The notes under the pieces are model-generated. The model saw only the letters and a program-made list of their open reading frames with translations, searched no databases and had not been told where the DNA came from. A stretch of DNA of 37,107 nt from Chitinophagaceae bacterium (GTDB lineage Bacteria; Bacteroidota; Bacteroidia; Chitinophagales; REEL01): contig REEL01000073.1 of assembly GCA_007695095.1 (NCBI GenBank), positions 1 to 37,107 on the forward strand. The letters are read 5' to 3'. Shown here piece after piece: positions 1 through 37,107 of this stretch (positions within the stretch are counted from its first letter, which is position 1; every line of letters starts with the position of its first letter). Position numbers and translations under genes: made by a program.

Positions 1-761
1 TAGTAAATTGGATGCGAGTTGGATTTATTCATGGTGTTATGAATACGGACAATGTCTCAATAAGTGGTGAAACCTTTGATTATGGACCTTGCGCTTTCTT
101 AAATTCTTATCATCCGGAAACAGTTTTTAGTTCTATTGATGTCAATGGTAGATATTCATTTGGTAATCAATCCAAAATTTTAAAATGGAATCTGATTAAA
201 TTAGCTCAAACATTGCTTCCGTTAATTGATACCAATCAAGAAAATGCAATATTATTGGCACAGCAAACTTTAGATAAGTTTGACACACTCCGGGATGATT
301 ATTTTTATACTATTATGCTAAACAAAATTGGTATAGAAAATAAAACAAAAGACGATCGATTTTTGGTAAATGAACTTTTAGATTTAATGCAAAAATTGAA
401 TCTGGACTACACAAATACATTTGCAGCTTTTTCACAGGAAATTGAAATCTTATTTAAACCTTTAAGTAACAACCCCTTGATGAAAGAGTGGCTTAAAAAA
501 TGGGAAAAAAGAATTAATCAAAACTCTAATGGCATAGAAACTGCAAAAAACATTATGAAAAACTACAACCCGATTTTTATCCCAAGAAATCATAAAGTTG
601 AGAAAGTCTTAAATAATGCTTGTAACGGGGATTATAGTGATTTTAATACATTCATGAATATTTTGAAATCACCTTACAGTTTTAAAGATGAGTTTCATAG
701 TTATTTAGATACCCCAAACCCGGATTTTGAAAATGAATATCAAACTTTTTGCGGTACATAG
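1..761 (+). CDS. selO: Protein adenylyltransferase SelO (YdiU/UPF0061), 5' end cut by window
   Basis: SelO is a pseudokinase-fold enzyme that transfers AMP from ATP to protein hydroxyls and is linked to redox stress. Only the C-terminal half is present: the frame is open to base 3 with no stop, so the ATG at 12 is internal (V-N-W-M-R-V-G-F). The active-site block HGVMNTDN is followed by DYGP, with the TDN Asp and the DYGP Asp ten residues apart, as known for the catalytic base and the metal-binding Asp of the family. The C-terminus ends Cys-Gly-Thr, which puts a Cys at the third-from-last position where animal SELO has selenocysteine. A hairpin follows at 780. Family assignment is strong; the N-terminal nucleotide-binding residues lie outside the window. 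Confidence 0.93.
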   Translation, partial: VNWMRVGFIHGVMNTDNVSISGETFDYGPCAFLNSYHPETVFSSIDVNGRYSFGNQSKILKWNLIKLAQTLLPLIDTNQENAILLAQQTLDKFDTLRDDYFYTIMLNKIGIENKTKDDRFLVNELLDLMQKLNLDYTNTFAAFSQEIEILFKPLSNNPLMKEWLKKWEKRINQNSNGIETAKNIMKNYNPIFIPRNHKVEKVLNNACNGDYSDFNTFMNILKSPYSFKDEFHSYLDTPNPDFENEYQTFCGT

Positions 762-779
762 CTTCTGGAAATTTTAAAA

Positions 780-808
780 ATAGATAACAATTCACTCTTG
801 TTATCTAT
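780..808. terminator. Hairpin after selO, possible terminator
   Basis: A perfect 11-bp inverted repeat (ATAGATAACAA at 780-790 and TTGTTATCTAT at 798-808, loop of 7) begins 19 bases after the selO stop. It is AT-rich and lacks a clean T-tract on the plus side, so a terminator role is plausible but not certain. Confidence 0.45.
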
Positions 809-1115
809 ATCAGTCAAATGATTAATTAGGCAAAAGTCATATTTAAACCCTATATAAACAGGATAAATCAATAAATGATTTTGCTAAAAATTTAGTAAGC
901 TTATAGTTTTATTTAATACAAAATCAAAGCCTTCAATAGCCAAAATAAATATCTGTAAATATTTCATAGCTTTGATTTATTAAGGTGAATCGATATATAC
1001 CTCCACATGGCAGTTGTGAACAAATCGACACGAATTGAGCTTATATACGAGATTAGTACCTTTTCATAAAAATTAATTTCACAGCATTCTTTCTTTTTCA
1101 ACTTACTGCAAATTT
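809..1115. other. Gene-free stretch between selO and the methyltransferase gene
   Basis: No credible ORF was found. The only structure I see is a 10-bp inverted repeat, AAATCAAAGC at 921-930 and GCTTTGATTT at 969-978, separated by 38 bases. Base composition is very AT-rich. The promoter of the methyltransferase gene presumably lies here, but I could not identify a convincing TAnnTTTG element in the right orientation. Confidence 0.4.
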
Positions 1116-2048
1116 ATGAATCAATCTAAGTCAATCTTTTGTCCTGTTTGTAAAAGTGTCAATCATTCGTATTATATTTCTACCCATGCATTGATGCATA
1201 AGCCAAATGAAGAATGCTACACATTTAATAAGTGTGGATCTTGTGAATCCGTTTTTCTGACAAATAGAGTGGAAGAAAAAGAGTTAGGCAATTATTACAC
1301 AGATCATTATTTGCCCTATCAAGGTTCTGCTGCCTGGGGTAAGTTTAGCTCATTTGTAGAGGGCAGCCAAAGAAAATTAGATTCGAGAAGAGTTGATTTT
1401 ATAGCCAATCTAAAAAGAAGTAATAAAGAATTCAGCATACTTGATGTGGGTTGCGGGAAACCAAGTTTTTTGGACTTGGTACAGCGCAGATTAAACGCTG
1501 AATGTACAGGCATTGATTTCTCTGATAATGGTTGGAAAAATGATTCATATGAAAATATTGAGCTGTTAAAAACTACATTTGCTCAATTCGAGACCGGCCG
1601 CTTGTTTGACATAATCACACTTTGGCATTATCTCGAACACGATTATAACTTACCGGAAACTGTCAACAAACTGTATAATTGCCTAAAGCCGGGGGGTAAA
1701 TTAGTTATTGAAGTGCCTGATTATATGAGTATCAGTGCTAAATGGCAAAAAACTTATTGGCAGGGCTGGCATAGTCCAAGGCATCTCTCACTTTTTTCCA
1801 AAAAAGGTTTCCAAGCCTTGTTTACTGATGATAAATGGAAAATAAGCAAGCATTTAAGGTATGGCACATTGGATGCCTTTACGCTTTGGTGGCTTGGTAA
1901 AATGGAAGAGAAAAAAATAAATTGGTCTGCCTCTATGGAAAAAGAGTTTTGGCCACTGGTATTCTTAAAAGTAATAAGCTTTCCGTTTTTCCTTTTTGAA
2001 AAAGTTTTTCCAATGGGCATACAACTTATAGTCATTGAAAAAAAATAA
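1116..2048 (+). CDS. Class I SAM-dependent methyltransferase with N-terminal zinc ribbon
   Basis: A 310-residue Methyltransf_23-type enzyme. The N-terminus has two CxxC knuckles (C9/C12 and C40/C43), which look like a zinc ribbon. The SAM-binding motif I is LDVGCGKP starting at residue 109, followed by an acidic strand end (CTGIDF) and a FDIITLWHYLEH segment typical of motif IV and post-IV. The C-terminal portion is hydrophobic and aromatic and may sit at the membrane. Such proteins are common in Bacteroidota surface-polysaccharide regions, but no glycan genes surround it here, so the substrate is unknown. The next gene starts 46 bp downstream on the same strand, so the two may be co-transcribed. 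Confidence 0.85.
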   Translation: MNQSKSIFCPVCKSVNHSYYISTHALMHKPNEECYTFNKCGSCESVFLTNRVEEKELGNYYTDHYLPYQGSAAWGKFSSFVEGSQRKLDSRRVDFIANLKRSNKEFSILDVGCGKPSFLDLVQRRLNAECTGIDFSDNGWKNDSYENIELLKTTFAQFETGRLFDIITLWHYLEHDYNLPETVNKLYNCLKPGGKLVIEVPDYMSISAKWQKTYWQGWHSPRHLSLFSKKGFQALFTDDKWKISKHLRYGTLDAFTLWWLGKMEEKKINWSASMEKEFWPLVFLKVISFPFFLFEKVFPMGIQLIVIEKK

Positions 2049-2094
2049 GTATCTATTTTTAAAACAATAGTACTCATCTAATCCTTTTCTATTA

Positions 2095-2799
2095 ATGAAT
2101 CAAATAACTACCTGTAGCTTTTTTAAGGTTGAGAGTATATCAAATAAATGGTGGGCTTTTAAACAAATGCAATTAGGTATCGGTGCATTAAGAAACGTTA
2201 GGGGTTTAACTTTTTTTAAATTACTGGGTTCAGGTGCCAAAAACGGTTTTAGTGCAATACCAAACTTTGGTACCTATGTGCTTATTTGTGTTTGGGTTTC
2301 TGAAGAGAGCGCTAAGCTTTTTTTAAAAGAAAATATTTTTTTTAAGTCTTATCAAAAAAGAAGTTGTGAAAACTTTACTGTTTATCTAAACTCTGCTGAA
2401 TCACATGGTAGTTGGGATGGTTATCAGCCATTTGAAAAAAACAGTAAAGTCCCGTCAGACAAACCGGTTTTGGTGTTAACAAGGGCAAGTATTAAATTCA
2501 CAAAATTGTGGTCCTTTTGGAGCAAAGTAGGTAAGGTTAGTAAAAGCTTAGAAAATTATGATGGAGTAGTATTTTCTATTGGTGTAGGTGAGTGGCCATT
2601 AATCCAACAAGCTACTATAAGCATTTGGCAGACACAAGCTGAAATGTTGGACTTCGCTTACAATAATCAGAAACACAAAGAGGTTATGCGACTAACCAGG
2701 AAGCTCAATTGGTATAAAGAAGAAATGTTTGCACGTTTTATACCTTATAAGTTTGAAGGAATCTGGAATGATAAAAATGTAGAGAGTTTATTGCAGTAA
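2095..2799 (+). CDS. Spheroidene monooxygenase-like protein (CrtA family)
   Basis: This 234-residue protein matches the CrtA family along its full length: an N-terminal TCSFFKVES segment, a GLTFFKLLGSG block (about residues 38-48), a G-x-WDGYQPF motif, LTRASIKF, a FSIGVGEWP block with QATISIWQ, and a WYKEEMFARF motif near the C-terminus. CrtA of purple bacteria is a haem-containing oxygenase that puts a keto group on acyclic carotenoids. Homologues occur in pigmented Bacteroidota. No crt genes are in this window, so the true substrate is not settled and I give no gene symbol. It has no signal peptide and is presumably cytoplasmic or membrane-associated. Confidence 0.8.
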   Translation: MNQITTCSFFKVESISNKWWAFKQMQLGIGALRNVRGLTFFKLLGSGAKNGFSAIPNFGTYVLICVWVSEESAKLFLKENIFFKSYQKRSCENFTVYLNSAESHGSWDGYQPFEKNSKVPSDKPVLVLTRASIKFTKLWSFWSKVGKVSKSLENYDGVVFSIGVGEWPLIQQATISIWQTQAEMLDFAYNNQKHKEVMRLTRKLNWYKEEMFARFIPYKFEGIWNDKNVESLLQ

Positions 2800-2909
2800 A
2801 AAATAAGAAAATAATCATTAGTCAATAAAATAGACCAATTCTAAAAACTTAAATAACTAAATAGTTGTTAAGTAAGCTCTACTTTTACAATCAATTAAAA
2901 ATAATAAAA

Positions 2910-3095
2910 ATGTTTAAGAAGTTTACGATTACTGACAAGCTCCTATTTGCTGCAGCATTTTTGTCGTTAATATTTGCCGAAATACTCTATTTTCAAGGAG
3001 AAAAAGAAGACGGTATTTTTATTGGGCTATGGGTTCCCACAATATTAGCATTTGGAATTTATTTAAAACTTATTAAAAATTCAAAAAATGATTGA
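2910..3095 (+). CDS. Small two-helix membrane protein
   Basis: A 61-residue protein if it starts at the ATG at 2910, which sits behind an A-rich leader and gives the sequence MFKKFTITDKLL. An earlier in-frame ATG at 2865 would add 15 residues that look like leader sequence. It has two hydrophobic segments (about residues 9-25 and 34-52) joined by a charged QGEKEDG loop, with a lysine-rich tail. I do not recognise a family. Its last eight bases overlap the start of the next tiny ORF. Confidence 0.5.
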   Translation: MFKKFTITDKLLFAAAFLSLIFAEILYFQGEKEDGIFIGLWVPTILAFGIYLKLIKNSKND

Positions 3096-3186
3096 GTTAA
3101 TACCCTATTTTGCCGGAATCATAACCTTGCTTTTTAGTCTTGGCTTTTTCTTAGCACTTAAAGAATTAAAGAAAAATAATTCATAA
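3088..3186 (+). CDS. 32-residue single-helix membrane peptide
   Basis: ATG at 3088, stop TAA at 3184-3186. The product starts MIELIPYFAGIITLLF and ends KELKKNNS: one hydrophobic helix of about 20 residues with a basic tail. The start lies inside the last codons of the preceding gene (8-bp overlap), the usual layout for translational coupling. It resembles the one-helix accessory subunits found with membrane complexes, but no partner complex is visible. It is small enough that chance cannot be excluded. Confidence 0.4.
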   Translation: MIELIPYFAGIITLLFSLGFFLALKELKKNNS

Positions 3187-3323
3187 CTTGTATTTCTTTT
3201 CTGTTTAAAAATTTATACTAAATTTACTTAAGTAATTTTATCTCAATATATTTACATTAGGTAAAAAATATATTAATAGATTACTGCTGTGAAAAAATTT
3301 ATAAATTTAATCTTATAACAAAG

Positions 3324-4934
3324 ATGAAACAAACACTTGTTGCTTTTGCTATATTAATTTTAAGCTGTTATATATTATCCGCTCAAAATTTCCTTGAAAC
3401 TGACCAGGTTATTTTAAAATTAAAAAATGAGAATAGTGGAGCTGATAAAATCATTGGAGAAAAGGTTGATTTAATAAATCGGGAATACAATGCTGTTAGT
3501 GTAAAAAAAATTTATGCGGGGATTAATAGTAATCAATTGATTTATGTAATCAAATTTCCGGAAGGTACAAATATCAAAGAAGTTATAGATGCATATTACA
3601 ATACGAATGAGGTTAAATATGCAGAACCTGACCATATAGGTTCGGGAGGTGGCAAGCCCGGTTTTAGTCCGAACGATTCATTATTCTATAGACAATGGGG
3701 GTTAAGAAATGATGGAACATTTTCTCTATCCCCTTCTACAGCGGGAGCAGATATTGATATGGAAAAAGCCTGGAACATAGAGCAAGGGGACTCTAATATT
3801 ATTGTGGCTATAATAGATACCGGAACAGATTTACTTCACCCTGAATTTGAAGGTAGAATATGGATAAATCATAATGAAATACCCGATAATGGAATAGATA
3901 ATGACAGCAATGGGTTTATAAATGATATAAATGGGTGGAATTTTGTAAATGATAGCAATGATCCAACTGATGATCACGGACATGGAACCAATGTTACCGG
4001 TATTATAGGAGCAAATGGAAACAATTCAATTGGGTACGCCGGTGTTGACTGGAATTGCAAGCTTATGATATTAAAAGGATTAGCCGCTAACAATCAGGGC
4101 TATTATTCATGGTGGGCTGAAGCTATTTATTATGCAGTAGATAATGGTGCAAGGGTAATCAATATGTCAATTGGAGGGACAAGTACTTCTGTAACACTTG
4201 AAAATGCCGTTAACTATGCTCTGGATAATGATGTTGTTGTTGTGGCATGTATGATGAATACAAACTCAAACACGGTTTTTTATCCCGCAGGTTTTAATGG
4301 AGTAATTGCAGTTGGTTCGACAAATTCAGATGACACAAGATCTAACCCTTTTTTTTGGAGTCCGGTAAGTGGAAGCAATTACGGTAGTCATATTTCTGTT
4401 GTTGCTCCCGGAAATTATATTTATGGCCTAGATTATCAATCAAACACAAACTATGACTCCTACTGGGGAGGGACTTCACAAGCAGCTCCATTGGTAGCCG
4501 GTCTTGCATCCCTATTACTGGCACAGAATCCATCTCTGAAGCCCGCAGAAATTAAATCAATTATTGAAACAACTGCTGAAGACCTCATTGGTGACCCAAA
4601 TGAAGATATACCCGGATGGGATCAGTATTACGGACATGGGAGGATTAATGCTTTTAGAGCTTTATCTAATTTCACAGGAATTCAATCAATAGATACAAAA
4701 ACAAATAATAGTTTTTTACTATTCCCCAACCCTACAAATCATACTTTTACAGTCATAACACCGCCTGCAGCCAAGCAAATAAATATTTTCAATTCACTTG
4801 GCCAACTAATTCTAAATAAAAATATACAAGAATTAATGTCGGAGAACTTTCAAATTTTAGAAAATGGTATTTACTACATACAAATCACAACCGATAGTGA
4901 AATAATCAGCCAAAAATTATTTGTAAATAACTAA
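3324..4934 (+). CDS. Secreted subtilisin-like serine protease (S8) with T9SS type A sorting domain
   Basis: A 536-residue exported protease. Residues 1-20 form a signal peptide (MKQTLVAFAILILSC...SAQ). Residues about 25-100 look like an I9-type propeptide ending YAEPDH. The S8 catalytic triad is complete: Asp165 in AIIDTGTD, His220 in GHGTNVTG and Ser385 in GGTSQAAP. The last ~75 residues (from LFPNPTNHTF to SQKLFVNN) match a type A C-terminal sorting domain, so export across the outer membrane by the T9SS is expected. It appears to be a single-gene unit. The 5' leader is AT-rich without a canonical promoter that I can identify. Confidence 0.9.
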   Translation: MKQTLVAFAILILSCYILSAQNFLETDQVILKLKNENSGADKIIGEKVDLINREYNAVSVKKIYAGINSNQLIYVIKFPEGTNIKEVIDAYYNTNEVKYAEPDHIGSGGGKPGFSPNDSLFYRQWGLRNDGTFSLSPSTAGADIDMEKAWNIEQGDSNIIVAIIDTGTDLLHPEFEGRIWINHNEIPDNGIDNDSNGFINDINGWNFVNDSNDPTDDHGHGTNVTGIIGANGNNSIGYAGVDWNCKLMILKGLAANNQGYYSWWAEAIYYAVDNGARVINMSIGGTSTSVTLENAVNYALDNDVVVVACMMNTNSNTVFYPAGFNGVIAVGSTNSDDTRSNPFFWSPVSGSNYGSHISVVAPGNYIYGLDYQSNTNYDSYWGGTSQAAPLVAGLASLLLAQNPSLKPAEIKSIIETTAEDLIGDPNEDIPGWDQYYGHGRINAFRALSNFTGIQSIDTKTNNSFLLFPNPTNHTFTVITPPAAKQINIFNSLGQLILNKNIQELMSENFQILENGIYYIQITTDSEIISQKLFVNN

Positions 4935-5292
4935 TCGGTCATTTACTAAACAAGTAACTTAGATTTTCTGACAATCAATTAAAGGCAAATCAATGTGTTT
5001 ATAAATATTATTTACAATAGCTTTGAATCAGTTCACATAAATAAAACCACCAATCAGTAATATGAAATTAATTCAACTACATTTTAATATCCTTTAAAAG
5101 GGATGATTAAGTATAAATTTTTGCCTACTTTTAATTAGTTAATAGTATTTGATACAGATTGAAAAATACAAGTATAAAATTTTACTTTTTTTTACTATCA
5201 AATCAAAAAAAGAATAGTGGAGATCAGCAACCACTTTAAAAAACGAGGCGTAACTGAAAAGCCAAATGAGTAAGAATTAATAAAAAAACAAA
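4935..5292. other. Gene-free AT-rich stretch
   Basis: I see no ORF, repeat or clear hairpin here. It must contain the 3' end of the protease transcript and the promoter of the DoxX-like pair, but no TTTG / TAnnTTTG pair is convincing. Confidence 0.4.
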
Positions 5293-5640
5293 ATGGAAAT
5301 TCTATCTATAATTATGCAAGTCATCGTTGCTGTTTCAATTCTTATTGTATGGGTTTTTCGTTACGACAATATTGTAAAAGAATTTAATGAATATGGCTTG
5401 AGTGATTTGACACGCACAATGGTTGGCTCAATGAAAATAGTATTGGCAACATTACTGGTAGCAGGAATATGGTATCCTTCTTTGGTTCTTATTCCGGCCC
5501 TTTTGATGGCTTTACTTATGCTTGGAGCACAATATTTTCATTTCAAAGTTAGTAACCCCTGGCTGAAGCGTATACCTTCATTATTTCTTTTTATTCTATG
5601 CCTCCTTATTGCTGCTATCTCCCTCAATTTAATTCCTTAA
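5293..5640 (+). CDS. DoxX-like four-helix membrane protein (first of tandem pair)
   Basis: A 115-residue inner-membrane protein with four predicted helices. An N-terminal helix is followed by FRYDNIVKEFNEYGL, a helix around KIVLATLLVAGIW, and two more hydrophobic segments. The pattern of a short charged loop after helix 1, with a conserved G/K before helix 2, fits the DoxX/DoxD-like superfamily. The function of these small members is not established; they often accompany stress or oxidoreductase genes. The stop codon shares one base with the start codon of the next, similarly sized gene. Confidence 0.65.
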   Translation: MEILSIIMQVIVAVSILIVWVFRYDNIVKEFNEYGLSDLTRTMVGSMKIVLATLLVAGIWYPSLVLIPALLMALLMLGAQYFHFKVSNPWLKRIPSLFLFILCLLIAAISLNLIP

Positions 5641-5990
5641 TGCTTTTTCGGGAATTATTGATTCTACTTTCAAGCTTCTCTTTTTTAGCTTACGGTATTA
5701 CTTATTTTACCTCTCCAAAAATGAAAGCTGAATTTGCCCGCTTTGGCCTGAAGAGATTAGGTGCACTTACTGCAATTTTAGAGATTCTGGGTGCTTTAGG
5801 TTTACTGGTTGGTTTAATGTTTAACTCTATTTTACTCTTATCTTCCGGAGGACTGGCTTTACTAATGTTTTTCGGAATATTAGCGAGACTTAGAGTTAAA
5901 GACGATTTTTTATCCTTCTTACCTGCTTTATTTTTTCTTGCACTTAATTCCTATATTTTTTTTGAGTCTATGAAGCTAATACAAAGTTAA
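5640..5990 (+). CDS. DoxX-like four-helix membrane protein (second of tandem pair)
   Basis: A 116-residue membrane protein. I take the start at 5640 (TA-ATG, one base shared with the preceding stop) rather than the upstream in-frame ATG at 5598, because the 14 extra residues lie inside the preceding gene and are not membrane-like. The four-helix layout, the SPKMKAEFARFGL loop after helix 1 and the LEILGALGLLVG second helix mirror the upstream protein, suggesting an ancient tandem duplication and perhaps a heterodimer. TAATG coupling implies equal expression. Confidence 0.65.
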   Translation: MLFRELLILLSSFSFLAYGITYFTSPKMKAEFARFGLKRLGALTAILEILGALGLLVGLMFNSILLLSSGGLALLMFFGILARLRVKDDFLSFLPALFFLALNSYIFFESMKLIQS

Positions 5991-6217
5991 AGGATCATTT
6001 GTTGCTTCTATGAAGAAACTAACAATTCCTCTTATAAAGTTTATAATTACAAAAAAAGAATAAGACCTAAAGACATTTATCAAAGCATTTGTGCCGGAAG
6101 AAAACTAATTTATAATCCGCTTAAAAAAATATTGATTTTAGGAGACCGGTGCTGTTGAAAAAAAAATAAAATTAAGCATTTTACTAAACCTGTATTCTTA
6201 ATAGTGATTGATAATGA

Positions 6218-6367
6218 TGTTTTTTTCAGGGTGACGCCGCAGTAGAAAGAGCCAAATCAATTTTCCAAAGCATAGCAGATATTCATATTTTAAAAGGCAG
6301 CAAACATAAGCCAAGCGCTGACAAGTATACTGAAATTCAACAAAAGATTGAACAATGGATTGGCTAA
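6218..6367 (+). pseudogene. Remnant of an unrecognised gene, no start codon
   Basis: The frame is open for 49 codons after a stop at 6215. It encodes a helical, charged peptide containing GDAAVERAKSIFQSIADI and ending KIEQWIG. There is no ATG in frame. The composition looks like the C-terminal end of a real protein, but I do not recognise the family. Confidence 0.35.
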
Positions 6368-6509
6368 AACAACCTATTTAAAGAAAGCCGAACCTCCTGC
6401 AAATGAAGTAATGGTAGATAAAACCTGGATTTTTAAAAAAGGGAAAGACGGTAAATTAAAAATTATCGTGCATAAATCTGCCATAGCATACTCTTCTCAG
6501 GCTAATTAA
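6366..6509 (+). pseudogene. Remnant resembling C-terminus of a SnoaL/NTF2-like protein
   Basis: The open frame ends at TAA 6507-6509, with an in-frame ATG at 6411 that would give only 32 residues. The peptide contains VDKTWIFKKGKDGKLKIIV followed by HKSAIAYSS. This W-x-F-K-K...DGKL-x-I-x-x-HKS pattern resembles the last strands of SnoaL-like/NTF2-like proteins. The N-terminal part of such a domain is absent, so I read it as a decayed copy. The family call is from memory and moderate at best. Confidence 0.4.
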
Positions 6510-6738
6510 ATTAGTATAGGCTTTGACGATATAATCTTTTGAAAGTATTATTATTTTTATTAACTTAGGGATATAGCAATTCATACCTTGAAGCTTTGCA
6601 ATAAGTATATTTACACTCATAGGTCATCTGTTTAGGAAAATCACTATTGTATCATTCTCTTTCACATAAATTAAGATTAGAAAAGAGAGTGAAATATTTC
6701 ATTACACATAAACTTCAAAATAAATAAAACAAAATATT

Positions 6739-7137
6739 ATGGAAAACAAATCTAATGATGCAACCTCAAAAAGACCGGAAGGGAATCGGCTGTTAAATGC
6801 CCCGCTGGTAGAAATGAACTTACAAAATTTCATTGATCAAATAAAAAACGAAGCTACATGGAAAGAAAGTGATCACAATGCTGTAACGATTTTTAAATCA
6901 GATACACTTCGCATAGTAATAATCGGACTGCATGAAAATGCAGAACTAAAACCACACAAAGCAAATGGTGTAATTAGCGTACAAGTTTTAGAAGGCAAAA
7001 TACATTTTATCAGCGGAAAGCAAAAGCTTATCCTTGAAAAAGGGCAAATGATAGCATTACAAGAAAATATTACGCATAGTGTGGTAGCATTGAAGGAAAG
7101 TTTTTTCTTGCTTACTCTTTCAATAAACAAAACTTAA
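6739..7137 (+). CDS. Cupin-domain protein
   Basis: A 132-residue single-domain cupin. An N-terminal helix (about residues 24-38, VEMNLQNFIDQIKNE) precedes a beta barrel. Motif 1 is degenerate: the usual HxH is H73-K-A-N, followed by GVISVQVLEGKIHF with the expected glutamate and glycine spacing. Motif 2 is GQMIALQENITHSV with His113. Loss of one motif-1 histidine may mean altered metal binding. No signal peptide, so cytoplasmic. It is followed by a strong two-way terminator. The nearby SnoaL-like remnant and DoxX genes suggest a former stress-related cluster, which is inference. Confidence 0.8.
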   Translation: MENKSNDATSKRPEGNRLLNAPLVEMNLQNFIDQIKNEATWKESDHNAVTIFKSDTLRIVIIGLHENAELKPHKANGVISVQVLEGKIHFISGKQKLILEKGQMIALQENITHSVVALKESFFLLTLSINKT

Positions 7138-7206
7138 AATAAAAGCAGGAATACTTACCCGTTAAAACTTCAATCATTTAAACCAATAAATTGAATAATC
7201 TGCAAA

Positions 7207-7246
7207 TTAAAAAGGGTGTCTGTAAATATACAGACACCCTTTTTAA
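7207..7246. terminator. Strong bidirectional terminator
   Basis: A perfect 18-bp stem: the core AGGGTGTCTGTA pairs with TACAGACACCCT around a 4-base AATA loop (7225-7228), flanked by A-runs and T-runs on both strands. It lies between the cupin gene (plus) and the lipoprotein gene (minus), so it serves both convergent transcripts. Confidence 0.92.
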
Positions 7247-7262
7247 AAATTTGAACTAATTT

Positions 7263-7664
7263 TTACTGAGGAGTTGCTCCACCTCTTCTTCTCTGGTCTT
7301 CTTCACCGGTTCCGGTAGCTCCACCTCTTTCTCTTTGGTCACCATCAGTACCTGTTGCTCCACCTCTGTCTGTGTCAGTAGGAGTTTTAGGCTCTTCTTT
7401 TGGTGGTGGGGGTGGCGTTGATCTTGGTGCAGGTGCTGAAGCTCCTTTAGCTTCAAGTTGAGCTACAGCTGCTTCATAGTCAGCATATAATTCATTATAT
7501 AGCTCATCCCATTCTGCGTGCACAGCTTCTACTGCATCAGCAACTCTTTCATCACATTCTGCTCTTACTTCGTTTACCTCTGAAGTACAATCAGTACCGC
7601 AACTTGTCATTGTAGCGCCTATCAAGAGGCCGCCTGTTAAAATAGTTAATACTTGCTTTTTCAT
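7263..7664 (-). CDS. Small lipoprotein with coiled coil, proline stretch and RGGATG repeats
   Basis: A 133-residue product. The N-terminus is a lipoprotein signal with the lipobox Cys at residue 22 (ATMTSC). Residues about 27-73 are acidic and helical, probably a coiled coil. Then come a proline stretch (STPPPPPKEEP) and three copies of RGGAT separated by 13-14 residues of acidic or charged linker; two copies read RGGATGT. The repeats are visible in DNA as recurrent GCTCCACCTCT near 7271, 7319 and 7352. I do not recognise a family. It is probably an envelope-anchored protein in which the proline segment acts as a spacer and the repeat tail is exposed. A -7 promoter element lies just upstream. 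Confidence 0.7.
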   Translation of the reverse strand: MKKQVLTILTGGLLIGATMTSCGTDCTSEVNEVRAECDERVADAVEAVHAEWDELYNELYADYEAAVAQLEAKGASAPAPRSTPPPPPKEEPKTPTDTDRGGATGTDGDQRERGGATGTGEEDQRRRGGATPQ

Positions 7665-7687
7665 ATTTTTTTAATTTGGATTAAGTA

Positions 7688-7695
7688 CAAAAGTA
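7688..7695 (-). promoter_or_regulatory. Possible -7 element for the repeat lipoprotein gene
   Basis: TACTTTTG on the minus strand fits the Bacteroidota TAnnTTTG element and sits 24 bases before the start codon. A TTGA is found 15 bases further upstream, shorter than the usual spacing, so only the -7 part is supported. Confidence 0.4.
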
Positions 7696-7827
7696 ATAAA
7701 ATTTATAAAATCAACCTTTAAAAATGATTTTTAAATACCTATGATTTCACAAACAACGAAACGCTAATTAAGTCAATCTATTATATTTTTTCATTTTTAA
7801 GTGATTTTAATGAGCAACAAGTTTTTT

Positions 7828-7846
7828 ATTTAGAATTATTCTAAAT
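7828..7846. promoter_or_regulatory. Palindromic operator 1 of the iron-uptake operon
   Basis: A perfect 9-1-9 palindrome, ATTTAGAATTATTCTAAAT. It lies immediately upstream of the -33 element of the iron operon promoter. A second copy differing at only two central bases is centred exactly 60 bp away. A TTTAGAA half-site is reminiscent of DtxR/IdeR-type iron boxes; Fur is the alternative. Confidence 0.75.
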
Positions 7847-7849
7847 AAA

Positions 7850-7880
7850 TTTGCAGAATTAAAAATAAGCAATAATTTTG
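7850..7880 (+). promoter_or_regulatory. Promoter of the iron-uptake operon
   Basis: TTTG at 7850-7853, a 19-base spacer, and TAATTTTG at 7873-7880 match the Bacteroidota primary sigma-factor consensus (TTTG, ~19-20 bases, TAnnTTTG). The expected transcription start is around 7886-7888, giving a leader of about 47 bases before the receptor ATG. Palindromic operators flank it on both sides. A second, weaker -7 match, TAAATTTG, lies at 7846-7853. Confidence 0.75.
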
Positions 7881-7887
7881 GGGCACT

Positions 7888-7906
7888 ATTTAGAATCGTT
7901 CTAAAT
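7888..7906. promoter_or_regulatory. Palindromic operator 2 of the iron-uptake operon
   Basis: A second palindrome, ATTTAGAATCGTTCTAAAT (8-3-8), covers the predicted transcription start. Seventeen of 19 positions equal operator 1. Binding here would block initiation or early elongation, and with operator 1 could allow cooperative repression. Confidence 0.75.
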
Positions 7907-7933
7907 AATTACTTAAACTTAATTTTATAATAA

Positions 7934-10336
7934 ATGAACAAAATATTTATGAGATTCTTTGCATCTATGGTCCTCATTACTTTATCTGCTATAACAATGC
8001 AATTATTTGCAGAAAACACTTCAAGACATCACTTAAGAGGTAATATAGTAAATAATGAAACCGAAGCTATTGGAAATGCCTTCGTTACATTGGAAGGTAC
8101 AGTTTATTCTACCGTCACAGATTTAGACGGAAACTTTATTTTAAGAAACATACCGGAAGGAAACTATAAGCTTATAGTACAGGTACTCGGTTATCAAAAA
8201 AAGGCAATAGATGTTCCGGTTAATGAAGAAAGCACGAAAGATCTGAATATTATTCTTTTAGAATCAATGTATGATATGCCGCAAATAGTTGTTTTGGGCA
8301 ACAGACACGGACTTTTTGACAGAGTTCCCGGTTCTGTTTCTGTTATTGATAAAATGCAAATTGAAAGAATTTCTCCGGTTTCCGGCAATGAAGTTTTTAG
8401 AAATACACCCGGAGTAAATGTGGTAGATGAGGAAGGCGTAGGATTAAGAGTTAACATTGGTATAAGGGGTCTGGATCCGGGCAGAAGCCGAAGCGTTTTG
8501 ATTATGGAAGATGGCATTCCGGTAGCATTGAAACCATATGGAGAACCTGAAATGTATTATACACCGGCCATTGAGAGAATGGAAGGTGTAGAAATTATTA
8601 AAGGAAGCGGTTCTATTCTTTTTGGCCCGCAAACTGTAGGTGGAGTTATTAACTACATTACTGCCGATCCACCGGCTGAATCTGAAGGTACTGTTAAGCT
8701 AACAGGTGGAGAAGGTGGATTTTTCACCGGTATGCTTCAATACGGAAATAGCTTTGGGAATAGTGGTGTTTCAATAAACTATTTAAGAAAACAGGCTGAT
8801 GCTGTTGGAATCACCAGTTACAGAATCAACGACCTAAACACTAAATTTAGAATGGATATTTCCGAAAAATCATCTTTAGGTCTGAAAATTGGTGTATATG
8901 ATGAGGTTTCTAACTCTACTTATGTAGGCATGACAACCAGTATGTATGAGTCAGGAGATTATGATAATGTTGTGTTAGCTCCAAATGATGAACTTGAAGT
9001 CAGAAGATATTCTCTAAGTGCAACTCATCAGATAAAATTCAATAAAAATATCCGATTAAGGACAACTGCTTTCGGATATACTACAACCAGAAACTGGCTT
9101 AGGCAAGATTATTCATATACACCTGTTGCAGACATGACAGGAGTTATATGGGGTGATACCTCTGTTGCAAATGGGGCAATTTATTTGAGAGACAGAACCG
9201 GAAACAGAAACAGACAATTTGAAGTGGCAGGTATTGAGCCACGCCTAAGCGTAAATTACAGATTAGGTAGTCTTGGAAACGAATTGGAAACCGGAATGCG
9301 TTTTTTATATGAAAGAGCTTTTGAACAGAGAATTAACGGCCCTATGGGTGACGTTCGTTCAGGAGATTTAAGAGATGATGAAATCAGAACCGGATATGCG
9401 TTAAGTGCTTATGCTCAAAATAGAATTATCGTTAATTCTAAGCTTAGTTTTACTGCCGGTTTAAGACTTGAGAATTATGAATATGAAAGAGATATATTAA
9501 GAACAAACTTTACAGATACTACTATTTTAGCCGGTAGTTCCACTACAAGCTTAATACCGGGAGCCGGTTTTAGTTATAGATTTACGCGATTAGCTTCTCT
9601 TTATGGCGGAGTCCACAGAGGTTTTGCCCCTCCCAGAATTAAAGATGCTATTTCTTCTGATGGCGAAGCCTATCAGCTTGATGCAGAAGACAGCTGGAAC
9701 TATGAATTGGGTATTAGAAGCACTCCTTTAAACGGACTTAGTTTTGAAGTAACCGGTTTCTTTATGGACTTCAACAACCAAATCATTCCGGTAGCTGAGT
9801 TTGCCGGTGGCGCAGGAGCAGGATTAATCAATGGAGGAAGCACCCGTCACTTAGGCGCTGAGTTTGGGTTTTCCGTAGATCCGGGTATTTTAGCCAATAC
9901 AAATTGGTCTTTCTTATTGAGATCAAGCTTCACTTATGTAAATGCTTATTATAATGAAGATCGATTTGTAGGTACGGACGGAGTCAATATTAAGAATAAC
10001 AAAACACCTTACTCTCCGGAGATACTTTTATACAATGCACTAAACATCACATCCCCATTTGGTTGGTATTTATATTTACAGGCAAACTATACCGGCGAGC
10101 AGTTTGCAGACCCTCTCAATACTGTTGAAGCTTCGGCAAATGGCAGAGTAGGTTTGATTCCTTCACATTTAGTATTGAATGCCTCTACAGGCTATAAAGT
10201 TGAACCATGGAATACTACTTTTAGTCTTAGTGTTAAAAACATTACAGATGAAAGATACATTTCTACCAGAAGGCCACAAGGTATAAGAGTTGGTCTGCCA
10301 AGGTTTATAACTGCCGGAATAAATTTCAACTTTTAA
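7934..10336 (+). CDS. TonB-dependent outer-membrane receptor, FecA-like, ferric iron uptake
   Basis: An 800-residue TonB-dependent transporter. A signal peptide (to about residue 27) is followed by a CarboxypepD_reg-like beta-sandwich (about 33-112, from LRGNIVNNETEAIG to NIILLES) that is typical of Bacteroidota receptors. The plug (about 125-240) has RGLDPGRSRSVLIMEDG from residue 178 and PYGEPEMYY, both hallmarks of the FecA-like branch. A 22-strand-type barrel ends with the outer-membrane signature ITAGINFNF. It is the first gene of an operon with periplasmic binding, permease and ATPase genes of the FbpABC type, and lies behind a promoter with twin palindromes. The ligand is probably a ferric chelate such as ferric citrate; that is inference. 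Confidence 0.9.
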   Translation: MNKIFMRFFASMVLITLSAITMQLFAENTSRHHLRGNIVNNETEAIGNAFVTLEGTVYSTVTDLDGNFILRNIPEGNYKLIVQVLGYQKKAIDVPVNEESTKDLNIILLESMYDMPQIVVLGNRHGLFDRVPGSVSVIDKMQIERISPVSGNEVFRNTPGVNVVDEEGVGLRVNIGIRGLDPGRSRSVLIMEDGIPVALKPYGEPEMYYTPAIERMEGVEIIKGSGSILFGPQTVGGVINYITADPPAESEGTVKLTGGEGGFFTGMLQYGNSFGNSGVSINYLRKQADAVGITSYRINDLNTKFRMDISEKSSLGLKIGVYDEVSNSTYVGMTTSMYESGDYDNVVLAPNDELEVRRYSLSATHQIKFNKNIRLRTTAFGYTTTRNWLRQDYSYTPVADMTGVIWGDTSVANGAIYLRDRTGNRNRQFEVAGIEPRLSVNYRLGSLGNELETGMRFLYERAFEQRINGPMGDVRSGDLRDDEIRTGYALSAYAQNRIIVNSKLSFTAGLRLENYEYERDILRTNFTDTTILAGSSTTSLIPGAGFSYRFTRLASLYGGVHRGFAPPRIKDAISSDGEAYQLDAEDSWNYELGIRSTPLNGLSFEVTGFFMDFNNQIIPVAEFAGGAGAGLINGGSTRHLGAEFGFSVDPGILANTNWSFLLRSSFTYVNAYYNEDRFVGTDGVNIKNNKTPYSPEILLYNALNITSPFGWYLYLQANYTGEQFADPLNTVEASANGRVGLIPSHLVLNASTGYKVEPWNTTFSLSVKNITDERYISTRRPQGIRVGLPRFITAGINFNF

Positions 10337-10355
10337 TTTAAAGAAACTATATTTT

Positions 10356-11366
10356 ATGAGATATCTTTTAATCTTTTTTTCAATTAGCTTGCTTTGGTCA
10401 TGTCAGGATTCAGGAGACTCTCTAAACATTTATATCAGCAGACATTATGAAATAGATGATAAGGTATTCAGGCAATTTGAAGAAAGGAGCGGTATTAAAG
10501 TAAATGTCTTAAAAGCAGATGCAGATCAGCTGATTCGAAGAATTGAAATTGAAGGAGAACATTCTCCGGCTGACATACTGATTACGGCTGATGCCGGCAG
10601 ATTAACACAGGCTGCTTCAAAGAATATGTTAGCTGAAATTCCCGGCTCCGTTTGGGAAGGTAAGCTTGATAAAAATTTAATAAGCCCTGATAAAAATTGG
10701 CTGGCAATAACTACCAGAACAAGAGTCATAGTATATAACCCTGTAAATGTTCAGTTTGAGGGGAATGAAAGCTATCTGGACTTGGCAAAACCGGAATATA
10801 AGGGAAAAATCTTAGTACGTTCTGCCGAAAATCCATACAATCAATCTTTAGCTGCATCTATTATTTATCACCATGGTACTGATAAAGCAGAGGAATGGAT
10901 TAAAGGAATTGTTGAGAATATGGCACGAACTCCAAGAGGTAACGATACGGATCAGATTAAAGGAGTAGCCGCAGGAATAGGTGATATTGCCATTGTAAAC
11001 TCCTATTATTTGGCTAAAATGCACAATTCTGCTAATCCAGAAGAACAGAGGGTGGCAGAAAGCCTTGAAATATTGTTTCCAAACCAATTGAGCACAGGTA
11101 CCCATTTGAATTTTTCAGGAGCAGCTATATTAAAAAACTCCAAAAATAAAGACCATGCTTATCAAATGCTTACCTATATGTTAGAACAAGATGCACAGGA
11201 TATTTATATGCTCGAAAATTTTGAATACCCCGCAGCTAACAACATAGAATTAAAAGGATTTTTAAAAAAATGGGAGCCATTTAGAAGAGATACTCTTCAT
11301 TTGAGTAATTTAGCTGAATTGCAAAATGAAGCAAACAGGCTTTTATATAAAAATGGTTGGAACTAA
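10356..11366 (+). CDS. fbpA: Ferric iron ABC transporter substrate-binding lipoprotein (FbpA/FutA type)
   Basis: A 336-residue binding protein. The signal is a lipobox ending at Cys16 (LLWSC), so it is anchored by lipid and not free. It starts with the family pattern NIYISRHYEIDDKVFRQFEERSG. The tandem tyrosines Tyr217-Tyr218 in IVNSYYLAK correspond to the Fe3+-coordinating tyrosine pair of FbpA/FutA. It follows the receptor gene by 19 bases and overlaps the permease gene, so operon membership is clear. It would take Fe3+ delivered through the receptor and pass it to the FbpB-type permease. Confidence 0.88.
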   Translation: MRYLLIFFSISLLWSCQDSGDSLNIYISRHYEIDDKVFRQFEERSGIKVNVLKADADQLIRRIEIEGEHSPADILITADAGRLTQAASKNMLAEIPGSVWEGKLDKNLISPDKNWLAITTRTRVIVYNPVNVQFEGNESYLDLAKPEYKGKILVRSAENPYNQSLAASIIYHHGTDKAEEWIKGIVENMARTPRGNDTDQIKGVAAGIGDIAIVNSYYLAKMHNSANPEEQRVAESLEILFPNQLSTGTHLNFSGAAILKNSKNKDHAYQMLTYMLEQDAQDIYMLENFEYPAANNIELKGFLKKWEPFRRDTLHLSNLAELQNEANRLLYKNGWN

Positions 11367-13026
11367 ATTAAAATCAATATTTAAAAAACTGCTTTCCATT
11401 AATTCTGAAAGATGGAGTAAAAGCAAATCAATAGCCGTATTACTTAGTACGGCTATTTGTATTCCTATAATTTTTATAATTTCTTACTTATTTATACCCG
11501 GTGGGGAAACCTGGAATTTCATCCTTGAAAATCTATTTTGGCACTATGTGACAGAAACTTTTATATTGATGATTTTCACTGCAGTTTTTGTAACTATCAT
11601 TGGTGTGTCAACAGCCTGGTTGGTCAGCACCTATAATTTCCCGTTTGTAAAACACTTTGAGTGGTTATTAATTTTGCCACTTGCAATTCCGGGATATATT
11701 GCTGCTTACACTTATTCCGGTATGTTTGATATTACAGGTCCGGTTTACTTCTTTCTCAATAATTACTTAGGCCATCAAAATACGATTAGCCTGCTTCCTG
11801 AAGTAAAAAGCATGTCCGGAGGCATATTCATACTGAGCATAGTATTATATCCATATGTTTATGTAGTTACCAGAGCTTATTTTTCTGTTCAATATACCAG
11901 CTATACTGAAGTTGCCTCTTCATTGGGTTTGAGCAATTTTCAAAGCTTTTTCAGATTAGCCGTTCCTATGGCCCGGCCGGCAATTGTAGCGGGAGTCAGT
12001 TTGGTATTAATGGAATTGCTAAACGATTATGGTACGGTGAAATATTTAGGTATAAACACCTTTACCATAGGTATATTTACATCCTGGTCTTCTTTCGGTG
12101 ATACCAGAGCCGCATTGAAAATAGCAGCATGGCTTTTGTTTATAGTAGTTGCTATTCTCTATCTGGAACGCAGACAAAGAGGAAGTGCCCGCTTTGAAAC
12201 ACAAGACAATACTTCTACAATTGCTACGAAACAGCATTTAAAAGGGTTCAGTGCATTTATAGCTGTTCTGGTATGCGGGCTTCCTTTTTTACTGGGATTC
12301 CTGCTACCGGTAGTTCAATTGCTATATTGGGCCAGCTTAACGTATGCAGATGTTTTAAACATGAATTTTTTGATACTTATTCAAAACAGTTTCGTATTAG
12401 CCTTTACGGCTGCAGGAATTTGTATTTTAATTGGAATTGCTCTTGCGTATTTGCAAAGAATTGAAAACTCATTTATTCAAAAAATAATTATTCGACTGGC
12501 TACGGTAGGCTATGCTATACCCGGGGCAGTTATTGCAATGGGAATATTAGTGCCTGCAGTAGCTATTGACAGGCAACTTATAGGTTTTGTGCAATTCTTT
12601 AATTCTGATTTTAACCAATTGATATTAACCGGCAGCATTGGCATTTTGGTATATGGCTATGTAGTCAGATTTTTAGCTGTAAGTTTTAACAGTTTGGATT
12701 CCGGTTTTGAAAAAATTCCCAGAGTCTTGGATGAGACTTCCAGAAGTTTAGGCTATAGTCCTTTTCAAACATTGTATAAAGTTAATTTACCTTTATTAAA
12801 GAAAAGCATTATTGCTGCCGGCATTTTAGCTTTTGTTGACATTATAAAAGAGTTACCTTTAACTTTGATTTTAAGGCCTTTTAATTTTGACACATTGGCC
12901 ATTAAAGCTTTTGAATTAGCCAGTGATGAACAAATTGCACAAAGTGCACCGGCAGCTTTGGTTATAATTATAACCGGTATTGTGCCCATTTTAATACTAA
13001 ATCGTATTTTTGCTAAACTTAAATAA
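11353..13026 (+). CDS. fbpB: Ferric iron ABC transporter permease, two fused BPD domains (FbpB type)
   Basis: About 557 residues with roughly twelve membrane helices in two homologous halves. Each half has an EAA-type loop that docks on the ATPase: EVASSLGLSNFQSFFRLAVP at residue 186 and DETSRSLGYSPFQTLYKVNLP at residue 460 (split here across adjacent segments). I prefer the ATG at 11353, which overlaps fbpA by 14 bases; an ATG at 11326 would extend the overlap to 41 bases and add nine residues of no clear value. The fused-permease layout is usual for the FbpB/AfuB ferric transporters. It is followed by the ATPase gene after 24 bases. Confidence 0.9.
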   Translation: MVGTKLKSIFKKLLSINSERWSKSKSIAVLLSTAICIPIIFIISYLFIPGGETWNFILENLFWHYVTETFILMIFTAVFVTIIGVSTAWLVSTYNFPFVKHFEWLLILPLAIPGYIAAYTYSGMFDITGPVYFFLNNYLGHQNTISLLPEVKSMSGGIFILSIVLYPYVYVVTRAYFSVQYTSYTEVASSLGLSNFQSFFRLAVPMARPAIVAGVSLVLMELLNDYGTVKYLGINTFTIGIFTSWSSFGDTRAALKIAAWLLFIVVAILYLERRQRGSARFETQDNTSTIATKQHLKGFSAFIAVLVCGLPFLLGFLLPVVQLLYWASLTYADVLNMNFLILIQNSFVLAFTAAGICILIGIALAYLQRIENSFIQKIIIRLATVGYAIPGAVIAMGILVPAVAIDRQLIGFVQFFNSDFNQLILTGSIGILVYGYVVRFLAVSFNSLDSGFEKIPRVLDETSRSLGYSPFQTLYKVNLPLLKKSIIAAGILAFVDIIKELPLTLILRPFNFDTLAIKAFELASDEQIAQSAPAALVIIITGIVPILILNRIFAKLK

Positions 13027-13050
13027 GCAGTTTAAGCGTTATAACACTAT

Positions 13051-14121
13051 ATGGAAATTTTAAAAATTCTAAATCTTTGTAAAAAGTTTACTAATGCTGA
13101 TATTTCGGCAATTCATGATTTGAATTTAACGGTTAAAGATGGTGAGCTACTTGCTTTGTTAGGAGAAAGTGGCTCCGGAAAAACTACTTTAATCAGAATG
13201 ATTGCCGGGCTTGAGAAGCCGGACAGTGGAAAGATAATTTTAAGAGATGAAGTCATCTCAGACGATGACTATTTCATGCCTCCTGAAAAAAGAGGTATCG
13301 GCATAGTTTTTCAGCATTACTCATTATTCCCACACCTTACGGTAAAAGACAATATCTCATTTGGACTAACAAAGAAGTCGAAAGAAGTACGAAATGAAGT
13401 CGTAAATCGAATGTTAGTAATGACCGGTTTGTGCGGATATGAAAAAAGGTATCCTCATGAGCTATCCGGCGGGCAACAACAAAGAGTTTCTTTAGCCAGA
13501 GCTTTGGCTACAAACCCCTCTCTAATACTTTTAGATGAACCTTTCAGTAATCTGGACACTCCTTTGCGAATAAAAATGCGTGAGGAAATACAAAAAATCA
13601 TTAAGCAAACCGGAACCACAGCAATATTAGTAACTCATGACAATCAGGATGCCCTTGCTATTTCTGACAGAGTTGCAATATTGAAAAATGGTTTATTACA
13701 CCAGATTGACACTCCAGAGTGTATTTATAAAAAACCTTGTAATTGTTATGTAGCTAATTTTTTAGGCAAAACAAATATCATCCCGGCAAAAGTTTTAAAT
13801 GGCATGTACGAAAGTCCGATAGGTAATTTTAAAATCAATGGAAGTCAGATTAGCCCAACTTCTGATAATGAAGTAATGCTTTCGGTGCGCCCCGAATGTC
13901 TTAATTTATCAAAATTAAACTCTGAGGGCGTAAAGGCTACGGTTAGAAAAGTAAGTTTCATGGGAGAATACAGGGAAGTTCTGGTTGCCATAAAGCTTAA
14001 AAACGGCAGTAGTTTTCAGTTAAAAGTACATGTAAAAAATGATATGCCTTCAGAAATTCCAAATGAAGTATATATTTCCGCAGACAAAGAAAATATTATA
14101 CCGGTTGAAAATATTTGTTAA
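13051..14121 (+). CDS. fbpC: Ferric iron ABC transporter ATP-binding protein (FbpC type)
   Basis: A 356-residue ATPase. Walker A is GESGSGKT (38-45), the Q-loop is VFQHYSLFPHLTV, the signature is LSGGQQQR (138-145), Walker B is LILLDEP with Asp162-Glu163, and the H-loop is VTHDN. The C-terminal ~110 residues form a TOBE-type regulatory domain (SVRPECLNL...). This is the Fe3+/spermidine/sulfate importer class, and its neighbours fix it as the energy unit of the ferric transporter. It ends three bases from the end of the convergent aminotransferase gene, leaving no room for a separate terminator. Confidence 0.92.
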   Translation: MEILKILNLCKKFTNADISAIHDLNLTVKDGELLALLGESGSGKTTLIRMIAGLEKPDSGKIILRDEVISDDDYFMPPEKRGIGIVFQHYSLFPHLTVKDNISFGLTKKSKEVRNEVVNRMLVMTGLCGYEKRYPHELSGGQQQRVSLARALATNPSLILLDEPFSNLDTPLRIKMREEIQKIIKQTGTTAILVTHDNQDALAISDRVAILKNGLLHQIDTPECIYKKPCNCYVANFLGKTNIIPAKVLNGMYESPIGNFKINGSQISPTSDNEVMLSVRPECLNLSKLNSEGVKATVRKVSFMGEYREVLVAIKLKNGSSFQLKVHVKNDMPSEIPNEVYISADKENIIPVENIC

Positions 14122-14124
14122 AAA

Positions 14125-15324
14125 TTAAATAGTTCTTCCGGGATACTCTTTTAAGCCTTCTTCCAGGCATTTAACTGCTTTTAGTAAAGAATTTGTTTCT
14201 AATACATACGCCAAACGAACTTCTTTTTTGCCAAGTCCGGGAGTTGCGTAAAAGCCGGAAGCCGGAGCCAGCATAACCGTTTCATTATTATAGGAAAACG
14301 ATTCCAATAACCACTGACAAAAATTATCTGTATCGTCAACAGGCAGTTCCAAAGTGGTATAGAATGCTCCGCCTGGAACCGGACAAGTTACTCCGTCTAT
14401 ATTATTCAGCGCTTCGACAACTACGTCTCTTCTCTTCGTATATTCAGCATTAACCTCATCAAAATAGGTATCCGGAACTTCAAGTCCGGCTTCTGCTAAA
14501 ATCTGTTCTATGGTTGGCGGACTTAATCTTGCCTGAGCGAACTTTAAAGCTGTTTGCATAACCAACTTGTTCTTTGAAATTAAAGCGCCAATTCTGGCAC
14601 CGCAAGCACTGTAACGCTTAGAAATAGAGTCTACCACTACCACATTTTCCTCTATTCCCGACAAATTCAATATAGAGGTATGCTTTCTGTCATCGTAGCA
14701 AAATTCTCTGTAAACCTCATCGGCAAATAAAAATAAATCATGCTTCAAAACGATATGCTTAAGAACTTCCAACTCTTCTTTTGAATATAAGTACCCGGTA
14801 GGATTATTGGGATTGCATATCATAATAGCTTTGGTCTTTTCAGTTATCAAAGCTTCAAATTGCTCAATCTTCGGTAACTTAAATCCATTTTTAATTGATG
14901 AGGTAACCGGAACAACTTTTATATTGCCTGCTGTTGCAAATCCATTATAATTAGCATAAAAAGGTTCCGGAATAATAACTTCATCTCCTGCATCAAGGCA
15001 TGAAAAAAGTCCGAAAAACAAAGCTTCAGAACCACCGGTTGTCACTATTAAATCTTCAATAGAAAGATCTATTTTATGTTTGCTGTAGTATTTTACCAGT
15101 TTATGTCTGTAAGACTCTATTCCGGCAGAATGGCTGTATTCCAGTACTTTCATATCAATATTTCGAACAGCTTCCATCATCACTGAGGGTGTTTCTATAT
15201 CCGGTTGTCCGATATTCAATTGATAAATATGGACGCCTCTCTTTCTGGCCGATTCTGCAGAGGGCACTAACTTTCTAATTGGGGAAGCGGGCATACTAAG
15301 CCCTCTGTTACTTATTCTAGGCAT
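14125..15324 (-). CDS. Pyridoxal-phosphate aminotransferase, class I/II (aspartate-aminotransferase-like)
   Basis: A fold-type I aminotransferase of 399 residues from the ATG at 15324 (MPRISNRGLSMPASPIRKL). A GTG at 15348 would add eight residues but lies inside a terminator hairpin. Visible motifs are NIGQPD near the N-terminus, TTGGSEAL, NPNNPTG, ADEVYREF and the PLP lysine at residue 236 in SISKRYSACGARIG. The C-terminal Arg in VRLAY would bind the substrate carboxylate. The substrate is not determined by sequence alone; AspC-like or alanine/aromatic types are possible. It is read leftward and converges on fbpC. Confidence 0.88.
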   Translation of the reverse strand: MPRISNRGLSMPASPIRKLVPSAESARKRGVHIYQLNIGQPDIETPSVMMEAVRNIDMKVLEYSHSAGIESYRHKLVKYYSKHKIDLSIEDLIVTTGGSEALFFGLFSCLDAGDEVIIPEPFYANYNGFATAGNIKVVPVTSSIKNGFKLPKIEQFEALITEKTKAIMICNPNNPTGYLYSKEELEVLKHIVLKHDLFLFADEVYREFCYDDRKHTSILNLSGIEENVVVVDSISKRYSACGARIGALISKNKLVMQTALKFAQARLSPPTIEQILAEAGLEVPDTYFDEVNAEYTKRRDVVVEALNNIDGVTCPVPGGAFYTTLELPVDDTDNFCQWLLESFSYNNETVMLAPASGFYATPGLGKKEVRLAYVLETNSLLKAVKCLEEGLKEYPGRTI

Positions 15325-15328
15325 TTTG

Positions 15329-15336
15329 CAAAAATA
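15329..15336 (-). promoter_or_regulatory. Possible -7 element directly before the aminotransferase ATG
   Basis: TATTTTTG on the minus strand fits TAnnTTTG. It ends only four bases before the preferred ATG, so if used it would give a nearly leaderless transcript. It overlaps the T-tract of the upstream gene's terminator, so the match could be coincidence. Confidence 0.3.
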
Positions 15337-15339
15337 AAA

Positions 15340-15372
15340 AAACTTCACAATTCAGTGGGAATTGTGAAGTTT
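15340..15372 (-). terminator. Terminator of the DUF1573 gene
   Basis: A perfect 14-bp stem (AAACTTCACAATTC at 15340-15353, GAATTGTGAAGTTT at 15359-15372, 5-base loop). On the minus strand it is followed by a T-run, as expected for an intrinsic terminator. It lies 24 bases after the DUF1573 stop and just upstream of the aminotransferase. Confidence 0.85.
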
Positions 15373-15396
15373 GCTAATTAATTTTTTAATAAAAGT

Positions 15397-15825
15397 CTAT
15401 TGATCTACAATTGAGCGTTGTCTTGTTGGCATTCCTGAAGAACTTCCTTCTTTAACTACAGTTCCTTTGATAAACAATTGCTTACTTGGCGTGTCTGCGT
15501 TCGAAGTAATGGTAACGCTTCTGTTAAAAGGTCCAACTCTGTTTTGAGTATTATACTCTACAGAAATTTTGCTTGATTCACCCGGGGCAATAGGCTCTCT
15601 TGGCCAAAAGGGTGATGTACAACCACAAGATGTTCTTACGTTAGTTAAAATAAGGGGAGAATTTCCTGTGTTTGTAAAGTGAAATTCGTGTGTAGCTTTA
15701 GGGCCTTCAGGGATTTCTCCAAACTCATGAACTTCTTCATTAAACTCAATTTTCGCAGTTGATTGTGCAAAAACAGTTATTAATGAAAAAATGCCTAAGA
15801 ATAATGTAAGTGTAACTTTTTTCAT
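15397..15825 (-). CDS. Secreted DUF1573 protein
   Basis: A 142-residue exported protein. Signal peptide to about residue 20 (SLITVFAQ), then an immunoglobulin-like DUF1573 domain (about 25-125). It begins IEFNEEVHEFGEIPEG, includes the family motif TSCGCT (two cysteines), and ends VTITSNADTPSKQLFIKGTV. The role of the family is not known; members are periplasmic or surface proteins common in Bacteroidota. It has its own promoter-like element and its own terminator, so it is probably monocistronic. The last ~15 residues are a polar tail. Confidence 0.88.
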   Translation of the reverse strand: MKKVTLTLFLGIFSLITVFAQSTAKIEFNEEVHEFGEIPEGPKATHEFHFTNTGNSPLILTNVRTSCGCTSPFWPREPIAPGESSKISVEYNTQNRVGPFNRSVTITSNADTPSKQLFIKGTVVKEGSSSGMPTRQRSIVDQ

Positions 15826-15839
15826 GGCTTAATTTTTAA

Positions 15840-15870
15840 CAAATTTAATAATTTTAAATTAGAAATGCAA
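15840..15870 (-). promoter_or_regulatory. Promoter of the DUF1573 gene
   Basis: On the minus strand a TTGC at 15870-15867, a 19-base spacer and TAAATTTG at 15847-15840 match the Bacteroidota promoter layout, with one mismatch in the -33 element. The -7 element is 14 bases before the start codon, implying a very short leader. Confidence 0.5.
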
Positions 15871-15941
15871 TTATTTTTATTTAGTGTGCAGATACTTTAA
15901 CGTAACATAAGAATAAAAAGTTTGCAAACTGAAAAAAAGTT

Positions 15942-16334
15942 TTAAGTTGTATTTTCCGATTGTTTATTTAACATCAATAATACTGAAATTTCCATTGCTT
16001 TATAGGTGGAAAAGAGGGCAAAAAAAGGAACTAAAAACCAAAAGTCTTCGGGACTAAAGACCATTAAATAAAAACCAACCAGCATCAGACTCGTTAAAAA
16101 TTTTACCGTCATAATACCCATAAAAACATTTAAAAACAATGTTTTATTTTTACTGTTTACAGAGATTTTGGCTAACAGGAAAGCAATTAATGTAAGAATA
16201 AAGAAAAAAATATTACTACCTAAGAAAAATCCTGCATGTGGATTTACCGGTGCCCAGGTATACCATCCATAATTTATCAAAAGCCAAAAAACGAACATTA
16301 CTACCGGATATAAAAATATCTTATTTGTGGCCAT
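15942..16334 (-). CDS. AtpI-like four-helix membrane protein
   Basis: A 130-residue protein with four hydrophobic helices: PVVMFVFWLLINYGW, NIFFFILTLIAFLLA, VFMGIMTVKFLTSLMLVGFY and FWFLVPFFALFSTYKAMEI. The basic segment before helix 3 and the position directly after an AtpZ-like gene suggest it is the AtpI-like protein that usually precedes the F1Fo ATP synthase genes in Bacteroidota. Here the next leftward genes are DUF1573 and an aminotransferase, and no atpB follows. It lies ten bases downstream of the AtpZ-like gene, clearly in one operon with it. Confidence 0.6.
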   Translation of the reverse strand: MATNKIFLYPVVMFVFWLLINYGWYTWAPVNPHAGFFLGSNIFFFILTLIAFLLAKISVNSKNKTLFLNVFMGIMTVKFLTSLMLVGFYLMVFSPEDFWFLVPFFALFSTYKAMEISVLLMLNKQSENTT

Positions 16335-16344
16335 TTTAAAAGTG

Positions 16345-16575
16345 TTATTTTTTTAAAAATTCCTTGAGTGGTATGTATAAAGCAATAAATACAAATACTA
16401 AAACTGAAATTAAAGTAGCATAAGGACGTGAAGTCTCTAACCATTCATCTAACTTAACCCCTATCAATAATCCTAAAATAACGGTTGCAGCCATTTGGAA
16501 GCCCATAGCAGAATACTTTAAATAATCTTTAAACTGCTTCTTTTTGAATGGATTTTGAGGCTTTTTGCTGGGCAT
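16345..16575 (-). CDS. AtpZ/AtpI-family protein
   Basis: A 76-residue protein with two membrane helices. It has the family pattern YLKYSAMGFQMAATVILGL, then GVKLDEWL and a second helix. I prefer the ATG at 16575 (MPSKKPQNPFKK); an upstream ATG at 16632 would lie deep in the bactofilin gene. Even so, it overlaps the bactofilin gene by 47 bases in another frame. AtpZ-type proteins assist ATP synthase assembly or Mg2+/Ca2+ supply to it; that role is from the family, not from this sequence. Confidence 0.72.
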   Translation of the reverse strand: MPSKKPQNPFKKKQFKDYLKYSAMGFQMAATVILGLLIGVKLDEWLETSRPYATLISVLVFVFIALYIPLKEFLKK

Positions 16576-16951
16576 TAGTGATTTCTTTTTCAGACATAGA
16601 GCATTGTCCATTGAACTTAGCGCCGGATTCAACTACTAATTTTGATGTTTTAATTTCACCATCAATTTTGCCTGAGTTCTTAATGTATAAAAGCTCCCGA
16701 ACAACCAGCACTCCTTTCACTTCTCCGGAAATGTCAGCATTACTACAATAAACCTCTCCATCAATTATCCCGGTTTTACCAACGACAATTTTTGCTTTAG
16801 AAATAACACTTCCTTTAACATGTCCGTCGATTCTAATATCTCCGTCAGATTTAATTTCTCCTTCAATAGAAGTACCTTGTCCAAAAATATTTACATTGCT
16901 ACCCGTAGGGTTGTTCGTAGAATTTTTTTCATTTTTATTTCCAAACATCAT
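16529..16951 (-). CDS. Bactofilin (polymer-forming cytoskeletal protein)
   Basis: A 140-residue protein. After a polar start containing NIFGQGTSIEGEI comes the repetitive right-handed beta-helix pattern of bactofilins: G-D-I-R-I-D-G-x-V-K-G-S-V, G-K-T-G-I-I-D-G-E-V, and so on with about 17-residue turns, to about residue 115. Bactofilins polymerise without nucleotide, bind the inner membrane and often position cell-wall enzymes. The M23 peptidase gene ends eight bases upstream, the classic bactofilin-peptidase pairing. The 3' end overlaps the AtpZ-like gene. Confidence 0.9.
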   Translation of the reverse strand: MMFGNKNEKNSTNNPTGSNVNIFGQGTSIEGEIKSDGDIRIDGHVKGSVISKAKIVVGKTGIIDGEVYCSNADISGEVKGVLVVRELLYIKNSGKIDGEIKTSKLVVESGAKFNGQCSMSEKEITNAQQKASKSIQKEAV

Positions 16952-16959
16952 TGATTGTT

Positions 16960-17850
16960 TTAAAAGATTATATAATCACGAGGATTAACGGCAACTCCAT
17001 TTTGCCATAATTCAAAATGAAGATGCGGCCCTGAAGAATATTCACCACTATCACCAAAAACAGCTATTACGTCTCCCGTTTTAACAAAACTACCAACTTT
17101 TTTTAATAAAACAGAATTATGCTTGTAAAAGGAGAGTAAATTATCACTGTGTTGCACTGCGATCACATAGCCTGTTTCTAAAGTCCATTCTGCAAATACA
17201 ACTACACCGTCATAAATAGCCTTTACCGGTGAATTTGATTCGGCAACCACATCGATTCCATAATGACCTTTACCCGGATCAAATTCTGCTGTAACTAAAC
17301 CTCTCATAGGTGTCATAAAATTCTTTTCGAGATAAGAAAAGCTCCCTGGCTGATTAGTACCTTCATAAAAAATAGAAGTTTGCATTTCCTGCTCTACAGC
17401 TTGCCTGAGAAGAGCCTCTTCAGGTGAAATTTTATCCAAACGGATGGTATCATAATAAAAATCAGCGGCCAGGCTTTCTTCTGATGTATCCGGAAATTCT
17501 GTTTCTATTTCTCCTCTTAAAATATACTTTATATTATCTATCCAGGCTTCCCTTTGAGCAACAACCATTTCCAATGAATCTGTTTTTATGTTTAAATCTA
17601 TTAATTGAGCACGCATCCCCAGGTCACCATAGCCGGGAATGTATTGCTTTACAGGCGTAAATACAATCACAGAAATTATTACGAAAATCAGTATAAGTAA
17701 AATAGAGCTTATGCCGGTATATAAATTTAATTTGGTTAATTTAAATGAAAACCTCTCCTCAAAATTGCTATCATTTAAAATTACTAAACGATATCGATTC
17801 TTCAGATTTTTAAAAAAATTACCCGATTTTTTCTTTTCTTCTTCCTGCAT
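16960..17850 (-). CDS. M23 (LytM-type) peptidoglycan endopeptidase, membrane-anchored
   Basis: A 296-residue protein. A basic cytoplasmic N-terminus is followed by one membrane helix at about 46-66 (LYTGISSILLILIFVIISVI). A periplasmic linker with coiled-coil character leads to an M23 domain at about 175-296. The zinc site looks complete: His196 and Asp200 in GHYGID, and His276 and His278 in GPHLHFEL; YKHNS supplies the further conserved histidine. It should therefore be catalytically competent and cleave peptide cross-links. It is the first gene of the leftward operon with bactofilin and the AtpZ/AtpI-like genes, divergent from the PorW/SprE-like gene. Confidence 0.9.
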   Translation of the reverse strand: MQEEEKKKSGNFFKNLKNRYRLVILNDSNFEERFSFKLTKLNLYTGISSILLILIFVIISVIVFTPVKQYIPGYGDLGMRAQLIDLNIKTDSLEMVVAQREAWIDNIKYILRGEIETEFPDTSEESLAADFYYDTIRLDKISPEEALLRQAVEQEMQTSIFYEGTNQPGSFSYLEKNFMTPMRGLVTAEFDPGKGHYGIDVVAESNSPVKAIYDGVVVFAEWTLETGYVIAVQHSDNLLSFYKHNSVLLKKVGSFVKTGDVIAVFGDSGEYSSGPHLHFELWQNGVAVNPRDYIIF

Positions 17851-17904
17851 TCAAGTATTTAATGTTTTGAAGGTCTATTTATTGTTGAGGAACTAACTTA
17901 CTCA

Positions 17905-17912
17905 CAAAATTA
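17905..17912 (-). promoter_or_regulatory. Possible -7 element of the M23-bactofilin operon
   Basis: TAATTTTG on the minus strand fits TAnnTTTG and is 54 bases before the M23 start. No TTTG-like -33 element is at the right distance. It touches one arm of an 8-bp inverted repeat, TTACTCAC (17898-17905) and GTGAGTAA (17934-17941), which could be an operator. Confidence 0.35.
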
Positions 17913-18020
17913 CTATAAGTTTTTGTATTTTTCGTGAGTAACTTTTAAAGATAAAAATCGATATAAGGATGATATGAATACTATTTATCAGAAATTAACA
18001 GTATTTTCATTTTTTTAAAA

Positions 18021-18028
18021 TATTTTTG
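18021..18028 (+). promoter_or_regulatory. Possible -7 element of the PorW/SprE-PBP1A operon
   Basis: TATTTTTG fits TAnnTTTG and lies 52 bases before the ATG at 18081, in the divergent intergenic region. A matching -33 element is not evident. Confidence 0.35.
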
Positions 18029-18080
18029 CAAAAAACAGGTTAGTGTAGGTAGAATTACACTGTATAAGAATACGACCAAA

Positions 18081-20864
18081 ATGCTGATACGAACTATCCT
18101 TAGCTTTTTTATTATTACTCTGATTTACTCATGTAACAGTAATTCCTTTTTAGGAAGAGCATACATTGATACTACATCCAGATACAACACCTATTTTAAT
18201 GCCAGCCTTAATATAGAGCAGGCCTTCGAAAATATAGCACAATCCAATCAGGATAATTTTAATGAGATATTATTACTTTATCCTGAAAGAAATTTAGAAG
18301 CTGCTTCTACTTACAGCAGTACATTTGATGATGTTATTAAAAGAAGTTCCAGAGCAATTCAATTACGGGAAAGTTCAAAATGGACCGACGATCACTATTT
18401 GTTAATTGGCAAATCATATTATATGAAAGGGGAGTTCAAAGCTTCACTTGAAACTTTTCAATATATCGTTACCAATTTTAAGGATGAAAATAAGCAAGCC
18501 GCATCTTCCCGCCAATCCTCCGGTCGGCAAAGCGGAAGGCGTTCCAGAAGACCTGCCAGCAGAGCGCAGCTGGAAGAACAGCAAGTGGCTGAAAGACAAA
18601 ATGTTGAAGAAGACATAAGAGAAGATAGTTTCTGGGATAATTTCAGGCATCATGCAGCTAAATGGGAAGCCATGGTTTGGATGGTCAACACTTATGCAGC
18701 AAAAGGTGAATTCCAAAAAGCAAATACCGTTATTACGCTCATTAATTCAAATCAGCACTTCCCCAACAGAATGAGGAAAGAGTATGCAAAAGCAAAAGCT
18801 GATTTTTATATACAGACCGGAAACTATGAGGCAGCAATTGGAGCGTTGGAAGAGCACCTTGAGTACATAAACAGAAATAAAAACAGGATACGTCCCAGTT
18901 TTATTTTAGCCCAACTTTATGAAAGAAATAACCAACCCTCAAATTCAATTCAAATTTATCAGGATATTCTCACGATGAGGCCAACTTATCAATTTGAGTT
19001 TAATGCCAATATGGGAATAGCCAGAATAGCTTCTCAAGATGGTATTATGTCTCCGAGAGAAGCTGAAAATCTTTTAACAAATATGTTAAGGGAAAGTAGA
19101 AATGAGGAATTTAAAGATCAGATTTACTATGCATTAGCAAATTTAGAGCTAAACAGAAATAATACGAATAAAGCACTTGAGTACTTAAGCTTGTCGGCAG
19201 AGGCCAATCAGGGAAACACTGTTCAAAGAGCAAAAACCTTTTTGAAAAAGGCAGATATTTATTACGAAAAAGAAAATTACATAAAAGCGCAGCCTAATTA
19301 TGAACAAGCTTTGACCTCACTATCTGAGGAAGATGAAAATTATGACAAAGTTTCTGTTTTAAGTACTAAATTAAAAGACTTAGTAGATCAGATAGATATT
19401 ATTAATGAACAAGACAGCCTTATTTACTTAGCTAGTCTGGATGATGAAAGTCGTATGAGACTTTTAATTGAAAAGGCTGAAAATAAAATAGCCGAAGAAG
19501 AAAAGTCAAAAAGAGAAAGTTCAGAAGAAGCTAGTGCTCAGGATTTCTTTAGCACCGATACTGATATTCAAAGAAGAGGAAATCAACAAAGAGATACTCA
19601 GGATCGTGGCAGTGGCTGGTATTTTTACAATCAAGCTGCAAAATCTGCCGGATTTAATGACTTTGTTGCAAAATGGGGCAACAGAAGCAGAGAAGATAAT
19701 TGGAGAAGAGCTGATAAGTCGAGTTCAGAAGATTTTGACATGGAAGAAGATGAGTTAACAGATGAAGAACTGTTTGCAACATTTGATATGGATGAAGATA
19801 CGGATGAAGTAACAAATCTGGTCAATCAATACCTGGAGGGTTTACCTTTATCAAATGAAGCCTTAATTGAAAGTGAAAATAAAGTAATTGAAGCTCTTTA
19901 CACAAAAGCTAATCTTTACAGAAAAGAACTTTTGAATAATCCTAAATCGATAGAAACCTTTGAAAGGCTGAATCAGCGTTTTCCTTCAAACACTTATGCT
20001 GCTGAAGTTTATTATAACTTGTACTTCTTATATAGTCAAACAGGCAACAGAGAGTCAAGTGACAGAAATAAAGATATTGTTTTAAACCAATTCCCGGATT
20101 CAAGGTATGCACAATCAATTCTAAATCCGGATTTTGAAAAAGAAAATAAAGACAATATAGCCATAGCAGAACAGCTTTATACATCTGCTTATAATGCGTA
20201 TCACAACTATGACTTTAAACATGTTATTGAAACAAAACCTCAAATAGATACTTTAATAAGTAATCACCCGATTAAAGCTAAATTTTCCTTATTAACAGCT
20301 CTGGCAATTGGTAAAACAGATAGCTTGGATAAGTTCATAATTGCTCTCGAAGAAGTGAAAACGAATTTCCCAAACACAGAACAATATACTAAAGCTGACG
20401 ATATACTTTCATTTATAGCAAGCAAAGAAGAAGTAACTGAAATTAAACCCGGTTTAAGTGATGTTGATAAAGAATTAGCAGAACTATTGTCAAAGTTTCA
20501 ATTAAATCTGGCTGATGAGCATAATGTTATAATTGTAAACGACCAAAAGAATTTACCGTCACGCAAAATTATAAATCCTCTTGCTGCATATAATGATAAA
20601 GAATTCAGTTTGATTACTTTACAAATCACTCCATTAATATTAGGTGAAGCAGGTACTATGATGATTGTAAAAAGCTTCCCAAACAGCCAGAGAGCTATGG
20701 AGTATTACAACAAATTAGTAAATAAAAAATCATCGATTTTTACTGAACTTGATACAGATAAACTTTCATTTTACGTTATTTCCGATAGTAATTTAAAAAC
20801 TGTCATGAAAGAGCGTAACTTTGAAAATTACATTGACTTTTTTCAAGCTACATATTTAAAGTAA
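18081..20864 (+). CDS. sprE: Type IX secretion TPR lipoprotein, PorW/SprE-like
   Basis: A 927-residue lipoprotein with lipobox Cys at residue 18 (LIYSC). The N-terminal block TTSRYNTYFNASLNIEQAF with NFNEILLLYPE is characteristic of the PorW/SprE family, an outer-membrane-linked T9SS component needed for secretion and gliding. Tetratricopeptide-like repeats fill about residues 110-440 and 590-800. Two low-complexity insertions interrupt them: an Arg/Ser-rich stretch around 139-165 and a strongly acidic stretch around 548-578. The C-terminal ~75 residues (FSLITLQITPLIL...FENYIDFFQATYL) form a separate small domain. The PBP1A gene follows after six bases. Family call is by pattern memory but fits well. 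Confidence 0.8.
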   Translation: MLIRTILSFFIITLIYSCNSNSFLGRAYIDTTSRYNTYFNASLNIEQAFENIAQSNQDNFNEILLLYPERNLEAASTYSSTFDDVIKRSSRAIQLRESSKWTDDHYLLIGKSYYMKGEFKASLETFQYIVTNFKDENKQAASSRQSSGRQSGRRSRRPASRAQLEEQQVAERQNVEEDIREDSFWDNFRHHAAKWEAMVWMVNTYAAKGEFQKANTVITLINSNQHFPNRMRKEYAKAKADFYIQTGNYEAAIGALEEHLEYINRNKNRIRPSFILAQLYERNNQPSNSIQIYQDILTMRPTYQFEFNANMGIARIASQDGIMSPREAENLLTNMLRESRNEEFKDQIYYALANLELNRNNTNKALEYLSLSAEANQGNTVQRAKTFLKKADIYYEKENYIKAQPNYEQALTSLSEEDENYDKVSVLSTKLKDLVDQIDIINEQDSLIYLASLDDESRMRLLIEKAENKIAEEEKSKRESSEEASAQDFFSTDTDIQRRGNQQRDTQDRGSGWYFYNQAAKSAGFNDFVAKWGNRSREDNWRRADKSSSEDFDMEEDELTDEELFATFDMDEDTDEVTNLVNQYLEGLPLSNEALIESENKVIEALYTKANLYRKELLNNPKSIETFERLNQRFPSNTYAAEVYYNLYFLYSQTGNRESSDRNKDIVLNQFPDSRYAQSILNPDFEKENKDNIAIAEQLYTSAYNAYHNYDFKHVIETKPQIDTLISNHPIKAKFSLLTALAIGKTDSLDKFIIALEEVKTNFPNTEQYTKADDILSFIASKEEVTEIKPGLSDVDKELAELLSKFQLNLADEHNVIIVNDQKNLPSRKIINPLAAYNDKEFSLITLQITPLILGEAGTMMIVKSFPNSQRAMEYYNKLVNKKSSIFTELDTDKLSFYVISDSNLKTVMKERNFENYIDFFQATYLK

Positions 20865-20870
20865 TACAAA

Positions 20871-23126
20871 TTGTCTAAAAATAAGAGTAAACGTCTTTTA
20901 AGTAAACGGTTTATAATTGCAGCAAGTATTATCTTTTGGTCAGCATTGGTGGGAATCTTTGCCGGTGTTTACATCTTTATGTCTTTGATTGCAAATGACT
21001 ATTTTGGAAAGCTACCAACTTTTGAAGAGTTGGAAAACCCACAAAGCTTTTTAGCTTCAAATGTATATTCTGATGATGGTGTAATTTTAGGAAGCTACTA
21101 CAGTCAAAACAGAACTATAGCCACCTACGAAAACTTACCCCCAAATCTGAAAAATGCACTTTTGGCAACAGAAGATATACGATTCTACGATCATGCAGGT
21201 GTAGATTTCAGAGCCATGGCCAGAGTAGTATGGGGTTTAATCCGAGGTAAACCGGCCGGAGGAGGCAGTACTATCTCACAGCAGTTAGCTAAAAATTTAT
21301 TCCCAAGAGAACAATTGGACAGCAAGTTTAAATTTGGAATCAGGAAGTTAAAAGAGTGGATTATTGCTACACGTTTAGAAAAATACTATACAAAGGATGA
21401 GATTCTAAGTATGTATTTAAATACAGTAGAGTTCAGCGATAATGCTTTTGGTATATGGTCTGCCACTCAAACCTACTTTAGCAAACCTACAGATTCCCTG
21501 AATGTAGAAGAAGCAGCAGTCTTAGTTGGAATGCTTCAGGCGCCATACAGGTTCAACCCAAGATTATTTCCTGAAAGATCAAAAACCCGAAGAAATGTTG
21601 TTATCCGTCAGATGGAAAAATATAACTACATTACAAAAGAAGAAAGTGACTCTTTAGTGAACGTTCCAATTGAATTAAATTTTAGAAGAACAAGTCATAC
21701 AGAAGGATTGGCTCCATATTTCAGAGAGATATTAAGACTGGAACTTCAAAATTGGCTGAATCAAAACCCAAAAATTGACGGCACCTCTTATAATTTGTAC
21801 CGGGATGGCTTGAAGATATATACAACCTTAGATTCAAGAATGCAGACTTTAGCGGAAGAGTCGGTAAGAGAGCATATGAAAGAACTTCAAAATGATTTTT
21901 TTAATCATTGGAAAAATAGAAATGTCTGGACCAATCGGGAAGATGAATTAAGTAGAATTGTGCGCAGAACTGAAAGACATATAAATATGATAGCTGACGG
22001 AAAAAGCCAGGAAGAAATCAATACTGTCATGAATGAAAAAATCCCTATGAAGGTTTTTAGCTATGACGGACCAATTGATACTGTAATGTCTCCGGTTGAT
22101 TCCATTCGCTACCATAGAATGTTTTTGCAAACCGGTTTTATGGCTATGGACCCTAAAAATGGTCATGTAAAAGCCTGGGTAGGTGGAATTGATTATAATT
22201 ATTTTCAGTATGACCATGTCAACGTAAATACAAAAAGACAAATAGGTTCTACTTTTAAGCCATTTCTCTACACTTTAGCTGTGAGTAATGGTTGGTCACC
22301 TTGTTTTGAAATATTTGATGTTCCGGTTACTTTTGAAGAATTTAATAATTGGACTCCAACGAATTCGGATGGAAGATATACGGGAGATAAATATAATTTA
22401 TACAGATGTCTGGCTGAATCTAAAAATACTTGTTCTGCTTATTTAATGAAAGAAATCGGACCACAGGCAGTAATTAATTTAGTTAGAAAAATGGGCATTA
22501 CCAGTCCGATAGAACCCTACCCATCCATTGCTTTAGGTTCAACAGACATTTCTCTAATAGAAATGTTAGGCGCTTATACTTCTTATGCCAATAAAGGGAT
22601 GCATACCAAACCTATTTTTATAAAGAGAATCGAAGACAGAAATGGAACGGTAATTGCCGAATTTCCTACAGAAACTGTGGAAGTCATGAGCGAGGAAACA
22701 GCCTATATTATGACAGAAATGTTAAAAAATACAGTTAATACAGGAACCGGAATGCGATTAAGATTCAGATATGGATTAACAAACGAAATAGGTGGAAAAA
22801 CTGGAACAACCCAAAATAATTCAGATGGTTGGTTCATCGGAATAACTCCTGAATTAATAGCAGGAACATGGGTTGGTGGAAGTGACAGATTTATGCGATT
22901 TAGAAGTATTGCATTAGGGCAAGGGGCGAACATGGCATTACCTATTTGGGCCAAATTCTTTCAAAAAGTATATGAAGAAGAAGAGTTAATGGTTGATAAA
23001 GATGCAAAATTTGAGGCCCCAACCAGGCCGTTAACAATCGAAACTGACTGCTCAAAATATAGGGTAGACCCATCTTCCAGAGATAGAAGATCGGGTGGTG
23101 GCTTTATGGGAGATGAGTTTGAATAA
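20871..23126 (+). CDS. mrcA: Class A penicillin-binding protein (PBP1A): transglycosylase and transpeptidase
   Basis: A 751-residue bifunctional peptidoglycan synthase. The start is TTG at 20871; no ATG or GTG serves, and this start includes the whole N-terminal anchor (about 12-38). The GT51 domain has the catalytic Glu101 in ATEDIRFYDHAGVD and GGGSTISQQLAKNLF. The transpeptidase domain has SxxK at Ser460-Lys463 (GSTFKP), an SKN motif in AESKNTCSAYL and KTG at 643-645. All catalytic residues are present. Only six bases separate it from the PorW/SprE-like gene, so both are translated from one mRNA. The tail is short and glycine/acid-rich. Confidence 0.95.
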   Translation: MSKNKSKRLLSKRFIIAASIIFWSALVGIFAGVYIFMSLIANDYFGKLPTFEELENPQSFLASNVYSDDGVILGSYYSQNRTIATYENLPPNLKNALLATEDIRFYDHAGVDFRAMARVVWGLIRGKPAGGGSTISQQLAKNLFPREQLDSKFKFGIRKLKEWIIATRLEKYYTKDEILSMYLNTVEFSDNAFGIWSATQTYFSKPTDSLNVEEAAVLVGMLQAPYRFNPRLFPERSKTRRNVVIRQMEKYNYITKEESDSLVNVPIELNFRRTSHTEGLAPYFREILRLELQNWLNQNPKIDGTSYNLYRDGLKIYTTLDSRMQTLAEESVREHMKELQNDFFNHWKNRNVWTNREDELSRIVRRTERHINMIADGKSQEEINTVMNEKIPMKVFSYDGPIDTVMSPVDSIRYHRMFLQTGFMAMDPKNGHVKAWVGGIDYNYFQYDHVNVNTKRQIGSTFKPFLYTLAVSNGWSPCFEIFDVPVTFEEFNNWTPTNSDGRYTGDKYNLYRCLAESKNTCSAYLMKEIGPQAVINLVRKMGITSPIEPYPSIALGSTDISLIEMLGAYTSYANKGMHTKPIFIKRIEDRNGTVIAEFPTETVEVMSEETAYIMTEMLKNTVNTGTGMRLRFRYGLTNEIGGKTGTTQNNSDGWFIGITPELIAGTWVGGSDRFMRFRSIALGQGANMALPIWAKFFQKVYEEEELMVDKDAKFEAPTRPLTIETDCSKYRVDPSSRDRRSGGGFMGDEFE

Positions 23127-23143
23127 CTAAAGCAATACTTTTC

Positions 23144-23887
23144 TTATTTATTCTCTTTTAAATACTCTTCTACCATTTTCAAATTATTAGACGCCAAGAT
23201 AAAACTGGGATGTAACTCCAATGCTTGTTTAAAATTATTCAAGGCAGATTCAGGTTGATTTACCTCTAAAGCAATAACTCCAAGCATGTTTAACAATGCT
23301 GCACGCATAGGAACTTCCTGTACCTGATTTTGGGTTGCCGTAATGTTTAATTTTCTATCTGCAATCTCTTCTCTTGATAATAATTTATCAATATTAGAAG
23401 TAGCCTCACCAAATCTTCCTAATGAGTATTGTAAAGTAGCTACCTGATACTTATAATAAACATCCGAAGTCTCACGGTAAAGTGTTTCATAATCGCTTAG
23501 AGCCTCTCTTATCTGACCCAAACTTTGTTTTGATATAGCCCTTACTTCCAGCATTTCTACTTTTTTTGCATCTTTTTGAAGTATTTCATCACTAACTATC
23601 ATAGCCTGATAATACATACCGGTGTTAAAATACAATAGTGCCAATGTATCCTTTAAGTGAGTTTCCTCAGGCTTCACTGCCAGCATAGTTTGAACTGCAT
23701 TTATTGCGGTTCCTAAATCATTAATCTTTATTGAATTTTCATATACCCCGGCATAAATATCGAAATAAGTAGACTTCACTGTTGATTTTATCTCTTCATC
23801 AGAAGCTCCTCCCCTTCTTTGGGCATTAAGATCAAAAACCCCAATAAGTATAAAACTTAATAATGCAATTGCTATTTTCTTGTTCAT
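23144..23887 (-). CDS. Exported TPR-repeat protein
   Basis: A 247-residue protein with a signal peptide (IALLSFILIGVFDLNAQ) and mostly helical TPR-like repeats from about residue 55 to the end. The clearest are LALLYFNTGMYYQAMIVSDEI and LGVIALEVNQPESALNNFKQALELHPS (each recognisable over its first residues). An RRGGAS segment follows the signal. Likely periplasmic and scaffolding; no enzymatic motif. It converges on the PBP1A gene with 17 bases between stops, and its own upstream gene ends with a terminator, so it is probably transcribed alone. Confidence 0.75.
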   Translation of the reverse strand: MNKKIAIALLSFILIGVFDLNAQRRGGASDEEIKSTVKSTYFDIYAGVYENSIKINDLGTAINAVQTMLAVKPEETHLKDTLALLYFNTGMYYQAMIVSDEILQKDAKKVEMLEVRAISKQSLGQIREALSDYETLYRETSDVYYKYQVATLQYSLGRFGEATSNIDKLLSREEIADRKLNITATQNQVQEVPMRAALLNMLGVIALEVNQPESALNNFKQALELHPSFILASNNLKMVEEYLKENK

Positions 23888-23925
23888 AATTCTTATGTTT
23901 TTAAAACGAATCCCTAAAATAATAA

Positions 23926-23950
23926 AAGGTTAGGTAAAATACCTAACCTT
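23926..23950 (-). terminator. Terminator of the T9SS-exported protein gene
   Basis: A perfect 11-bp stem (AAGGTTAGGTA at 23926-23936, TACCTAACCTT at 23940-23950, 3-base loop). On the minus strand it is followed by TTTTATTATTTT. It lies 39 bases after the stop codon of the 23990-25705 gene. Confidence 0.85.
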
Positions 23951-23989
23951 CTATTACTAATTGTACTGTTAAAGTCTGTTTAGTTAGTA

Positions 23990-25705
23990 TTATTTAGTTA
24001 TGATAAGTTTTCTGTTGTGAATTTCATTCTGAGTGCGGAAAACTGCATGATAAGTTCCATCAGCTAAATGTTGCATATTAAAGTCAATAGAATACTGACC
24101 CGGAGCTATATGGTGTACTTCATCTTTAACTAACTGTCCAAGAGTATTAAAAATTGTTACAGTAATTTCTCTGTCAGTTGAAGAGTTTACAACAACTCTG
24201 GTATGCTCATTGGTAGGGTTCGGAATAAATTCACTAATATTAAACACATCCGTAGTTGAAATCATTGCATTTACTATATAAGTATATTCATATGAACCGT
24301 CAAAATCTACCTGACGAAGTCTGTAGTAATAAACAACGTTATGTTCAACATCCAAATCATTATAGCTGTAGTACATTTCCTGAGAAGTATTTCCATTTCC
24401 GGATATCCAGCTAATTTCTTCAAAATCTACTCCGTCAGTACTTCTTTCAAGATAGAAGCCGGCATTATCAATTTCTACAGCTGTTGACCAGTGTACTCTA
24501 ATAAATTCATTATTAATAGGATCTGCTTTTAAGTATAATAACTCAACCGGTAATGCTGTAACTTCATTTCCTGCCAAGGCAAATTTTGAAAATGAATTCA
24601 TTCCAATTGCAGTAACACCTAATGAAGGGTTTGCTATAAGAGCTGCAGCATCTGTTGCGGCACATGGTTCACCTGATTCCGGAAGAACATAATCACCCCA
24701 GTTATCAGAAGCGAAATTAAAAGCTGAAGGAGCTTTCAGAGCTTTGAACATTACAAAACCGGAGTTAGGTGTAGGAGCCGTCAATTTAGGAACATCCGGA
24801 TAGAATGTTATATCATAATCTCCCCATCCTGAACTTGAAGAACCGTCCGGCTCAATTTCCCATATACCATAATCCTGAGCCATATCGCTAAGTACTATCT
24901 GTTGATTAGAAGGCAAACCATAAGGTGTGCAGTCAAAACTACCTCCCCAGGCTGTTCCATAGCTAGGGTTTGAACCGGTTATTGCTCCCGGGTCATTTAC
25001 GTGGTTAAAACGAGCTGTTAGGTAATCTACATTATCTCCCAGTGTTGACAAAGCAATTTCAAATGGAGCATAGTTGCTGGATAAAAATGAAGGATCTGTT
25101 AAATCCGGGAAACGTGTACCTATTGGGAATAAATAAGTCTCATTGGCATCAACTTTCCACTTCAATCCGCCTAAGCCAGAGCCATCTGTTTGAATGTATC
25201 TTTGATTTGAGGCATTTACAAAAGCTGTTGGTAATGAATTTTCCATTGTTAAAACTCTATCACCAATATAAATTTTAGCATTTGAAGATAAAAAGTCAAT
25301 TTCATTTCCTATAGTGATGTCACTTTCTAATTCAACACCCCCAAACCAATCACCTGCAATTGCTATTGCATCATTTACAATTTCTACATTAAAAAAGTAA
25401 ATATTGCCATTTCCTCTTACTGTCTGGGTTTCATAATTTGCAGTCGGATCATTAAATCGAACTAAGCGCTCTCCGGACGTACCGGCATTGTGAACAGCAG
25501 TTCCATTGAACTCCCAATCTCCGGTAAGTTCTATAACACCGTCATTATTCAGTGTCGAACCGGTATTCGTTTTGATTTCACCATTAACAAATAAAAGAGC
25601 TCCATCCTGAACAGTGACTGTTGCACCATCATTTACAAATTCATTTTGTGCAAATGAAGCCGTAATAAAAAAGGATATTAAAATTAGTGAGTAGATTTTT
25701 TTCAT
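23990..25705 (-). CDS. Surface or secreted protein with T9SS type A sorting domain
   Basis: A 571-residue exported protein with signal peptide MKKIYSLILISFFITASFAQ. The middle has repetitive beta-rich sequence without a named catalytic motif. About residues 390-480 (VELLYLKADPINNEFIRVHW, LERSTDGVDFEEI, YYYRLRQVDFDG) form the fibronectin-like module often found before T9SS signals. The last ~80 residues (FIPNPTNEHTRVVV to NRKLIITK) are a type A sorting domain. The function is unknown; probably an extracellular structural or adhesive protein. Confidence 0.85.
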   Translation of the reverse strand: MKKIYSLILISFFITASFAQNEFVNDGATVTVQDGALLFVNGEIKTNTGSTLNNDGVIELTGDWEFNGTAVHNAGTSGERLVRFNDPTANYETQTVRGNGNIYFFNVEIVNDAIAIAGDWFGGVELESDITIGNEIDFLSSNAKIYIGDRVLTMENSLPTAFVNASNQRYIQTDGSGLGGLKWKVDANETYLFPIGTRFPDLTDPSFLSSNYAPFEIALSTLGDNVDYLTARFNHVNDPGAITGSNPSYGTAWGGSFDCTPYGLPSNQQIVLSDMAQDYGIWEIEPDGSSSSGWGDYDITFYPDVPKLTAPTPNSGFVMFKALKAPSAFNFASDNWGDYVLPESGEPCAATDAAALIANPSLGVTAIGMNSFSKFALAGNEVTALPVELLYLKADPINNEFIRVHWSTAVEIDNAGFYLERSTDGVDFEEISWISGNGNTSQEMYYSYNDLDVEHNVVYYYRLRQVDFDGSYEYTYIVNAMISTTDVFNISEFIPNPTNEHTRVVVNSSTDREITVTIFNTLGQLVKDEVHHIAPGQYSIDFNMQHLADGTYHAVFRTQNEIHNRKLIITK

Positions 25706-25961
25706 AAATCAAGTTTTAAAAGTTAAGGTCGCTAAGAGTAATTTAAAATTAATTATTTCAAAAGTCAAATTAAATCTTTGACAACCACAAGATAAAACTC
25801 TTTTTTTAAAAAGCAAAACCCTTTTTAGTATTTTTTTTCCCGGAAATTAAACTCCATGTAATATCTTAAATTATCTATCTCAACGTCTAACTTGTCTTTT
25901 AACATTATTAGAAGTCTATTTGCAAGTAATAATTTAATGAATTTATGTGTTTTTTTTATTC

Positions 25962-26759
25962 TCAGTTAACAATGTTAATTTCTCCCTTAAAAACCATAAC
26001 TGCCTGTCCTGTAAGCCATACATCCTTAATATTATGTTCATTAATAGAAAACCTCACATTCAGGTCACCTCCTTTATTCTTAAGGTTATAAGTTACCACA
26101 CCGGCTGCATTTTCATTTATTGCATGGGCGATGGCTGTTGCAACATTGCCTGTTCCACAACTAAGAGTTTCCGCTTCAACACCTCTTTCATAAGTCCTTA
26201 AGTAAATTAAATCCTTGTCTCTTTTTGTAAAGTTTACGTTTATACCATTTTTAATAAACATCGGGCTATTTCTAATTGAACTTCCTTCTTTTTGGAGGTC
26301 CATTTCAGCCAAATTAAAATCCTCTTCTTTAAAAAAAACTACATGCGGGGAACCGGTATTAACAATAACTTTATCATTGCTTACATCCAAACCATAAGGT
26401 TCTATCATTTTTAAGGAAACTATGTCATCTTCAAGTATAGTTGCCTCGTGCTTTCCATCAATTGCATTGAAAGTACAATTGTTTTTTTTCAAAACTCCTG
26501 TTGAATAAGCAAATTTCACTGCACATCTCCCTCCATTTCCACACATGCTGGAAGGTTTCCCGTCTGAATTATAATAATCCATATAAAAGTCAAGGTCTTT
26601 CTCTTTTTTTAAAATAATTAAGCCGTCAGCTCCTATTCCAAATCTTCTGCTACACAGATTCGCAATCTGATGTGATGAAAGGTCTATTGATTGTTCAAAA
26701 CCGTTAACCATTATAAAATCATTGCCTGTACCTTGATATTTGTGGAATTTAATTTTCAT
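25962..26759 (-). CDS. dapF: Diaminopimelate epimerase
   Basis: DapF interconverts LL- and meso-diaminopimelate, giving the cross-linking residue of peptidoglycan and the precursor of lysine. The 265-residue length is normal. The two catalytic cysteines are present: Cys73 in SSMCGNGGRC and Cys201 in LSCGTGN. N-terminal FHKYQGTGNDFIM and RRFGIGADGLI are diagnostic. It is leftward, with 256 bases of AT-rich sequence between its end and the neighbouring T9SS-protein gene. Its presence implies meso-DAP peptidoglycan, which agrees with the Mpl-type ligase further on. Confidence 0.95.
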   Translation of the reverse strand: MKIKFHKYQGTGNDFIMVNGFEQSIDLSSHQIANLCSRRFGIGADGLIILKKEKDLDFYMDYYNSDGKPSSMCGNGGRCAVKFAYSTGVLKKNNCTFNAIDGKHEATILEDDIVSLKMIEPYGLDVSNDKVIVNTGSPHVVFFKEEDFNLAEMDLQKEGSSIRNSPMFIKNGINVNFTKRDKDLIYLRTYERGVEAETLSCGTGNVATAIAHAINENAAGVVTYNLKNKGGDLNVRFSINEHNIKDVWLTGQAVMVFKGEINIVN

Positions 26760-26875
26760 GAAGAACTATTTGAATAACATTTAATGAAAAAATTTATAAT
26801 CTATGCAACCTTCCTAAATCAGTAGCGTATACAAGGCTAATTTAATCAAAATACAACGAACAAAAAGATTTACTC

Positions 26876-28609
26876 ATGAAAAAAACTTTAAAAAATTTAA
26901 TACCGATTTTACTGATTGGTTTTTTACCTTTCGCAGGCATGGCTGCAAACTCAAATGTTGCTAACACTTGGTACTTTGGGATGAAAGCCGGTCTTGACTT
27001 TTCAAATGGAGCTCCAATTCCGCTTGTTAATGGTCAAATGGAAAGTCTTGAAAACACAGTATCGGTTTCAGATGAAAACGGACAATTATTATTTTACAGT
27101 AATGGTGGACCTTTTCCTTTTGCAGGAGGAGTATGGAACAGAAACCATCAGTTAATGCCAAATGGCAGTTTAACCGGTACCGGTGGATGTAACAGTTCAT
27201 TTCAGGGCGCAATTACGGTTCAAAAGCCAAGATCAGAAAATGTATACTATATGTTTACAACTGATTGTATTGAAAATAATTTTGCCGGAGGCCTACGCTA
27301 TTCCATTATTGACATGAATTTAGAAGGTGGTTTAGGAGATGTAGTACAAAAAAATGTACCTCTTGCTGCAAATGCAAATGAAGGTGTTACGGCTATCAGA
27401 CATGCAAATGGCGATGATTATTGGATTGTTACTCATATCAATAATACAGATTCTTTTTACGTATTTGAATTAACAGCTAATGGCATTTCCGGTGTTGTAA
27501 AAAACAAAGTTGGTCCTCACAACCCTTATCATGCAGGTGCTTTACGTGCATCTAATAATGGTCAGAAATTATTTCATGGTGGATTAATGTATGCCGCACT
27601 ATATGATTTTGATAATGCTACAGGTGAAATCAGTAACTTCGTAGACTTGGGAATTAAAGGTTATGACGCTGCCTTTTCACCGAATTGCAGATTCCTATAT
27701 GTTACGGGCAGCAATGGTTCTTCACAATTACCTAATCAGTTATGGCAGTTTGACATGCATGATTATGATATTGAAAACTCAGGTCAGCAAATAGGTTCAA
27801 CGTCTAATTTAGCTTTTGGAAATATTCAGATTGCTCCTGATGAGAAAATTTACATTGCAAAGTTCTTAAGCTCTCCGAATTTAGCGGTAATAAACAACCC
27901 TAATGAATTAGGTACAGATGCCGGTTTTGTGGAAAATGGAATCCATTTGGCCGGAAAAGTTTCCAGAGGTGGTTTGCCAAACTTTGCAAATGATGTATTG
28001 GGAGAGTGTCTTCCATACAAAGTTGAAAATACAGAGAACAATCATGGACAGCCTACTACAAATCCTTTAATTTCTTTATCGCAACAGTCTTACAACAAGC
28101 TTAAAGTTAATCTGGACAACCTACAGGATGTCAATGAAGTTGTACTTCACTACAGAAAATCTCAAGAGGATAGCTGGGAAGTATTTACCGGAACCGGAAA
28201 TTCAGTCTATCTTGAAGGATTAGAAGCAGGCACAGAATATGAAATCGTTTTAAGTTCTTATAGCTCTAATAGTTACCAATATCAGAGATTATTCGAACAT
28301 TCTACTAAAAACGAAACAGATTATATGATTAAAGGATCAACTTTAGATAGATTTTCATTCAATCTTTACCCAAATCCGGCTGCTAATGAACTTACAATCT
28401 TGTTTGACACTGACAAATCAGCAGCTGTTTTAAATGTTTCTATCTATGATTTATCCGGAAAAAAGGTTTATCATAACATTATAGAGAACAAAAACAATCT
28501 AATTGACCGTGAGTCATTATCCTTGGATGATATTCGCAATGGTGTATATTTTGTTAAAATTGAAAGTGAGTCAATATCTCACACAGAAAGATTGGTAATC
28601 ATGAAGTAA
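26876..28609 (+). CDS. Secreted beta-propeller-like protein with T9SS type A sorting domain
   Basis: A 577-residue exported protein. Signal peptide to about residue 24 (LPFAGMAA). Residues about 28-380 follow a repeat pattern common in Bacteroidota surface proteins: NTWYFGMKAGLDFSNGAP, SDENGQLLFYSNGG, VWNRNHQLMPNG, then blade-like units (APDEKIYIAKF). I read it as a beta-propeller. Residues about 395-480 form a fibronectin type III-like domain. The last ~80 residues (FNLYPNPAANELTILF to TERLVIMK) are a type A sorting signal. It is divergent from dapF and ends at a strong terminator. Confidence 0.85.
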   Translation: MKKTLKNLIPILLIGFLPFAGMAANSNVANTWYFGMKAGLDFSNGAPIPLVNGQMESLENTVSVSDENGQLLFYSNGGPFPFAGGVWNRNHQLMPNGSLTGTGGCNSSFQGAITVQKPRSENVYYMFTTDCIENNFAGGLRYSIIDMNLEGGLGDVVQKNVPLAANANEGVTAIRHANGDDYWIVTHINNTDSFYVFELTANGISGVVKNKVGPHNPYHAGALRASNNGQKLFHGGLMYAALYDFDNATGEISNFVDLGIKGYDAAFSPNCRFLYVTGSNGSSQLPNQLWQFDMHDYDIENSGQQIGSTSNLAFGNIQIAPDEKIYIAKFLSSPNLAVINNPNELGTDAGFVENGIHLAGKVSRGGLPNFANDVLGECLPYKVENTENNHGQPTTNPLISLSQQSYNKLKVNLDNLQDVNEVVLHYRKSQEDSWEVFTGTGNSVYLEGLEAGTEYEIVLSSYSSNSYQYQRLFEHSTKNETDYMIKGSTLDRFSFNLYPNPAANELTILFDTDKSAAVLNVSIYDLSGKKVYHNIIENKNNLIDRESLSLDDIRNGVYFVKIESESISHTERLVIMK

Positions 28610-28629
28610 ATCTTACCTACTATATAAAT

Positions 28630-28667
28630 AAAAAAAAAGGCTACCGCAATCGGTAGCCTTTTTTTTT
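28630..28667. terminator. Strong terminator after the beta-propeller protein gene
   Basis: GGCTACCG (28639-28646) and CGGTAGCC (28651-28658) pair around a CAAT loop, extended by nine A-T pairs to a 17-bp stem. It has a run of nine Ts on the plus strand and an equivalent run on the minus strand. Confidence 0.95.
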
Positions 28668-28757
28668 GTTAATATTTCAGGAATAAAAATTAAAATGCTA
28701 AATAGAATAATTCGTTTACTTATGGCTTTACAAGCCTCTAATTAAAAACTCCGGAAT

Positions 28758-29474
28758 TCACTTAGATGTATTGAGAAAAAATTCGTTTCGCACATTATCC
28801 TTTGTAAATTTTCCTGAAAAAGAGGAAGTTACTGTTAAGCTGGTATCGTCTTCAATTCCCCTGGATGCAACGCATAAATGTTTAGCTTCTATCAAAACAG
28901 CAACATCATCAGTATTTAAAACCTCTTTTAGAGCACCGGCAATTTGCATGGTCAACCTTTCCTGGACTTGAGGCCTTGCAGCAAAATACCTTACCAACCT
29001 GTTGATTTTAGAAAGTCCGACTACTCTTCCATTTGATATATAACCAACATGAGCTTTGCCTATAATCGGTACGAAATGATGTTCGCAATTAGAATAAAAA
29101 GAAATATCCTTTTCAATAAGCATTTCATTATATTGATACTTATTTTCAAAGGTCTTTATCTCCGGGAAATTCTTCGGGTTAAGTCCGGAAAAAATTTCAT
29201 TAACATACATTTTAGCTACTCTGTAAGGAGTACCGCTCAAGCTATCATCTTTCAGATCAAGACCCAGTATGTTCATTATTTCTCTAAAATGAATTTGTAT
29301 TTCTTCAATCTTTTCAGAATCAGTCTTTACAAATGCATCACCTCTCAATGGAGTATCAGTTGATGTTCCTACGTGGCTGTCCCCTATCATATCAGCATGC
29401 TGAAGTCCGGAACTTGATTCAGCCTGTTTAATTTTGCTATTACCATTCATTGAAACAACTTTATTTGGATTCAT
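28758..29474 (-). CDS. folE: GTP cyclohydrolase I
   Basis: FolE turns GTP into dihydroneopterin triphosphate, the first step of folate or pterin synthesis. The core has SGTPYRVAKMYVNEIFSGL, then FYSNCEHHFVPIIGKAHVGY with the zinc Cys and catalytic His residues, SKINRLVRYFAARPQVQERL, and EAKHLCVASRGIED with the second zinc Cys. I take the ATG at 29474; an ATG at 29510 adds 12 hydrophobic residues unlike the family, and 29450 is a third option. The N-terminal ~60 residues are longer than in E. coli FolE, as common in Bacteroidota. It lies 87 bases downstream of ytxJ. Confidence 0.95.
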   Translation of the reverse strand: MNPNKVVSMNGNSKIKQAESSSGLQHADMIGDSHVGTSTDTPLRGDAFVKTDSEKIEEIQIHFREIMNILGLDLKDDSLSGTPYRVAKMYVNEIFSGLNPKNFPEIKTFENKYQYNEMLIEKDISFYSNCEHHFVPIIGKAHVGYISNGRVVGLSKINRLVRYFAARPQVQERLTMQIAGALKEVLNTDDVAVLIEAKHLCVASRGIEDDTSLTVTSSFSGKFTKDNVRNEFFLNTSK

Positions 29475-29561
29475 TACAACTTTATTAAGTAAATAAAAAA
29501 GTATAACCAATCCCGGCTGAAGTTGTTTATAAATTCAGGGCAAAAAAAAGAAAAGAGCAGA

Positions 29562-29897
29562 CTAATTTTCTAGAAGAGGGAGAATGTTTTTTGGAGAAAT
29601 GGAGATATGAGACTCATTATAAATACAAATGCCATTTCGAATAGCTAAAATTTGTGGAGACTGATGTTCAACCTGAAATTTTTCAGAAATTGCATCAGAA
29701 ATATTGCGATATTGTATTAAATCAAGGTAGAAAAAGGGGATTGAAGCAAATTCTTTTTGCTTCAATCCCCTTTTAATTCGGTCAAATGCCAAAGTACTAA
29801 TTGAACAACGTGTACTATGCTTAAAAATTAAGTACAACTTATCATCTTTCAGCTGAATAATTTCTTCAAGCTGAGATAAATCAGTAAGATTAATCAA
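29562..29897 (-). CDS. ytxJ: Bacillithiol-system redox protein YtxJ (monothiol bacilliredoxin-like)
   Basis: A 111-residue thioredoxin-fold protein with the YtxJ pattern LIFKHSTRCSIS (single active Cys31), FFYLDLIQYRNISDAISEKF and HQSPQILAIRNG. YtxJ-type proteins act with bacillithiol, the low-molecular-weight thiol of Firmicutes and many Bacteroidota. There is no second active-site Cys, so a monothiol mechanism is expected. The gene contains a perfect 19-bp hairpin at 29732-29774 that encodes the variable loop between the first helix and the next strand. It is preceded by a small lipoprotein gene with a gap of three bases. Confidence 0.9.
   Translation of the reverse strand: MINLTDLSQLEEIIQLKDDKLYLIFKHSTRCSISTLAFDRIKRGLKQKEFASIPFFYLDLIQYRNISDAISEKFQVEHQSPQILAIRNGICIYNESHISISPKNILPLLEN
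29732..29774 (-). other. Perfect 19-bp inverted repeat inside ytxJ, terminator-like
   Basis: AAAAGGGGATTGAAGCAAA (29732-29750) and TTTGCTTCAATCCCCTTTT (29756-29774) pair perfectly around a five-base loop. On the minus strand, the sense strand of ytxJ, the stem ends in five Ts, so it has the shape of an intrinsic terminator. It lies 124-166 bases into the coding sequence. It could limit ytxJ and folE transcription, or be a small inserted palindrome that stayed in frame. Confidence 0.6.
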
Positions 29898-29900
29898 TAT

Positions 29901-30038
29901 TTAAATATTTCTTTCTTCGGTAACTTCTATATCATGAGTGATATGGTTTGGACATCCATCTCTATGGCATGAACTTAAAGTTGAAGAAATAAACAGTACA
30001 AAAGCAGATAAGGCTAAAAATTTTTTGAATCTTTGCAT
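29901..30038 (-). CDS. 45-residue lipoprotein rich in Cys/His
   Basis: I take the ATG at 30038, giving MQRFKKFLALSAFVLFISST then LSSC with lipobox Cys24. An ATG at 30134 would put 32 residues before this signal and is unlikely. The mature part is only about 22 residues, C-H-R-D-G-C-P-N-H-x-x-H, with one more Cys and three His within 11 residues, which could bind metal. It is three bases upstream of ytxJ, so the two are co-transcribed. Family not recognised. Confidence 0.6.
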   Translation of the reverse strand: MQRFKKFLALSAFVLFISSTLSSCHRDGCPNHITHDIEVTEERNI

Positions 30039-30142
30039 GTGATTATATTTTATGTAATTTAAAACGAGATTACTCTCCGTTAAGTGCGAATTTAAATAAA
30101 TTATTTTAAAAAATTTGCTTTTACCGTAAACCATTTTAATAT

Positions 30143-31516
30143 ATGCTTTTAAAAAAGTCTACTTTAAAAATTCATTTTATTGCAATTGGCGGGAGTATAA
30201 TGCACAATCTCGCTATCTGTTTACGTAAAATGGGGCATCATGTTTCAGGATCAGATGATGAAATTTTTGAACCGGCAATTTCACAACTAAAAAAAAATAA
30301 CCTATTGCCTGAAAAACTAGGCTGGTCAGCAGATAAAATAACCGATAATACAGATCTGGTAGTGTTGGGAATGCATGCAAAAAAAGATAATCCGGAACTA
30401 AAAAAAGCTATACAGTTAAATATTAAAATTGTTTCTTTTCCTGAATTAATTGCAGACTTTTCTAAAAATAAAAAGAGAATTGTAATTGCAGGCAGTCATG
30501 GCAAAACAACGACAACATCCATATTAATGCATGTTTTTAAGGAGAATAAAATAAATTTTGACTATCTGGTAGGCGCTCGCATAGATGGTTTTGAAAACAT
30601 GGTTAAACTGACAGAAGAATCTGAGTATATTTTAATTGAAGGAGATGAATATTTATCATCCCCATTAGATAACAGACCTAAATTTTTCCACTATAAACCA
30701 CAGCATACAATTATAACAGGTATAGCCTGGGACCATATCAATGTTTTCCCTACAGAAGAAATATATCTAAAAACGTTTAAAGACTATCTGGAGACATTGA
30801 CTAATGCTACGGTAGTTTATTTTAAAAAAGATGAAAACATTGACAAAGTTATTTCGGGCAGTACAAATAAACTGAAATTCCTCCCCTATTCAACTCCGGA
30901 ATATAAAATCCTTGATGATAAAAGTACTATAAAGTTAGATGACGAATATGTAGAACTTTCATTATTTGGAAAACATAATTTTGAAAATATAAATGCAGCA
31001 TATTACCTATGGAAATCTTTAGGATTCGAGGGTAAGAAATTCAGAGAAAAAATAAGTAGTTTCTCAGGCCCGGCACTTCGTTTAGAAAATTGGTATACAG
31101 ACTCAAACTATATATTTATAAGAGACTTTGCTCATGCACCATCAAAAGTACAAGCTAGCATAAACGCTGTAACTGAGCATTACAACCATTTTACAAAAAT
31201 TGCCGTTATAGAACTGCATACTTTTAGCAGTCTTACCGAAAGTTTTTTACCGCACTATAAAGAGACCACTAAAGGTGTAGATAAAGTTTTTATCTTTTTT
31301 GATGAAAAAGCTTTAGAATTAAAAGGAAAACAAATACCTACAGAAAAAACACTAAAAGAAGCCTTTAATAGAAAAGATTTAGTTATTATTAAAAATAAAA
31401 TGACTCTAAAAGAAGAGATTATAAAAAACCTTATCCCTAAAACTATATTTTTACTTATGTCAAGTGGAAAACTGGATGGATTTACAAAAACTGAATTAAA
31501 AGAAGTAATAAAATGA
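30143..31516 (+). CDS. mpl: Mur ligase family protein, Mpl-type (UDP-MurNAc:tripeptide ligase)
   Basis: A 457-residue ATP-dependent ligase. The N-terminal domain has HFIAIGGSIMHNLAICLRKM and the GSDDEIFEP motif of MurC/Mpl. The P-loop is GSHGKT at 117-122 followed by TTTS. EGDEYLSS, WDHINVFP and a C-terminal domain with FAHAPSKV follow. Mpl joins recycled L-Ala-D-Glu-meso-DAP to UDP-MurNAc in the cytoplasm. MurC would be the alternative, but IGGS...MHNLA with HAPSKV favours Mpl. It overlaps the next gene by four bases (ATGA), so they form an operon. Confidence 0.85.
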   Translation: MLLKKSTLKIHFIAIGGSIMHNLAICLRKMGHHVSGSDDEIFEPAISQLKKNNLLPEKLGWSADKITDNTDLVVLGMHAKKDNPELKKAIQLNIKIVSFPELIADFSKNKKRIVIAGSHGKTTTTSILMHVFKENKINFDYLVGARIDGFENMVKLTEESEYILIEGDEYLSSPLDNRPKFFHYKPQHTIITGIAWDHINVFPTEEIYLKTFKDYLETLTNATVVYFKKDENIDKVISGSTNKLKFLPYSTPEYKILDDKSTIKLDDEYVELSLFGKHNFENINAAYYLWKSLGFEGKKFREKISSFSGPALRLENWYTDSNYIFIRDFAHAPSKVQASINAVTEHYNHFTKIAVIELHTFSSLTESFLPHYKETTKGVDKVFIFFDEKALELKGKQIPTEKTLKEAFNRKDLVIIKNKMTLKEEIIKNLIPKTIFLLMSSGKLDGFTKTELKEVIK

Positions 31517-32277
31517 TGCAATTAAAGAAACCCTTAGTGATTTTTGACTTAGAGACAACCGGTCTGAATGTTATAACAGACAGAATAATAGAGGCTTGTT
31601 TTATAAAAGTTCATCCCAACGACAGTAAAGAAGTGAAAAATTATATTTTAAACCCCGAAATGCCGATTCCGGCTGAATCTTCAGCTATACATGGATTTTA
31701 TGACAAAGATGTGGCAGATAAGCCGACTTTTAAACAAATCGCTTCTGAACTGAATAAATGGTTGGAAGGTTGCGATTTAGGCGGATATAATTGTAACAGA
31801 TTTGATGTGCCGGTCTTAGTTGAGGAATTTTACAGAACCGGAAGTACTTTTAAGTTAGAAAACAGGAAAATTGTAGATGTTCAGAAAATTTTTCATTTAA
31901 TGGAGCCTAGAAATCTGTCCGCTGCATATAAGTTTTATTGTGGCCGGGATCTTGAAGATGCTCATAGTGCTGAAGCTGATACTATTGCAACTTATGAAAT
32001 TCTATTATCTCAACTCAAGAAATATGATAAAGACATTAAAAGCGATGTTAGCTTTTTACATGAGTTTACAAAAGACGGTGAATTTGTCGATACTGGCAGA
32101 AGAATGGTCTTTAATAAAGATAAAAAAGAAGTATTTAATTTTGGAAAACACAGGGGTAAGCTCGTTGAAAAAGTATTACAGGATGAACCACAATACTATG
32201 ACTGGATTATGAAAAGTGAATTTTCCGCTCATACCAAACAGAAATTAACTGAAATTAAATTAAGACAAAACTCCTAG
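31513..32277 (+). CDS. DnaQ-like 3'-5' exonuclease with ExoX-like C-terminal domain
   Basis: A 254-residue DEDDh-type exonuclease. Exo I is FDLETTG with Asp12 and Glu14, Exo II is YNCNRFDVPVL, and Exo III is HSAEADTIAT, all intact. Residues about 205-250 (FNFGKHRGKLVEKVL, YYDWIMKSEF) form the small C-terminal module seen in exonuclease X-like proteins. It could act in DNA repair or RNA trimming; the sequence does not decide. It overlaps the Mpl-type gene by four bases and is translated from the same message. Confidence 0.85.
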   Translation: MMQLKKPLVIFDLETTGLNVITDRIIEACFIKVHPNDSKEVKNYILNPEMPIPAESSAIHGFYDKDVADKPTFKQIASELNKWLEGCDLGGYNCNRFDVPVLVEEFYRTGSTFKLENRKIVDVQKIFHLMEPRNLSAAYKFYCGRDLEDAHSAEADTIATYEILLSQLKKYDKDIKSDVSFLHEFTKDGEFVDTGRRMVFNKDKKEVFNFGKHRGKLVEKVLQDEPQYYDWIMKSEFSAHTKQKLTEIKLRQNS

Positions 32278-32295
32278 CATCTCATTTTATATTTT

Positions 32296-32303
32296 TATTT
32301 TTG
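32296..32303 (+). promoter_or_regulatory. Possible -7 element before the Dpm1-like gene
   Basis: TATTTTTG fits TAnnTTTG and ends 19 bases before the TTG start. No TTTG-like -33 element at the right spacing was found. Confidence 0.25.
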
Positions 32304-32322
32304 AATCTATAAAAAAAAATAA

Positions 32323-33054
32323 TTGAGTTCTAATTTAGTAATCATACCAACTTATAATGAGAAAGATAACATAGAAGATATACTTCATGTAATTTTCTCG
32401 CTGGAAAGCAATTTTCACGTTTTGATTGTTGATGACAACTCTCCTGATGGAACTGCTTCTATTGTAAAAAAACTAATTGCTGATACTTATCAGAGCAAAC
32501 TCTTTATTGAAGAAAGAACCGGTAAACTTGGATTAGGAACAGCATATATACATGGATTTAAATGGGCATTAAAACATCAATATACTTACATTTTTGAAAT
32601 GGATGCTGATTTTTCTCACAACCCTGCTGATTTACCCAGACTTCTGGATGCTTGTAAAGGCGAACAATATGACATGTCTGTAGGATCCAGATATATTAAA
32701 GGTGGAAAAGTAGTAAACTGGCCTTTATCAAGAATTTTTATTTCATACTTTGCATCTGTTTATGTCAGGATAATCACCTGGATGCCGGTAAGAGATACTA
32801 CCGCGGGGTTTGTCTGTTACCATAGGAAAGTACTGGAAACGCTTGATCTAGACAACATACGCTTTGTTGGTTATGCATTTCAAATTGAAATGAAATTTAA
32901 AACCCTGAAAAAGCAATTTAAAATAGCTGAAGTGCCTATTACCTTTGTTGACAGAAAAAAAGGTGTTTCAAAAATGAATAAAGGGATTATCAAAGAAGCT
33001 GTTTGGGGAGTTCTTTCCCTACAATGGCAACATCTTAGAGGTAAATTAAAGTAA
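32323..33054 (+). CDS. Polyprenol-phosphate mannosyltransferase-like GT2 (Dpm1 type)
   Basis: A 243-residue family 2 glycosyltransferase of the Dpm1 type. VIIPTYNEKDNI at the N-terminus, VDDNSPDGTASI for nucleotide-sugar binding, EMDADFSHNPADLP with the DxD motif, and GSRYIKGG are all present. DTTAGFVCYHRKVLE and VDRKKGVSKMNKGI follow. It transfers a sugar, probably mannose or glucose, to undecaprenyl phosphate at the inner membrane. The start is a TTG at 32323 since no ATG or GTG precedes the conserved VIIPTYNE. There is no C-terminal membrane anchor. It lies 45 bases after the exonuclease gene. Confidence 0.88.
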   Translation: MSSNLVIIPTYNEKDNIEDILHVIFSLESNFHVLIVDDNSPDGTASIVKKLIADTYQSKLFIEERTGKLGLGTAYIHGFKWALKHQYTYIFEMDADFSHNPADLPRLLDACKGEQYDMSVGSRYIKGGKVVNWPLSRIFISYFASVYVRIITWMPVRDTTAGFVCYHRKVLETLDLDNIRFVGYAFQIEMKFKTLKKQFKIAEVPITFVDRKKGVSKMNKGIIKEAVWGVLSLQWQHLRGKLK

Positions 33055-33093
33055 CTTAATAATATATACTAATTACTTTAATTCACCTTTTTT
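33044..33093 (+). terminator. Weak AT-rich hairpin with T-run after the Dpm1-like gene
   Basis: AATTAAAGTAA (33044-33054) pairs perfectly with TTACTTTAATT (33073-33083) over an 18-base loop and is followed by CACCTTTTTT. One arm covers the stop codon. The stem is AT-only apart from one pair, so it would be weak. Confidence 0.35.
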
Positions 33094-33103
33094 AGTAAAA
33101 CAT

Positions 33104-34570
33104 TTATTTCATAATATGTATCCAGGCATCTCCAAATTGACCTGTTTCTTCTCTTAATTGATACAACAACTCCATACCTCCACGTAGCGTTTCCGGTTGA
33201 GCTATATAAACATAATTAAATCCTCTTACTCTATCATAGATTATCCCTGACTCATATCCTATATTCTGCAGTCTCCTAAATTCAGACTGTGCATTTTCGC
33301 GGACAGTAAAAGAGCCCACAACCAAATAATAAAGTTCCTGTTCCGGGCCTTCAATATACTCTAAATCATCGCTATCTACTTCTAAAAAAGAAATCCTGTC
33401 AGCATCTGTCTCAACAAAACCCAGCTCTTCTTCTATTTCTCTTATTTGATTAATTAAATCCCTTACTTCTTCGCTACTCTCTTCTATAACTACTTCACTT
33501 CTCTGTAACACTAGTTTAATACTGTCAACTTCTTCTTTCAAAACTGCAATAATGCTATCTTGCTGAGCCACTTTCTTATTTATTTCAGCTATGTCATCTT
33601 TTTGTGCAACTGCTGTGGTAGTACTTGGAACAGCCTTTTCAGCCCTTCTTCCAAATCGGACACCAAGCATTATTTCATGAGTTGCTCCGGAATAACTAGC
33701 TATATTATTAATTGCATGATCATAAGCATAGCCTACTTGAATATTATCATGAACCTGAAAAGCAGCAGAAAAAGTCATTGCATAATCATATCTATAAGAA
33801 ACCCCTAACCAAAACCAATCTCTGTAGCCCGCTAAAGCATTAATATCTACCTGAAAGGGATTGCCGGATGTTGTCCTAAACATTACCAAAGGTTGCAGAC
33901 TTATTTTATCTTCCCAAAATCTTAAATCGTAAGAAACATTGAAAAGATAATGCCTCGCAAGTGAGTAACTTGAAAACTCCTTTGTATTTAAGTGTCTTAA
34001 TTCTGTTTCGATTATTTGAGGTACAGAAAATCCAACATTAAGATCTCTCCAGGAGTAATTAATTCCGGCACCTGCATCAATCGCAGTACTCCTAAAACTA
34101 TTATTAGTAAGCAAAGGGTCATCTAAATCACGAACTACTATCCTATCATAATCAATATTATTATCCTGAACACCACCGGCAATTCCTACTGATAATCTGT
34201 GATCCTCACCCAATGGTAAATGATAAGCGTAAGTTACATAACCGCTAAATCGTTCAAAAATATCAGTTACATCATTATAAAGATACATCCCTAACCCAAC
34301 TCGTTCGTTTGCTAAAGCTCCATCGAGTGTAATAGTACGTGTTTCCGGAGAGCCTTCAAAATCTGTCCACTGCTTTCTGTATATCAACCGGGACTGCAGG
34401 TCACCCGATATTCCGGTGTAGGAAGGATTGTATATAAAAGGACTATAATAATACTGGGAATACAACGGAATTTGTTGTGCACTTAAATCAGTAAACACAA
34501 ACATATTCAAAATCGCAAAAAGCATGTACCCTTTAAAGATTCTTATGTATGATTTTTTTCTAGTTTTCAT
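33104..34570 (-). CDS. PorP/SprF-type T9SS outer-membrane protein fused to coiled coil and SPOR domain
   Basis: About 488 residues from the ATG at 34570; an ATG at 34603 adds 11. Signal peptide ends LSAQ. The PorP/SprF beta-barrel domain (about 34-310) starts QIPLYSQYYYSPFIYNPSYTG (first part) and ends near ATHEIMLGVRF. Then comes a helical coiled coil (about 325-390, DDIAEINKKVAQQDSIIAVL onward). Last is a SPOR-like domain (412-488) with YYLVVGSFTVRENAQSEFRRL and IIYDRVRGFNYVYIA. Ordinary PorP/SprF proteins end after the barrel at about 300-330 residues. SPOR domains bind denuded peptidoglycan. The gene lies 33-66 bases after the PKD adhesin gene, as SprF follows SprB. Confidence 0.85.
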   Translation of the reverse strand: MKTRKKSYIRIFKGYMLFAILNMFVFTDLSAQQIPLYSQYYYSPFIYNPSYTGISGDLQSRLIYRKQWTDFEGSPETRTITLDGALANERVGLGMYLYNDVTDIFERFSGYVTYAYHLPLGEDHRLSVGIAGGVQDNNIDYDRIVVRDLDDPLLTNNSFRSTAIDAGAGINYSWRDLNVGFSVPQIIETELRHLNTKEFSSYSLARHYLFNVSYDLRFWEDKISLQPLVMFRTTSGNPFQVDINALAGYRDWFWLGVSYRYDYAMTFSAAFQVHDNIQVGYAYDHAINNIASYSGATHEIMLGVRFGRRAEKAVPSTTTAVAQKDDIAEINKKVAQQDSIIAVLKEEVDSIKLVLQRSEVVIEESSEEVRDLINQIREIEEELGFVETDADRISFLEVDSDDLEYIEGPEQELYYLVVGSFTVRENAQSEFRRLQNIGYESGIIYDRVRGFNYVYIAQPETLRGGMELLYQLREETGQFGDAWIHIMK

Positions 34571-34636
34571 TTTTTCAAATTTATTCCTGCCTTTATGGCT
34601 CATTTTTAAATTTTTTCTATTTACTTTCAGAAATCT

Positions 34637-37107
34637 TTATCGCATTATTGAAATACTTCCTTTATATAGCCTGTCTGAATTGTCAAAGCGTATAACATAA
34701 TAATAAGTACCATCAGGAAGAGGAGAACCATTATATGTTCCGTCCCAATCATTTTGATATGCACTGCTTTGATATACTTCAGAACCCCATCTGTTAAAAA
34801 TAATAACCTCGGCTGAAGGGTAGGTGAATATATTGCCTATTTCCCAGGTATCGTTATACCCATCACCATTAGGAGTAAATAAATTTGGTATTTCTAAAAC
34901 AAAATCTTCCAAAACAGTAATTGTAACTGAAGCAGTATTTACACAATTGTTAGAATCAATGACTTCAACCACATAAGTTATCGTTTCGTCAGGAGTGGAA
35001 ATAGGATTAGCAATTTCAGGATTGTTTAAGAATTCAGACGGTGTCCAGAAATAATTTTCTCCTCCTGTAGCTTCCAACTGCACAGAAAAACCTTTACTTA
35101 TAATTGTGTCTGGAGTTAGTGTCACAACCGGCAATGGATTTACCTGTATGAATACAGAATCAGTATTACTACAACCAAAAGTATTCGTTACAGTAACAAC
35201 ATACCAACCGGTTTCAGTTACTGCAATCAATGGAGTTATCTCTCCGGTATTCCACTCAAAAGTATAGTTTGCCGTATTTGATACAGACAAGGTAACAGAC
35301 TCTCCTTCACAAAATTCTTTATCCCCATCTGAGACAATTCTAAATATCGGCTCGGGATGAACAGCAACCTGCTTTGAAATCGTATTCGAACAACCCTTAT
35401 CAGATGTAACAGTTAATGTTACAGAATAAGTACCGCTTTCCCAGTAAAGGTGTGTTGGGTTTTGTTGGAAACTGACATTTCCATCGCCAAAATCCCAGAA
35501 AAATTGGGTTATACTTCCTGTATCAATCATTGAAAGGTTTGTAAAATTCATAGTCTCACCCAAACACACATCTTCATGATCAAAATCAGGAATTGGTAAT
35601 GGATGAACTTTAATAACTCTTGAAATTGAATGACTGCAGCCAAAAGATGTCGATGCAGTTAATGTCACCTCATAAGTGCCACTGCTCCCATAAGTATGTG
35701 TCGGATCAATATCAAAAGACCCGTTTCCATCTCCAAATGACCATGAATATGTTAAATTACCGGACGCAACAGTAGATAAGTTGGTAAAACTAACACTTTC
35801 ACCCTGACAAACAGATGATGCAATAAAATTAGCTGTTGGAGGATTACTTATTTGAATAGACTTTGTTCTGGTATCTAAACATCCATTTTCACCCGTTACA
35901 GTTAAGCTAACATTAAAAGTTCCTATTGTTTGATAAAAATGTTGTGGATTTTCATCTGTTGATGTATTTCCATCTCCGAAATTCCATAAATAAGTCAGAT
36001 TACCAAAAGTTGAACTTGATAAGTTTGTAAAGTTAACAGTATCTCCATAACAAGTAGAAGTAAAGTTAAAATTAGCTGTAGGAGTCGGATATACAATTAC
36101 GCTTTGCTGAACTGTATCTACACAACCAAAATTGGAATAAGCTATTAGTGTAACCTCGTAAACCCCTGCTGTATCATATGAATGGATAGGGTTTGAAGAT
36201 ATTGAAACATTTCCGTCGCCTAAATCCCACATATAATTTAAAACCCCTATGGATATAGATGATGTATTGTTAAATTGGATTTGCTCACCTTCGCATATAT
36301 CAGAAGAAATAGTAAAAGATGCATTTGGCTGTGGATAAATCTCTATGTTTTTGACTATACTGTCAACACAACCATCCAAACTTTCAACTGTCAAAGTAAT
36401 ATTATAAATACCGGGTACAGTATAGATATGGACCGGATTTTCTGAAGTACTGCTGTTTCCGTCCCCAAAATTCCAATGATAATTAATATTTACACCGGCA
36501 GAGTCAGATAAATTAACGAAACTAACTTCAGCTCCTGCACAAGCATTTGAAACTTCAAAATCAGCTGTTGGTTGTGGGAAAACTTCAACTTGATTTGTAT
36601 AAATATCTTCACATCCGTTATCAGAAACTACAGTTAAAGTAACTGTATAAACGCCAGTTGAAGCATAAGTATAAACAGGGTTGATATCTGTAGATTGATT
36701 TCCATCCCCAAAATCCCACACAAAACTTAATGCACCTGTTTGTATGGTACTATTGTTAACAAAAATAACAGCTGAACCGTCACAAACATCATCTGCCACA
36801 AATAGCGCTTCCGGATTGTCAAAGACTTCTACCTCTATAGTATTTGATAAGCTTTCACAACTATTTGAATCTGTAACTAACACTTGATATTCCCCGGATT
36901 GAGTAACTATCAGTTCAAAAGAATTTTCGCCCGGTAGAATATTCCCGGATTCAAACCACTGAAAAGTATAGCCCGGAGATGTTGCCGCCTGAAGAATTAC
37001 GGAATCTCCAAAACAGAAACTAGTAGAACCTAAAGCCGTAATTTGGGAAACCGGCAACGGATTCACCGTCACTGTCGTTGATGCACTATTCTCGCACCCA
37101 TTCGAGT
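34637..37107 (-). CDS. PKD-repeat adhesin with gliding-motility CHU_C C-terminal domain (5' end outside window)
   Basis: The frame is open to the right edge, so the N-terminus is missing; at least 823 residues are present. After an Ig-like segment come six PKD domains, each about 81 residues, with the core W-x-(F/L)-G-D-G-N and a closing NG/FG-C pattern. In DNA the cores recur at 36702, 36459, 36213, 35970, 35727 and 35481, a period of 243 or 246 bp. Two further Ig-like modules lead to an ~84-residue CHU_C (type B T9SS) domain: NLFTPNGDGYNDTWEIGN, IIFNRWGSEVY, DGTYYYVIRF. Such proteins are large surface adhesins exported by the T9SS. The PorP-SPOR gene downstream is its probable partner. Confidence 0.9.
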   Translation of the reverse strand, partial: SNGCENSASTTVTVNPLPVSQITALGSTSFCFGDSVILQAATSPGYTFQWFESGNILPGENSFELIVTQSGEYQVLVTDSNSCESLSNTIEVEVFDNPEALFVADDVCDGSAVIFVNNSTIQTGALSFVWDFGDGNQSTDINPVYTYASTGVYTVTLTVVSDNGCEDIYTNQVEVFPQPTADFEVSNACAGAEVSFVNLSDSAGVNINYHWNFGDGNSSTSENPVHIYTVPGIYNITLTVESLDGCVDSIVKNIEIYPQPNASFTISSDICEGEQIQFNNTSSISIGVLNYMWDLGDGNVSISSNPIHSYDTAGVYEVTLIAYSNFGCVDTVQQSVIVYPTPTANFNFTSTCYGDTVNFTNLSSSTFGNLTYLWNFGDGNTSTDENPQHFYQTIGTFNVSLTVTGENGCLDTRTKSIQISNPPTANFIASSVCQGESVSFTNLSTVASGNLTYSWSFGDGNGSFDIDPTHTYGSSGTYEVTLTASTSFGCSHSISRVIKVHPLPIPDFDHEDVCLGETMNFTNLSMIDTGSITQFFWDFGDGNVSFQQNPTHLYWESGTYSVTLTVTSDKGCSNTISKQVAVHPEPIFRIVSDGDKEFCEGESVTLSVSNTANYTFEWNTGEITPLIAVTETGWYVVTVTNTFGCSNTDSVFIQVNPLPVVTLTPDTIISKGFSVQLEATGGENYFWTPSEFLNNPEIANPISTPDETITYVVEVIDSNNCVNTASVTITVLEDFVLEIPNLFTPNGDGYNDTWEIGNIFTYPSAEVIIFNRWGSEVYQSSAYQNDWDGTYNGSPLPDGTYYYVIRFDNSDRLYKGSISIMR

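Follow-up and report, generated by a model that had tools for sequence, protein, structure and literature searches.

The classical Fur box TGATAATNATTATCA and the PerR box TTATAATNATTATAA are 7-1-7 inverted repeats with an AAT-N-ATT core, and this shape, which the core TTAGAAT-N-ATTCTAA also has, is typical of the Fur superfamily; the consensus of DtxR/IdeR regulators is of the TTAGGTTAGSCTAACCTAA type. The promoters of Bacteroidota typically have a pair of -33 and -7 elements. The Fur box that was derived for Riemerella anatipestifer RA-YM reads 5'-ATTTAGAATTATTCTAAAT-3', and promoter fragments carrying it were shifted by the purified Fur protein; the promoters chosen for gel shift were those of hmuR, sprT, RAYM_01847 (Fe3+-dicitrate receptor), and RAYM_09824 (PMC5609570).

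The same sequence, identical in every letter, was found in the genome of a Chitinophagaceae bacterium (G000) as the upstream member of a pair of palindromes in the window, i.e., the whole stretch of 37,107 nucleotides that was analyzed. The features of the locus are listed below; the promoter elements were identified from the sequence and by a pattern scan.

7828–7846, no strand: upstream putative Fur box ATTTAGAATTATTCTAAAT, centered at 7837, a perfect 9-1-9 palindrome with the 7-1-7 core TTAGAAT-T-ATTCTAA, equal to the Fur box published for R. anatipestifer
7850–7853, plus strand: TTTG, -33 element of a Bacteroidota-type promoter
7873–7880, plus strand: TAATTTTG, -7 element, separated by a 19-base spacer from the -33 element
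7888–7906, no strand: downstream putative Fur box ATTTAGAATCGTTCTAAAT, centered at 7897, at or just past the predicted +1
7934–10336, plus strand: TonB-dependent outer-membrane receptor with a CarboxypepD_reg-like domain, plug, and barrel; nearest solved structure FecA
10356–11366, plus strand: FbpA/FutA-type ferric-ion-binding periplasmic protein (E 5.9e-87 to 6g7n and 1.6e-80 to 1y4t)
11326–13026, plus strand: FbpB-type permease, a single chain with two BPD_transp_1 domains; assignment of the start codon uncertain
13051–14121, plus strand: FbpC-type ABC ATPase with a TOBE_2 domain

The centers of the palindromes are 60 bp apart, and the layout described in the initial annotation—twin sites flanking a promoter of TTTG, a 19-base spacer, and TAATTTTG—was exact to the base, both promoter elements lying between the boxes. 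The 7-1-7 inverted repeat with the AAT-N-ATT core is exact in the upstream box and one base off in the downstream box. If transcription starts 5–8 bases past the -7 element, the predicted +1 would be located at about 7885–7888, on the edge of the downstream palindrome; the first ATG of the operon, that of the receptor gene, is at 7934. The 17-mer core of the downstream box was also present in the genomes G007 (before a DUF4856 gene), G062, G114 (before feoA), and G149.

The set of genes characteristic of FbpABC importers, encoding a ferric-binding periplasmic protein, a two-domain permease, and an ABC ATPase, was present in one operon. The binding protein aligned over nearly its full length with the solved iron-binding proteins 6g7n and 1y4t, the latter deposited as an iron-uptake periplasmic iron-binding protein, and its tyrosine segments (SRHY/ARHY and NSYYLA/NTYYIG) were conserved in the alignments. 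The first ATG of the permease gene overlaps fbpA by 41 bases. The receptor, initially described as FecA-like, is so with respect to its closest solved structure (FecA, E 8e-40); however, it scored only 169.5 bits with the curated FecA model NF041676 (NCBIfam), the cut-off of which is 1100, and no FecA-type signaling domain was found in it with Pfam, the N-terminal domain being CarboxypepD_reg-like. The transporter parts were below every NCBIfam cut-off; hence, the ferric substrate was assigned on the basis of the solved homologues, the receptor, and the Fur boxes. We failed to find FeoB (PF07664) in the whole genome, so the FbpABC system of this operon may be a main route of iron across the inner membrane.

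The regulator gene is absent from the window, as had been noted before; its candidates were encoded on other contigs of the genome, which is a 3.49-Mb draft of 186 contigs with a completeness of 98.6%. A Fur orthologue (G000:C93:36278-36748; PF01475, E 6.4e-30) had Fur as its nearest NCBIfam model, with a score below the cut-off of this model, and is situated near what we take to be a RelA/SpoT-like gene and purA (neighbors named by reading). The recognition segment SRATVYNTL is nearly invariant among the conserved Fur orthologues. The genome also encoded a second Fur-family protein of 137 aa (C67:5688-6101) and one DtxR-family protein (C133:19151-19804), for which MntR is the nearest family. 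From the sequence evidence, we consider the palindromes to be Fur boxes, at which holo-Fur would doubly block the receptor-FbpABC promoter, with a probability of about 0.88; the most likely regulator is the Fur orthologue of contig C93.

The occurrence of the sites among 120 relatives followed Fur: of the 90 genomes in which Fur was clear, 36 carried exact sites, compared with 2 of the 30 others (Fisher p = 5e-4, no kinship correction), the latter two being G007, which is 75% complete, and G082. With the presence of DtxR, there was no association in the same relatives (p = 1, no kinship correction). These data bear on the preference of the initial annotation for a DtxR/IdeR-type over a Fur-type regulator; in this genome, the owner of the sites would then be the DtxR/IdeR/MntR-type protein of contig C133. 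Such a gene does exist in the genome, and TTTAG half-sites loosely resemble DtxR/MntR boxes; however, seven genomes with exact sites had no strong match to DtxR (G014, G024, G045, G062, G075, G084, and G092), the GG/CC typical of a classical DtxR box is missing, and the protein itself is nearest to MntR. The exact match with the published Fur box, which has the 7-1-7 core of Fur, together with the association with Fur and the lack of one with DtxR, leaves the DtxR/IdeR preference unsupported, and we regard this regulator as extremely unlikely. A DtxR/IdeR box was also rejected by its letters: TTTAGAATNATTCTAAA is without GG/CC and so does not conform to the TTAGGTTAGSCTAACCTAA-type consensus.

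The second Fur-family protein, PerR- or Zur-like, could bind the boxes in place of Fur. It is encoded in the genome, and the PerR boxes of other phyla (TTATAATNATTATAA) differ from TTAGAATNATTCTAA by one base per half. Yet the targets of the motif are iron, heme, and Fe-S genes rather than peroxide or zinc genes, and the published binding was obtained with Fur of a related organism (PMC5609570), making this protein a very improbable owner of the sites.

Exact TTTAGAATNNTTCTAAA sites were represented in the 3.49-Mb genome only by the two window palindromes, and TTTAGAANNNTTCTAAA without mismatch was likewise confined to these two places in the whole draft genome. With two mismatches, 117 sites were found in the genome versus 124 for the reversed control, and with up to three mismatches, 13 matches occurred in the window versus 12.9 expected; loose matches being at chance level, only near-exact sites are informative. 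The reversed control pattern gave 26 sites in 298 related genomes, i.e., about 0.09 per genome, which makes an accidental pair 60 bp apart very unlikely. In the genome-wide search for further motif copies before iron genes, suggested in the initial annotation, exact hits were limited to the window pair; a Fur gene is present, and the best further promoter site, ATTTAGAATCATTTCAAAT with one mismatch on contig C129, precedes hemA. This site (L108, 1501-1517; G000:C129:3208-3224) is located between the divergent hemA and aminotransferase genes; hemA of G405 (L269) has an exact box as well. A one-mismatch site in L003 is coding and lies inside sucC. The sucC coding sequence carries the exact motif in L052 and L153; the motif inside this gene, seen in unrelated genomes, is probably protein-driven and a false positive in scans. 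No box was found before fur itself.

In the same order, TTTAGAATNNTTCTAAA was carried by 60 of 299 genomes. The sites were predominantly promoter-located: 59 of the 70 fetched sites were at most 250 bp upstream of an ORF and 4 were inside long ORFs, in contrast to the 26 sites of the reversed control, of which 5 were upstream of and 19 inside ORFs (p = 4e-11). The two core positions beside the center were T in 52 and A in 48 of 72 sites, while the search pattern itself had set the outer letters. Class-wide, the 7-1-7 form TTTAGAATNATTCTAAA was found in 48 of 198 genomes versus 0 of 198 for the reversed control. The genes behind the order-level sites encoded FTR1 permeases, DUF4856 lipoproteins, HmuY, TonB receptors, and FeoA/FeoB, as well as a ZnuA-type binding protein, SufB, Mrp, class-V (NifS/IscS-like) aminotransferases, and RibBA; respiratory targets were c-type cytochromes, nuoA, and an sdhC-like gene, the latter named by sequence reading with no Pfam hit. 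The class-wide targets included TonB receptors, HmuY, heme oxygenase, an IscA-like protein, and hemA. A lack of enrichment at iron genes, which would have spoken against the initial annotation, was thus not observed in the relatives, and the idea put forward there, that an operon for ferric uptake is controlled in response to iron, is supported.

DUF4856 lipoprotein genes were recurrently found behind Fur boxes (L051, L063, L066, L149, and L154), which suggests that DUF4856 is an iron-uptake protein; the gene that follows in L066 encodes an imelysin-like lipoprotein. Exact boxes were also present directly 5' of LuxR-type response regulator genes in several families (L048, L056, L067, L152, L276, and L282, at about position 1500; Pfam-checked in L056 and L152 only), which may point to a conserved response regulator under iron control.

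Homologous fbp operons were found in few relatives. In the comparison of their upstream regions, also proposed initially, G048 had a box directly before fbpA, with one half degenerate; in G007 the identical TTTAGAATCGTTCTAAA lies just 3' of fbpC, before a DUF4856 gene, and the operon of G009 has no box. The control of the fbp operon is therefore conserved only in part.

Twin boxes around a TTTG/TTGG-N19-TAnnTT(T/C)G promoter recurred in four other lineages, with the following spacings and elements:

G022: 61 bp, TTGG-N19-TACATTTG, before a DUF4856 gene
G027: 65 bp, TTTG-N19-TAGATTCG, before a DUF4856 gene
G166: 59 bp, CTTG-N19-TAAATTCG, beside an imelysin-like gene
G354/G390: 57 bp, TTGG-N19-TACTTTTG (in G354)

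Near-exact twins, 47–77 bp from start to start, are rare: among 395 genomes they were found only in G000, G354, and G390. The twin layout is thus uncommon but recurrent, and the Fur site itself is already known. The commoner arrangement was a single box starting 3–6 bp past the -7 element, over the +1; accordingly, the downstream box of the window lies close to where a repressor site is usually found, and the upstream box abutting the -33 element is an addition to it.

With ample Fe(II), holo-Fur dimers would occupy both boxes, the upstream dimer adjoining the -33 element and the downstream one covering the transcription start, so that neither end of the promoter would be open to RNA polymerase and the TonB receptor-FbpABC operon would be off; when iron is scarce, Fur would be released and the operon would import ferric iron. 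We infer the binding of Fur, its metal response, and the steric blocking in this organism from published Fur work and Fur biology. The two dimers were initially supposed to cooperate, which in terms of Fur would mean that the proteins touch or form a small loop of DNA instead of acting independently. The recurrence of promoter-bracketing twin boxes at 57–65 bp from center to center in unrelated promoters is in favor of this, but 60 bp correspond to about 5.7 helical turns, and the 8 bp spread between lineages keeps no common helix face. We consider cooperation unlikely. Strict helical phasing was rejected with spacings of 57, 59, 60, 61, and 65 bp. This spread makes up most of a helical turn, so a phased contact of dimers is not needed and blocking both promoter ends suffices; simple double blocking by Fur is likelier than strictly phased cooperation.

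A different position of the box was characteristic of iron-using genes. Among 19 genes for cytochrome c, sdhC-like proteins, and nuoA, 17 had a box-to-ATG distance of 79–254 bp, the median for the 22 uptake genes being about 28 (p = 1.6e-5; promoters were called by consensus and gene classes were assigned after the sites were seen). In the sdhC-like promoters of three genomes the -7 element lies 73, 74, and 75 bp past the start of the box. Exact boxes 79–157 bp before the ATG were observed at sdhC-like genes (L135, L136, L137, and L117) and at cytochrome c genes (L058, L064, L072, L073, L125, L140, L141, L283, L284, and L289). These far-upstream boxes are where an activator, not a repressor, would sit, which we treat as a lead only. 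Tentatively, and with less than even odds, the Bacteroidota Fur box may act by position: over the +1 (about 6–60 bp before the ATG), as a single box or a twin clamp, it would repress iron uptake, and from approximately 80 bp or more upstream of the +1 Fur would, with plentiful iron, activate sdhC, cytochrome c, and nuoA. If true, Fur itself would perform iron sparing, with no small RNA.

The regulator class of the window promoter can be regarded as settled in favor of Fur, and the operon as a well-supported, ordinary ferric uptake operon under predicted Fur control, the site layout of which would let the cell shut iron import off once iron suffices. The experimental Fur box of one duck pathogen is hereby widened to a class-wide Bacteroidota Fur regulon readable from sequence, and testable predictions on Fur at the unusual Bacteroidota promoter follow from both the clamp of twin boxes and the boxes far upstream.

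Compared with known systems, the window boxes share with DtxR/IdeR boxes a palindrome at iron genes and TTAG outer ends, but differ in the lack of GG/CC pairs, in length and center, and in an occurrence not following DtxR. From the classical Fur and PerR boxes (TGATAATNATTATCA and TTATAATNATTATAA) they differ in the outer half-site, which is TTAG, not TGAT or TTAT. The operon resembles FbpABC/FutABC importers (e.g., 1y4t and 6g7n) in its binding protein, one-chain two-domain permease, and ATPase; however, it starts with a TonB receptor, whereas no receptor gene occupies this place in the homologous operons found in G007, G009, and G048. The closest likeness is to the boxes of R. anatipestifer RA-YM, with the identical 19-bp consensus ATTTAGAATTATTCTAAAT, a Fe3+-dicitrate-type receptor and HmuR among the targets, a distance of less than about 100 bp from the start codon, and a Bacteroidota promoter; while one box per gene is given for that organism (PMC5609570, Table 5), two near-perfect boxes bracket the promoter of the receptor-FbpABC operon in the window.
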